Positions 1 to 49,807 of a stretch of DNA of 49,807 bases are shown piece by piece. The translations under genes and the position numbers were made by a program. Source of the stretch: Thermodesulfobacteriota bacterium. Its GTDB lineage: Bacteria > Desulfobacterota > Desulfobacteria > Desulfobacterales > JAUWMJ01. The stretch is from contig JAXHVO010000086.1 in NCBI GenBank assembly GCA_034189135.1, positions 32,501 through 82,307 of the forward strand, given 5' to 3'. A model generated the notes under the pieces. It was not told the DNA's origin and searched no databases. It saw nothing but the letters and a program-made list of their open reading frames with translations. The first letter of the stretch is position 1, and every line of letters starts with the position of its first letter.

Positions 1-2
1 AT

Positions 3-407
3 ACTCTTGGATACCTTCCACCGGAAGCCATTGCAATAGTGGCGGATTACCTAAATCTTTCTCAATCAGATGTCTATGGAGTGGCCACCTTTTATAACCA
101 ATTCCGCTTTAATCCACCGGGCAAAAATCCAATCAAGGTTTGTCTGGGAACCGCCTGCCATGTTAAGGGTGGAGATATCATTTTAGAAAATTTTGAACGA
201 AAGCTTGAAATTAATGAAGGCGAAACCACGGCTGACAGAGAATTCAGTATCGAAAGGGTGGCATGTGTGGGGTGTTGTGCCATAGCGCCTGTTGCCCTTG
301 TGGGCGAGACCGTTCATGGAAACATGGCGCCAAGTAAAGTGGAAGGACTTATCCTTCGAATTCAGGTCGAAAAAGAAAAAAAAGAAAGAGAAAAACAAAA
401 AGAATGA
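3..407 (+). CDS. NuoE/HoxE-type [2Fe-2S] subunit of an NADH-oxidising complex (5' end outside window)
   Basis: This is the thioredoxin-fold [2Fe-2S] subunit (24-kDa NuoE/HoxE/HndA family) that passes electrons between the flavin subunit and a partner enzyme. The reading frame is open to the first base of the window and upstream codons read GYLPPEA, typical family sequence, so the gene is truncated by the window edge; the GTG at 39 is internal. The four cluster ligands are visible as CLGTAC (C-x4-C) and CVGCC (C-x3-C). The C-terminus is a short Lys/Glu-rich tail. Its TGA overlaps the ATG of the next gene (ATGA at 404-407), indicating translational coupling with the NuoF-like subunit. Whether the partner is a hydrogenase, formate dehydrogenase or other enzyme cannot be told from this fragment. 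Confidence 0.9.
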   Translation, partial: TLGYLPPEAIAIVADYLNLSQSDVYGVATFYNQFRFNPPGKNPIKVCLGTACHVKGGDIILENFERKLEINEGETTADREFSIERVACVGCCAIAPVALVGETVHGNMAPSKVEGLILRIQVEKEKKEREKQKE

Positions 408-2353
408 ATCCAGGTAGCTATGAGAAGTTGCATCAGTCGTTTGGTGCAATTCGTGAAGAAGCGCAAAGAAGAAGGAAGGAATTCGATGAAGATCCGGTCC
501 CCAAAATTCACATTTGTATGGCAACCTGCGGCATCGCTTCCGGTGCTTTGGATACTAAAAAGGCCTTCGAAGAAGCGCTTGACGAGCAAAATATTAAAGC
601 CCGGATTCATACGGTAGGCTGCATCGGCCATTGTTACGCAGAGCCCGTTGTGGTGATCGACTACAAGGAATCAGGATTTCCCCCCATTTTTTATCCTGAG
701 GTCAACCCCGGTAAAGCCAAAATGCTGGTAAAGTTCTTTTTAACTGAGGGAGATCCGAGACTGGAGCATATCCTCGGAGCGACCCAGGAGAATGAGATGA
801 TTCCTTCGGTCATGGAATTTGCTCGGTTTAACCAGGAAAAACGAGTGGTTATGGAAAAGTGCGGGCATATTGACCCTGAAGATATCTATGATTACATTGC
901 CGAAGATGGATATGCGGCACTGGAGAAGGCCTTGGAAAAGGATCCCGTTGAAATTATCACTGAAATACAAAAATCGGGTTTGCGGGGTCGGGGTGGTGCA
1001 GGGTTTCCCACCGGCCAAAAATGGGATTTTGCCAGGAATGCCGAAGTAAAGGAAAAAATAGTTATTTGCAATGCAGATGAGGGGGATCCGGGTGCCTACA
1101 TGGACCGAACCATTTTAGAGAGCAATCCCCATCAAGTACTGGAAGGTATGGCTATCTGTGCATATGCCGTGGGAGCTGAAAAAGCTCTGGTCTATGTAAG
1201 GTCAGAGTATCCCCTGGCGGTAAAAATCATTACCCGGGCGATAAAGCAGGCGAAAGAGCTGGGGCTGCTTGGCAAAGGCATTTTAGGGACTTCATTTAAT
1301 CTGGACATTGAAGTGTTCCAAGGGTCTGGAGCCTTTGTGTGTGGCGAGGAAACGGCTTTGATCCAATCCATTGAAGGGTACCGCGGTATGCCGCAACACC
1401 GTCCGCCTTATCCGGTGCATAAAGGATTATGGGGTAAGCCAACAGTTATCAATAATGTTAAAACCCTGGCATCCATTCCGCCAATTACAAAAAAAGGGGC
1501 CGCCTGGTATCGAAAAATTGGCACCGAAAAGAGCCCCGGAACCGCAATTTTTTCCATTGTGGGAAATGTGACTCATCCCGGCTTGGTTGAAATTCCCATG
1601 GGTGTATCGCTGAGAACGCTTATTTTTGATATTTGCGGCGGAATTCCAAATAAAAAGAATTTTAAAGCTGTTCAAATCGGAGGACCCTCCGGTGGATGTC
1701 TCTCAGATGATTTCCTAGATACCCCCATTGATTTTGACTCCCTTACAGAAGCCGGTGCAATGATGGGTTCGGGCGGCATGGTGGTAATGGATGAAGATAA
1801 CTGTATGGTGGATGTTGCCAGATACTTTCTTGATTTTACCCAAAAAGAATCTTGCGGGAAATGCACTTTTTGCCGAATTGGGACCAAGCATTTGCTTAAC
1901 ATATTAGACCGAATTACCATCGGCGAAGGTCATCCGGATGATTTGGCTATACTGCAAAGCCTGAGTGAAGATATAAAAGCAGGCTCTCTGTGTGGATTGG
2001 GCAAAACAGCGCCAAATCCTGTACTGACATCCTTGAGATACTTTCTGGATGAATATGAAGCGCATGTAAACCAAAAACGTTGTCCGGGTATGACCTGCCG
2101 GAAACTCACCGCATATTATATTGACCTGGAAAAATGTGCCCGTGGTTGTGATGCATGTGTTGGATGTTGTCCGGTTGAAGCTGTATTTACCACCAGCAAT
2201 AGAAAAAAAGGGATTGACCAGGTTTTATGCGTAAAATGTGGTGAGTGCATGGTGGCGTGTCCTCCGGAATATGATGCGGTGATGAAAGTTTCTCCTCCTG
2301 AGCTTGCACCTGTTATTGAAAGACCGAAAGAGTCTGCTGAAGAGGGCAAATGA
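404..2353 (+). CDS. NuoF/HndC-type NADH-binding FMN iron-sulfur subunit
   Basis: Flavin-containing NADH dehydrogenase subunit of the NuoF/HoxF/HndC class, 649 residues. Residues 1-125 form an extra thioredoxin-like [2Fe-2S] domain (HICMATC and GCIGHC cysteines). The FMN/NADH fold follows, with GRGGAGFPTG near 195-204, NADEGDPGAYMDR, and GAFVCGEETAL. An SLBB region comes next, then the N3-type [4Fe-4S] site with Cys484, Cys487 and Cys490 plus a later CGLGK cysteine. The C-terminus adds two ferredoxin [4Fe-4S] motifs (from Cys578 and in CVKCGECMVACP). This architecture is seen in bifurcating [FeFe]-hydrogenases and related NAD(P)-linked complexes. It overlaps the upstream NuoE gene by 4 bp. The actual electron partner is not encoded nearby, so the physiological reaction is inference. 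Confidence 0.92.
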   Translation: MNPGSYEKLHQSFGAIREEAQRRRKEFDEDPVPKIHICMATCGIASGALDTKKAFEEALDEQNIKARIHTVGCIGHCYAEPVVVIDYKESGFPPIFYPEVNPGKAKMLVKFFLTEGDPRLEHILGATQENEMIPSVMEFARFNQEKRVVMEKCGHIDPEDIYDYIAEDGYAALEKALEKDPVEIITEIQKSGLRGRGGAGFPTGQKWDFARNAEVKEKIVICNADEGDPGAYMDRTILESNPHQVLEGMAICAYAVGAEKALVYVRSEYPLAVKIITRAIKQAKELGLLGKGILGTSFNLDIEVFQGSGAFVCGEETALIQSIEGYRGMPQHRPPYPVHKGLWGKPTVINNVKTLASIPPITKKGAAWYRKIGTEKSPGTAIFSIVGNVTHPGLVEIPMGVSLRTLIFDICGGIPNKKNFKAVQIGGPSGGCLSDDFLDTPIDFDSLTEAGAMMGSGGMVVMDEDNCMVDVARYFLDFTQKESCGKCTFCRIGTKHLLNILDRITIGEGHPDDLAILQSLSEDIKAGSLCGLGKTAPNPVLTSLRYFLDEYEAHVNQKRCPGMTCRKLTAYYIDLEKCARGCDACVGCCPVEAVFTTSNRKKGIDQVLCVKCGECMVACPPEYDAVMKVSPPELAPVIERPKESAEEGK

Positions 2354-2361
2354 TAATATAA

Positions 2362-2386
2362 ATGCTCATTTGGGCATGTTTTTTTT
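2362..2386 (+). terminator. Rho-independent terminator-like hairpin between the NuoF-like and HoxU-like genes
   Basis: A 6-bp stem (ATGCTC with GGGCAT, one G-U pair) and 4-nt loop are followed by a run of eight T interrupted only by one G at its start. It lies 9 nt after the NuoF-like stop and 85 nt before the next gene, so it could reduce or uncouple expression of the third subunit. The stem is short, so termination may be partial. Confidence 0.5.
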
Positions 2387-2471
2387 ATAAGCCAAAGGAT
2401 ACATTAGTTTTAAGCTTTTAATCGTAACTACTTATCATAAAAATAAAGTTTAGAACCTAAGAGACAAAACC

Positions 2472-3116
2472 ATGGTAAAGCTGCGGGTGGATGATAAAGA
2501 GATTGAAGCAAAGGAAGGGACAATTCTGCTTAAAGCCTGCTTGGATAACGACATTTTCATCCCCAACCTGTGTTATATGACGGATATGGACAACGGTGTT
2601 GCATCATGCCGGATGTGTTTTGTTGAAATCCAAGGCGAGCAAAAACCGGTGGCTTCATGTACGGTTAAGGTGGCCGATCACATGAGGGTCAGAACAGACA
2701 CACCGGCTGTGCGCAGATTGCAACGATCCGCCTTTCGGCTTCTGCTGTCCACACACCATGTAGATTGTCGCAATTGTCCGGCGAATAAAAAATGCGGGTT
2801 GCAGCAAATCGCTAAATTTTTAAAGGTCGGCTTAAAACAGAAGACTTTAGAAAAGATCCTTGGCAGCACTGCTATCGACGAAGGCCATCCTTATCTTAAT
2901 TTTTTTCCCAATAGATGTGTGTTATGCGGAAAGTGTATTTATGTCTGCCAAAAGCAGAATGAAAAAGCCTTCATCACTTTTGCTAAAAGAGGGTTTGATA
3001 CCCGGGTCAGTTTTTATGCCCCGGGTGATTTATCAGAAATCCCCTGCGGCGCCTGTAATAGCTGTATAGGTATTTGTCCGGTGGGTGCCATTACGGCAAA
3101 AGGACACACGGTATAA
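2472..3116 (+). CDS. HoxU/NuoG-N-type iron-sulfur subunit
   Basis: A 214-residue electron-transfer subunit resembling HoxU, or the N-terminal part of NuoG and [FeFe]-hydrogenase. The N-terminal plant-type [2Fe-2S] domain shows CYMTDMDNGVASCRMC and a later Cys in VASCTV. It is followed by the His/Cys [4Fe-4S] segment (HHVDCRNCPANKKC) and two ferredoxin motifs, CVLCGKCIYVCQ and CGACNSCIGICP. It stops right after the second ferredoxin, with no H-cluster or molybdopterin domain, so it is an electron conduit and not a catalytic subunit. Together with the two preceding genes it makes a three-subunit NADH diaphorase module. The ATG at 2472 follows a weak GAGAC-type ribosome site and is supported by homologous N-terminal sequence. 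Confidence 0.88.
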   Translation: MVKLRVDDKEIEAKEGTILLKACLDNDIFIPNLCYMTDMDNGVASCRMCFVEIQGEQKPVASCTVKVADHMRVRTDTPAVRRLQRSAFRLLLSTHHVDCRNCPANKKCGLQQIAKFLKVGLKQKTLEKILGSTAIDEGHPYLNFFPNRCVLCGKCIYVCQKQNEKAFITFAKRGFDTRVSFYAPGDLSEIPCGACNSCIGICPVGAITAKGHTV

Positions 3117-3254
3117 TATTTGCCAACTGGTGCCATGTTTTCGCCCCAAGGATCGTCACCAGGTGAATTAAGGCGCATTCCATCAGGTCTGGAGGCAAAG
3201 TACAAAATTGCTTGTACCGTCACATCAAATGGAATGCTCCTAAGCAGGTTTATT

Positions 3255-4793
3255 ATGCCTCTTCGCGGATTGAAGCCTAACATAGCAATAAATATTGCGG
3301 TTATCTTATTGGTGGGGATGCTGCTGATCGAATTTGTAACGATAATAACCGCTCAAAGAGATATGATCCGCTTTGAAATCTCCCGGGGAAATCTTCTTAT
3401 ATCTTCATTCAAACAAAGCCTTGTCAATTTTTCAGCACAAAATAATCCGACCCATCATTTCAATTTAAAGAATCGTTTTGACCGCATGATGGATGAGGCC
3501 GGTTTTACCTGTGCTTTAATAATGGATGGTCATAAAAAGCAGGTCTATTTTGGCGTAAGCGGTTGCAACCTGAAAGATGAGCTCATTGAGCTTACCCATC
3601 AGGCGGTTGTCACCGGAGAGAAAACCACCCGTTTTTTTGGAACGGTGTGGGGAGTTTTCTGGATGCAAAACAAAGATGTGGTCCTTTCATCTCCTGTAAA
3701 GCATAACGGGCGCATCATCGGTGCCATAAGCATTGCTTTGCCCCTTGACAGGATTTATGAGACTTTAAGACGCAGTCAAAAAATATTGTTTATTTATATT
3801 TTCGTAAATACCGCTATACTGACATTTATCGGTCTTTACCGGCTGTCTAAGGTATATCTGGAACCCATGTACAGGCTGGTAAAGAGAGCTGATGAGTATA
3901 GAGAAGATGACGAGATATTTTTTGCCGTACGGAAAGAAGACAATGAGCTTAACCAACTGTCCAAAGCCTTGAACCGCATGTTGGAACGCATTTCAGCCGA
4001 CAGGGAAAAATTGCGGGCAATGGTGATATCCCTGGAAAAGGCAAATTTTGATTTAAAGCAGGCCCAACAGAAAATAATACGAGCTGAAAAGCTGGCTTCG
4101 GTTGGGCGTTTATCTTCAGGAATTGCTCACGAAATAGGTAATCCCATCGGTATTATTATCGGTTACCTTGAACTGCTTAAACAAAAAGATATCACGGACA
4201 ATGAACGGACCGAATATATTATCCGCACCGAAAATGAGGTAAACCGGATAAATACGATTATCCGTCAACTCCTTGATCTTTCAAGGCCCTCCGATGCAGG
4301 TTCAAAGGTGGTTTCGGTGCATGAGGTTATCAATGATATTTCAAACGTCATTGAACCCCAGCCCATGATGGCCAACATAAAGTTGGAGCTTGAACTTGAA
4401 GCGCAAATGGATACTGTTTTTGCCGATCCCAATCAACTGAGACAGGTTTTTTTGAATTTAATCCTGAATGCAGCAGATGCGATTTCTTTCAGTACCAAGA
4501 AGATAACCGGGAAGCTGGTGATCAAAAGCGCGGTTATCCCGGGGTCGGATTCGGATGGTAATCCTATGCTGCAACTAATATATATGGATAACGGTCCGGG
4601 GATTTCCCCAGAGAATCTGGAAAATATTTTTGACCCCTTTTATACCACCAAAGAACCGGGGAAGGGTACCGGTCTCGGTCTTTCCGTCAGTTTCATGATC
4701 ATTGAAAATTTTGGTGGAAAAATTGAAGCAACAAGCATAGAAGGTGAAGGAACCACCATTACGGTATTGCTGCCGCTGCATGTGGAAAAATAA
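3255..4793 (+). CDS. Membrane-bound sensor histidine kinase (NtrB/AtoS-like)
   Basis: Two-component sensor kinase. A first membrane segment (INIAVILLVGMLLIEFVTII) is followed by an extracytoplasmic sensor region of about 150 residues, a second membrane segment (LFIYIFVNTAILTFIGL), a HAMP-like linker and coiled coil. The HisKA domain has the H-box GIAHEIGNPIG with the phospho-accepting His near residue 292. The ATPase domain has N-box LNLILNAADA, G1 DNGPGI and G2 GKGTGLGLSV. I place the start at ATG 3255, preceded by AGCAGG at good spacing; ATG 3234 or a TTG at 3120 would only extend the cytoplasmic N-terminus. The next gene encodes its likely cognate sigma-54 response regulator. The sensed signal is unknown; adjacency to the diaphorase genes suggests redox or substrate sensing, as inference. 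Confidence 0.88.
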   Translation: MPLRGLKPNIAINIAVILLVGMLLIEFVTIITAQRDMIRFEISRGNLLISSFKQSLVNFSAQNNPTHHFNLKNRFDRMMDEAGFTCALIMDGHKKQVYFGVSGCNLKDELIELTHQAVVTGEKTTRFFGTVWGVFWMQNKDVVLSSPVKHNGRIIGAISIALPLDRIYETLRRSQKILFIYIFVNTAILTFIGLYRLSKVYLEPMYRLVKRADEYREDDEIFFAVRKEDNELNQLSKALNRMLERISADREKLRAMVISLEKANFDLKQAQQKIIRAEKLASVGRLSSGIAHEIGNPIGIIIGYLELLKQKDITDNERTEYIIRTENEVNRINTIIRQLLDLSRPSDAGSKVVSVHEVINDISNVIEPQPMMANIKLELELEAQMDTVFADPNQLRQVFLNLILNAADAISFSTKKITGKLVIKSAVIPGSDSDGNPMLQLIYMDNGPGISPENLENIFDPFYTTKEPGKGTGLGLSVSFMIIENFGGKIEATSIEGEGTTITVLLPLHVEK

Positions 4794-5012
4794 TAGGAAA
4801 TGTTCGCAGGCACTGTGTCTGCACGTGATCAGGGCAACCTGCATCACAGATTATAGCTGCTTACCCTGGTGGCGTACCTCTGCACCGGTTGTGGATGCAT
4901 GCAGAACGCAGATTGTACTGTCTTTTAATTTGGTGGGAGAGAGTAGAAAAAATAGAAAAAGTTCCTTATCAATTTCATACAGGATTCAGGGCATACATAC
5001 TCGGATAATAAT

Positions 5013-6419
5013 ATGAAAAATTTAATGTCAAAGGAAAGATCGTCTCAGCCAAAGCGCCTTTTGGTTATTGATGATGAAGAGAATATGCGACATATGTTGT
5101 CGGCGATGCTTAAAAGGTCCGGCTATATTGTGGATACGGCATCGGATGGGTCCAAAGGGATTAAAATGGTGGAGCAGACTCAATACGATTTTATTCTTTG
5201 CGATCTTAAGATGCCCAATATGGGAGGCATGGAATTTTTAGACTCCGCAAGAGAAAAAATCGAAGCCACTACTGTGATCATGATGTCGGCTTATGGTTCT
5301 ATCGATACGGCGATTGAAGCGATGAAGCTCGGTGCATATGACTATATATCAAAACCATTTAAAAGTGATGAAGTCTATATGACGCTAAAAAAAGCCGAAG
5401 AAAGAGAAAGTTTAAAAAAAGAGAACCAGTGGCTGAAGGAGAGAATCCGTGAGATTGGCAATGAAAATACTTTCGGGAATATAATTGGTCACAGCAAGGC
5501 TATGCAGTCTGTTTTCCAACTGGCGGAAAAAGTGGCCCAATACAATACCACCGTGCTAATTTCCGGTGAAAGCGGTACGGGAAAAGAATTAATTGCCAAG
5601 GGTGTTCACTACAGCGGGGTCAGATCATCCATGCCTTTGGTTCCGGTGAACTGCGGTGGTATTCCTGAAAACTTACTGGAAAGCGAGCTGTTTGGATATC
5701 TAAAGGGAGCTTTTACCGGTGCGGACAGGGATAAGAAAGGGCTTTTTGTCGAGGCAGAGGGCGGAACCATTTTTCTGGATGAAATTGGGGAGTTACCGCT
5801 TTCTTTGCAGGTAAAACTTCTGCGAGTTTTACAGGAAAATGAAATAAGGCCGGTGGGCAGCTCCAAAACACAAAAAATTAACGTACGGGTGATTGCTGCC
5901 ACCGCAAAAAACCTGGAAGATGAAACCAAAAAGGGAAAATTCCGTGAAGATTTGTTTTACCGGCTGAATGTGCTGCCGATAAAACTTCCTCCTCTCAAGG
6001 AAAGGGAAGGGGACGTGCCCCTTTTGTGTCAATTTTTTATTGATAAATTTAACAAAAGACTGGGCAAGGAGATAAAAAGCATCGCTCCTGCTGCCATGTC
6101 TCTTCTGGTCTCCCATTCCTGGCCGGGGAATGTACGGGAACTGGAAAACGTCATCGAGAGAGCAGTGGTACTTGCAGAGGATGATATTCTGCTGCCGGAA
6201 AATTTTCCGCCGGGAATCGGCATGGCCGCAGAAGCAGATGAGGCAAGCGGCATGTTTGAAGGGTTTTCCATAAAGGCAGCCCAAAAAATTTTAGAAAAAA
6301 AACTGATTATTAAAGCGCTGAAGGAGACCGGGAACAACCGCACCCGGGCCGCCCGCCTACTTGAAATCAGCCATCCATCTTTGCTCAGTAAGATTAAGTC
6401 TTATGATATTATGATGTAA
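5013..6419 (+). CDS. Sigma-54-dependent response regulator (NtrC/AtoC family)
   Basis: A 468-residue transcriptional activator. The receiver domain (about 12-130) has acidic residues DDEEN and the phosphorylation site Asp64 in CDLKMPN. The central AAA+ domain has Walker A GESGTGKE (about 185-192), the sigma-54 contact loop GAFTGA and Walker B GTIFLDEIGELP. The C-terminus has a Fis-type helix-turn-helix (NNRTRAARLLEIS). It should activate RpoN-dependent promoters once phosphorylated by the upstream kinase, from which it is separated by 219 bp. ATG 5013 lacks a clear Shine-Dalgarno; an in-frame ATG at 5025 is an alternative. No convincing -24/-12 promoter was found in the neighbouring gaps, so its targets may lie elsewhere. 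Confidence 0.93.
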   Translation: MKNLMSKERSSQPKRLLVIDDEENMRHMLSAMLKRSGYIVDTASDGSKGIKMVEQTQYDFILCDLKMPNMGGMEFLDSAREKIEATTVIMMSAYGSIDTAIEAMKLGAYDYISKPFKSDEVYMTLKKAEERESLKKENQWLKERIREIGNENTFGNIIGHSKAMQSVFQLAEKVAQYNTTVLISGESGTGKELIAKGVHYSGVRSSMPLVPVNCGGIPENLLESELFGYLKGAFTGADRDKKGLFVEAEGGTIFLDEIGELPLSLQVKLLRVLQENEIRPVGSSKTQKINVRVIAATAKNLEDETKKGKFREDLFYRLNVLPIKLPPLKEREGDVPLLCQFFIDKFNKRLGKEIKSIAPAAMSLLVSHSWPGNVRELENVIERAVVLAEDDILLPENFPPGIGMAAEADEASGMFEGFSIKAAQKILEKKLIIKALKETGNNRTRAARLLEISHPSLLSKIKSYDIMM

Positions 6420-6506
6420 TTTTTCCTGTTCTGCTGGCCATTTCATTTTTCCATTTTCATAGAATATATTGAATCGTTGAGAATGGCTGATGAATGATTT
6501 TATATC

Positions 6507-6536
6507 TTGACAGGCCGTCTTTAAAGGTGATACTAA
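6507..6536 (+). promoter_or_regulatory. Possible sigma-70 promoter of the rpsF operon
   Basis: A perfect -35 TTGACA (6507-6512) is followed after 18 bp by a weak -10-like TACTAA (6531-6536), 88 bp upstream of rpsF. rpsF itself has a strong ribosome site, AAAGGAGG, eight nt before its ATG. Confidence 0.4.
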
Positions 6537-6623
6537 AAAAAATTTTAATTTCTATGCTACATTTTTATTTTTCCTTGCTTTGATTTATTTCGATCAGGGC
6601 TTTTATATCCAAAAGGAGGCTTT

Positions 6624-7193
6624 ATGAGAAGATACGAAACCATCGCTATTATTGATCCCGATCTTTCTGATGAAGAACGGACGGGTGTTTTAAAAAGAAC
6701 AACAGATCTTATCCCCAAAGAGGGCGGGTTTCTGGTAATGCTGGACGAATGGGGGAATAGGAGACTTGCCTATGAAATCAAGAAAAAGGCCCGAGGCTAC
6801 TATGCCCGTATCGACTACTGCGGTATGGGATCCCTTGTAGACGAAATGGAAAGGCTTTTCCGGATTGATGATAAGGTTCTTAAATTTATGACGGTTCTGC
6901 TTGATAAAAATGCTGACGTTGAAAGTATCAAGGAAGAAATGGCCATAGCCAAATCTGAAGCTGAGGCTAAATCGAAGGCTGAGGCTAAATCGAAAGCTGA
7001 AGCTGATGAAGCAGCCAGGAAGAAAGCTGAGGAAGCCGAAAAAGAAGCAGAGGTTGCCGATGAGGTCGCTGGAGAAAACGATGAGTCTGATACCGACAAT
7101 AGCAATTTGGACTCTGCTGGAACAGAAAAAGTAGAAGCTGAAGAGAGCAAAACCGAAACAACAGAAACCGAAATCAATAAAGAGGAGCAATAA
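6624..7193 (+). CDS. rpsF: 30S ribosomal protein bS6 with long acidic C-terminal tail
   Basis: bS6 binds bS18 in the platform of the small ribosomal subunit. Residues 1-95 are the conserved ferredoxin-like core ([31 protein letters not shown]). Residues beyond about 100 form a low-complexity tail rich in Ala, Glu and Lys with a tandem EAKSK-type repeat (DNA about 6958-7005) and then an Asp/Glu/Thr-rich stretch. The family is commonly 95-135 residues, so this 189-residue form carries an unusually long extension. Strong AAAGGAGG ribosome site. One base separates its stop from rpsR, so the two subunits that bind each other are translationally paired. Confidence 0.97.
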
Positions 7194-7194
7194 A

Positions 7195-7473
7195 ATGGCT
7201 GCAGCTTTCCATCCACGAAAACAAAATGATACCGGAAGAAAAAAACGAGTATTTCATCGTCGTAAAGTTTGTCGATTCTGTGCAGACAGCAGTCTGGTGA
7301 TAGATTACAAGGATCCGAAATCACTTAAATATTTTATAACCGAACGTGGTAAGATCCTCCCGAGGCGGATTTCAGGAACCTGTGCCAAACACCAACGTGC
7401 CTTGACCCATATGATCAAGAGAGCTCGAACCATTGCACTGTTGCCATATGTGGGTACGATGGATAATAGGTGA
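7195..7473 (+). CDS. rpsR: 30S ribosomal protein bS18
   Basis: Small basic ribosomal protein that pairs with bS6 on 16S rRNA. Recognised from the core [22 protein letters not shown] and the C-terminal [20 protein letters not shown]. It carries a CRFC pair and a later Cys-x2-His (GTCAKH), the zinc-binding (C+) form of the protein. Length 92 is slightly above the usual 75-85 because of an N-terminal basic extension. It begins one base after the rpsF stop. Confidence 0.97.
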
Positions 7474-7494
7474 AAATCTTCAAGGGAGAAAAGG

Positions 7495-8445
7495 GTGGTG
7501 TCTCAAGCCGTCCGGCAAGAAGTATTAAAGGACATTGCAATTGGTATTGCAATCACCAGTATTTTATTCGCAGTATCGATTAAATCGCCTGTTTTGGGTT
7601 TTTTTTGCACGTTCCTGGTTCCCTTGCCCACACTTTTCTATCGCTCAAAATTAGGAAGAAAAATCGGTTTAGTTGTCCCGTGTTTTACCATCATTGCCCT
7701 GATTATCATACTGGGAAGATTCTCTTTAGATGTATTCTTCTTTATGGAACTGCTGATCATTGGTTTTGTGTTAAGTGAGCTGATTGAGTTAAAACTTTCG
7801 ATTGAAAAAACGTTTATTTATGTATGCATTGTGGTGCTTTCTTCCTCGGTATTGGTGGTTCTTTTTTATAGCAATATAACCGGCATACAGGTCGAATCTC
7901 TTGTATCTGCCTATATTGTGAAGAATCTGGAACTCACACTTGAGTTTTACCGCAGCATGGGTATGCCGGAAGAAAATATCCATCTGATTTCCAGCTCCAT
8001 GGAAAGTTTTCAGTATGTTTTGATTCGCATTATCCCGGCTCTTGCAATCGCTTTAATTCTTTTTATTATCTGGACCAGTTTGATGATTGCAAAACCGATG
8101 TTTAAAACAAAAAATCTTTTTTATCCGGACTTTGGGCGGCTTAAATTGTGGAAAGCACCTGAATATCTTGTCTGGGTGGCTATCGCTTGCGGTATTGTGA
8201 TCCTGATACCGGATCAAGGCATCAGGCTGATGGGAATAAATGGAATTTTAATCCTGATGGCAATTTACTTTTTTCAAGGTATGGCAATTGTATCCTTTTA
8301 TTTTGAAAAAAGACAGTTTCCACGGCTGATAAAGTTTTTTCTTTACAGCCTGATTGCCATACAGCAAATAATCCTTCTTATTGTGGTGATGCTTGGTTTT
8401 TTTGATATATGGTTTAATTTCAGAAAAGTGGAAAAAAAAAGTTAA
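7495..8445 (+). CDS. DUF2232 (YybS-like) multi-pass membrane protein
   Basis: A 316-residue integral membrane protein with about eight hydrophobic helices (for example GIAITSILFAVSI, VVLSSSVLVVLFY, LIRIIPALAIALILFII and the C-terminal QIILLIVVMLGFF). Sequence and position between rpsR and rplI match the DUF2232 family, usually found in this slot in Deltaproteobacteria and near it in Firmicutes. Function is unknown; a role linked to the ribosomal operon or cell envelope is only suggested by conserved neighbourhood. Translation starts at one of two consecutive GTG codons (7495 or 7498) after GGGAGAAAAGG. Confidence 0.8.
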   Translation: MVSQAVRQEVLKDIAIGIAITSILFAVSIKSPVLGFFCTFLVPLPTLFYRSKLGRKIGLVVPCFTIIALIIILGRFSLDVFFFMELLIIGFVLSELIELKLSIEKTFIYVCIVVLSSSVLVVLFYSNITGIQVESLVSAYIVKNLELTLEFYRSMGMPEENIHLISSSMESFQYVLIRIIPALAIALILFIIWTSLMIAKPMFKTKNLFYPDFGRLKLWKAPEYLVWVAIACGIVILIPDQGIRLMGINGILILMAIYFFQGMAIVSFYFEKRQFPRLIKFFLYSLIAIQQIILLIVVMLGFFDIWFNFRKVEKKS

Positions 8446-8471
8446 TCGTATAAAAATTCGCGGAGGTTATA

Positions 8472-8915
8472 ATGAAAATAATCTTGAAAGAAACAATCAA
8501 CTCCCTCGGTGTTATCGGCAGTGAGGCCACAGTGGCCAAAGGGTATGCACGTAACTATCTCTTCCCGCAAAACAAAGCAGTGCCGGCCACACCCCAGAAC
8601 CGAAAAAAGCTTGAGCAGGATAAGGTCAAATTCGACCTGCAAATTGCCAAAGAGCGCAAAATTGCTGAAGAGATGGCTGAAAAGCTCGAAGGCGTAACCT
8701 GCACCATAACGGCAAAGGTCAGTGAAGAGGAACGTCTTTACGGCTCTGTAACCGTACGTAACATTATAGATGTCCTTCAGAAACAGGATATTTCCATTGA
8801 AAAAAGAATGGTGTTACTTAAAGAACCCATTAAAACGATCGGTACATTTAAAGTTCCTATCCGTGTTTACAAGGAAGTTGAACCGGAAATTACCGTTGAA
8901 ATCGTACCCGAATAA
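8472..8915 (+). CDS. rplI: 50S ribosomal protein bL9
   Basis: bL9 binds 23S rRNA near the L1 stalk. The N-terminal domain (MKIILKETINSLG, AKGYARNYLFPQNKA) is followed by the long connecting helix and the C-terminal domain (EERLYGSVTVRNI, IKTIGTFKVPIRVYKEV). Length 147 is normal. The ATG follows a clear GCGGAGG ribosome site 26 bp after the DUF2232 gene, so the operon continues. Confidence 0.97.
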   Translation: MKIILKETINSLGVIGSEATVAKGYARNYLFPQNKAVPATPQNRKKLEQDKVKFDLQIAKERKIAEEMAEKLEGVTCTITAKVSEEERLYGSVTVRNIIDVLQKQDISIEKRMVLLKEPIKTIGTFKVPIRVYKEVEPEITVEIVPE

Positions 8916-9111
8916 AATCCAAGATCTCTGATCCGGTCCGGAGGACGTGGTTCGGTGAATTGGATAAAACTATTTCGCAGCTGTTTGCTGTTTGAAACTT
9001 TTAATTAACCAGAATGACCACTCAGATTCGTGGAGAGACACTGAATTTGTATTTTAATATCGGAGAAATTTCCGGGTAGATCCGTGGTAAAAATATGAAG
9101 GCCAAATGTTC

Positions 9112-9150
9112 GATTTTTATTTTCTAATTTCAGCGTTCGGTGAACGCTTA
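9112..9150 (+). repeat. Diverged short dispersed repeat, copy 1 (contains a perfect hairpin)
   Basis: This 39-bp segment upstream of dnaB matches 21777-21815 downstream of uvrA at 30 of 39 positions by my count. It contains the hairpin AGCGTTC-GGT-GAACGCT (9132-9148). The rest of the rplI-dnaB gap shows no gene. Nature unknown; possibly remnants of one mobile or structured element. Confidence 0.4.
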
Positions 9151-9178
9151 GCCTAGTTAAATACTCAAAGCCCATCTT

Positions 9179-10564
9179 ATGCCCCAAAGACAGCCTCAAA
9201 ATCAAAAAGATCCTTCTCTTTATAACCTTCCGCCCCATAGTATTGAGGCGGAAGAATCAATTTTAAGCGCAATGCTTCTTGATAACAACACGTTGCTTGA
9301 TGTTTTTGATATTCTTACATCCGAGGATTTTTACAAGACCGCCCATAAAATAATCTTTTCAGCCATAACTGATCTGTTTGCAAGAAATGAACCCGTTGAT
9401 CTTGTAACCCTTTCCAACATACTCAAGGAGCAAGGTCGGCTTGAAAAGGTCGGAGGAGCCACGTACCTGGCACGTCTTGTTGATGTGGTCCCCCTTGCCG
9501 TAAATGCACAACACTATGCAAGGATTGTTCATGACAAAGCATCTTTAAGACGTCTTATCGAAAAAGCGAATATCATTTCCAGTCGATGTTTTGAAGACCG
9601 GGGAAACGTTGATGAAGTGATTGATTTTGCCGAAAGCTCAATTTTTGAGATTTCACAAAACAAAACCTATCAGTCCTTTTATTCCATTAACAAATTAATT
9701 GAAGTCAATATTGATACACTTGAAGAACGGCAGGGCAATAAAGCACTGGTAACCGGTGTTCCTACAGATTTTGTCCTCCTTGACCAAATGACATCCGGGC
9801 TCCAGAAATCTGATCTCATTATCTTAGCCGCTCGCCCGAGCATGGGAAAAACAGCCCTGGCGCTTAATATAGCAAGAAATGTGGCAATTAATGAGAACAT
9901 TCCGGTAGCGCTGTTTTCTCTGGAAATGTCAAAAGAACAGTTGTCTATGCGAATGCTGAGCAGCGAGGCAAGGCTCAATTCCTCCCGCTTGAGAAGCGGT
10001 TTCATCAGCCAGGATGACTGGAATAAGATTACTGAAGCTGCGGGAAACCTATCCACTGCCCCTATTTATATTGATGATTCACCTGATATTTCTGCCATGG
10101 AAATAAGAGCCAAAGCTCGCAGGTTAAAAATGGATAAGAAAATAGGACTGGTTATTATCGACTATCTCCAGCTAATGAGAACCAGAAGTACAGCGGAACG
10201 CAGAGATCTCGAAATTTCAGATATATCACGATCTCTAAAAGCCCTTGCCAAAGAACTCGATCTGCCGGTGGTCGCTCTCTCTCAGCTAAACAGGATGCTG
10301 GAACAAAGAAGTGATAAACGGCCTCAGCTTTCGGACCTTAGGGAATCTGGCGCCCTTGAGCAGGATGCGGATGTGGTTGCTTTTATTTACAGGGATGAAG
10401 TCTATAATAAAGATGAAAATAATCCTAACAAGGGAAAAGCGGAGTTAATCATTGCTAAGCAGAGAAATGGACCTGTGGGAACGGTGCCTTTGATATTTCT
10501 GGATACATATACCCGCTTTGAAAATCCGGCAAAAAAAAATATAAATGGAAACAGTGAATTCTGA
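9179..10564 (+). CDS. dnaB: Replicative DNA helicase DnaB
   Basis: Hexameric 5'-3' replicative helicase. The N-terminal domain (PPHSIEAEESILSAMLLDN) and linker precede the RecA-like ATPase domain with Walker A ARPSMGKTA (about 218-226), Walker B LVIIDYLQLM and the SQLNR motif, then DLRESGALEQDADVV. Length 461 is normal and no intein is present. It follows rplI by 263 bp, in the usual bS6-bS18-bL9-DnaB order. The gap before it contains a short dispersed repeat and no clear promoter. Confidence 0.98.
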   Translation: MPQRQPQNQKDPSLYNLPPHSIEAEESILSAMLLDNNTLLDVFDILTSEDFYKTAHKIIFSAITDLFARNEPVDLVTLSNILKEQGRLEKVGGATYLARLVDVVPLAVNAQHYARIVHDKASLRRLIEKANIISSRCFEDRGNVDEVIDFAESSIFEISQNKTYQSFYSINKLIEVNIDTLEERQGNKALVTGVPTDFVLLDQMTSGLQKSDLIILAARPSMGKTALALNIARNVAINENIPVALFSLEMSKEQLSMRMLSSEARLNSSRLRSGFISQDDWNKITEAAGNLSTAPIYIDDSPDISAMEIRAKARRLKMDKKIGLVIIDYLQLMRTRSTAERRDLEISDISRSLKALAKELDLPVVALSQLNRMLEQRSDKRPQLSDLRESGALEQDADVVAFIYRDEVYNKDENNPNKGKAELIIAKQRNGPVGTVPLIFLDTYTRFENPAKKNINGNSEF

Positions 10565-10660
10565 TGGACGTCTAAAAAGTTCATTCTCTTCTACCATACT
10601 GTTTTTCATAAATTTTCCTGCCCGGCTGGGGACAACGAAGCATAAAACCAAAGGTTTACA

Positions 10661-10832
10661 CGGAGAATCGCCTGTTTGCCCGGTATCAGACGTTACCATC
10701 TTATCTGGAAATGAACGTACGGCAGCGATCTCGAGGAGATTAGATTTGAACCAGCCCCAAGGGGCAGAATTCAACGGCGGCGTTGATCGTCTTTGCCCGT
10801 ATGGGTGTAACTGAGAAGATAGGGGACGTGTA
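10661..10832. repeat. Dispersed ~173-bp element, copy A (truncated or diverged)
   Basis: This stretch in the dnaB-hflX gap aligns along its whole length with 18459-18632 near uvrA. The best conserved block runs from CCAGCCCCAAGGG through CTGAGAAGATAGGGG to CGTGTA. Copy B has a long terminal inverted repeat that copy A lacks at its 3' side. Both copies contain the hairpin-forming GCCCCAAGGGGC-like core and one frame reading TSPKGQN and TEKIG, without a start codon. It may be a structured RNA element, a non-autonomous mobile element, or a decayed gene remnant. Confidence 0.6.
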
Positions 10833-10854
10833 AGATATTATATAGTTTCTCAAA

Positions 10855-10881
10855 AATATATTCCGTTTTAAACGATAAAAA
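10855..10881. repeat. Solo copy of a MITE-like terminal repeat
   Basis: A 22-bp exact match (TATTCCGTTTTAAACGAT with flanking AATA) to the left terminal repeat of the 13747-13949 element, continuing into a poly-A stretch in both. It begins 23 bp after repeat copy A. No partner arm was found in this gap, so it looks like a leftover end. Confidence 0.55.
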
Positions 10882-10987
10882 AGTGGGTATACCTGTCCGC
10901 AACTATCAGCGGGAAAACAAGTCCTTCAAATTTAGTCATCATATGAAATGCGCAACATACGTTGAATGCTTGCGAAATATGGCACCA

Positions 10988-11015
10988 CCTCCCGTTTTGA
11001 TGCGGGAGGTTTTTT
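10988..11015 (+). terminator. Strong intrinsic terminator just upstream of hflX
   Basis: Perfect 7-bp stem CCTCCCG/CGGGAGG, 8-nt loop, then six T. It lies only 24 bp before the hflX start, leaving no room for a full promoter between. It may end dnaB transcription or a small RNA from the gap, or act as a leader attenuator for hflX. Confidence 0.8.
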
Positions 11016-11039
11016 GTTAGACCGTCAATTCAATACCGG

Positions 11040-12683
11040 ATGAAAAAAATTTATGGAAACACAAACGGGTTAAAGACAAACCAGATCCGCAGGCTAGAAA
11101 AATTTTACCGTCGACGTATCCCGCCTGAATTTATTATCACCTTTGAACTCGCGCGTGATATCAGCAGACTTTCCCATGAAATACGTCGTCAGATCGGTCT
11201 TCTTATCAATCGCAGGGGAAAAATTGCCTGTGTCATTGTCGGTGATTATAAAGGAATTGTTATTCCTCAAATCACTCAATATCGCGCCGCACCCGGTCGT
11301 CTTAACGGGCTTCGCTGTATACATACCCATCTTGGCAATGAAGTCCTGACAAGGGATGACCTTACCGACCTTGTCCTTTTAAGACTTGATATCATGGGGG
11401 CAATTAGCGTTGGAGAAGAGGGCAACCCCCAACTGGTGCATATCAGTCATATCATGCCGAATTCTACATCCGATATGCCTTTTCAGATACTGGATGCTTT
11501 AAATCCCGGTCAGCTTGACATCGGGTGCCTGGATTTAATCAAGGCACTTGAAGCCGAACTATCTCATGTCATTTCCCTACATAAATCAGACACGGGAAAG
11601 GAAAGGGCCCTTCTGGTCAGCGTAACAACTCAATCTCCGGCATCAGCGAGAGATTCTATGGCTGAGCTTACCGAGCTTGCTGTATCATGCGGTATTGACG
11701 TGACGGAAACCATCCTGCAGCAACGAAAAAAAGTTAATTCTAAATTCCTTATGGGCACAGGAAAACTGGAAGAACTCACACTGCTTGCCCTTACAAAGGG
11801 GGCCACTCTTATTATTTTCGACCAGGAATTAAACCCTTCTCAAATACGTTCCATTACAGACCGGACAGATTTAAAGGTGATTGACCGAACCCAGTTGATT
11901 CTCGATATTTTTGCCCAGCGCGCCCAAACAAGAGAAGGTAAACTTCAGGTTGAGTTGGCCCAATTGAAATATCTACTTCCCCGTTTGATTGCAAAAAATA
12001 CGGCCATGTCGAGATTAACCGGTGGCATCGGAGGGCGTGGGCCAGGAGAAACCAAGCTCGAAATAAACCGTCGCCTTGTTCGCAACAGAATTGCACGACT
12101 TGAAAAAGCGCTATCTCTGGTAATAAAACAGCGGAAACAGCAAAAAGCAAAGAGAAAGAAAAAAGAACTTCCCGTTATTTCAATCATCGGTTATACAAAT
12201 GCAGGAAAATCTACGCTTTTGAACACCCTTACCCAAAGCAGTGTGTTGGCCGAAAAACGATTGTTTGCCACACTCGATCCATCAAGCAAACGCCTCAGAT
12301 TTCCCCAAGATATTGAAGTCATTATCACCGATACGGTCGGTTTTATAAAAGACCTCCCCGAAGACCTTAAAGTTGCCTTTCGTGCAACTTTAGAAGAACT
12401 CGAAGGTGCTGATCTTTTGCTTCATATCATTGATATCAGCAATCCCAGATTTAAGGAGCAGATCGAATCTGTAGAGAAAATCCTAGGTGATTTAAATCTA
12501 AACCACATACCTTCTATTCGTGTGCTTAACAAGAAGGATCTGGTTGACAAAGAAACCGTTCACCACTTGATAAAAATAATTGGAGGAACAGCTATTTCAG
12601 CCAAATCCAAAAAAACACTCATGCCTTTGATTGAAAAAATGGAAAAAAAGATAGAGCAAATAAATAGGTTGACATCCTTTTGA
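11040..12683 (+). CDS. hflX: HflX-family ribosome-binding GTPase with long N-terminal extension
   Basis: HflX GTPases bind the large ribosomal subunit and rescue stalled or hibernating ribosomes. Residues from about 188 are the classic HflX N-domain (SVTTQSPASARDSMAELTEL, GTGKLEEL), followed by the glycine-rich segment LTGGIGGRGPGETKLE and the G domain with G1 GYTNAGKST (about 384-392), G3 DTVGFIKDLP and G4 NKKD. At 547 residues it is over 100 longer than E. coli HflX because of an N-terminal domain of about 185 residues containing IHTHLGNEVLTRDDL. That segment resembles a JAMM metalloprotease HxH...(S/T)xxD pattern, which is tentative. Starts at ATG 11040 directly after a terminator-like hairpin. 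Confidence 0.93.
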   Translation: MKKIYGNTNGLKTNQIRRLEKFYRRRIPPEFIITFELARDISRLSHEIRRQIGLLINRRGKIACVIVGDYKGIVIPQITQYRAAPGRLNGLRCIHTHLGNEVLTRDDLTDLVLLRLDIMGAISVGEEGNPQLVHISHIMPNSTSDMPFQILDALNPGQLDIGCLDLIKALEAELSHVISLHKSDTGKERALLVSVTTQSPASARDSMAELTELAVSCGIDVTETILQQRKKVNSKFLMGTGKLEELTLLALTKGATLIIFDQELNPSQIRSITDRTDLKVIDRTQLILDIFAQRAQTREGKLQVELAQLKYLLPRLIAKNTAMSRLTGGIGGRGPGETKLEINRRLVRNRIARLEKALSLVIKQRKQQKAKRKKKELPVISIIGYTNAGKSTLLNTLTQSSVLAEKRLFATLDPSSKRLRFPQDIEVIITDTVGFIKDLPEDLKVAFRATLEELEGADLLLHIIDISNPRFKEQIESVEKILGDLNLNHIPSIRVLNKKDLVDKETVHHLIKIIGGTAISAKSKKTLMPLIEKMEKKIEQINRLTSF

Positions 12684-12708
12684 AAATATATATAAAAAGC
12701 TCATCCTT

Positions 12709-13497
12709 ATGAACTTTGAAACAGTAAAAAGAGTGGCCGTTGCCGCTGCATATAAAGGTGCCCGGGCAATCATGCCCTTTTATGGCCGGCTGTTAAAGAT
12801 TAATAAAAAAGGCGCCATTGACCTGGTCACTGAAGCCGACACCGGTTCAGAAAAAGCAATCATCAAGACAATCCGAACCAAATTTCCCGGACATTCCATA
12901 CTGGCGGAAGAGAGCGGTCTTAATAAGGGAAATTCTGAAAACCAATGGATCATTGATCCTCTTGACGGAACAACAAATTTTACCCATAAGCTGGATCTTT
13001 TTTCAATTTCAATCGCTTTTGCTTTAAAAGGTAAAATCGTTGTCGGTGTGGTTTTAAATCCTGTGTCGGGAGAGCTTTATACCGCCATAAAGGATAACGG
13101 TGCGACATTGAACGGTAGGCCCGTAAAAGTTTCGGCTGTTGATCAGATCTCTGAAAGTTTGCTGGTCACCGGTTTTCCTTATAATCACCAGAAAATTCTC
13201 AAAGCCCTTATGACCCGCTTTACCGTTTGCCTAAAAGCATCACAGGGGGTCAGACGCCTTGGTTCTGCAGCTCTGGACCTTTGTTTTGTTGCTTGTGGAA
13301 GGTTTGAAGGATTTTGGGAGCAGAATTTAAATCCATGGGATACTGCAGCAGGCACATTAATTGCCCAGGAAGCCGGAGCGGTTGTCACCGATTTTTCAAA
13401 CAGGCCCTTTGATATCTACCAAAAGGAAATTCTTGCCACCAACGGCCGCATACATAATGCCATGCTTTCATTACTGGAGTTGAAAGATAAAATATGA
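12709..13497 (+). CDS. suhB: Inositol-1-monophosphatase family protein (SuhB-like)
   Basis: Mg2+-dependent phosphatase of the IMPase/SuhB family, 262 residues. Metal ligands are visible as ILAEESG, WIIDPLDGTTNFTH and the C-terminal NPWDTAAGTLIAQEAGA. Family members hydrolyse inositol monophosphate and related sugar phosphates; SuhB also binds the transcription antitermination complex in E. coli. It follows hflX by 25 bp and its stop overlaps the ATG of the next small gene, so the three appear co-transcribed. Exact substrate not determinable. Confidence 0.93.
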   Translation: MNFETVKRVAVAAAYKGARAIMPFYGRLLKINKKGAIDLVTEADTGSEKAIIKTIRTKFPGHSILAEESGLNKGNSENQWIIDPLDGTTNFTHKLDLFSISIAFALKGKIVVGVVLNPVSGELYTAIKDNGATLNGRPVKVSAVDQISESLLVTGFPYNHQKILKALMTRFTVCLKASQGVRRLGSAALDLCFVACGRFEGFWEQNLNPWDTAAGTLIAQEAGAVVTDFSNRPFDIYQKEILATNGRIHNAMLSLLELKDKI

Positions 13498-13691
13498 AAA
13501 ACAAGTCAAAAGGCAGAAATTTACTTGATGAGCATCTGGGATGTTATGGCGAATTCAACAGCAACGACCCAATCTGCAAGAAGTTTTGTGCTTTGAATAT
13601 AAAGTGCGCCATAGATAGCAATCAAAATAACCTCATGGAGTTTCTTGAAGACCTGGTATCATCCGATGAAATTTTTCTGAAAATTCAGTGA
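13494..13691 (+). CDS. Small Cys-motif protein of unknown function
   Basis: A 65-residue protein starting at an ATG that overlaps the suhB TGA (ATGA). The middle carries CYGEFNSNDPICKKFCALNIKC, a C-x9-C-x3-C-x5-C arrangement that could bind a metal or form disulfides. The region after it is acidic and helical. The pattern looks like a conserved small Cys domain rather than random ORF, but no function is recognised. Translational coupling supports it being expressed. Confidence 0.6.
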   Translation: MKNKSKGRNLLDEHLGCYGEFNSNDPICKKFCALNIKCAIDSNQNNLMEFLEDLVSSDEIFLKIQ

Positions 13692-13746
13692 AATGTCTCA
13701 TATAACTCCTTTTACCGCAATGATATAAAACAATCACTTATACTGT

Positions 13747-13949
13747 TTGCCATTAATATATTCCGTTTTAAACGATGAAAAACTCGTATATAAGAGATCG
13801 TAAAGAAAGAACAGACTAGCTATATTATAATTTGTTTTGTTATCAGAACGATTGCCATAAAATGAGCTTATTCTATTTTAGCTCTTTCTTAACGATCTCT
13901 AATACACTCAGACAGTTTCCTCATTTAAAACGGAACATATTTATGGCAA
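13747..13949. mobile_element. MITE-like element with long imperfect terminal inverted repeats
   Basis: This occupies most of the 308-bp gap between the small Cys gene and the converging GlcD gene. The left arm TTGCCATTAATATATTCCG and right arm (reverse complement TTGCCATAAATATGTTCCG) continue through GTTTTAAA. After a short variable part they pair again at AGAGATCGTAAAGAAAGA versus AGAGATCGTTAAGAAAGA. The arms total roughly 60 bp each around an AT-rich centre, with no transposase. A solo copy of the terminal repeat lies at 10855. No clear target-site duplication was identified. Confidence 0.65.
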
Positions 13950-13999
13950 TTACTATAAGGAGCAGAAAGGGGGGTAAAATATAGAACAGTGAGGTGGGA

Positions 14000-15382
14000 T
14001 CAGCCTTGAAAAATCTTACCCGGATTTAATATTCCTTTTGGGTCAAAAACCTGTTTGATTCTTTTCATGAGGGCAAGCTCTACGGAACCGATTTCTTTTT
14101 CCAAATAGGGCGCCTTGGTAATCCCTATACCATGTTCACCGGAAATGGTTCCACCCAGTTTAAGGGTGTAGTCGAACAGCTCATCAACAGCATCTTCAGC
14201 CTTTTTAAGCTGGTCTTTATCTTTTTTATCAAGCATAATATTAAAATGGATATTTCCGTCACCTGCATGACCGAAACTTGCCATTATAAGCCCGGTTTTT
14301 GTCCGTAATGCGTCTATCTTTTTGACCATTTGAGGGATTTTGCTTCGTGGAACAACAATGTCTTCATTGATTTTATCAGGGGCATACTTGAACAGCGCAG
14401 GTGAGATCGCTTTACGTGCTTTCCATAGATTTGCAGCCTCTTCTTTGTTTTCTGCCACTTTAACCCTTGTTGCCCCCTGGGAGATACACAACTTTTTTAA
14501 ATCGGTAACTGCTCTGTCCGCCTCTTCTGCAGTACCATCCACATCAATCAGCAGCATTGCCTGGGCCTCAACCGGTAAACCTATGTTAAGATGGTCCTCA
14601 GCGCATTGTATCGATGCATTGTCTATAAACTCAATGGTTCGCGGTATGATTGAGCGTCTTATTATTTCTGAAACCGTTTCCGCCGCTTGATCGATTACCT
14701 CAAAAACAGCGGTCATGGTTCTTATTTCCTTTGGCAGGGGCAAAAGCTTTAGTGTCATGCGGGTAATGATTCCAAGGGTGCCTTCGGAACCGATGAAAAG
14801 TCTTGTTAAATCATACCCCACCACCCCCTTGGCGGTTTTGACTCCGGTTTTTATTATTTCTCCTGTTGGAAGCACCACTTCAAGTCCTAGCACATAATCC
14901 CGTGTGACCCCGTATTTTACAGCGCGGGGTCCCCCGGCGCACTCAGCCATGTTTCCACCCAGGGTACAAAATGCAGAACTTGCAGGATCGGGAGGATAAA
15001 ACAAACCCTCTTTTTCAACCACCCGATGGAAATGACCGGTTATCACTCCCGGTTCGACGTGGGCAACAAGATTATCGGTATCTATTTTATGGATACGGTT
15101 AAAACGGGTCATGATAATGACAACTCCGCCGTTGATGGGAAGGGATCCTCCGCTCATTCCAGATCCGGATCCACGGGGAATGACATTAAAATGATTTCTA
15201 TTGGCCAGGCGCAATATGGATGCCACTTGACTTGCTTTTTGGGGGAAAACAATTGCGTCCGGCAGGAAGTTTATGGCGGTGGCATCATAGCCATAGCAGA
15301 CAAGATCTTCTTTGGCATTGCTGCAATATGCCTTGCCAACTATATCTCTCAAATCTTTAAAGGTATGAATGGATATTGTCAT
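14000..15382 (-). CDS. glcD: FAD-linked glycolate/D-lactate oxidase subunit (GlcD type)
   Basis: FAD-binding oxidoreductase of the PCMH/GlcD family, 460 residues, oxidising a 2-hydroxy acid such as glycolate or D-lactate. The FAD pyrophosphate loop reads PRGSGSGMSGGSLPINGG, followed by VEPGV, PPDPASSAFCTLGGN and GVVGYDLTRLFIGSEGTLGI. The C-terminal cap has ASFGHAGDGNIHFN and SGEHGIG. It stands alone; the usual iron-sulfur partner (GlcF) is not adjacent, and downstream lies the 13747-13949 repeat. Substrate specificity between lactate and glycolate cannot be decided from sequence alone. Confidence 0.9.
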   Translation of the reverse strand: MTISIHTFKDLRDIVGKAYCSNAKEDLVCYGYDATAINFLPDAIVFPQKASQVASILRLANRNHFNVIPRGSGSGMSGGSLPINGGVVIIMTRFNRIHKIDTDNLVAHVEPGVITGHFHRVVEKEGLFYPPDPASSAFCTLGGNMAECAGGPRAVKYGVTRDYVLGLEVVLPTGEIIKTGVKTAKGVVGYDLTRLFIGSEGTLGIITRMTLKLLPLPKEIRTMTAVFEVIDQAAETVSEIIRRSIIPRTIEFIDNASIQCAEDHLNIGLPVEAQAMLLIDVDGTAEEADRAVTDLKKLCISQGATRVKVAENKEEAANLWKARKAISPALFKYAPDKINEDIVVPRSKIPQMVKKIDALRTKTGLIMASFGHAGDGNIHFNIMLDKKDKDQLKKAEDAVDELFDYTLKLGGTISGEHGIGITKAPYLEKEIGSVELALMKRIKQVFDPKGILNPGKIFQG

Positions 15383-15429
15383 TTATGGCTTTAACCTGGA
15401 AAGGGGGAGTGGAGTTTTCTACGATGTCA

Positions 15430-16776
15430 TCAAAATTTACCGGATTCAAGTTTCTTACAAAAGAAATCAACCTTTTTTTGAATGGTAGCATCTTCTCTTA
15501 AGCCCCTTTCAACTGCGCCGATTGAATGAAGGGCAGTGGCATGGTACCGGTTGAAACTTTTCCCTATAGTTTGGAGGGATAAATCTGTGTACCTTCGTGA
15601 CAGATAGATAGCGATCTGCCTGGGCTGAACTATGGTTTGTTTGCGTGAACGTGATTCAATATCGCTGACTGAAATCCGATAATTCTTGCATACGAGTTTT
15701 TTAATACCACTTAAGGTAATCGTTTTGCGATTGCGAACGATGTTTTTAACCACACTTGCGGCAAGGCTTAAGTCAAGAGGCACACTCAACAGGGAAGATT
15801 TGGCGGCAACGCCAAACAGCCCGCTTTCAAGTTGTCTAACGTCATCGGTAAGTTCCGAAGCCAAATAACCGGTGACGTCTTCGGGTATATGATACCCTTT
15901 TGCCTTTGATTTTTTCTTTATAATCCTTACCCTTGTTTTAAAATCCGGAGGGTCAATGGTTGAAATAAGACCGCTTGACAGACGTGATCGTAATTTATCA
16001 TTTAATTTGGGGATATCGGCCGGCAGATAACAACTGGAAAAAATAACTTTCTTATTTGATTCAAACAGACTGTCCAGCGTTAATGCAAGCTCTATCTGGG
16101 TGCGTTCTTTTCCGGTCAGATAATGTACATCTTCTAAAAGCAATACGTCACAATTGTTTCGGTACTTGCTTTTGAATTTTTCAATACAATTATTTCTAAA
16201 AGCTTGAATCATCTCGTTACTGAAGTCTTCTGCAGTCACATAATAGACACGATCTTTCGGGTATTTGGCCAAAATTTGATGCCCGATGGCTTGGGACAGA
16301 TGGCTTTTGCCCATTCCAGTATGCGACAATAAAAACAGGGAATTCTGGTAGGTATCTTTTTTTGAAGCCAGTGACAATGACGCTGAATAAGCAAAATCGT
16401 TATTATTTCCAACGACAAACTGGTCAAAGGTAAATTCCTTTCGTAAAAAGCACCCCTTGCTCTGGCAAACATTCATATTGGGAAGGGATAGTTGAAGTTT
16501 TTTATTTGCTTTTTGGCGGTGATTGCCTTTCCCGTTTCCATTGAGAACAGTAATTGAAAACCGGCAGTCTTTGCCAAAAACCTTTTTTACCTCTGAATCA
16601 ATAATAGAGCTATAGTGGTCCTGTACCCGTTTCCGGGAGAAAGGATTGGGAGATGATACCACCAGACAATCTTTGTCATTTTTAATATATTTTAAAGGTT
16701 CAATCCACATTCTAAAACTATGGCCGGGAATATTCTCTTTTACCACAGCTTTTATTTCATTCCATGCAGCTTCCAT
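15430..16776 (-). CDS. dnaA: Divergent DnaA-family replication initiator
   Basis: All DnaA domains are present. Domain I is AWNEIKAVVKENIPGHSFRMWI and domain III carries FTFDQFVVGNNNDFAY. Walker A is LLSHTGMGKSHL, where most DnaA have GGxGxGKTH. Walker B is VLLLEDVHYL. The domain IV helix-turn-helix carries RQIAIYLSRRYTDLSLQTIGKSF. The DNA-binding signature normally GGRDHTTV is changed to NRYHATA, losing the Asp and first Thr that contact the DnaA box. I place the start at ATG 16776 (448 residues), where family alignment begins; the longer TTG-started frame to 16860 adds 28 unrelated residues. It could be the main initiator with altered specificity or a second DnaA. dnaN is not adjacent. Confidence 0.85.
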   Translation of the reverse strand: MEAAWNEIKAVVKENIPGHSFRMWIEPLKYIKNDKDCLVVSSPNPFSRKRVQDHYSSIIDSEVKKVFGKDCRFSITVLNGNGKGNHRQKANKKLQLSLPNMNVCQSKGCFLRKEFTFDQFVVGNNNDFAYSASLSLASKKDTYQNSLFLLSHTGMGKSHLSQAIGHQILAKYPKDRVYYVTAEDFSNEMIQAFRNNCIEKFKSKYRNNCDVLLLEDVHYLTGKERTQIELALTLDSLFESNKKVIFSSCYLPADIPKLNDKLRSRLSSGLISTIDPPDFKTRVRIIKKKSKAKGYHIPEDVTGYLASELTDDVRQLESGLFGVAAKSSLLSVPLDLSLAASVVKNIVRNRKTITLSGIKKLVCKNYRISVSDIESRSRKQTIVQPRQIAIYLSRRYTDLSLQTIGKSFNRYHATALHSIGAVERGLREDATIQKKVDFFCKKLESGKF

Positions 16777-16916
16777 AGTATTTTTTGCTTTGATTTTGCT
16801 TAAGAAAGAAATTAACGCGTTGTTTTTAAATGAAAAATATGTAAATAATAACGAAGTCAAACGGTTTGGCAGGTTTTTTTCCAGATTTCTTAAAAGCCGC
16901 TCAAATTGTGCTTGAA

Positions 16917-16945
16917 TGTTTAAGACATCTTAGAAGGCATGTCAA
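16917..16945 (-). promoter_or_regulatory. Possible sigma-70 promoter of dnaA
   Basis: On the minus strand a perfect -35 TTGACA (16945-16940) is followed after 17 bp by TAAACA (16922-16917), a half-matching -10. It is about 140 bp upstream of the chosen dnaA start. Confidence 0.35.
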
Positions 16946-17234
16946 ACCCGGTAAACAGGGTTTATTCTCTCATTGAAACCAAGTTATGAACATTTTTTAA
17001 CATTCTGTTATTATTATTATTATCCAATATAAAACAGACAAGGTCTCTTAAATCCAACCTTTTAATTATTGGTATTTTTTTTAAGCATTTTAGACATATC
17101 CATCAGTGTTAACAAAATGATACAAAAAGATAAACCTTCTAAAATCTAACAATAGCTTTTATTTTCTTCCATTTATGAATAATTTATCGCCAGAAAAATT
17201 TATTTTTTTATAGCAAACTATCGGTCGGAATTTG

Positions 17235-17263
17235 TTGATAAAAATTTATTTGCTCTGTAAAAT
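17235..17263 (+). promoter_or_regulatory. Sigma-70 promoter of pdxA
   Basis: TTGATA (17235-17240), 17-bp spacer, TAAAAT (17258-17263), about 100 bp before the pdxA start. The -35 overlaps a near-consensus DnaA box (17233-17241), which could couple the promoter to DnaA binding; that is inference. Confidence 0.55.
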
Positions 17264-17363
17264 AAATCGAGTGATCTGGAAAAAAAGTCTGGGGTTTAAT
17301 ATTTTTCATCATCTTAGATGTCCAAGTGGATCGACTAAAGACCGGTAGAAAAAGGATTTTAAT

Positions 17364-18365
17364 ATGAAAAAATATCGTCCACTAGTGGGGATCACCATGG
17401 GCGATCCCGTCGGCATAGGCCCTGAGATCATACTTTTAGCTCTGGCCGATCCTTTGATTTATAAGTTGTGCAGGCCGCTTGTGATCGGGGATATGGAAAG
17501 GTTAAAGGTATTAAAAAGCAAGCTTGGTTTTAATGCGGTAGAAGAGCCAAGGAGCGGGGTATATCAATGTGGTTGGGTGGATGTTGTCAGCACCTTTAAA
17601 CTCGACACGGATCAAATATTTTGGGCCCAGCCCACGGCATTAACAGGAAAGGCGATGATAAACTATGTGACCTCGGCCATAGACATAGCGTTACAGGGAA
17701 GAATTGATGCAATGGTTACATGCCCCATAAACAAGCAGGCCATGCATATGGCAGGTTTCTTTTATAACGGACACACCGAAATTCTGGCGGAAAAGACAAA
17801 AAGCGCCGGTTTTGCCATGATGCTTGCAGGAGAGAAACTCCGGGTGGTTCTGGTCACCATACATATTCCTTTAAAAGATGTCCCCCACGCGCTTTCCCAA
17901 GAAAAGATACTGCAAACCATCACCCTGACAGACTCTTTTCTGCGTACACGCATGGGAGTGGAAAATCCGAAAATCGCTGTTGCCGGACTTAATCCCCATG
18001 CAGGCGAAGGAGGTATGTTTGGAGATGAAGAGCAGCGCTTCATACTTCCGGCGGTTAACCTTGCAAAAGGTCAGGCGCTTGATGTCCACGGACCTTATCC
18101 ACCGGACACAATATTTTATCATGCGCAAAAAGGTCTTTATGATGCGGTGATTTGCATGTATCATGATCAGGGACTTATTCCTTTTAAAATAATTCATTTC
18201 ACCGATGGCGTAAATACAACCCTTGGTCTTCCCATAATCAGAACTTCTGTTGATCATGGGACAGCCTATGATATTGCAGGCAAAGGTAAAGCCGATCCGG
18301 GCAGTTTGACCGCCGCGATAAAAATGGCAGCTGCCCAGGCGGCATTCGCAGGTAAAAAATTTTAA
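17364..18365 (+). CDS. pdxA: 4-hydroxythreonine-4-phosphate dehydrogenase
   Basis: PdxA oxidises 4-phosphooxy-threonine with NAD+ in the DXP-dependent pyridoxal 5'-phosphate pathway. Family motifs are clear: GITMGDPVGIGPEI at the N-terminus, TCPINKQAM, NGHTEILAE with a metal-binding His, GLNPHAGEGG, CMYHDQGLIPFK and SVDHGTAYDIAGKG with further metal-binding His residues. Length 333 is standard. AAAGGA at proper spacing precedes ATG 17364. Some PdxA homologues act on other hydroxy-acid phosphates, but the full motif set supports the vitamin B6 role. Confidence 0.94.
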   Translation: MKKYRPLVGITMGDPVGIGPEIILLALADPLIYKLCRPLVIGDMERLKVLKSKLGFNAVEEPRSGVYQCGWVDVVSTFKLDTDQIFWAQPTALTGKAMINYVTSAIDIALQGRIDAMVTCPINKQAMHMAGFFYNGHTEILAEKTKSAGFAMMLAGEKLRVVLVTIHIPLKDVPHALSQEKILQTITLTDSFLRTRMGVENPKIAVAGLNPHAGEGGMFGDEEQRFILPAVNLAKGQALDVHGPYPPDTIFYHAQKGLYDAVICMYHDQGLIPFKIIHFTDGVNTTLGLPIIRTSVDHGTAYDIAGKGKADPGSLTAAIKMAAAQAAFAGKKF

Positions 18366-18438
18366 CTTTGCTCCAATTTACTCGAGGGATCGGGAAGTTT
18401 CTTATCAATGGCCTTTTTTGTAAACCGTTTGAGCTTTA

Positions 18439-18693
18439 ATGATTGTTAGTTTTTCGTCCGGAGAAGCGCCCATTTGCCCGTATCAGCCTTAACAATCATT
18501 TCGAGAAACTGGCGTACGGTCCGCCTGAGGTGGACTGAGATTCGATTTGTACCAGCCCCAAGGGACAGAACCCCACGGCAGCATTGATCGTTTCTGTCTG
18601 TATGGATTTAACTGAGAAGATAGGGGGCGTGTACAGAGTGCTGGACTTAATTGTTAAGGCTGATACGGGCAAATGGGCGCTTCTCCGGACGAA
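18439..18693. repeat. Dispersed element, copy B, closed by a perfect 44-bp inverted repeat
   Basis: This fills most of the pdxA-uvrA gap (18366-18743); no gene is seen in the rest. Arms 18453-18496 and 18650-18693 are perfect 44-bp reverse complements (outer end TTCGTCCGGAGAAGCGCCC, inner end GCCTTAACAAT), enclosing about 153 bp. The segment 18459-18632 is homologous to copy A at 10661-10832. A competing 11-bp inverted pair, AATGATTGTTA (18439-18449) with TAACAATCATT (18490-18500), overlaps the left arm, so two alternative folds are possible. It could be a mobile element or a large structured RNA. Confidence 0.75.
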
Positions 18694-18743
18694 CTGAGTA
18701 GAGATTGAAAAACTCCCCGACCCCTTTAATTGGAGAATTGGCG

Positions 18744-21578
18744 ATGTTGAATAATATAAAAACGATGCAATCCAATAAAATCATTATACGGGGTGCCAGA
18801 CAGCACAATTTGAAGAATATCAACGTTGAGCTGCCGCGAAATAAGCTGATTGTGATTACCGGCCTTTCCGGATCCGGGAAATCGACATTGGCTTTTGATA
18901 CGCTTTATGCCGAAGGACAACGAAGGTATGTCGAGTCTCTTTCCACCTATGCCCGCCAGTTTTTAGAGCGGATGGAAAAGCCGGATGTTGATATGATTGA
19001 AGGCCTTTCCCCGGCCATTGCAATTGAACAAAAAACAGCCAGTCACAACCCACGATCAACCGTAGGAACCGTTACGGAAATATATGATTATCTCAGACTT
19101 CTGTTTGCCAGGGTTGGAACACCCCACTGCCATAAATGCGGGAAACCGATTACCTCGCAAACCATCGATCAGATTGTCAGCCAGGTTTTGTCTCTTCCTG
19201 AAGGAAGTAGAATTATCATCCTGTCCCCAGTGGTTTCAAATCAGAAAGGCACCCATGAAAAACTATTTAAATGGCTGAAAAAGGAAGGCTTTGCCCGTGT
19301 CCGTGTAGATGGAAACACCTTTGATATAGAGGAAGTTTCTGTGCTGAAAAAAAATATCAAGCATACCATCGATGTCATTGTGGACAGGCTGGTGGTAAAA
19401 CAAAAGATTAAAAATCGACTGGCCGATTCCCTGGAACTGGCCCTGGCACAGTCAGGCGGACTTGTTGAAGTGGATGTTCTTGACAAAGAGCCGATTTTAT
19501 TCAGCGAAAAGGCAGCATGTATCCATTGTGGCATCAGTTACCCTCAATTTACCCCTGCCAGTTTTTCTTTTAATTCACCCCAGGGCGCATGTCCAAAATG
19601 TGACGGACTTGGCTCAACAACGGAATTCGATCCTAACCTTATCATCCCCAATCATGAACTTTCATTAAGGGAAGGGGCGGTGGCCATGTGGGCCAACAGA
19701 AATTCGGTGCACTTCACCGACTTTCTGGATGCACTTACCGCGCATTACGGCGTAGATATCTACACACCATATAGAGAGCTTCCGGATCATTTTAAAAATG
19801 CCCTTTTATACGGTTCCGGAAAAGAAGAAATCACCTTTTATTTTGAACAGAATGGTCGTCGTTTTAAGTATAAAAAAACCTTTGAAGGCGTTATTAATAA
19901 ACTTAAGCGGCGTTATATGGAGACTGATTCGTCCTGGGCCAGAGATGAAATAAGGCGCTATATGAATTTTAAGCCATGCCCTGAGTGTAAAGGTGAAAAA
20001 TTAAATCAAGCAAGCAGATCTGTAAAGGTGGGAAACTTTACCATATCTGATATAACCGCACTTTCAGTTGCCAAAGCGCACTTATTCTTCAGGCAGCTCA
20101 AACTGACGGGAAAAAAGGGAATAATAGCCGAAAGAATTCTTAAAGAAATCATCGAAAGGCTTGGCTTTCTTGAGAACGTAGGATTGTCCTATCTTACTCT
20201 TGACCGGTCGGCTTACACGCTGTCCGGCGGTGAAAGTCAGAGAATCCGTCTGGCAACACAGATCGGATCGAAACTAACCGGTGTTCTCTATGTTCTTGAT
20301 GAGCCCAGCATCGGACTTCACCACCGGGATAATCAGCGGCTTCTTGGGACCCTTTTAAAAATGCGTGACCTTGGCAACACCGTGCTGGTTGTAGAACATG
20401 ATGAAGAGACAATCCTTGCTTCGGATTATGTAGTAGACATGGGCCCCATGGCCGGAATGAACGGCGGTCAGGTGGTATTCGCCGGCACGCCCCAAGCGCT
20501 TGTTAAAGATAAAAATTCACTCACCGGACAGTATATTTCAGGTAGAAAACGCATTGTAGTTCCCTCCAAACGTCGCTCAGGAAATGGAAAAAACCTCATC
20601 ATAAAGGGAGCTTCAAAAAATAATCTTAAAAATATAGATGTCGGCTTCCCTCTTGGCCGTTTGATATGTGTGACAGGGGTGTCAGGTTCGGGAAAATCAA
20701 CCCTTGTTCTGGAAACACTGTACCGTCTTCTGGCACAAAAGCTTTACCATGCCAGGATACCTGCCGGTGACCATGGGGACTTTCTCGGACTTGAGTATAT
20801 TGATAAGGTGGTGAATATCGATCAATCTCCCATCGGGAGAACCCCTCGCTCAAATCCGGGCACCTATACCGGCGTTTTTACATTTATCAGAGAACTTTTT
20901 TCCAGAACCCCTGAAGCCCGCATCCGTGGATATAAACCCGGACGGTTCAGTTTCAATGTAAAAGGGGGAAGATGTGAGGCCTGCAGGGGTGACGGAATTA
21001 TTAAAATTGAAATGCATTTTCTGCCGGACGTGTTTGTTTCGTGTGATGTGTGCCACGGAAAAAGATATAACCGCGAAACCCTTGAAATCAAATACAAGGG
21101 AAAAAATATTGCGGACATTCTTGATATGACGGTCAATCAGGCCTATGCTTTTTTTGAAAAAATTGGAAATATCAGGGCAAAGCTCCAGACTCTGGTTGAT
21201 GTTGGTTTGGGCTACATCCATATTGGTCAACAGGCGACTACTCTGTCAGGAGGAGAAGCCCAGCGGGTAAAGCTTTCCAGGGAGCTTAGCAAACGGGGGA
21301 CAGGTCAAACGGTGTATATCCTTGACGAACCGACCACCGGGCTGCACACGGATGACATAAAAAAACTTCTTAATGTATTAAACACCCTGGTGGAAAAAGG
21401 AAATACGGTCATTGTCATAGAACATAATCTTGATGTTATAAAGACAGCCGATTATATTATCGATCTTGGCCCCGAAGGGGGGGATGAGGGGGGATATATA
21501 GTCGGATGCGGCACTCCGGAGGAAATAACTAAAGTTAAAACATCTTATACCGGACATTTTTTGCAAAAGGTTTTATAA
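18744..21578 (+). CDS. uvrA: Excinuclease ABC subunit A
   Basis: UvrA is the damage-recognition ATPase of nucleotide excision repair. Two ABC modules are present: the first with Walker [10 protein letters not shown] and signature [12 protein letters not shown], the second with GVSGSGKST and [12 protein letters not shown]. Zinc modules appear as CHKCGK, CIHCG...CPKCDGLG and [19 protein letters not shown] with [10 protein letters not shown]. Start chosen at ATG 18744, preceded by GGAG eight nt away, giving 944 residues; ATG 18765 would be a slightly shorter alternative, and the upstream TTG at 18705 has no support. Lies directly after repeat copy B. Normal length and intact motifs. Confidence 0.97.
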
Positions 21579-21603
21579 ATAATAGCCGTTCAAGAGTTGA
21601 GAC

Positions 21604-21825
21604 TTGAAATTAGAAAGCAGATATTGGAATGAAAAAAAACGAGTTTACGAGCTGGAACCATACAAACTGGCAGATGCCTTATTAGATATGGTCTGGTATG
21701 ATACTGACAAAAGGAACCTAAAGGTTCAGGAAACCATTGTCTATCAGAAGTACAACATAAGGAAAACCAAATTACCAATTTCTATTTTCAGATTTCGGTG
21801 TTCCGTGGACGCTCACTGTAAATAA
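21604..21825 (+). CDS. Doubtful 73-residue ORF downstream of uvrA
   Basis: An open frame from TTG 21604 with no recognised domain and no clear ribosome site. Its C-terminal part is encoded by the dispersed repeat at 21777-21815, which argues that it is repeat-derived rather than a conserved gene. Apart from this ORF, that repeat and the terminator, nothing else was seen in the uvrA-atpE gap. Confidence 0.2.
   Translation: MKLESRYWNEKKRVYELEPYKLADALLDMVWYDTDKRNLKVQETIVYQKYNIRKTKLPISIFRFRCSVDAHCK
21777..21815 (+). repeat. Diverged short dispersed repeat, copy 2
   Basis: It matches 9112-9150 at 30 of 39 positions by my count, including TATTTTC, ATTTC and ACGCT blocks. In this copy the hairpin arms are no longer complementary. 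It ends just before the uvrA/atpE bidirectional terminator. Confidence 0.4.
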
Positions 21826-21860
21826 AACAGGGCTTTGTTTAACAAACAAAGCCCTGTTTT
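21824..21860. terminator. Bidirectional intrinsic terminator between uvrA and atpE
   Basis: A perfect 17-bp inverted repeat (AAAACAGGGCTTTGTTT and its complement) with a 3-nt loop. A/T tracts on both sides give a U-run in either direction. It sits between the convergent uvrA (+) and atpE (-) genes. Confidence 0.92.
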
Positions 21861-21882
21861 GTTTTAAATAGAAAAATCTTTT

Positions 21883-22164
21883 TTAGCGAGCAAACAGCCC
21901 TGCAATCGAAGCTGCCTGCGGATGCGCGTATATAAGGATCAGTGAAACAACCAGTGCATAAATACAAAGTGATTCGATCATGGCAAGACCGATCAGCATG
22001 GTCACCGTCACCTTACCTGACGACTCGGGGTTTCTGGCAATACCCTCAACGGCGGATTTAAGACCAATACCCTGGCCAATACCACAACCAAAGGCTGCAA
22101 TTGCAATGCCAAAACCAGCCGCAGTCACACATGCAATAAAAAACTCCAAAGCTTTTAATTCCAT
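21883..22164 (-). CDS. atpE: ATP synthase F0 subunit c, with Na+-type ligand pattern
   Basis: Two-helix proteolipid forming the rotor ring. Helix 1 contains GCGIGQGIGLKSAVEGIARNP; helix 2 contains the ion-binding carboxylate Glu64 in IGLAMIESLCIYALV. Gln31 together with Glu64-Ser65 matches the Gln/Glu-Ser ligands of Na+-translocating c subunits, whereas H+ types usually have Glu-Ala or Asp at this place. The next residue is Leu instead of Thr, so the assignment is open. Strong AAAGGAGG ribosome site on the minus strand. Last gene of the F0 cluster, ending at a strong terminator. Confidence 0.96.
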   Translation of the reverse strand: MELKALEFFIACVTAAGFGIAIAAFGCGIGQGIGLKSAVEGIARNPESSGKVTVTMLIGLAMIESLCIYALVVSLILIYAHPQAASIAGLFAR

Positions 22165-22277
22165 AACTCTATCCTACCTCCTTTGTTAGATTTGTTGGGC
22201 TTCTTCCATTAACCCATTAACAAATTGATTTAAACACCAATGATCAATATTATTCAGTCGTTTAAGCATACACAGAA

Positions 22278-22967
22278 CTAGTGTGCATGTTCCATGGCGC
22301 CTGAAAAATAAATGATCGAAAGTAAAAAGAATACAAATGCCTGAACAAGGGCCACAAAGATGCCGAGCGCCATAATCGGAAGTGGGGCAAAAAATACGCC
22401 TGCCAAACCGAAAAGAATGCTTAAAACAATTTCATGCCCCATCATATTGCCGAAAAGACGAAAGGTCAAAGAGAGTATTCGGGCAAGGTGGCCAATGACT
22501 TCAATGATAAATATTAATGGACTCATCCACCATACGGGTCCCAGAAAATGCTTAATATATTTTACCCCATGGTATTTAATACCGATAATGTGGGTGAAGA
22601 TAACAACTGTTAAAGCACATGAAAGGGTGGTGTTTATGCTAGCGGTCGGAGGAAAGAATCCGGGAATAAGGCCAAGCAGATTGCAGGTTAAAATATAGAT
22701 AAATACAGTCGCAACAATGGGAAACAGCCACCTGCTTTCCTCTCCGGCAGTATCCACCATAAACTCTTCGATACCTGAAACAACGACTTCAAAAAAATTC
22801 TGTCCCTTTCCTGGAATCATGCTTATACCTTTGACCGCAATGGCACCAAGAACGATAAGAATAATTATCACCACCCAGGAATAAATCACATGGGGATACG
22901 CATGGGCAAAGTGACTCAGACCGATCCACTCAAACAGCTTGACAAAAAAGAGATATGGATGTTCCAT
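22278..22967 (-). CDS. atpB: ATP synthase F0 subunit a
   Basis: Membrane stator subunit that provides the ion half-channels. The essential arginine is seen in SLTFRLFGNMMGHE, preceded by GHLARILS; C-terminal helix reads ALVQAFVFFLLSIIYF. Length 229 and the multi-helix profile are normal. AAGGAGG lies ten nt before ATG 22967, and the upstream atpI stop is adjacent, so the genes are in one operon. The F1 and b-subunit genes are not in the window, so the ATP synthase is split between loci. Confidence 0.96.
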   Translation of the reverse strand: MEHPYLFFVKLFEWIGLSHFAHAYPHVIYSWVVIIILIVLGAIAVKGISMIPGKGQNFFEVVVSGIEEFMVDTAGEESRWLFPIVATVFIYILTCNLLGLIPGFFPPTASINTTLSCALTVVIFTHIIGIKYHGVKYIKHFLGPVWWMSPLIFIIEVIGHLARILSLTFRLFGNMMGHEIVLSILFGLAGVFFAPLPIMALGIFVALVQAFVFFLLSIIYFSGAMEHAH

Positions 22968-22969
22968 CC

Positions 22970-23356
22970 TTAAACCGCCTCCTTGAATATTAGTTTTGTT
23001 AGTTCATACATGGTGGCTAGGGTAATGCTGGCCACCACCACTGAAAGGCCCACAATAAGCCCCAGTGGATGAACGAGTTTTTTTGATATAAGCACAAAAA
23101 TAATAAATCCGCTGGCTATAAAACGAATATAGTATTTGGCTAAAATTACATTGTGAGACGAAAGTTTCGGGGGGGTTAAAGCATTTTTCAATGTCCTCGA
23201 CAGCAGGTGGAAATTCACCGTAACGATCAGGCCTCCGAAGATTATCCCTCTGGCAAAATCAGCAGGTGTCGTTATTACGCCTAAAATGGCTGCAATAAAA
23301 AACAAAATCCAGTTGGTGCATGTGACGAATTTAACCAGTCGCTGCTGTATTTGCAT
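22970..23356 (-). CDS. atpI: ATP synthase subunit I (AtpI family)
   Basis: A 128-residue protein with four hydrophobic helices (WILFFIAAILGVI, FARGIIFGGLIVTVNFHLL, YIRFIASGFIIFVLIS, LIVGLSVVVASITLATMY), matching the ATP synthase I family. Known members help assemble the c ring. Lies between atpZ and atpB with almost no gap. Confidence 0.82.
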   Translation of the reverse strand: MQIQQRLVKFVTCTNWILFFIAAILGVITTPADFARGIIFGGLIVTVNFHLLSRTLKNALTPPKLSSHNVILAKYYIRFIASGFIIFVLISKKLVHPLGLIVGLSVVVASITLATMYELTKLIFKEAV

Positions 23357-23359
23357 GGG

Positions 23360-23581
23360 TTATAATTTTCTGCTTTTTTTTATGGCGAGCCCTATATTTC
23401 TGTATCCTGCCGCAATTCCAAGCCCAAGTCCGATGAGCGTCAACCATGGAGTTGTATGAAAAACGTATCTGTCAAGATATACTCCAACGGCAAGGCCAAT
23501 CACTATGGAAAGGGATATGGAAAAACCCAGACTGCTATAATAAGCAAGTTCCCGTATATAACGTCTGGTTTCTCTTTTCAT
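23360..23581 (-). CDS. atpZ: AtpZ/AtpI-type small F0 accessory membrane protein
   Basis: Two-helix protein of the F0F1-ATPase gene 1 (AtpZ) family: YYSSLGFSISLSIVIGLAVGVYLDRY and TLIGLGLGIAAGYRNI. AtpZ with AtpI is thought to help c-ring assembly or form an Mg2+/Ca2+ channel. I chose ATG 23581, where family similarity begins; the frame is open to ATG 23650, which would add 23 residues, and neither start has a convincing ribosome site. Confidence 0.8.
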   Translation of the reverse strand: MKRETRRYIRELAYYSSLGFSISLSIVIGLAVGVYLDRYVFHTTPWLTLIGLGLGIAAGYRNIGLAIKKSRKL

Positions 23582-23692
23582 GTAAAAAAGGATACCTTTT
23601 TGGGTAAAAAAGCCCAAACCGTACTTTTTTGACGGGAGACCAAGTAACATATGTTCATTGGCAAGTCAATGCTAAATTGACAATTTTCTCTA

Positions 23693-24496
23693 TTACAATT
23701 TAATGTCACTTGCATTAAAAACCGGTCCGTCAACACACGCATGCAGATACTTTTTTGAGGTTCCTACCGACTCAACCGCACATCCAAGACATGCTCCCAT
23801 ACCGCAAGCCATCACGGTTTCCACCGAAACTTCGCACTTAACGGCAAACTTTCGTGCAAGAGCGATTACAGCTTTTAGCATTTCAGGCGGTCCGCATGCA
23901 TAAAGAATATCCGGCGGTTTTTCAGCCAGCGCCATTTCCAGAACATGGGTGACCATACATTTGCTTCCAGCACTGCCATCATCTGTGGTCGGTTGAACAC
24001 CCATTTTAAGCTGAGCAAAATCATCCACACACAAAATATCATTTTTTGATCTTCCGCCTAAAAACATTCGACATAATGAAATATCCAGCTCATTATTTTT
24101 TAATTGGGAGGCCAGAAAAACCATGGGGGCCACCCCTATTCCACCCGCCACCATAAAAATGCGTGTCATAGTCTTCGGAATACTGAATCCGTTGCCCAGG
24201 GGACCGAGAATGTCTATCCAATCATTTTTATGCAGCATCGATAATTTTTTGGTAAACTTTCCAACCACTTTGTAAAGAATTTCAATACCCATGAATGATT
24301 CACTCCCGACAATAAGCCTGTGTATTGAAAAAGGTCTGCGAAGCAGAGGCTCAGTACCACCGCAAAGACGCAACATGACAAATTGACCTGGTTTTGCCTC
24401 GGAATATTCTCCAAGACAACTCAAGCCGATTTTGAAATATCCCGGCCCGATTTTCTTATTCCACAAAACCTGAATTTTTTGCTGAATCAATGGCAA
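23693..24496 (-). CDS. pyrK: Dihydroorotate dehydrogenase electron-transfer subunit
   Basis: PyrK is the FAD/[2Fe-2S] subunit linking the class 1B dihydroorotate dehydrogenase (PyrDB) to NAD+ in pyrimidine synthesis. FAD site RRPFSIH, NAD site MVAGGIGVAPMVFLA, YACGPPEML, and a C-terminal cluster motif CGMGACLGC plus a Cys in YLHACVDG. Length 267 is standard. pyrD, usually next to it, is absent here; instead it lies between the RdgC-like pair and the F0 genes on the same strand. Related sulfhydrogenase or ferredoxin-NADP reductase subunits share the fold but generally differ in the C-terminal motif. Confidence 0.88.
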   Translation of the reverse strand: MPLIQQKIQVLWNKKIGPGYFKIGLSCLGEYSEAKPGQFVMLRLCGGTEPLLRRPFSIHRLIVGSESFMGIEILYKVVGKFTKKLSMLHKNDWIDILGPLGNGFSIPKTMTRIFMVAGGIGVAPMVFLASQLKNNELDISLCRMFLGGRSKNDILCVDDFAQLKMGVQPTTDDGSAGSKCMVTHVLEMALAEKPPDILYACGPPEMLKAVIALARKFAVKCEVSVETVMACGMGACLGCAVESVGTSKKYLHACVDGPVFNASDIKL

Positions 24497-24510
24497 CCTC
24501 TTGATTTAAA

Positions 24511-25059
24511 TTATTTTTCTTCGGAATAAATCCATTTTCTGATTTCCGGCACCACGCTCTCACCCCACTTGGGTGAAACTCTCAATTTTATGAATTCATT
24601 AAAAAGCTTATCAATCAGCCGGGTTACTTTTTCGTAAAGATAAGTCTTTTCCAGCACCCTGCCTTCAATATCTTCACCTGATTCCACCATGGCTGTTTCC
24701 GGGAGTTTCAAATTGCTGATATTCATACTTTCGCCTTTTATGGTAAAACGCCACTGATGGTCACCGGATTTAAATAAGAGATTCATCTCGGTGACCACTG
24801 CACCTTTGCCCAGTGACAGGATACCTTCTTCAAGACCGGCGTCATCCCCCAGTATGGTAATTGTTTCAACGGCATCATTGATTTTATTTTCCAGTACAAT
24901 ACGGTTGCCGATATTTAAAAATACAAGATCCTTTTCAATTTTTTTCAGTTTTTGCGGATCATTTTCTACTATGAACCACAACCAGGTTAAGAACTCGTTA
25001 CCTAAAAACTTGTAGCGACTATAAGCAAAAGCAATATCAAGCATTTTCAAAGGCCTCAC
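24511..25059 (-). CDS. Conserved protein paired with an RdgC-like protein
   Basis: A 182-residue soluble protein with no firm family assignment. The segment FLGNEFLTWLWFIVE recalls the C-terminal half of RdgC-family proteins, and the gene overlaps the end of the RdgC-like gene by 4 bp (GTGA), so the two may form one split RdgC-type unit or an obligate pair. The likely start is GTG 25059; ATG 25044, preceded by TGAGG, is an alternative. Rich in charged residues with a predicted alpha/beta mix and no membrane segment. Confidence 0.55.
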   Translation of the reverse strand: MRPLKMLDIAFAYSRYKFLGNEFLTWLWFIVENDPQKLKKIEKDLVFLNIGNRIVLENKINDAVETITILGDDAGLEEGILSLGKGAVVTEMNLLFKSGDHQWRFTIKGESMNISNLKLPETAMVESGEDIEGRVLEKTYLYEKVTRLIDKLFNEFIKLRVSPKWGESVVPEIRKWIYSEEK

Positions 25060-25670
25060 TTGGTGAATTTTGTGGTAGCAATATTTGACAGGATATCCCT
25101 CTCCCCATGATTAAGATTTGCCGTCGAATCAGCCATGGTGTATGGAAAAAGCCGGATTGGCGTCATATTGAAAGATTTGGCAAAAAGAGTTTCAAATTCC
25201 TCATTGGCGGATTTCAGGCTGGAAAAAAACCATATGTGGGCATCTTCATAGTTCCACAGGATGTCATACACATTCGGTGTTGCAGGGATGCGGAGAACAA
25301 GGGCATTTATTACCCGGTCCTTAATCGCCTTTTTTTCATCTTTGGAAAAATATCTTCGCCCGCTAACAGTTAGCAATTTGGCCTCCTCAATTGCGATCTG
25401 TTTTTTTATTACTTTCGCTGGTAAAACTTTCCGGTCAATTCGCATGGAAAAAACCATATAGGTACCGATGGAAAAGGAAGACCCTCTAAAATCCGGTTTA
25501 AAAGGATTTTCAAAAGATGTCCATCCGACCGTTTTTTCAACCGGATTTCCGTCTATCTCAGAGATGATGTTTTTTTTTAATCCATCCGTAACGGTCTCAA
25601 TAATCTGTCCCTCAAACTTACCATCGACTTTATACTGTGCCATGGAAACTGTTTTTGATAATAAGCCCAT
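25056..25670 (-). CDS. RdgC-like recombination-associated protein (N-terminal type)
   Basis: A 204-residue protein whose middle reads LPAKVIKKQIAIEEAKLL, RYFSKDEKKAIKDRV and AHIWFFSSLKSANEEFETLFAKSF. This resembles the RdgC family (DNA-binding ring protein that limits RecA recombination), which has the pattern LPxxVVxxxLxxxxxxxE...KxxxKExV...AWxD. E. coli RdgC has 303 residues; here the similarity is divided between this and the overlapping downstream gene (386 residues combined). The family call is by pattern and remains moderate. Confidence 0.55.
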   Translation of the reverse strand: MGLLSKTVSMAQYKVDGKFEGQIIETVTDGLKKNIISEIDGNPVEKTVGWTSFENPFKPDFRGSSFSIGTYMVFSMRIDRKVLPAKVIKKQIAIEEAKLLTVSGRRYFSKDEKKAIKDRVINALVLRIPATPNVYDILWNYEDAHIWFFSSLKSANEEFETLFAKSFNMTPIRLFPYTMADSTANLNHGERDILSNIATTKFTK

Positions 25671-25842
25671 TTTAGCTCACTTTCGTATTTGCTTAATTTA
25701 TATCACTTCAGCGTAAAATGATTTATATCTGTTAACCATAAAATGAACAAAAGTACCTATTACATTTGATGAATATTGTGAACTTTATTTTTATCTTCCA
25801 ACCCAAATTTACACAAGCATTAAAATATATGAATCAGTAGTT

Positions 25843-26424
25843 CTACCGGGTTCCTTGGTTCGACATAATCTTTCCGTAATGAAACTGTGTACAGACGACC
25901 TTTCCCCTATCGTCGAAGGAAATGCCTTCCTGTTCCAGCAAAATCCGTTTCATTTCAAGCCCTCCCTGATAACCGCCAAGCTTTCGATCTGAGCGAATGG
26001 CTCGGTGACAAGGAATGATCAGGGGAAAGGGGTTGTTCGCCAGGGCATTTCCCACCGCGCGTGCTCCGTTTCTTTTTCCCAGATATTTTGCGATGAGTTG
26101 ATAGGTACTGATGCTCCCCCTGGGAATTCGGTGCTCTGCGCGTAGAACTTTTTGTTGAAAATCAGTGCACAGGTTTAGAGCTGCTATTTTCAGCGAAAAT
26201 TTGATCTCTTCCCCTTCAAGGAAACCTTTGATTTCAGCAGCGACATCGTCGATTTTTTTACAGGACGATGTTTTCGAATTGGGAAAAAGTTTGAGTATCT
26301 GATCTTCAGCGGAAAGCCTAGGTTTGGAGAGCAAAATTCGTATGATCCTGGGATGGTCATTGAATTCGGTCCAGATTAGACCCACGGGTCCGAAAGGTGT
26401 TGGTTTTATAATATTTTTATTCAT
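25843..26424 (-). CDS. ogt: Methylated-DNA--protein-cysteine methyltransferase
   Basis: Suicide DNA-repair protein that moves the methyl group from O6-methylguanine to its own cysteine. The active-site motif IPCHRAI is followed by LGGYQGGLEMKRILL, and preceded by the helix-turn-helix part ISTYQLIAKYLGKRNGARAVGNALANNPFP. Length 193 with a divergent N-terminal domain suits the Ogt/MGMT class. The ATG at 26424 follows GGAGA. It lies 63 bp downstream of the DapF-like gene on the same strand. Confidence 0.93.
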   Translation of the reverse strand: MNKNIIKPTPFGPVGLIWTEFNDHPRIIRILLSKPRLSAEDQILKLFPNSKTSSCKKIDDVAAEIKGFLEGEEIKFSLKIAALNLCTDFQQKVLRAEHRIPRGSISTYQLIAKYLGKRNGARAVGNALANNPFPLIIPCHRAIRSDRKLGGYQGGLEMKRILLEQEGISFDDRGKVVCTQFHYGKIMSNQGTR

Positions 26425-26487
26425 AAACCAAACGTCTCCAACAGGATCCGAGCTACCGGTTTTCGAGTGTCGCCATTAAGCGGATGT

Positions 26488-27321
26488 TTAAAACATTTCA
26501 TCTGAGATGTTCCCATCACAAACTTTGGTGACCGGTCCGGTCATGGTGGCTTCAAAATTATCGTCAACATGGATGTGGATTTGTCCACCCGGCATATGTA
26601 CGGTAATATCAGAATTGCACAGGCCAAGTTTGCGGGCAACTGCCGCTGCAGCTGTACTACTGCTTCCGGAAGCCAATGTGTAACCTGCTCCACGTTCCCA
26701 AATCTCAATGCGGATGTTGTTGCGATTCATGATTTTCATGAACTGAACATTGGTACGATTGGGAAAGCGAGGATCTGCCTCAATCAACGGGCCGTATTGC
26801 CGGGCTTCCTCCGGCGTTGGTTGGCTCGAGAGCACCACACAGTGAGGGTTGCCGACCGTAGCGGCGCAAAACTCAAGCGAATGTCCATCGATTTCAATTG
26901 TTTCGTTCAACACCTCCCTTGGTGAACCTTTAACCGGAATAATGGTGCTGTCAAAACTGACCTTTCCCATGCCCACCTTCACGTTCCTGCCATCAGGGCT
27001 AGCCTCACATAAGGCAGTACCACCGATAGTCTCCACAGTAAATATGAATTCACTGCTTAGAGATTTGTCGATGATCGACCGGGCAAAGATGCGCAGGCCG
27101 TTGCCGCTTTTCTCTGCTTCGCTACCGTCAGGGTTAAAAATTCTAAGCCCAAAGTCACACGCTGGGCTTTCCGGAGGGCCAAACAGGATTCCATCAGAAC
27201 CGATACCGTAATTTCGGTGGCAGATTAAACGAATCATATCCTGACTGATTTCATTGGTAAGGTCTGCAGGATGAATGACGATGTAATCGTTACCCAGCGC
27301 ATGATATTTGGTGTATTTCAT
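26488..27321 (-). CDS. DapF-family epimerase homologue with both catalytic cysteines replaced by serine
   Basis: The fold and motifs are those of diaminopimelate epimerase, 277 residues: N-terminal YHALGNDYIV, GIGSDGIL, NPDGSEAEKSGNGLR, GNPHCVV, RTNVQFM and GAGYTLASGSSSTAAAAVA. In true DapF the two acid/base residues are cysteines (CGNG and ACGTGA). Here they are Ser72 and Ser218, at exactly the expected places. It may therefore be a related racemase or epimerase on another substrate, a weakly active enzyme, or a non-catalytic homologue. Its start overlaps the end of the upstream lipoprotein hydrolase gene (ATGA), suggesting an operon rather than a lysine-pathway context. Confidence 0.88.
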   Translation of the reverse strand: MKYTKYHALGNDYIVIHPADLTNEISQDMIRLICHRNYGIGSDGILFGPPESPACDFGLRIFNPDGSEAEKSGNGLRIFARSIIDKSLSSEFIFTVETIGGTALCEASPDGRNVKVGMGKVSFDSTIIPVKGSPREVLNETIEIDGHSLEFCAATVGNPHCVVLSSQPTPEEARQYGPLIEADPRFPNRTNVQFMKIMNRNNIRIEIWERGAGYTLASGSSSTAAAAVARKLGLCNSDITVHMPGGQIHIHVDDNFEATMTGPVTKVCDGNISDEMF

Positions 27322-28235
27322 TTCATACTCCGCCGGTAATGATTAAAGAACCGTACCAATTTTTGCCGATATTCGTATTTATGTTGTTCGTCGGTAAATA
27401 ATTGTAAATGTTTACATCCTTTGATGATCCATGCGGTTTTGGGCGTCTTTGCCTTTTCATACAGGAGCTCGCTGTGGTGGTATGCCACATAAGCATCCTG
27501 GGTGCAATGAATCAATAGCAGCGGAATCGGCGAAATTCGATCTATAAATTCACCAGGGCTGTAACGATCTGTAACTGCTAAAAAAGATATTAGCCGAATC
27601 TGCAGGGGGAGGCAGGGTACATTCCCCATTTTTTTCCGAACAGCTGAGATCATCATATCCTGCGCCTCCTGCCTGTAAGAAAAAAAAGCGCCTTCAATCG
27701 CCATTGCGCGTATTTGCGGAAAATCATTTTTCGCAATGGCTACAATGGCATTAACCCCACCAATGCTTTGGCCGAAAACAAAGACATTGCGATGATCAAT
27801 ATCCGGTTTTGACATGATATACTCAATCGCTGCCACAGAGTCTTTATAAATACCTCGGCGGGAAGGAATACCCATAGAGCGGCCATACCCTCGATAATCG
27901 AAGGTAAACACATTAAACCTTTCAAACGGGAGCCAGTAAATCTGTTTGAAATAGTAGCTCAGATTTCCAAAATTGCCGTTAAAATGGATGACTGTCCCGG
28001 CCGCATCTCCCACGGCCGGAACAAACCAGCCGTATAACATAATGCCGTCTTTGCTTGGGAAAAGCACCTCTTCGTATTTAAGGCAGTATTGATCAGGCGT
28101 TTCATACAGGGTTTGGTTGGGTTTATAAAAACTGCTGTTAAAACATCCTGAAAGAAGCAGCAGTGTCATGACGCATAAAATAGCTTGAGCTGTTCTCGCT
28201 AAGGAAATGATATGAATTTCAGTCAGAATAAACAT
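27318..28235 (-). CDS. Lipoprotein alpha/beta hydrolase
   Basis: A 305-residue serine hydrolase fold with a lipoprotein signal (LCVMTLLLLSGC, lipobox LSGC), so probably anchored on the outside of the cytoplasmic membrane or in the periplasm. The oxyanion region TVIHFNGNFGN, RGYGRS, the nucleophile elbow FGQSIGG, a late Asp in IHCTQDAYV and catalytic His in GCKHLQLF complete the triad. It resembles the BEM46/ABHD13-like family of membrane-associated hydrolases. Substrate unknown. Overlaps the DapF-like gene by 4 bp; an AAGGATAAGGTA leader precedes ATG 28235. Confidence 0.85.
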   Translation of the reverse strand: MFILTEIHIISLARTAQAILCVMTLLLLSGCFNSSFYKPNQTLYETPDQYCLKYEEVLFPSKDGIMLYGWFVPAVGDAAGTVIHFNGNFGNLSYYFKQIYWLPFERFNVFTFDYRGYGRSMGIPSRRGIYKDSVAAIEYIMSKPDIDHRNVFVFGQSIGGVNAIVAIAKNDFPQIRAMAIEGAFFSYRQEAQDMMISAVRKKMGNVPCLPLQIRLISFLAVTDRYSPGEFIDRISPIPLLLIHCTQDAYVAYHHSELLYEKAKTPKTAWIIKGCKHLQLFTDEQHKYEYRQKLVRFFNHYRRSMK

Positions 28236-28473
28236 TACCTTATCCTTTTTTCCTCAAGCGTCTCTCTGCTATGCTTTTCCATTGGTAAAGACAGGGATTT
28301 CGACATTTAGTCCGTTTTTATAATATAACAGCATAACCGGCACCAGTCGTACCGGTTTTCCTTCACTTGACTCTTAATACCGTTTTCTATTCAATTATTC
28401 AATGGTATTTAAAAGTGAATTTTTCATCCAACCAGATGGCAGGATTTCATATGTACTTTTCCGAATATTACCT

Positions 28474-29376
28474 TTATTCTAATGGAGGTCTTGATGGTTT
28501 CCTCGCCAATATGATTCCCGCCGCTAAAATCATCGCACCGCCAATGAATGTGGTCACAGTCATACCTTCATTAAAAGCGATCCAAGCCAAAGCAACCGTA
28601 ACCGGTGGTTCAAGAGTCGAAAGCATGGATGAGTGGACCGGTCCGATCCGCTTGAGTCCTTCAAAAAAAGTTACAATGGCAATCACGGTGGAAAACACCA
28701 CAATGCCGCCCACCGCGCTCCATCCTGCCACCTGTGCGGGAAATTGGGCGCCGCGAATCAGAATTCCTATGGTATATACCGCACCGGCAGACATCGTGAT
28801 GATCGTGGAGGTGGTGATAACGTCAGTGTTTGGCATAATCCGGGAACCGGTGATGATATATGTCGAATAGATGAAGGCGGCGGCTACCCCCAGAATAATC
28901 CCCAATGGCTTCCCCCCGGTTTCAAGACCGATCACGCAGACCGTGCCGGTTAACGCCAGAATCAGGGCAATGATTTCAGCACCGGTGATTTTCTGTTTTA
29001 AAAACAGGACGGAGAATCCGGTGACCAAAGCCGGGTACAAATAAAGCAGGATGGCCACGGTTCCGGACGGGGCATAAAGCAGTGCGGTAAAATAGGTAAA
29101 AGATTGGCCTGCGTATCCGATCCCACCCATTAGAATCGATATGATCAGGACCCGTCCTTTGGGAAACCGGGCATGGCGAAACATACTGTAGATGAGCATC
29201 ATTGCGCTGGCCAGTGTGAATCTCAGAAACAGGAGGGTGATCGGTTCGGTTCCATACGCATAGGCATAATTGGCAAATATCGGCATGGCACCGAATCCGG
29301 CAGCAGAAATCAGTATACAAATGATCCCCCAAAAGCGCGGGTGCGATGAGCGGCTTGAAGTGGAAGTCGGGTTCAT
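28474..29376 (-). CDS. EamA-family (DMT) transporter
   Basis: A 300-residue integral membrane protein with ten hydrophobic helices arranged as two EamA repeats (first repeat from GIICILISAAGFGAMPIFA, second from IILGVAAAFIYSTYIITG). Family members export metabolites or amino acids or take up nucleotide sugars; the substrate cannot be predicted. It stands alone on the minus strand, followed by a 238-bp gap that contains only a weak hairpin (28337-28357) before the hydrolase gene. Confidence 0.88.
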   Translation of the reverse strand: MNPTSTSSRSSHPRFWGIICILISAAGFGAMPIFANYAYAYGTEPITLLFLRFTLASAMMLIYSMFRHARFPKGRVLIISILMGGIGYAGQSFTYFTALLYAPSGTVAILLYLYPALVTGFSVLFLKQKITGAEIIALILALTGTVCVIGLETGGKPLGIILGVAAAFIYSTYIITGSRIMPNTDVITTSTIITMSAGAVYTIGILIRGAQFPAQVAGWSAVGGIVVFSTVIAIVTFFEGLKRIGPVHSSMLSTLEPPVTVALAWIAFNEGMTVTTFIGGAMILAAGIILARKPSRPPLE

Positions 29377-29491
29377 TAAACAGTATCAAATCCTTCAGTG
29401 ACAGGGTCCGACGAATAGAGTCATGTGAAATAAGTTTAAAAGATTCTTTACCTAAAAGAATTTGACAAACGCATTTGGATCGGTGTTTTTA

Positions 29492-29569
29492 TTACATATC
29501 GTTCGATAACAGAGGTGTGGCTTCTTTTTCACTGCATTCTACGATTTCGATATATTTTGCCATAGTCAT
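29492..29569 (-). CDS. Possible 25-residue peptide or gene remnant
   Basis: Starts with ATG at 29569 after AAGGAAGAAAA and reads MTMAKYIEIVECSEKEATPL before stopping at TAA. Its ATG overlaps the TGA of the upstream small frame. No family recognised. Confidence 0.25.
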   Translation of the reverse strand: MTMAKYIEIVECSEKEATPLLSNDM

Positions 29570-29691
29570 TTTTCTTCCTTAAAAAGTAGAGTTTTACATT
29601 CTAACAATTTGGCAATAATATGGTTAAGCCCACCTGTCGTATCTATTCCCGATTGTTGTAGCATAATAGCAGGATAGCATAGCTCAAACAC
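29566..29691 (-). CDS. Possible 41-residue peptide or gene remnant
   Basis: From GTG 29691 the frame reads YPAIMLQQSGIDTTGG and NHIIAKLLECKTLLFKEEK, then TGA overlapping the next start. The composition looks protein-like, but a stop lies just upstream and similar protein-like sequence continues in another frame, so it may be a frameshifted fragment. Confidence 0.25.
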   Translation of the reverse strand: MFELCYPAIMLQQSGIDTTGGLNHIIAKLLECKTLLFKEEK

Positions 29692-30307
29692 TCTATCAAC
29701 TTATAAACTGTATAAACCGATTCACCCTTATTTGATGCGATAGTCATTTATCTGAACAAATATCTTGATTATTGATTCTGACACTTTTTAATCTCCTCTT
29801 TGCAGCATCTTATTTCATAGAGAGTATCTGAGTGATTTTATATGCCCAGAGAAAATCAATAGCCCGAACATTGTCAAAGGTCGTTTCAGATATATCGTAT
29901 TCCATATAAAATCTATATTATGAACCAAGTTTTCCGGAAGTAATCAATTAAAATTGCGGAAGATTTTCTAAAACTGTCTTTTTAGGGTTATTAAAATTTT
30001 CATTTCACCTGGCTCTTGTTTTTATCCTTAACAAAGCTATCTTACGATGCAATTTATTCTCATTTTTTATATCTTTGCGTGCGATAAATCTAAAATAATT
30101 CCATATTCAGTGTCTCTTCTAAATACCTAAGGAAAATTAAGTTCGCTATCTTTGATTGAGAGTGAAGGGGGGTTATAATTATAAATGATTATTTTTGGAA
30201 TGCGGGAAAAAGTAACAATTGACAAATAAAATGAACAGAAATAAGGATTAATAGCCTTTTACCAATACTATTCAAAAGAATTACTGTTTAATTGAAGAAA
30301 ATAAATC

Positions 30308-31420
30308 ATGGACAAATTTCTGTATAAATTAGAACTAGCTGACTTTGATCTTCAGGGAATGGATTTAATTGAAAAAAAGAAGAAAATTATTTCAAGCCTA
30401 AACTTGAATGATCAAGAGAAAAAACGACTGCTTGCCAGTCATTCAAAGCTAATTAAAAATCTAATAGACTATAAAACTGCGATCCACTATAAAAACATTT
30501 TAGACAGATTGGGGATCAAATGTAATATAACCAGGAATATATTGAACGATTATGATATGAAAAATCCGGTGGCCATTACCCACGCCGATCATATGGCGTT
30601 AAATGCTATTAAAACAGTATTCTGTACAAAATGTAACAAAGAGCAACCAGAGACCCGTGAATGCATCTACTGCGGCTTTCTAATAAAAGAAGGTGTTGAT
30701 AAAATAAAAAACCAGCAGACTAAACTAAAAAAATCAAAGCCATCTCAGTGTAATGCCCATCAATCTCCGGCGATTTCCAATTTATCAACTTTTACTCGAG
30801 AAGAACTTAAACAATACATCCATCCCGCTCAGGAACCTAAAAGAGCCTTTTTTAAAAAACTGTTCAGGAAGAGTAAAAGGATCGGCACAAACATCCATAG
30901 AATCATAATCATTTTAGGATTGACAATTTTATTATGTACAATTCTGTTGTATTTTTGCAAGTTACTTTGGCTTATGTACCAGATGACTCCTGTTGGGAGT
31001 TATTACGTGGTGCATTATGTTGAAAAAACTGAGCCCATAAACCGACTGTTGGGCCGAAATTTTTTAATTTTCAGTTTTCGCATTTCCGTATCAGCATTAG
31101 TAATTTGTATGCTTGTCGGTATAATCAGTCGGTTTTTATATATTCACCAGTACCTTTACAAATCTAGAGGTATGATTGGGAAATTACTTTTCTGGGCGCT
31201 GCCTCTATCAATGTTGGTGGCTTATTATCTTCAGACCGTATTTATCCATGACCCCTGGTCTATGATTTTTATATATGCATCTGTCCCCACATTCTGTATA
31301 TTCTCTTATTGTTTTGATTTTGTGGAATTAATTATTCCTGAACTGAGAGATGTATTTAAATTCTTAATCGCCTTAAAGGATAAATTAGTTCGCCGTGTAA
31401 AACAGCTTATGCTCCATTGA
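30308..31420 (+). CDS. Unknown membrane protein with zinc-ribbon-like cytosolic domain
   Basis: A 370-residue protein not recognised as any family. The N-terminal 190 residues are charged and soluble, with a four-cysteine zinc-ribbon-like motif (CTKCNKEQPETRECIYC, C-x2-C...C-x2-C) near residues 108-124. The C-terminal half has about four membrane helices (IIIILGLTILLCTILLYF, FRISVSALVICMLVGII, KLLFWALPLSMLVAYYL, MIFIYASVPTFCIFSYCF) and ends in a basic tail. The start lacks a strong ribosome site. Flanked by AT-rich gaps, with codon choice visibly A/T-richer than its neighbours, which suggests an accessory or recently acquired gene. Confidence 0.7.
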   Translation: MDKFLYKLELADFDLQGMDLIEKKKKIISSLNLNDQEKKRLLASHSKLIKNLIDYKTAIHYKNILDRLGIKCNITRNILNDYDMKNPVAITHADHMALNAIKTVFCTKCNKEQPETRECIYCGFLIKEGVDKIKNQQTKLKKSKPSQCNAHQSPAISNLSTFTREELKQYIHPAQEPKRAFFKKLFRKSKRIGTNIHRIIIILGLTILLCTILLYFCKLLWLMYQMTPVGSYYVVHYVEKTEPINRLLGRNFLIFSFRISVSALVICMLVGIISRFLYIHQYLYKSRGMIGKLLFWALPLSMLVAYYLQTVFIHDPWSMIFIYASVPTFCIFSYCFDFVELIIPELRDVFKFLIALKDKLVRRVKQLMLH

Positions 31421-31591
31421 GTTGTTTGCGCCGTTACAGGCGATGAGAACTAATGATTATATGGTTTCTTTGATATTTTATTTATCTTGTTACTGGATAA
31501 ATATAATTTATTATGTTCTCCAGCAATAGCCGATCATTTACATTCTATTGGAAAAACTTAAATGGTAGATATCCACAATTTTATGATATTG

Positions 31592-32368
31592 TTAGTCAAA
31601 ATTGATAATTTTTAGATTAAATTGATCAATAATTGTCAAAAACTCTTCCGGCAGTCTCTTCTTTGCATTTGAAATAATCTCAGATGGTATCTCTGTATAG
31701 AAAGCCTGGGCAATTCCTCCGGCAATGCATGCGATGGTATCGCTGTCCCCTCCTAATGATATCCCTTTTCGAATCGTGTCTTCATAATCTGTTGAGTCGA
31801 AAAAAGCAATCATCGCTTCGGGCACCGAGCCCTGACAGGACACATCAAAATGATAACCCGGCCTGATTTCATCAATGGTGCGATTTAAATCATAGTTAAA
31901 GTGCTCGCTGATTTCCCGGCGAATTTCGGCCTTGGGTTTTCCTTGGCGGGCTAAAAAAATGGCCAGTGCCGTTGCCTGGGCACCCTTGATGCCTTCAGGG
32001 TGATTGTGTGTCACTTCAGCACTTTTTTTTGCTTCAGCCAGCACATCTTCAATTGAATGGAATGCAAAACCGACCGGGCTCACCCGCATGGCAGAACCGT
32101 TTCCCCAGCTGTGATAGGGTTTGCTGTCAGCAGAATGCAGCCAGCGGTAAAATGATCCTCCATAACCCGCATATGGATATTTTAATCCAAAATTTTTTAT
32201 AGAAGTTGCATAATTGACATTATTTAAAATCGAAAAGGCCACTGCAACGGTCAGGACGGTATCGTCGGTAAATCTCGAATGGGGGCTGAACAGTGGAAAG
32301 GAGGTGCTTTTTATGGGATGGACCTCGTAAACAGAACCAATGATATCACCCGCTATAGCGCCTATCAT
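31592..32368 (-). CDS. ADP-ribosylglycohydrolase family protein (DraG/ARH type)
   Basis: A 258-residue member of the ADP-ribosylglycohydrolase fold, which removes ADP-ribose from proteins or small molecules using two metal ions. Metal-binding motifs are seen at RFTDDTVLTVA and near the C-terminus in LGGDSDTIACIAGGIA; the N-terminus IGAIAGDIIGS and middle WGNGSAMRVSPVG are typical. No DraT transferase or nitrogenase genes are nearby, so nitrogenase control is not implied. It starts 23 bp after the cupin gene and is probably the last gene of a minus-strand cluster. Confidence 0.88.
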   Translation of the reverse strand: MIGAIAGDIIGSVYEVHPIKSTSFPLFSPHSRFTDDTVLTVAVAFSILNNVNYATSIKNFGLKYPYAGYGGSFYRWLHSADSKPYHSWGNGSAMRVSPVGFAFHSIEDVLAEAKKSAEVTHNHPEGIKGAQATALAIFLARQGKPKAEIRREISEHFNYDLNRTIDEIRPGYHFDVSCQGSVPEAMIAFFDSTDYEDTIRKGISLGGDSDTIACIAGGIAQAFYTEIPSEIISNAKKRLPEEFLTIIDQFNLKIINFD

Positions 32369-32390
32369 TTGTGTCGCTTTCCCTTAAATA

Positions 32391-32726
32391 CTATTGGCAA
32401 CCTTTGTAAGAAATTGCCAACCATACCGTTACCATGCCCGGATCGGTCCATTCCACCCGGTGTTTTGTATGTGATGGAATAAGAATATAATCCCCGGGTG
32501 TTAAAACAATCGCTTTATCATCCCCTTCAAATAGCAATCCGGCGCTTCCTTTAAGCAAAATGACCCATTCATTTTCCTCCTGGTCATACCATTGATTAAT
32601 GGGCGACGAGTGTCCCCTGGAAACAATGCGTTCGACTTTAAGGCTGTTTGATTTCACTATTTCATGAAACAGTTCTTGGGGAATATCATCAGGTATATTT
32701 TCAAAAATGTTTATCACATCATTCAT
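32391..32726 (-). CDS. Small cupin-domain protein
   Basis: A 111-residue single-domain cupin. Motif 1 region GHSSPINQWYDQEENEWVILLKGSAGLLF and motif 2 region PGDYILIPSHTKHRVEW are visible; His residues in the second motif and Glu in the first could hold a metal. I chose ATG 32726, preceded by GGGGAAAA; the frame is open to ATG 32774, 16 codons longer and without a good ribosome site. Role unknown; precedes the ADP-ribosylglycohydrolase in the same direction. Confidence 0.82.
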   Translation of the reverse strand: MNDVINIFENIPDDIPQELFHEIVKSNSLKVERIVSRGHSSPINQWYDQEENEWVILLKGSAGLLFEGDDKAIVLTPGDYILIPSHTKHRVEWTDPGMVTVWLAISYKGCQ

Positions 32727-32801
32727 GGTTTTCCCCAGGCTTCCTGAGATCAAGCGCGAATAATACTGAAACATAGAGCTGTTGGTCTCTATTTAACTAA
32801 A

Positions 32802-33230
32802 CTAAAGGCCCAATACATATGTCCGGTAAACACCCACCCCCGTATAAATCTGCCATAAAGCCAGGAATAGCAGTACTGTATTGAATATCGCATGAATAAC
32901 AGGGAGAATGGTTCGCTTTTTTTTCTTTCTGTCCATATAAATACCGGAGAAGATGGCAAACAGAATAAGGGGGATCATCAAAAATCCTATTTTAGCATGG
33001 ACACCGGTAATGAACAGGCCATACCAGTTTGTTTTCACAATGTATAATCCAACCAAAAATCCAACCAGCATGATGGTGGTTGCTATTATGCCAAAACGAA
33101 CATGCTGTTTCCAATTAAAGCGAATCTTTTTTTTCAAGTGGGCCATGCGGAATCGTGAAATTCCAAGCTTCATCACATAAAGGGCGATTAAAATACCCAC
33201 AGATTCAAATATTGGATGGATAAGAAACAT
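32802..33230 (-). CDS. Four-helix membrane protein (DUF4079-like)
   Basis: A 142-residue integral membrane protein with four helices and conserved-looking His residues (FLIHPIFES in helix 1, GVHAKIGFLMIPL in helix 3, LPVIHAIFN in helix 4), as in b-type-cytochrome-like DUF4079 proteins. ATG 33230 follows AAGGAGA at good spacing; the frame upstream to 33269 is basic and unsupported. Heme binding is inference from the paired histidines. Confidence 0.65.
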   Translation of the reverse strand: MFLIHPIFESVGILIALYVMKLGISRFRMAHLKKKIRFNWKQHVRFGIIATTIMLVGFLVGLYIVKTNWYGLFITGVHAKIGFLMIPLILFAIFSGIYMDRKKKKRTILPVIHAIFNTVLLFLALWQIYTGVGVYRTYVLGL

Positions 33231-33367
33231 GAGTTGTCTCCTTCGTCCGCGGTACCCAACACCGCGCACAGATTTTTATGATTTGGCAGCCTTACCATCA
33301 AGTGTATTTTCAAGGTTATGCAATAATCACCGTTGAAGCTCGGGAGGCCATTCGCAAAAACCGGCAT

Positions 33368-33601
33368 TCATTTGAAAGGGTTATAACCCGGTTTCTTATA
33401 TAACCTGTCATGGTTATCAAGAATGTCTGGTTGATAAACCTTTTCAGTCCAGTCGTCGGGTTCGATTTCCTCGAAAGCCACAGACACCGATTTTTCCTCG
33501 CACTTTGCGATGGTGACCACATCCTTGACGATTACATCTGTGAGTTGTTTTTTTTGTTGCTCTGATCTCCCCGGATAGAGTTTCACAATGATATGGGGCA
33601 T
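33368..33601 (-). CDS. 4-oxalocrotonate tautomerase-family protein
   Basis: A 77-residue small tautomerase. The catalytic Pro follows the initiator Met (MPHIIVKLYPGRSEQQKKQL), with the typical helix DVIVKDVVTIAKC and strand SVSVAFEEI. Family members tautomerise enol/keto acids in ring-cleavage pathways or act on other carbonyl compounds. The C-terminal tail (YKKPGYNPF) is like that of uncharacterised anaerobe members. Ribosome site GGAAAAA. Confidence 0.85.
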   Translation of the reverse strand: MPHIIVKLYPGRSEQQKKQLTDVIVKDVVTIAKCEEKSVSVAFEEIEPDDWTEKVYQPDILDNHDRLYKKPGYNPFK

Positions 33602-33715
33602 TATTTTTTCCTTTATCTTGTCGCATCACAGTCGAGGTAAGCCGCAAGGGGACCCTGGTCGGGTTCGGTGAATGCCATATCCCTAATTTACTCCATGGTA
33701 GCCGACTTGACAAAG

Positions 33716-33850
33716 TTACCAAGCACGTTTTTCAATTTTTATGACGGAATCGCATTGCGTAATGTCGTGGCTTTTTGCCGGGCATTTAGGATCATTATGA
33801 CATAACCACACATGCCCTGTGCCATCTCCCCTGATTAGACCTTCTGGCAC
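33716..33850 (-). CDS. Possible 44-residue Cys/His protein
   Basis: An open frame from GTG 33850 reading MPEGLIRGDGTGHVWLCHND then PKCPAKSHDITQCDS. The C-x5-C and Cys/His spacing looks like a small metal-binding domain and not noise, but there is no strong ribosome site and no recognised family. It sits between the CGGC-domain gene and the tautomerase gene on the same strand, in an otherwise empty 267-bp gap. Confidence 0.35.
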   Translation of the reverse strand: MPEGLIRGDGTGHVWLCHNDPKCPAKSHDITQCDSVIKIEKRAW

Positions 33851-33868
33851 TTCTTTTGCATGAACATT

Positions 33869-34315
33869 TTAATTATAAGCCAATCGAGTTTCTTTATCCC
33901 CTAAGGTGGGTTGAATAATTTTTTGCCATTCGGCATCATCCCACGTTCCCAGCTGATCATGCATATTGAGGTATTTTTGAGGAATGGGATGGGTACCGTA
34001 AACCACTTCGAGGCCGTATTTTTTAATGATGAAGTTACTAAAATAGGTGATATGGGGACATGGGGGATACCCCACCACCAGTCCGGTAGCAAGATGTATC
34101 GCCTGGGCTCCGTTTCCCTTCATCTCTTCCACTGCATATTCAACATTGCCGCCAGGGCAGCCGTCGCAAGTGGTGTACCCCACAAGTTCAACTTCTATAC
34201 CCTTATACCTGCTAAACGCACCTTCTCTGTTTCGCAATGATCTTAAACATTTTCCCCCTGCACACCTGCGATAACGGTCACAGATGATGATTCCAATTTT
34301 TGTTTTTTGTTCCAT
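33869..34315 (-). CDS. CGGC-domain protein (putative metal-binding)
   Basis: A 148-residue protein of the CGGC family found mainly in anaerobes. Conserved cysteines appear as CDRYRRCAGGKC, TTCDGCPGGN and YPPCPH, likely holding a metal or iron-sulfur cluster. The family has no established activity. ATG 34315 follows a GAGG-type ribosome site on the minus strand, and the gene lies 116 bp downstream of the molybdopterin oxidoreductase gene. Confidence 0.85.
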   Translation of the reverse strand: MEQKTKIGIIICDRYRRCAGGKCLRSLRNREGAFSRYKGIEVELVGYTTCDGCPGGNVEYAVEEMKGNGAQAIHLATGLVVGYPPCPHITYFSNFIIKKYGLEVVYGTHPIPQKYLNMHDQLGTWDDAEWQKIIQPTLGDKETRLAYN

Positions 34316-34431
34316 GTTACCTCCTGTGGTAAAAAATAAATAAAATGCTATCCTTTCTCAGTTGAAAATCTTAATGCTGCTCGAGCGAGTAACCGGGTAG
34401 AATCCAATGTTGGTAATGGGCAACCCATAAG

Positions 34432-36375
34432 TTAATGCCCGGTAACAGTAACAATTGTTGAATTAAATCTTGGCCCGCCACCAATTTCTTGAGGGGTGCT
34501 GCCAATCAAACCGTTCAGTGGCTTTCCCGTCAATCCTTCTAATTGCCTCGGGCACCACACCACCCTCTCAGGAAGGGTGTCAGAAACAGTCGCTTTTGCC
34601 TGAACTTGCCCCCGTTCATTTGCGATGGTAACGATATGGCCCTCCTTTATACCTTGCCGCTTCGCATCTTTGGAGTTTATTACCACCCTGGCAGGGATTG
34701 CACCATAAACCTCTTGAAACTGTGTACTGGTATATTTTGCTGTGGCGCTGTTCAGCATGATGAACTTGCCCTTCTCAATACACAGCGGAGTTTGTATGGG
34801 CAGGGGATTCAAACCATTTTCCGCAGCGATTGAAGAATACAACTCAATCTTTCCTGATGGAGTCGAATAATTATTCTTTGGTTTCGTCTTGAGTGTTAGC
34901 ATCTTTCCGGATTTTAGGGGTTGGAAAGTCCCTTCCTCCAAAGCACTCTCAAGAGCCGACTCCACAGAAACCCAGGGCTCTTCATACAGCCATTCTTCCT
35001 TCAAACCAAGTCGCTCAGCAATTTTTCGCATGACCCATACTTCGCTTCGGCTGTTGGTGATCGGGCGGACGACTCTTGATGAATATTGGACGTAGTTATG
35101 TCCGTAAGGAATGGTCAGGTCTTCTTTTTCTAAATAGGTTGATGCGGGGAGAACAACGTCTGCGTATTGCGTCGTTTTTGTCCAATGCGTTTCGTGAACA
35201 ACAGTAAAAATATCTGGTCGTGATATTCCTTCTCTGAAGGCATGCTGATTGGGAAGCGTTATGGCTGGATTCATGCAACTGATATATATAAACTTGAACT
35301 TGCCACTTTTTACCAGATCGGCAAGAGCGACTTGGCTTACAATTTTAGAGGTTTTAGCGGCGAGAGCTTGACCGGAAATGAGTGGTTCATCAACTGAAAA
35401 GGAACTTTCATTGCTGTAAAAAAATCCCCGGTGTAAACCGAGAAGCGCTGGAATGAATGATACAGCCCGAACTTGGTCGGCGCCCTGGTCGCATTTTTGC
35501 AAACCGATACCTATCATGGTTGTGCTGGGTGTCAAACTGCCATATGCGTCGCCCAACTGCTCAATATACCTCCAGGAAACTCCAGTGATTTGTTGTACCC
35601 TGTCCGGAGTCCACTTGCCGGCTTCCGCTGTTAAATGTTCAAAACCATGAGTCCATTCCTTAATAAACTTTCGATCCATGTAGCCGTTTTGGATCAAATG
35701 ATTCATGACTCCATAGGCCAAGGCAACGTCAGTTCCAGGCATCGGTTGAATCCAAAGATCGGCGCTTTTGGCAGTTTTGCTTTCTCTTGGATCAATAACA
35801 ATAATTTGAGCGCCCCGTTCTTTGCGGGCCTTTTTTGCCAGGGCCCACATGTGCGGTGAACTCACGGCGGCGTTAAAGCCCCAGAACACGACAAGATTCA
35901 TGTTGAGGATCTCGATAGGCTTTATGCCATAGCTGTCGCCATAGTGCAAAGACAGTGCATCATGTCCGGATTTGCTGCATAAAGCCCAATTCGTTTGCGT
36001 AGCGCCAATACTATTCCACAGTCTTTTAGGGAATATTGTGGTTAACAACCCCATGTTTCCAGCGTAATCCAGATATAACACAGACTCCGAACCATATCTT
36101 TCAATGGTTTCACGGAGTTTCTGCGATACTACATCCAGAGCTTGTTCCCAGCTATCCTTCTCAAAGTGATCTCCGTTACGAAGGGAAGGATTTTCAACTC
36201 TATTGTGATGAAGCCGGATATGATCCTTGGCCCCCCTGGGGCAGGTAAAACCCTGTGTGATTGGATTCGTCGGGTCACCTGTTATGGATAAAATCTGTTC
36301 TGCCTTTCCAAGGGTGATTTTTAATGAACAAGTGTCATAACAGTCCCGAGCGCATACAGTCGAAACCTGTTTCAT
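34432..36375 (-). CDS. Molybdopterin oxidoreductase (DMSO-reductase family), cytoplasmic
   Basis: A 647-residue catalytic subunit binding bis-molybdopterin. The N-terminal [4Fe-4S] ligands are CARDCYDTC and a later CPRG; the cofactor-binding parts include WNSIGATQTNWALCSKSGHDA, VVFWGFNAAVSSPHMWAL, VIDPRESKTAKSADLWIQPMPGTDVAL, and the C-terminal MopB domain with GLTGKPLNG. A cysteine at the usual metal-ligand position (WALC) is possible. There is no twin-arginine signal, so it is probably cytoplasmic. No electron-transfer or membrane subunit is adjacent. Substrate cannot be assigned; thiosulfate/polysulfide reductases and acetylene-hydratase-like enzymes are in the same broad group. Confidence 0.9.
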   Translation of the reverse strand: MKQVSTVCARDCYDTCSLKITLGKAEQILSITGDPTNPITQGFTCPRGAKDHIRLHHNRVENPSLRNGDHFEKDSWEQALDVVSQKLRETIERYGSESVLYLDYAGNMGLLTTIFPKRLWNSIGATQTNWALCSKSGHDALSLHYGDSYGIKPIEILNMNLVVFWGFNAAVSSPHMWALAKKARKERGAQIIVIDPRESKTAKSADLWIQPMPGTDVALAYGVMNHLIQNGYMDRKFIKEWTHGFEHLTAEAGKWTPDRVQQITGVSWRYIEQLGDAYGSLTPSTTMIGIGLQKCDQGADQVRAVSFIPALLGLHRGFFYSNESSFSVDEPLISGQALAAKTSKIVSQVALADLVKSGKFKFIYISCMNPAITLPNQHAFREGISRPDIFTVVHETHWTKTTQYADVVLPASTYLEKEDLTIPYGHNYVQYSSRVVRPITNSRSEVWVMRKIAERLGLKEEWLYEEPWVSVESALESALEEGTFQPLKSGKMLTLKTKPKNNYSTPSGKIELYSSIAAENGLNPLPIQTPLCIEKGKFIMLNSATAKYTSTQFQEVYGAIPARVVINSKDAKRQGIKEGHIVTIANERGQVQAKATVSDTLPERVVWCPRQLEGLTGKPLNGLIGSTPQEIGGGPRFNSTIVTVTGH

Positions 36376-36641
36376 CGCACCAATCCTCAGTGTTTTTTAA
36401 TAGGGTTTTTAGGTAATAAAGCCACAAGCAAAGAGAAGCGCCCTGTTGGACACCATATTAGTTAAACTAAAAAGGTGGAATCTCCGTTACATTGGATTAT
36501 AATCACACACATTTCATATCATTTTTCATATGATTTTGTAACACATGGAGAAACCGGGACGAAAATGACACGGATGACCGAAAAAATCAATTTAAATCAG
36601 GGAATGGATATGGCGGTGGATTTTCATCAGGACATTTAACC

Positions 36642-37460
36642 TCACCTTTGCTCAGGGTGACCTTGAGCAAGGCATTGGGTTTCTTTAAGATTTGACTGAA
36701 AGGGTTGTTTTGTTTTCAGATATAAAATGATTGCGATTATAACAAACACAACTGAAAATATTTGGGCAGGTGAAAAATAATCTAAACCCGAGAATTCTCC
36801 TCGGTAATCACCTCTAAGATATTCAATAAAAAACCTGAAAATTCCATACGCATATAAATAAAAACATAATCTGTAGTTAACTCGAATATAAATAATCAAT
36901 ATAAAAAACAAGATAAACAAGAAGATAGAAGAGTATATTTGTGTCGGGTGTACAGGGGTATTCGGCCCGAGCTTTAATGATGCCGGGCTGTCTGAGGGGA
37001 ATAGGATACCAATGGGCAAGGCTGTAGGGGTGCCGAAACAACAGCCTGCAAAAAAACAACCGATTCTACCGAAACCATGTGCCAGACATACAAAAGGACA
37101 GATCAGATTGAGTGTATACAGTAACGGGTAGTTGTTTATTTTCAATAAAGCAAGTAAGGTTATAACTCCAAACATTAATCCAGGCATTACCGTAATACCG
37201 GTAAATCGACTAAAGTCAAAAGCACTGGAAATTTTTCTGGTTAATAATATCTCATCCACCCGGTTACTTAAAATAAAGCCGATAAGGATTGAAGCTGCTA
37301 AATAATAAAATACATGATCAATATAGTGTTTGTTTTCATTTTTTGTGTACAGGTCAAATCCCCAAAAACCGGCAATCAATCCGATCCCTATCCATAAATT
37401 GTATATTGGAATTTGTACGGTATAATTAGAAACAACCGATATATATACTATGGGGCACAT
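36642..37460 (-). CDS. Lgt-like prolipoprotein diacylglyceryl transferase family protein
   Basis: A 272-residue membrane protein with about seven helices. The signature AHGFGRIGCFFAGCCFG corresponds to the HGRIGNFxNxE motif of Lgt, but with Cys in place of the Asn residues. HPTQIYSSIFLFILFF and a late YGIFRFFIEYLRGD match the C-terminal family motifs. Canonical Lgt transfers diacylglycerol to lipoprotein cysteines; this divergent Cys-rich branch may act on another acceptor. Its N-terminus starts near ATG 37460, just after the terminator of the upstream gene. Confidence 0.75.
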   Translation of the reverse strand: MCPIVYISVVSNYTVQIPIYNLWIGIGLIAGFWGFDLYTKNENKHYIDHVFYYLAASILIGFILSNRVDEILLTRKISSAFDFSRFTGITVMPGLMFGVITLLALLKINNYPLLYTLNLICPFVCLAHGFGRIGCFFAGCCFGTPTALPIGILFPSDSPASLKLGPNTPVHPTQIYSSIFLFILFFILIIYIRVNYRLCFYLYAYGIFRFFIEYLRGDYRGEFSGLDYFSPAQIFSVVFVIIAIILYLKTKQPFQSNLKETQCLAQGHPEQR

Positions 37461-37481
37461 TTATTTTTATTCAACCATTTT

Positions 37482-37525
37482 AAAAAGGTGCAATTATATT
37501 GCAACTTGAATCATAATTGCACCTT
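37482..37525 (-). terminator. Intrinsic terminator of the 37622-38020 gene
   Basis: A perfect 13-bp inverted repeat (AAGGTGCAATTAT) with a 15-nt loop is followed on the minus strand by a run of T. It lies between the small membrane-protein gene and the Lgt-like gene. Confidence 0.75.
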
Positions 37526-37621
37526 AATATTAACTCAAGTTTTCCACCTTTCAATTTACCGCTTATCGTCTTGACAGCAACGGAGATCAGGGGTGTAAAA
37601 TTTGAATAAACGATATGATGT

Positions 37622-38020
37622 CTATTCAGCAGGTTGATTTACCGGTGCGTCACCTTTTCCTCCGGAAACGAGTACCATAATAGCAGGAATTAAAAAAAGC
37701 AGCCCACTGGTAAAAAATTGCATGGTGTTATGCAGAGAAATCAATGCAGCAATTATGAGAAGAATACCGGAAAGCCTGGCTTTTTTCTTTATTTCAAAAT
37801 TTCTGAAACCGATAATGCCTCCAACTAAACCCATGGCAGCTTGTAATATGGCCCATAAAAACATAGAAGCGCCCATTTCATTGGCTTCTGTTGCTGTGGC
37901 CGCATCACCCAGCTCGGAAGATAATTCGCCAAGTCCACTCATACACATTCCGGTGCACGCCCCAACTGCAAAGGACATAACGACACCAACAATTGATAGA
38001 ACTAAAATTGCTACTTTCAT
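37622..38020 (-). CDS. Small membrane protein of unknown function
   Basis: A 132-residue protein with an N-terminal helix (VAILVLSIVGVVMSFAVGAC), a short acidic Cys-containing loop, then three helices (MFLWAILQAAMGLVGGIIGF, LSGILLIIAALISL, LLFLIPAIMVLVSG). It resembles DUF4064-type four-helix proteins in layout, but no motif confirms this. ATG 38020 has a strong GGGAGG ribosome site. Single-gene unit with its own terminator. Confidence 0.7.
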   Translation of the reverse strand: MKVAILVLSIVGVVMSFAVGACTGMCMSGLGELSSELGDAATATEANEMGASMFLWAILQAAMGLVGGIIGFRNFEIKKKARLSGILLIIAALISLHNTMQFFTSGLLFLIPAIMVLVSGGKGDAPVNQPAE

Positions 38021-38397
38021 CTGGTAATCCTCCCTTTTATAGTAATTGGTTTGCAGTATAAATATTCAACGGTTTGAAGATCTAACCGCCATCACAATGT
38101 TCTGTAGTTACTATCGGCATAAAAATGGAAAACTTAACTTTTTATTGAGACGGGATGATTAGTTTCTAATTGCCAATCAAGATTTACATGAAAATGCTGA
38201 GGGGTTTTGTTCCAATGTTTGCCAGTGATCTTAACAGGGTGTGTTTTCTAAAAGAATATGACGCGGTTTAAAAACAGGGGGGTAACAGCGAAAGAAAATA
38301 AAAATATTTCTTTAATTAAATCGGGTTATACCTGTAATCATAAAGACCTATATTCTCGAGAATTTTTTTTGAAATGATAAAAAATTACGTTCAAGGA
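38021..38397. other. 377-bp gap, no gene seen
   Basis: Only the ribosome site of the 37622-38020 gene and AT-rich sequence are visible; no ORF, hairpin or repeat was supported here. Confidence 0.4.
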
Positions 38398-39195
38398 TCA
38401 TGCTACCGGATTGGATAGGGTGCCTATTTTATCAATAGTCAGTTTAACCGTATCGCCGGGCTTTAGAAAAACCGGGGGGTTGCGAACAAATCCGACGCCG
38501 CTGGGTGTGCCGGTCAATATCACCGTTCCCGGCAAAAGTGTCATGACAGATGATAAAAACTCAATAATTTCGGCCACTGAAAAAATCATATCCGCAGTGT
38601 TTGTATTCTGCATGACCTTTCCATTTAAAACACATTTTATTTGCAGGGTTTGGGGGTCAGGAATTTCATCTGCGGTAACCAGTTTAGGCCCCAAAGGACA
38701 GAAGGTATCAAAGCTTTTACCTAAAACCCATTGCCCTCCGCCGGCCTTTTTTTGCCATCGCCTGGCAGAAACATCGTTTGCAATTGTGTATCCCAGAACA
38801 AAATCCAGGGCCTTATCTGCAGGAACGTTCTTGGCTACCTTTCCCATAACCACAGCCAGCTCAACCTCATAATCAACCTCCAAAGGATCAAGACACAAAG
38901 AAGGTATGATTATCGGATCGCCCGGATGGTTGAGCGCTGCCGGATTTTTCATAAATAGTACGGGATGCCTGGGAAGCTTGGCGCCTGTCTCCTGTGCATG
39001 CTGGTGATAGTTCAGGCCAATGCAAAGAATGGCAGCCGGGTCAACCGGTGCCAGCAATTTTTTTACGCCTGTCTTGTGTTTCGTTGGTTTAATACCGTCA
39101 TACAAAGGACCATCAAGCAAAACGGCAGTATTATCTGCGTATTGTTGCCCAAAACAAACCGAATCGTTTTCATCGATAAAACGTATGATATGCAT
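38398..39195 (-). CDS. Fumarylacetoacetate hydrolase family protein
   Basis: A 265-residue FAH-fold enzyme that cleaves or decarboxylates beta-diketo or oxaloacetate-type acids with a divalent metal. Core motifs are CIGLNYHQHAQE, DYEVELAVVMGK with metal-binding Glu residues, GYTIANDVSARRWQ, GKSFDTFCPLGP and LTGTPSGVG. Start placed at ATG 39195 after AAAGGA. The exact substrate is uncertain; members include 2-hydroxyhepta-2,4-diene-1,7-dioate isomerase, acylpyruvase and oxaloacetate decarboxylase. Stands alone. Confidence 0.9.
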   Translation of the reverse strand: MHIIRFIDENDSVCFGQQYADNTAVLLDGPLYDGIKPTKHKTGVKKLLAPVDPAAILCIGLNYHQHAQETGAKLPRHPVLFMKNPAALNHPGDPIIIPSLCLDPLEVDYEVELAVVMGKVAKNVPADKALDFVLGYTIANDVSARRWQKKAGGGQWVLGKSFDTFCPLGPKLVTADEIPDPQTLQIKCVLNGKVMQNTNTADMIFSVAEIIEFLSSVMTLLPGTVILTGTPSGVGFVRNPPVFLKPGDTVKLTIDKIGTLSNPVA

Positions 39196-39488
39196 CAAAA
39201 ATTCCTTTCATATTTAGTAACCGTACGGGTTCAAGTCTGCGTTATTCTCCATGGGCTCCACTTTGGAGGCCTATATATATGGCAATATTATTGCTCCTCT
39301 ATCTTTTTTGATTCTATTATAGTCTTTTTTAACCCTAATAGTCAATCAGCTAAATCCTCGCCTTCAGTGCAAACCCATTTGGAATTTTATCTCCAGATAT
39401 GTTTGATCTTTTTTTACACTGGTATTTTCTTGACAAGAATTCAACTTAGCAATAGTTATCCATAACCAACCTTTATAGGAGATATCTT

Positions 39489-39968
39489 TTGACGATCACC
39501 TTAATTACCCTTGGAATTCTTTGTGCCATTGGCGGCATCGTCGGTTGCATCCTTCCGGTGATTCCAGGACCTGCGCTCAGTTTTGTGTCTTTGATTATCT
39601 TATCGTATGCCAAAAACTGGCAGGCGTTTAGCACCGCTTTTCTGGTAACAATGGGTGTGCTGACTCTTTTGCTGTCGATTTTGGACTATGCCGTTCCAGT
39701 ATTTGGCGCAAAAAAATTCGGCGCTTCAAAATTCGGCGTCTGGGGATCTATAATCGGCATGCTGGTGGGGTTTGTTTTTTTCCCGCCTTTGGGAATTTTC
39801 ATCGGTGCATTTTTCGGTGCCTTGGCCGGAGAATTATTTGCCGGAAAGGACAGTAAAAAAGCGCTGCGAGCAGGCTGGGGCAGCTTTATCGGAAACATAG
39901 CAGCTATAGGAATTAAGCTTGCTTTTGCCGGTATTGTCGCTTTCTTTTATATCAAAGCGCTATTCTGA
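39489..39968 (+). CDS. DUF456 membrane protein
   Basis: A 159-residue membrane protein with the DUF456 pattern: GIVGCILPVIPGPALSFVSLIIL, then LDYAVPVFGAKKFGASKFGVWGS, GMLVGFVFFPPLGIFIGAFFGALAGEL and a final helix. The translation start is a TTG at 39489, fixed by AGGAG seven nt upstream and by the family start. A possible promoter (TTGACA at 39430-39435 with a weak -10 17 bp on) precedes it. Function unknown. Confidence 0.85.
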   Translation: MTITLITLGILCAIGGIVGCILPVIPGPALSFVSLIILSYAKNWQAFSTAFLVTMGVLTLLLSILDYAVPVFGAKKFGASKFGVWGSIIGMLVGFVFFPPLGIFIGAFFGALAGELFAGKDSKKALRAGWGSFIGNIAAIGIKLAFAGIVAFFYIKALF

Positions 39969-40373
39969 TGGCGCCGAAGAAAGTTCTTTGTTCACCACTG
40001 AGCTCACAGAGAATATCTTTTTTATTAATTACTCAAGTTTCGCACCCATTTACAACGGTGGAGGCGGAATTTTTAAAACGTCGATTCACCTTGAAGGTGT
40101 GAATCGAGACCGTTATATGATTTTCTTCCAGGGGATATGAATTGAATCGGTTGCAGCGTGTCCGGATATTTGGGATAACGTCTATCCGTTGCTAAACAAT
40201 ATAACAGGGACGGTCTATCCCAAATATACGGACACTGCGAAAAGGGGGAATAGATGACCCACATATCCCCTTACAGAAAAAAATATAACCGTTTCGATTC
40301 ACAGCTGATTTTATATGTTGCGTGCCGTCAGGGTATTACTTTCCGCCAAACCGGGGTGCCAAACTTGAGTTAA
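39969..40373. other. 405-bp gap with two inverted repeats and no gene
   Basis: Besides the inverted repeat at 40158-40235, there is a small hairpin at 40082-40106 (CGATTCA with TGAATCG around a short loop). No ORF with coding features was found. Confidence 0.4.
40158..40235. repeat. 78-bp inverted-repeat element
   Basis: Arms GTGTCCGGATATTTGGGATA (40158-40177) and its reverse complement at 40216-40235 agree at 19 of 20 positions, around a 38-nt centre. No T-run follows, so it is not an ordinary terminator. No second copy was seen in the window. Confidence 0.55.
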
Positions 40374-41021
40374 TTATTTACCTCCGTGAGCTCCGTGATC
40401 TCTGTGGTACATTTGTTTTTGTGCCAGTTTCTTTACGCGCAAAAGACCCGGGCTGTTGTGCATGTACATCAGGGATGAATGATACCCGGCATCTATAAAA
40501 ATGCGCTCCAGTTTATCAAATAGAACGGGACGATCCGGCCAGGTAAAAAGCTTTCTTTCCTGCTCAAGAGATTTCCATTCTTGGCGCAATCGCGGTTTCC
40601 CATCAAACACAGCTTTTATTGCCTGGTCACAAAGAAACATTTCACATACAATCGGTTTCACCCGCCACATGCATCCATGTTTGCCCAGATAGATGCACTT
40701 GAAACCGCTATTGGGTTGCTGAAGTATGGTGCATAAATCCTCTATTTCTTTTGTTTTCGAAGTCATCATATTGACAACCACATCAGCAAAAAAGGTAACA
40801 ATGCCTTCTTTGGAACAACAGGCACTTCGTTTGCTCTGGTAACATTGTTGGCTGCAAATCTGGGTAAAGTGCTTGGCAAGGAAAGTGTTTACTTTATCGC
40901 GAAATAAGAGGTAATCGGTCAGAGCGTTGCTGAGCTTCATCCTTTCAGGCGTTGGAATACCGGCAAGGTACTCCTTTACCATCAGTATGGCATCAAGTTG
41001 CTCTTTTTGATATTCGTCCAT
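40374..41021 (-). CDS. Cys-rich protein of unknown function (YkgJ-like cluster possible)
   Basis: A 215-residue soluble protein with many cysteines: ICSQQCYQSKRSACCSKEG in the first half and CIYLGKHGCMWRVKPIVCEMFLC in the second. The CxxxC...CC and C...C...C...C pattern resembles YkgJ-type zinc- or iron-sulfur-binding domains, but the match is loose. The N-terminal 50 residues are helical. It reads away from the megasynthase gene, separated by 145 bp; no regulatory link is visible. Confidence 0.65.
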   Translation of the reverse strand: MDEYQKEQLDAILMVKEYLAGIPTPERMKLSNALTDYLLFRDKVNTFLAKHFTQICSQQCYQSKRSACCSKEGIVTFFADVVVNMMTSKTKEIEDLCTILQQPNSGFKCIYLGKHGCMWRVKPIVCEMFLCDQAIKAVFDGKPRLRQEWKSLEQERKLFTWPDRPVLFDKLERIFIDAGYHSSLMYMHNSPGLLRVKKLAQKQMYHRDHGAHGGK

Positions 41022-41166
41022 ATGAAAATATTAATACTATTTTTACCGAAAAAATTGCAATACAAAATTTGACTATTGATGCTTGCTATAAAGGCACGAT
41101 TCAGCTATAAACACATCCCTTGAATGCAGAAAACATATAGAAAACCTTTGTTCAACATTTTAGAAA

Positions 41167-44100
41167 ATGAATAACAATTCATCTATTGCCGTGGTAGGGA
41201 TGGCAGGGTTATTCCCGGATGCCCCCGACCTTGATACATTCTGGCAGAATATCATAAATAAAGCACAAGCATCCCGTGAGGTGCCCAAAAACAGGTGGAT
41301 CGTCGATCCTGAACTGATGGTTCATCCTGACCCAATGCCCGATAAAGCGCTTTCCAGTCGATGCTGCCTGATTAATGATTTTCAATTTGATCCGCAAGGA
41401 ATTGACATTGATCATGATATATTGAAAGAGCTCGATCCTTTGTACCACCTAGTTCTCCATACAGGCAGGGCTGCCATTGCAGATTGCCAGGTCCCACTTC
41501 ATTCAAAAAATCGCACGGGTGTGGTTCTGGCGGCAATTGCACTGCCCACAGATGCGTCTTCGGCCATCACCAGAGAGATATTGGGGTCATCCCTGGAAGA
41601 AAAGCTGTTTGGCAGTCGCACGATTCATCCTGTTACCAGGAATCAGTCCCTTTCCTCCAGGGTGACAAGCCTTCCGGGAGCTGTACTTGCCAAAGGCTTT
41701 GGCCTTAGCGGCGGAAGTTATACCCTGGATGCTGCCTGCGCCTCATCTATTTATGCGGTTAAACTGGCCTGTGATGAGCTTTTGTCTCACCGTGCCGATG
41801 CAATGCTGGCCGGCGGCGTATCAAGGCCGGAATGCCTTTATACTCAGGTCGGTTTCAGTCAGCTTCAGGCTTTATCTCCTTCAGGTCGCTGTGCTCCTTT
41901 TGACGAAAGTGCGGACGGCCTTGTGGTGGGAGAAGGTGCCGGTATTCTTGTGTTAAAGAGACTTGAAGATGCCATTCACGAGAAAGACAGAATCTACGGT
42001 CTCATAAAAGGCATCGGTCTTTCCAATGACATGAGGGGAAATCTTCTTGCTCCTGAAAGCAAAGGCCAGGTTCGTGCCATGAAAAACGCTTATCGATCTG
42101 CCGGCTGGTTACCCCACGATGTTGATCTTATCGAATGCCACGGCGCAGGCACACCGGTGGGAGATACCACTGAGTTGCACAGCCTTAGAAGCCTCTGGGG
42201 CGAATCCGGCTGGTCCTCCAAACAATGTCCAATCGGGTCAATCAAGTCGATGATCGGTCACCTTTTGACAGGTGCCGGTGCAGCAGGCATGATTAAGACC
42301 CTGTTGGCCTTTAAACACAGGATCCTTCCACCATCACTAAATTTTTCAAAAGCTTCGGAGAAAAGTCCTCTGCGAAACAGCCCCTTTCGCGTGCAGACAT
42401 CTGCCGAAAAATGGAAAAAAAGAAATGCCGATCTTCCCCGCCGCGCCGCGGTCAGTGCATTCGGCTTTGGCGGAATAAACGGTCATCTCCTTTTCGAACA
42501 GTGGGTCTCAGAAACCGGTAAATCCCTGGTAAAAACAAGGCATCCAGCAGCCAGTATTCCCCATAAACAGGAATCTCCACTTCGTCCCGACCCGCCTGCA
42601 GTACCCACCACCAAACAACATGTCCCCATCGCCATTGTCGGCATGGAAACTATCTTCGGATCTTTAGATTCATTGAGAGATTTTCAGAAAGTTGTCTTAG
42701 GCGGCAAATCAAATATCATTAAAAAGCCAAAAGACAGGTGGGTGGGTTGTGACCATATCGCTAACAGGCACTTGGGCCGACAGGCTTTTTACGGTGGCTT
42801 TATCGATGAAATTTCAATCGACATGGGAGATTTCCGCATACCGCCAATCGAAGTTTATGACATACTCCCCCAGCATTTGCTAATGCTTAAGGTTGCAGCA
42901 GGCGCCATGGCCGATGCAAATCTTCCATTAAGAAAAGAACGCCCTCAAATGGGAGTGATCATCGGTCTTGAATTCGATTTTGAAGCAACCAATTTTCACC
43001 ATCGTTGGAATTTATCCAATTCGGTTGAAAACTGGGAAAAAAAATATCAGCTTGAGTTGAATGAAAGTCAGGCACAAGCCTGGCTTCAATCGCTAAAGAA
43101 AGAATCCGGTCACCCCCTTTCTCATACCCGAACACTTGGCGCTTTGGGTGGAATTGTTGCCAGCCGGATTGCCAGGGAATTTCGTTTTGGCGGGCCCAGT
43201 TTTATTGTTTCCTGCGGAGAATCGTCCGGGTTGCGGGCGCTTGAAACAGGCGTCCGATTTCTTCAGCAGGGCGAAACAAACAGCATGCTGGTGGGTGCGA
43301 TTGATCTTTTCGGTGACGTACGCAGCGTCATTACCTCTAACATGATTATTCCATTTTCTAAACAGGATCACATTCGCCCCTTTGACATATCTGCAGACGG
43401 TACCCTGCCGGGGGAAGGAGCCGCCGCACTTATACTTAAGAGGCTGGATACTGCTATTGAAGACGGTGACAGAATTTATTCCGTAATCAAAGGAATCGGA
43501 AGCGCAAGCGGGGGAGGTATTAAAGAAAGTGTGCCGTCAAAAAGCTCATATATGCTTTCATTAAGGCGTTGTTTTCAGGATGCCGATATACCTCCATCTT
43601 CTGTCAGTTATGTTGAAACCCACGGAAGCGGAGACAGACGGCAAGACGCTGTAGAATCAGAGGCACTTTGCGACTATTTTTCCAAAAATCCGAACCGTAA
43701 TGACAGACCCTGTGCACTGGGTTCCGTGAAACCAAATGTCGGGCATACCGGTGCTGTTGCAGGACTTGCGTCACTGGTTAAAACAAGTCTCAGCCTGTAC
43801 CAGGAAATAATTCCCCCGTTAAATAATTTTATTGAGCCGGTTGAAACCCTCCGGCAAAACACAGCTTTCCATATCCCTGTTTTCCCACAGTTCTGGCTTA
43901 GAGATAGACAAGACGGCCCCCGCAGGGCATGTGTCGCATCCATGACCCCCGACGGAACAACCATGCATGTCGTTCTTGAAGGTTTTGAGTATTTATCGGC
44001 CGAAGATCTATCCGGGCAGACACAAAAAAAGGTTTTACAGGAAAGAAAAAGGCCATTGGGAGTCAGTCCTTACGGAATGTTTGTCGTTGAAGGAGACAGC

Positions 44101-47100
44101 AAGAATTCTTTAATACAAGGCCTGGAATCTCTTTTAATTCATAGCAAAAAAAAGTCTTTGTCCACACGGGAAAATATTGAGCACCTGGCGCGCAGCTGGT
44201 ATCGGGAAAACAAATCACATCCACACCAAAAATATGCGGTTTCAATTACAGCAGAGAATATTTCCCGGCTTGAAAATTTAGTTGCCCAGGCAAAAAGTGC
44301 CGTGTTATCCGATACACCTCAAAGAGCAAACGGGTCGGGTGGAATTCATTATTCTATAAACCGTCTGGGTCTGACAGGTGAAACCGCACTCGTCTTTCCC
44401 GGCTCCGGGAACCATTATATCTCAATGGGCAGAGGTATTGGTGTACAGTGGCCCGATATCTTACGGGGGATGGATGCAAAGACCCTTCAGTTAAAAACCC
44501 AGCTTCTCCCAGGTTGCTTTCTTCCGCAGAGAATTTCGTGGTCGCCGGGATGGGAGAAAGACGCCATGGAAAAAATTATATCCGATCCGCTTCATATGAT
44601 TTTTGGCCAGGTTGCACATGGCGGTGTGGTTTCCAGCCTCATGAATTACTTTGAGTTGAAACCTTCCGCAGTGATTGGATACAGTCTGGGTGAGTCGGCA
44701 GGGCTTTTTGCAATGGGTGCATGGCCTGATCGCGGTCAAATGCTGAAGCGCATGCAACGCACGGACCTTTTTTCCAATTCACTCGCCGGGCCGTGTCACG
44801 CTGCTCGAAAAGCCTGGGGGCTTTCCGCTAATGAAGAGGTTAACTGGTGTGTTGCCGTGGTTAATCGCTCTGCAGATACTGTTCGCAAAGTGATTAAAAA
44901 ATGGCCGACCACACGGCTTCTGATCATCAATACTCCGGATGAGTGTGTGATTGGCGGCAGGGAGATCCATGTAAAAGCCGCCATAAATATGCTGGGTTGT
45001 ACGGCACTTTTTTTAGACGGTGTGATTACCGTCCACTGCGATGCGGCAATACCTGTGGCAGAGGCATACAAGGCCCTGCATATTTTTCCCACCAGTCAGC
45101 CGGGCAATTTAAAATTTTACAGCTGTGCCCTAGGAAAATCATACGATCTCACCAGTAAGAGTACGGCCGATTCAATTTTACAGCAGGCCATTGCCGGCTT
45201 CGATTTTCCTGCTGTCATAAAGCAGGCATATAGAGACGGCATCCGCATCTTTCTGGAAATGGGACCTGGCTCGTCCTGCACCAGAATGATCAATAAAATC
45301 CTTAAAAGCAAACCACATCTAGCTGCCAGCGCATGTGTGAATGGTGAAGACGACTATATTACGATATTAAATGTGCTAAGCGCCCTTTCAGCGGAACGTG
45401 CTTCGGTCAACCTGGATAAACTATACGGAAATGATTTTTATCCTCCGACAGTTGCCTTAAAGGATAAGGACAAAATTACCGGTCGGGTAAGCATTATTGT
45501 CGGAGGAAAATCTCCTTCCCTTGCCGTACCTCCTTTAAAAAGTAGAAAACAAAAACCAGGCTTCGCTTTCGGCTACGCCCGGCAAGCCAGCAACCAACAG
45601 AGCCAGTTGGAGCAAAGAGAAAATCTTGCTAAAAGCGGAGCATACAGCAAAGCCAGTTGGAGCGAAGCGGAAATCCCGCTGAAAGCGGGGCAGAAGGAAA
45701 CGAGAACCCGACATCAAGACCTTATCAAAACCATGTCTGAAAATATTGAAGCCACCTCAAAAGCGCATCAAAAATTTTTGGACTTTTCAAACAACTTAAC
45801 AAAAAATTTTGCAAAAACATTTTCCCTTCAAACAAAGCTGATTGAAACTGTTATCAAAGACGAAGGATACGCCCCTGAAGGCGAAGATTCACCACATCGC
45901 ATTTTCCCGGAACCGGCCTTTTCCCGTGAGATGTGTATGGAATTTGCCACCGGCTCTGTTGCCAAAGTACTCGGCCCTGAATTCGCCGTCGTCGATACCT
46001 ACAAGGCAAGAGTGCGCCTTCCGGATGAGCCGTTGATGCTGGTTGACAGGATCATTTCAGTAGAAGGTGAAAAAGGCTCCATGAGTCATGGCCGAGTGGT
46101 GACCGAGCATGACGTACTTCCCGATGCCTGGTATCTGGACGGTGGTCACGCTCCGGTATGTATCTCGGTGGAAGCCGGGCAGGCAGATCTTTTTTTATGC
46201 GCCTATCTGGGTATAGACCTTGTGGTTAAGGGCAAAAGAACATACCGGCTTCTTGATGCAAATGTCATCTTCCACGCAGGATTGCCACAGCCCGGTGATA
46301 TCATTCGCTATGAAATTGAAATAGAAAAATTTGTGCGGCAAGGGGATACCTATCTCTTCTTTTTCAACTTTGAAGGACGAATCAATCACAATTTACTAAT
46401 CAGCATGTCAAACGGATGTGCCGGTTTTTTTACCGAAGATGAGGTGATACGTTCAGGGGGAATTATCCTTACCGATGAAGATACCCGGCCATTAAAGGGC
46501 AAAATAATGGATGACTGGAACAATCTGGTTGGGTTATATCCTGAAAGCTATGACGATGATGCGGTGGAAGCACTTAGAAAGGGTGACCTGTCAAAGTGCT
46601 TCGGCCCGCTGTTTAACGGAATGAATCTTTCCGAGGCTCTGAGACTCCCGGGTGGCCGCATGAAACTGATCGACCGTATTCTTTCTTTCGATCCTGCAGG
46701 TGGTCGATACGGACTCGGTTCTATTAAGGGGCAGGCGGATATTCATCCGGACGACTGGTTTTTGACCTGCCATTTTAAAGACGACATGGTCATGCCCGGT
46801 ACCCTTATGTATGAATGCTGCGCCCATACCCTCAGAATATTTATCCAGCGGATCGGCTGGGTAACGGACAAACCGGACGTATGCTACGAGCCGGTCACAG
46901 GCGTTGAAAGTGTTCTTAAATGCCGCGGGCCTGTGACTCCGAAAACCAAGCAGGTTATTTACCAAGTGGATATCAAAGAGCTGGGGTACGCGCCCGAACC
47001 TTACGTGATTGCCGATGCAGACATGTATGCAGACGGCCACCATATTGTAAGATTTAAAGACATGTCCATGAAAATGACAGGGATAACACGGGAAGAAATC

Positions 47101-48357
47101 GAATCATTCTGGGAAAACAAATCAAACTTAATATCTAAAAAGCGACCGGCAACTCTAAACTCGCAGCCCGTAAGCCGCGATCCGCAACCCGCAACCCGCA
47201 GCCCGCAACCCGCCATATTTGATCGCAACCACATTTTAGAATTTACCACTGGAAAGCCGTCAAAAGCATTCGGCGATTTGTATCAGCCGTTTGACAGTGA
47301 AAGATTCATCGCCAGACTTCCCGCACCCCCATATTCCTTTATCGACCGAATTGTATCCATCGAGCCTGAACAGTGGCTCCTGGAACCCGACGGATGGGTC
47401 GAAGCGGAATACGACGTAAGCCCTGATGCCTGGTACTTTAAAGCCAACAGAGCCCCTTTTATGCCCTATTGTATCATAAACGAAATAGCGCTCCAAACGT
47501 GCGGATGGCTGGCCGCATACATGGGATCAGCCCTTAAAAGTCAAAAAGACCTTAAATTCAGAAACCTTGGAGGAAATACGACCTTATATCAAAACATTCC
47601 GCCCGATAAAAATACCCTGACTTCTCGTGCCAGATTGACACAGGTTTCTAAGGCCGGCGATATGGTTATTGAAGAGTTTGATATTCAGGTTTTTCAATCC
47701 GGCTTAAAAATCTACCAGGGTGACACCAGCTTCGGCTTCTTCACCAGAGAAGCGCTGGCTGTACAAAAGGGCATTCATGGTAAGGACCAACAGACTTATG
47801 AACCGGGAGCCGGAAAAATAGAAAAGGCCGAATCATTTGCTATTAAACACGAACCGCCATTGACTCCTGACGATCAAGACGATGATAAAATTGATCGAGC
47901 ACATTTTTTCTCAATGCCTGCCAAGGCTATTCTCATGCTCGACCAAATAGACATGTACGTTCCTGACGGCGGGCCATATGGCCTCGGCTTTATCCGCGGA
48001 ATAAAAAAAGTGAACCCGGATGAATGGTTTTTCCAGGCACACTTTTTCCAGGACCCCGTATGCCCCGGTTCCCTCGGAATAGAATCTTTTCTGCAACTGA
48101 TCAGGTTCATTGCCATAAATCGATTCAAACACCTTGAAAACAGCCATCGTTTGGAGCTGTTAACACAAACTCCTCACAACTGGATTTATCGTGGCCAGAT
48201 TCTTCCGCAAAATAAAAAAATTGAGGTTGAAGCTGTGGTCACTCAAATGTCCGACAAACCGAATCCTGAAATTATTGCAAATGGATACTTGAAAGTTGAT
48301 GGACTTTATATATATAAGATGGACAACTTCGGTTTTAGACTGGTTCCGGTAAAGTAG
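41167..48357 (+). CDS. KS-CLF-AT-DH4 lipid megasynthase (PfaC/PfaB-like secondary lipid synthase)
   Basis: A 2396-residue iterative fatty-acid/polyketide-type synthase. Residues 5-455 are an active ketosynthase with Cys191 (DAACASS), His325 and His365. Residues 485-935 are a second KS fold in which the active-site Cys is lost (SCGESS, Gly684 at the Cys position), so a chain-length factor. Residues about 1070-1430 are an acyltransferase (FPGSG, Ser1173 in GYSLGE, His1290). After a helical linker come four FabA-like hotdog domains: about 1585-1765, 1820-1975 (His1869), 2022-2190 and 2235-2390 (His2292 in AHFFQDPVCPGSLGIE). The domain content is PfaC of omega-3 PUFA synthases plus a PfaB-like AT. 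It has no ACP, ketoreductase or enoyl reductase, so partner proteins are needed. The start has no strong ribosome site. Product is inferred to be a polyunsaturated or repeatedly dehydrated chain. Confidence 0.93.
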   Translation: MNNNSSIAVVGMAGLFPDAPDLDTFWQNIINKAQASREVPKNRWIVDPELMVHPDPMPDKALSSRCCLINDFQFDPQGIDIDHDILKELDPLYHLVLHTGRAAIADCQVPLHSKNRTGVVLAAIALPTDASSAITREILGSSLEEKLFGSRTIHPVTRNQSLSSRVTSLPGAVLAKGFGLSGGSYTLDAACASSIYAVKLACDELLSHRADAMLAGGVSRPECLYTQVGFSQLQALSPSGRCAPFDESADGLVVGEGAGILVLKRLEDAIHEKDRIYGLIKGIGLSNDMRGNLLAPESKGQVRAMKNAYRSAGWLPHDVDLIECHGAGTPVGDTTELHSLRSLWGESGWSSKQCPIGSIKSMIGHLLTGAGAAGMIKTLLAFKHRILPPSLNFSKASEKSPLRNSPFRVQTSAEKWKKRNADLPRRAAVSAFGFGGINGHLLFEQWVSETGKSLVKTRHPAASIPHKQESPLRPDPPAVPTTKQHVPIAIVGMETIFGSLDSLRDFQKVVLGGKSNIIKKPKDRWVGCDHIANRHLGRQAFYGGFIDEISIDMGDFRIPPIEVYDILPQHLLMLKVAAGAMADANLPLRKERPQMGVIIGLEFDFEATNFHHRWNLSNSVENWEKKYQLELNESQAQAWLQSLKKESGHPLSHTRTLGALGGIVASRIAREFRFGGPSFIVSCGESSGLRALETGVRFLQQGETNSMLVGAIDLFGDVRSVITSNMIIPFSKQDHIRPFDISADGTLPGEGAAALILKRLDTAIEDGDRIYSVIKGIGSASGGGIKESVPSKSSYMLSLRRCFQDADIPPSSVSYVETHGSGDRRQDAVESEALCDYFSKNPNRNDRPCALGSVKPNVGHTGAVAGLASLVKTSLSLYQEIIPPLNNFIEPVETLRQNTAFHIPVFPQFWLRDRQDGPRRACVASMTPDGTTMHVVLEGFEYLSAEDLSGQTQKKVLQERKRPLGVSPYGMFVVEGDSKNSLIQGLESLLIHSKKKSLSTRENIEHLARSWYRENKSHPHQKYAVSITAENISRLENLVAQAKSAVLSDTPQRANGSGGIHYSINRLGLTGETALVFPGSGNHYISMGRGIGVQWPDILRGMDAKTLQLKTQLLPGCFLPQRISWSPGWEKDAMEKIISDPLHMIFGQVAHGGVVSSLMNYFELKPSAVIGYSLGESAGLFAMGAWPDRGQMLKRMQRTDLFSNSLAGPCHAARKAWGLSANEEVNWCVAVVNRSADTVRKVIKKWPTTRLLIINTPDECVIGGREIHVKAAINMLGCTALFLDGVITVHCDAAIPVAEAYKALHIFPTSQPGNLKFYSCALGKSYDLTSKSTADSILQQAIAGFDFPAVIKQAYRDGIRIFLEMGPGSSCTRMINKILKSKPHLAASACVNGEDDYITILNVLSALSAERASVNLDKLYGNDFYPPTVALKDKDKITGRVSIIVGGKSPSLAVPPLKSRKQKPGFAFGYARQASNQQSQLEQRENLAKSGAYSKASWSEAEIPLKAGQKETRTRHQDLIKTMSENIEATSKAHQKFLDFSNNLTKNFAKTFSLQTKLIETVIKDEGYAPEGEDSPHRIFPEPAFSREMCMEFATGSVAKVLGPEFAVVDTYKARVRLPDEPLMLVDRIISVEGEKGSMSHGRVVTEHDVLPDAWYLDGGHAPVCISVEAGQADLFLCAYLGIDLVVKGKRTYRLLDANVIFHAGLPQPGDIIRYEIEIEKFVRQGDTYLFFFNFEGRINHNLLISMSNGCAGFFTEDEVIRSGGIILTDEDTRPLKGKIMDDWNNLVGLYPESYDDDAVEALRKGDLSKCFGPLFNGMNLSEALRLPGGRMKLIDRILSFDPAGGRYGLGSIKGQADIHPDDWFLTCHFKDDMVMPGTLMYECCAHTLRIFIQRIGWVTDKPDVCYEPVTGVESVLKCRGPVTPKTKQVIYQVDIKELGYAPEPYVIADADMYADGHHIVRFKDMSMKMTGITREEIESFWENKSNLISKKRPATLNSQPVSRDPQPATRSPQPAIFDRNHILEFTTGKPSKAFGDLYQPFDSERFIARLPAPPYSFIDRIVSIEPEQWLLEPDGWVEAEYDVSPDAWYFKANRAPFMPYCIINEIALQTCGWLAAYMGSALKSQKDLKFRNLGGNTTLYQNIPPDKNTLTSRARLTQVSKAGDMVIEEFDIQVFQSGLKIYQGDTSFGFFTREALAVQKGIHGKDQQTYEPGAGKIEKAESFAIKHEPPLTPDDQDDDKIDRAHFFSMPAKAILMLDQIDMYVPDGGPYGLGFIRGIKKVNPDEWFFQAHFFQDPVCPGSLGIESFLQLIRFIAINRFKHLENSHRLELLTQTPHNWIYRGQILPQNKKIEVEAVVTQMSDKPNPEIIANGYLKVDGLYIYKMDNFGFRLVPVK
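45601..45693 (+). repeat. Two ~45-bp repeats inside the AT-DH linker of the megasynthase
   Basis: Units beginning AGCCAGTTGGAGC at 45601 and 45651 are about 50 bp apart and share most bases (…AAATC…GCT.AAAGCGG.GCA). Just upstream is GCTTCGCTTTCGGCTACGCC, a palindromic-repeat-like stretch. They are translated in frame as a low-complexity linker (SQLEQRENLAKSG, SWSEAEIPLKAG) that does not resemble the flanking domains. Confidence 0.7.
47162..47214 (+). repeat. In-gene heptad array (GCAACCC type) in the linker between hotdog domains 2 and 3
   Basis: Tandem CGCAACC/CGCAGCC heptads, translated as QPVSRDPQPATRSPQPA (residues about 1999-2016). The reverse complement GGGTTGC is the unit of the intergenic arrays at 48431 and 49621. 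Heptads of this composition lack stop codons in all frames in this orientation, so expansion keeps the protein open, though a length change not divisible by 21 shifts the local frame or peptide register. Confidence 0.75.
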
Positions 48358-48430
48358 GTGTTTAGAGATATCATATAAACAATTTGTTGTTGCTCTCAGC
48401 TGGCAGTTTTTAAGTTAAAAGATGATGTCA

Positions 48431-48505
48431 CGAGTTGCGAGTTGCGAGTTGCTAATCGAAAACAATCTTTTTTTATAACCCGCAACACGGAATCCGCAAC
48501 AGGAA
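48431..48505. repeat. Heptad array in the megasynthase-oleA gap
   Basis: Three GAGTTGC units (48431-48453) face GCAAC-containing units in opposite orientation (48477-48505: CCGCAAC repeated), giving a possible hairpin. Same family as the in-gene array at 47162 and the array after oleA. Confidence 0.65.
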
Positions 48506-48575
48506 CCATTGATCCAGCAATTTTTATTCACTGATATTAAAGAGCCGAATTCAGATATTCCGGCTTTAAGGTGTT

Positions 48576-49616
48576 ATGCTTTACTCCAAAGTTTATATTG
48601 ATGCTTTCGGCTATGAACTGGCCCCCAACGTGGTCACATCGGATGATCTTGAAAAGCGGCTTGAACCACTTTATGAGGCGCTTCATTTTCAAAAAGGTCA
48701 ACTAGAGGCGTTAACCGGAATCCGAGAGCGCCGGTTCTGGAATCCTGGCTACAAGATGTATGAAGGTGCAGTAAAAGCGGGGAAAAAAGCCATTGAGAAT
48801 TCAGGTATTGCCCCTGAATCTATCGGAATGCTTATCTATGGCGGGGTATGCCGAGACAACCTGGAGCCTGCCACTGCCTGTTCAGTAGCTCACGGGCTGG
48901 GCCTGGGGTCGGATACCCAGGTTTATGATGTTTCCAATGCCTGTCTGGGTATTTTAAACGGAATGGTCCAGATTGCCAATGCCATTGAACTCGGACATAT
49001 GAAAGCAGGGGTGGTTGTATCCTGTGAATCTGCCCGCCAAATCGTGGACATCACCATTGATCGCCTCCTTGCCGCAAAAGATATGGAAATGTTTAAAAAA
49101 ACCGTGGCCACACTTACAGGAGGGTCAGGTGCGGTGGCGGTGGTGCTTACCGATAAACTGCTTTCCGATAAAGGACACCGTCTACTTGGTGGGGTGATAA
49201 GGAGTGCTTCAGAGCACTATAAGCTATGTCGCTGGGGGCCGAATACCGGTATTCCTTCAAACAGCCCCCAGATTATGGAGACGGATTCTGTGGGTGTTTT
49301 GCAAAACGGCGTTAAGCTGGGCATAGAAACGTTTAACGCTTTTAGAAATGAGCTTTCATGGCCGAATAACAAACCGGATAAAATCATCTGCCATCAGGTA
49401 GGCGCCACCCATCAAAATACCATCCTTGAGTCTATTGGAATTGATAAAAAAAAGGATTTCACCACCTTTAAGTATCTGGGAAACATAGGAACCGTATCTC
49501 TTCCGATTACCGCTGCCATTGCCTCAGAGCGTGAATTTTTAGCTAAAAATGATCTGGTCGGTTTTTTAGGAATCGGCAGTGGGTTGAACTGCCTGATGCT
49601 TGGAATTAAGTGGTAA
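48576..49616 (+). CDS. oleA: OleA-type thiolase-fold condensing enzyme
   Basis: OleA joins two fatty acyl-thioesters head to head into a beta-keto acid, the first step to long-chain olefins or ketones. The 346-residue protein has a FabH-like fold with Cys123 (SNACLGILNG), His273 (CHQVGATHQN) and Asn303 (LGNIGT), and the C-terminal hallmark LGIGSGLNC. Glu97 in LEPATA lies 26 residues before the active Cys, the same spacing as the essential Glu117/Cys143 pair of Xanthomonas OleA, which separates it from plain FabH. It follows the megasynthase on the same strand by 218 bp. In Shewanella, OleA with a PUFA synthase yields a polyunsaturated C31 hydrocarbon; a similar pairing is inferred here. Confidence 0.85.
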   Translation: MLYSKVYIDAFGYELAPNVVTSDDLEKRLEPLYEALHFQKGQLEALTGIRERRFWNPGYKMYEGAVKAGKKAIENSGIAPESIGMLIYGGVCRDNLEPATACSVAHGLGLGSDTQVYDVSNACLGILNGMVQIANAIELGHMKAGVVVSCESARQIVDITIDRLLAAKDMEMFKKTVATLTGGSGAVAVVLTDKLLSDKGHRLLGGVIRSASEHYKLCRWGPNTGIPSNSPQIMETDSVGVLQNGVKLGIETFNAFRNELSWPNNKPDKIICHQVGATHQNTILESIGIDKKKDFTTFKYLGNIGTVSLPITAAIASEREFLAKNDLVGFLGIGSGLNCLMLGIKW

Positions 49617-49620
49617 GCTA

Positions 49621-49666
49621 CGCGTTGCGGGTTGCGAGGTACGGGTTGCGGGGTACGTGGTGCGGG
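49621..49666. repeat. Heptad array downstream of oleA
   Basis: GGTTGCG/GGTACG-type units (CGCGTTGCGGGTTGCG and on) begin four bases after the oleA stop. They are related to the in-gene and intergenic arrays at 47162 and 48431. Confidence 0.65.
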
Positions 49667-49807
49667 AGAAAGGTGTTTTGAATATCGAATATCGTAGCGC
49701 CAGGCGAAGTCTGGAGCGTTGGAATAGGTGGCGAAAGAGCCACATTTGAAATTCGCTGAAGGAGTCTAATGGGTTCAAAACCCATCCGGTAAGGGCTGTC
49801 ACCCAAC
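49667..49807. other. Window end: non-coding, repeat-like sequence
   Basis: No gene is supported. There is a perfect small palindrome ATGGGTT-CAA-AACCCAT (49769-49785) and GCGCCAGGCGAAG-type sequence that recalls the repeat in the megasynthase linker. Minus-strand frames here look like repeat-derived noise. Confidence 0.35.

Follow-up and report, generated by a model that had tools for sequence, protein, structure and literature searches.

Two adjacent genes at positions 41,167 to 49,616 encode a large multidomain synthase and a condensing enzyme. This raises the question of what the two proteins make together, and with which partners. The window, meaning the whole stretch of DNA analysed, is 49,807 bases long and runs to the end of contig C86 (82,307 bases). 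The genome (4.6 Mb, 140 contigs) has a completeness rating of 95.5%. Its family is represented in the genome collection by two other genomes, both congeneric.

PfaBC is a fused PUFA-synthase subunit

Both genes are on the forward strand at 41167–48357 and 48576–49616; the coordinates and frames given in the first-pass annotation are exact. The pair is pfaBC, for a fused PUFA-synthase subunit, followed by oleA, for the enzyme that opens a known pathway to hydrocarbons. The features are:

41167..48357, + strand: pfaBC, fused PUFA-synthase subunit, KS-CLF-AT-4 hotdogs, 2396 aa (Pfam, NCBIfam, alignment)
41179..42516, + strand: active ketosynthase KS1, Cys191, residues 5–450 (NCBIfam, alignment, PDB 6riw)
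42622..43986, approximate boundaries, + strand: KS-like chain-length factor, catalytic Cys column occupied by Glu685 (Pfam, alignment)
44590..45399, + strand: PfaB-type acyltransferase, GYSLG motif (TIGR02816 residues 1142–1411, PDB 9ry8, alignment)
45979..46536, approximate boundaries, + strand: hotdog 1, pseudo-dehydratase, catalytic column without His (Pfam, alignment)
46633..47076, + strand: hotdog 2, catalytic FabA-like dehydratase/isomerase (TIGR01749/NF003509 residues 1823–1970, alignment)
47158..47213, + strand: imperfect tandem array of 7-bp units in the hotdog 2–hotdog 3 linker, translated in frame
47299..47826, approximate boundaries, + strand: hotdog 3, pseudo-dehydratase (Pfam, alignment)
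47917..48321, + strand: hotdog 4, catalytic FabA-like dehydratase (PF07977 residues 2251–2385, alignment)
48576..49616, + strand: oleA, 346 aa, head-to-head acyl condensing thiolase (NF006720, PDB matches, active-site residues)

In Pfam, 41167–48357 matches the ketoacyl-synthase N and C domains twice each and has four FabA-like stretches. Among solved structures, the first 958 residues are closest to PDB 6riw (molecule 'ORF10'; 403.6 bits, E 5.3e-118, residues 6–880), which we take to be Moritella marina PfaC. Active sites were read from an alignment of 12 full-length homologs, the window protein among them. In KS1, Cys191, His325 and His365 are kept; the catalytic column of the second KS is without Cys. 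In hotdogs 2 and 4, all 12 homologs have the catalytic His together with a Glu. The same column has no His in hotdogs 1 and 3, and six of the 12 proteins have a His one aligned position further on in hotdog 1. PfaBC has the KS-CLF, then two pseudo-DH/DH pairs, of a Pfa synthase. The C-terminal part of PfaC is normally described as two such pairs (PMC4882568). An expanded set of four dehydratases is ruled out by the alignment and that description. The linker array is one of a kind that is widespread elsewhere in Desulfonema magnum (28 heptamer arrays in a 400 kb sample). Such arrays being common there, we make no claim of phase variation.

The NCBIfam model pfaB_fam (TIGR02816) matches residues 1142–1411 at 102.3 bits, under its cut-off of 144.3. 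Pfam run on the AT region by itself gave no match. The sole strong solved relative of this part is PDB 9ry8 'PfaBs' (E 1.1e-24). The motif GYSLG, at residue 1171, is present in 12 of 12 homologs. According to a 2026 study, Tyr replaces His in the PfaB acyltransferase motif (GYSxG), compared with GHSxG in the PfaA malonyl transferase (PMC12895367). Both forms occur in this one genome, GHSFG in PfaA and GYSLG in PfaBC, which identifies a Tyr-for-His, PfaB-type AT. Hence, Pfam, NCBIfam and the alignment bear out the active KS, inactive KS, AT and four FabA-like hotdogs of the first-pass annotation. The same annotation saw an AT inside a PfaC-like protein as a departure from the classical layout. 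The fusion is real; its novelty is weaker, the layout having been described already (PMC3098273, PMC4882568).

The second gene encodes OleA

OleA matches NF006720 over its full length (480 bits, cut-off 285; E 4.4e-144). The runner-up NCBIfam model scores 105.1 bits and the fabH model TIGR00747 scores 77.1 bits. Full-length solved relatives include 3fk5, 3row and others; 3row and its kin are presumably Xanthomonas OleA. We aligned the window protein with OleA from 40 of 42 loci. E97, P98, C123, H273 and N303 are invariant in all 41 sequences, which places Glu97 and Cys123 where they had been called. Glu followed by Pro is given as an OleA hallmark (PMC7064751). Profile scores, solved relatives and active-site residues together rule out FabH or another KASIII, the distinction on which the earlier assignment had hung. 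The second-best OleA-family match in the genome scores 88.6 bits, versus 479.5. Given the E values for OleA, end to end, and for residues 6–880 of the megasynthase against 6riw, chance likeness is excluded.

Partner genes are dispersed in the genome

An ACP-KR (PfaA-like) protein, a PfaD-type enoyl reductase, a phosphopantetheinyl transferase (PPTase) and OleB, OleC and OleD had been named as partners to look for. All are encoded in the genome. PfaA (2187 aa, C120:27759–34319) has KS, AT, two ACPs, KR and PS-DH domains in Pfam, with the order KS-MAT-tandem ACP-KR. Hence, a genome without an ACP-KR partner is ruled out. PfaA scores 1562.8 bits against TIGR02813 (cut-off 1010.1). Two ACPs were counted, and the assembly may have collapsed more. 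The PKS-type DH of PfaA contains HxxxGxxxxP, which we take to be the motif of such domains. PfaD, on C17, is the sole match genome-wide above the TIGR02814 cut-off (642.3 bits, cut-off 449.25). Hence, pfaBC-oleA, pfaA and pfaD lie on three contigs (C86, C120 and C17) and not in a single cluster.

The oleB, oleC and oleD genes (C61:334–3981) are the first ORFs of at least 100 aa on their contig. Their products are 82, 85 and 88% identical, respectively, to those of a congener, in which the genes adjoin oleA. Both OleC (608.9 bits, cut-off 850) and OleD (395.1, cut-off 580) fall under the olefin-specific NCBIfam cut-offs. Against the broader NF006754, OleC scores 741.2 bits, above the cut-off of 478.

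One PF01648 match, on C42, is the only PPTase found in the genome. Read by eye, its P1b stretch is WSVTH and not the PUFA-type (F/S)NxSH. In the PPTase comparison of Shulse and Allen, (F/S)NxSH is the motif of types A, B, C, D, F, I and L, and the P1b' pattern that of types M–T (PMC3098273). WSVTH appears to fit the P1b' pattern and, on this motif, would count against a Pfa-Ole pathway. The same comparison describes (F/S)NxSH as not universal among secondary lipid synthases (PMC3098273).

A probable group II intron separates oleA from oleB

The window ends just downstream of oleA with one further feature:

49677..49807, + strand: probable 5' end of a multi-copy group II intron, contig break between oleA and oleB

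Seven further copies of the final ~130 bases of the window are present in the genome (97–99% identity); at least five lie at contig edges. One additional partial match to the window end spans 35 bases. On C61, a domain V-like stretch is followed by oleB. Taken alone, the first 330 bases of C61 score 29.8 bits against RF00029 (E 3.6e-4), under the gathering score of 40. With the whole window-end locus and the whole C61 locus as queries, Rfam returned nothing at E 0.01. Read most simply, a multi-copy group II intron lies between oleA and oleB and broke the assembly there. C86 and C61 would then join across the intron. In the congener (L021), oleA and oleB are ~300 bases apart, without an intron, and oleBCD directly beside oleA is seen in relatives.

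Pfa and Ole genes co-occur across the order

A search for OleA returned 42 loci. The nearest belong to MAGs titled Desulfobacteraceae, Desulfobacterales or Deltaproteobacteria. Upstream of oleA, pfaBC is found in 22 of the 42; eight have less than 1 kb of upstream sequence, and 12 with more than 1 kb have no pfaBC there (L027, L028, L030–L032, L049 and six planctomycete loci). OleB is encoded downstream of oleA in 28. PfaA was matched in 20 of 21 genomes searched, the exception (G002) being 75% complete. At six of eight pfaA loci from relatives (L108, L109, L112–L115), pfaD adjoins pfaA or is one gene off. It was not seen beside pfaA at L107, a cut locus, or at L111, on a short contig.

We then surveyed 96 genomes sampled evenly from the order, this genome included, with completeness of at least 85% requested. 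Thresholds were the family cut-off for OleA, E 1e-230 for PfaA-like and E 1e-200 for PfaBC-like proteins. OleA was detected in 76 genomes, PfaA-like proteins in 76 and PfaBC-like proteins in 70, where misses of PfaA or PfaBC may be false because at most four and three candidates per genome, respectively, were scored. All three markers occur in 66 genomes and none in 15. OleA and PfaA-like proteins coincide in 71 (OleA without PfaA, five; PfaA without OleA, five; neither, 15), where the PfaA-like matches of G034, G064, G079 and G107 are only 41–42% identical and could be other synthases. OleA and PfaBC coincide in 68 (OleA without PfaBC, eight; PfaBC without OleA, two). Fisher tests of co-occurrence gave P values of 1e-9 and 2e-11, with shared descent disregarded.

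In 44 of the 68 genomes with both pfaBC and oleA, the pfaBC match lies upstream on the strand of oleA and ends no more than 1.8 kb from it. The other 24 comprise two with a spacing of 1.8–1.95 kb, four with the genes far apart or otherwise arranged on the same contig, and 18 with the genes on different contigs. In 68 genomes with both pfaA and pfaBC, the two are within 12 kb in 20, far apart on the same contig in four and on different contigs in 44, some of the last only through broken assemblies. Single-cluster and dispersed states both occur. At the Phycisphaerae MAG locus L051, pfaA, pfaBC and oleABCD form a single run. Conversely, Desulfonema magnum has pfaA, pfaBC, pfaD and oleABCD, and in its complete genome the pfa genes are likewise far apart. 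A plasmid search for PfaA returned, among the best 15 of 188 records, distant relatives only (31–39% identical). An order-wide count of genomes with the pfaBC-oleA junction was not found in the open-licence papers searched. The breadth of Pfa-Ole carriage in the order is less expected than the layout.

A polyene hydrocarbon is the most likely product

Pfa synthases build polyunsaturated chains through successive rounds of elongation, with dehydration and isomerisation of the FabA kind and no need for oxygen. From the genes, domains, active-site residues and conserved neighbourhood observed, we consider it probable that 41167–49616 is half of a dispersed Pfa-Ole pathway. OleA would join polyunsaturated chains made by Pfa, and oleBCD would complete an internal alkene. 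Briefly, PfaA would carry the growing chain on its two ACPs and perform condensation, malonyl loading, ketoreduction and PKS-type dehydration. PfaBC would contribute a second KS with its chain-length factor, the PfaB-type acyltransferase and the two pseudo-DH/DH pairs. Its FabA-like domains are predicted to dehydrate and isomerise, placing cis double bonds without oxygen, and PfaD would act as the enoyl reductase. OleA would accept two polyunsaturated acyl chains, probably directly from the PfaA ACPs, and join them head to head. OleD would reduce the keto acid, OleC would close the beta-lactone and OleB would decarboxylate it to the internal alkene. The gene order pfaBC-oleA suggests that the synthase passes its chain straight to OleA.

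The Pfa and Ole genes would work jointly, on a predicted chain of ~C16 with four double bonds. By analogy with Shewanella and Geobacter, a C31:9-type polyene hydrocarbon, formed independently of oxygen, is the most likely product. A hydrocarbon is likelier than a ketone because oleBCD are present. The first-pass annotation predicted an oxygen-independent, polyunsaturated long-chain product. The partner genes and the identity of OleA support this prediction. Hence, a long polyunsaturated hydrocarbon is probably formed in this anaerobe along a pathway known from other bacteria.

The two gene sets could instead share no substrate, Pfa making free long-chain PUFA for membrane lipids, as in EPA and DHA producers, and OleABCD using type II fatty acids. 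Shewanella produces both EPA and hydrocarbon, and the chains used by OleA homologs are reported to be supplied by either type II FAS or Pfa (PMC6463001). This genome also has separate stand-alone KS genes, and each of OleA and PfaA-like proteins occurs without the other in five sampled genomes. However, the close spacing of pfaBC and oleA in 44 of 68 genomes and the presence of PfaA-like proteins with OleA in 71 of 96 argue for a shared product. We consider separate use of the two systems unlikely. It is similarly improbable that the Pfa chain is not polyunsaturated but saturated, hydroxylated or keto-bearing, as in heterocyst glycolipids and phenolic lipids, with a saturated or mono-unsaturated olefin from Ole. 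Several Pfa-like types are described as making such chains, and WSVTH resembles the PPTase motif of types M–T (PMC3098273). Against this stand the two pseudo-DH/DH pairs, with FabA-like catalytic His, in all 12 PfaBC homologs, and a PfaA score far over the omega-3 PfaA cut-off; heterocyst type F is described as lacking such DH domains (PMC3098273).

The pathway of this strain might end at the ketone if oleBCD were no longer expressed with oleA after intron insertion. The apparent intron between oleA and oleB, compared with the short spacing in the congener, is what such a block would involve. However, group II introns can splice, and oleBCD are intact and 82–88% identical to those of the congener. 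We regard loss of the later steps as very improbable, and retain the complete Pfa-Ole pathway as the preferred reading.

Comparison with known systems

The enzymes, the pfaBC fusion, the four-hotdog PfaC tail and pfa-ole linkage in the obligate anaerobe Geobacter are already known from the published descriptions cited here. Shulse and Allen (2011) list 20 Pfa-like types, several with a pfaBC fusion (PMC3098273). In their domain comparison, the order KS-CLF-AT-DH2 belongs to types C and D, fusions also occur in types H and I, and type K is like I; type C comes from Desulfatibacillum alkenivorans, a sulfate reducer, and type I from Geobacter and others (PMC3098273). They report Pfa-like and ole genes together in 44 of 80 genomes, often linked (PMC3098273). 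This genome resembles their fusion types, as described, in the KS-CLF-AT-DH2 order, a KS-MAT-ACPn-KR PfaA and a separate PfaD. It differs in that pfaA, pfaD and pfaBC are on three contigs and pfaBC precedes oleA.

Geobacter bemidjiensis, an obligate anaerobe, is described with a tandem pfaD, A, B, C, oleA, B, C, D and pfaE, and makes C31:9 (PMC4882568). Likeness to that organism lies in anaerobic life, in pfa genes followed by oleABCD and in the reported product that serves as our analogy. However, its genes form one tandem cluster and those of this genome are dispersed. In Shewanella, PfaB and PfaC are separate proteins, whereas here they are fused; its pfa and ole operons are, we assume, unlinked. 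Shewanella PfaA–E and OleABCD are otherwise the same enzymes, and there too the chain is proposed to pass from the Pfa ACP to OleA (PMC6463001). E. coli with pfaA–E and oleA makes a 31:8 ketone, and a catalytic OleA mutant cut EPA as strongly as the wild type, which those authors took to mean that OleA contacts the ACP directly (PMC6463001).

All three marker genes are carried by about two thirds of the order's sampled genomes (66 of 96), the enzymes themselves being known. Judged by how its members are titled, the order is Desulfobacterales. These are major complete-oxidising sulfate reducers of marine sediment, and an odd-chain n-C31 alkane is usually taken for plant wax. Pfa-Ole hydrocarbon synthesis could, as a tentative and rather doubtful extension, be a core lipid trait of the order. 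Anoxic sediment would then hold a large bacterial source of C31-class polyenes that, after reduction there, look like plant-wax n-C31. If polyene hydrocarbons are made, sediment hydrocarbon biomarkers need re-examination. Reports of long-chain hydrocarbons in sulfate reducers would also gain a testable genetic counterpart. Such reports concern Desulfovibrio, which belongs to another order. The sulfate-reducer reports are described in PMC5270751. In a lake metagenome study, oleC genes from anoxic water were assigned to Desulfobacteraceae among others (PMC10176705).

Genes neighbouring pfaBC, pfaA and pfaD

Window 40374–41021 (−): gene for a Cys-rich 215-aa protein, divergent from pfaBC
L010:14486–15067 (source-genome contig C120): ~190-aa gene beside pfaA, no confident family
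L019:8192–10279: pfaD neighbourhood

By eye, we take the Cys-rich protein to be YkgJ-like; a Pfam search gave no match. Homologs adjoin pfaA in relatives' loci L112 (43%) and L115 (60%). This adjacency suggests that the protein may belong to the Pfa-Ole system.

The ~190-aa gene adjoins pfaA in five of the nine pfaA loci examined (L010, L111, L112, L113 and L114). The N-terminal half of its product is conserved and looks like a MerR-type DNA-binding domain, with Pfam MerR_1 scoring below cut-off (E 0.02–0.03) in two of the five members. The gene is a candidate regulator of the pfa genes.

Near pfaD, a phage-integrase-family (XerC/D-like) recombinase gene occurs in L019, L108 and L112–L115. An M24 peptidase gene accompanies pfaD in L019, L112, L113 and L115. 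Their recurrence suggests that pfaD-pfaA once occupied an old fixed site, and that pfaA has since moved away in this genus.

PPTase motif

L076:4871–5464 (source-genome contig C42): PPTase, sole match in the genome

Despite the PUFA-like synthase, this PPTase carries WSVTH, a P1b'-like motif. No second PPTase was shown by a PF01648 search of the source genome.

Repeats and a probable intron at pfa and ole genes

Window 47158–47213: 7-bp tandem array
Window 48427–48454: 7-bp tandem array
Window 49624–49651: 7-bp tandem array
L075:270–318 (oleBCD contig): 7-bp tandem array
Window 49677–49807 and L075:1–116: probable group II intron, multi-copy, in the oleA-oleB interval

Similar arrays are present in loci L023, L024, L025, L109 and L110. 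In several lineages they lie within pfaBC or pfaA coding sequence, as well as at ole junctions; in Desulfonema magnum, pfaBC contains six of them and pfaA four. The unit varies between genomes and within one genome. Its length is not a multiple of three, and a change in copy number within pfaBC or pfaA would shift the reading frame. Among relatives' OleA loci, we counted 16 arrays across 265 kb of pfa/ole span versus 3 across 200 kb beyond it (P 0.019), a count stemming from five loci, with L025 alone contributing 9 of the 16. Looser heptamer arrays also occur elsewhere in the source genome (9 in 395 kb).

A multi-copy group II intron probably separates oleA from oleB. Copies mark the ends of at least five other contigs of the same genome.

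Planctomycete loci

OleA was also found, at 60–66% identity, in Phycisphaerae and Planctomycetota MAGs (L051, L053 and L054), which may reflect either gene transfer or mis-binning. In L051, pfaA-pfaBC-oleABCD form a single run.
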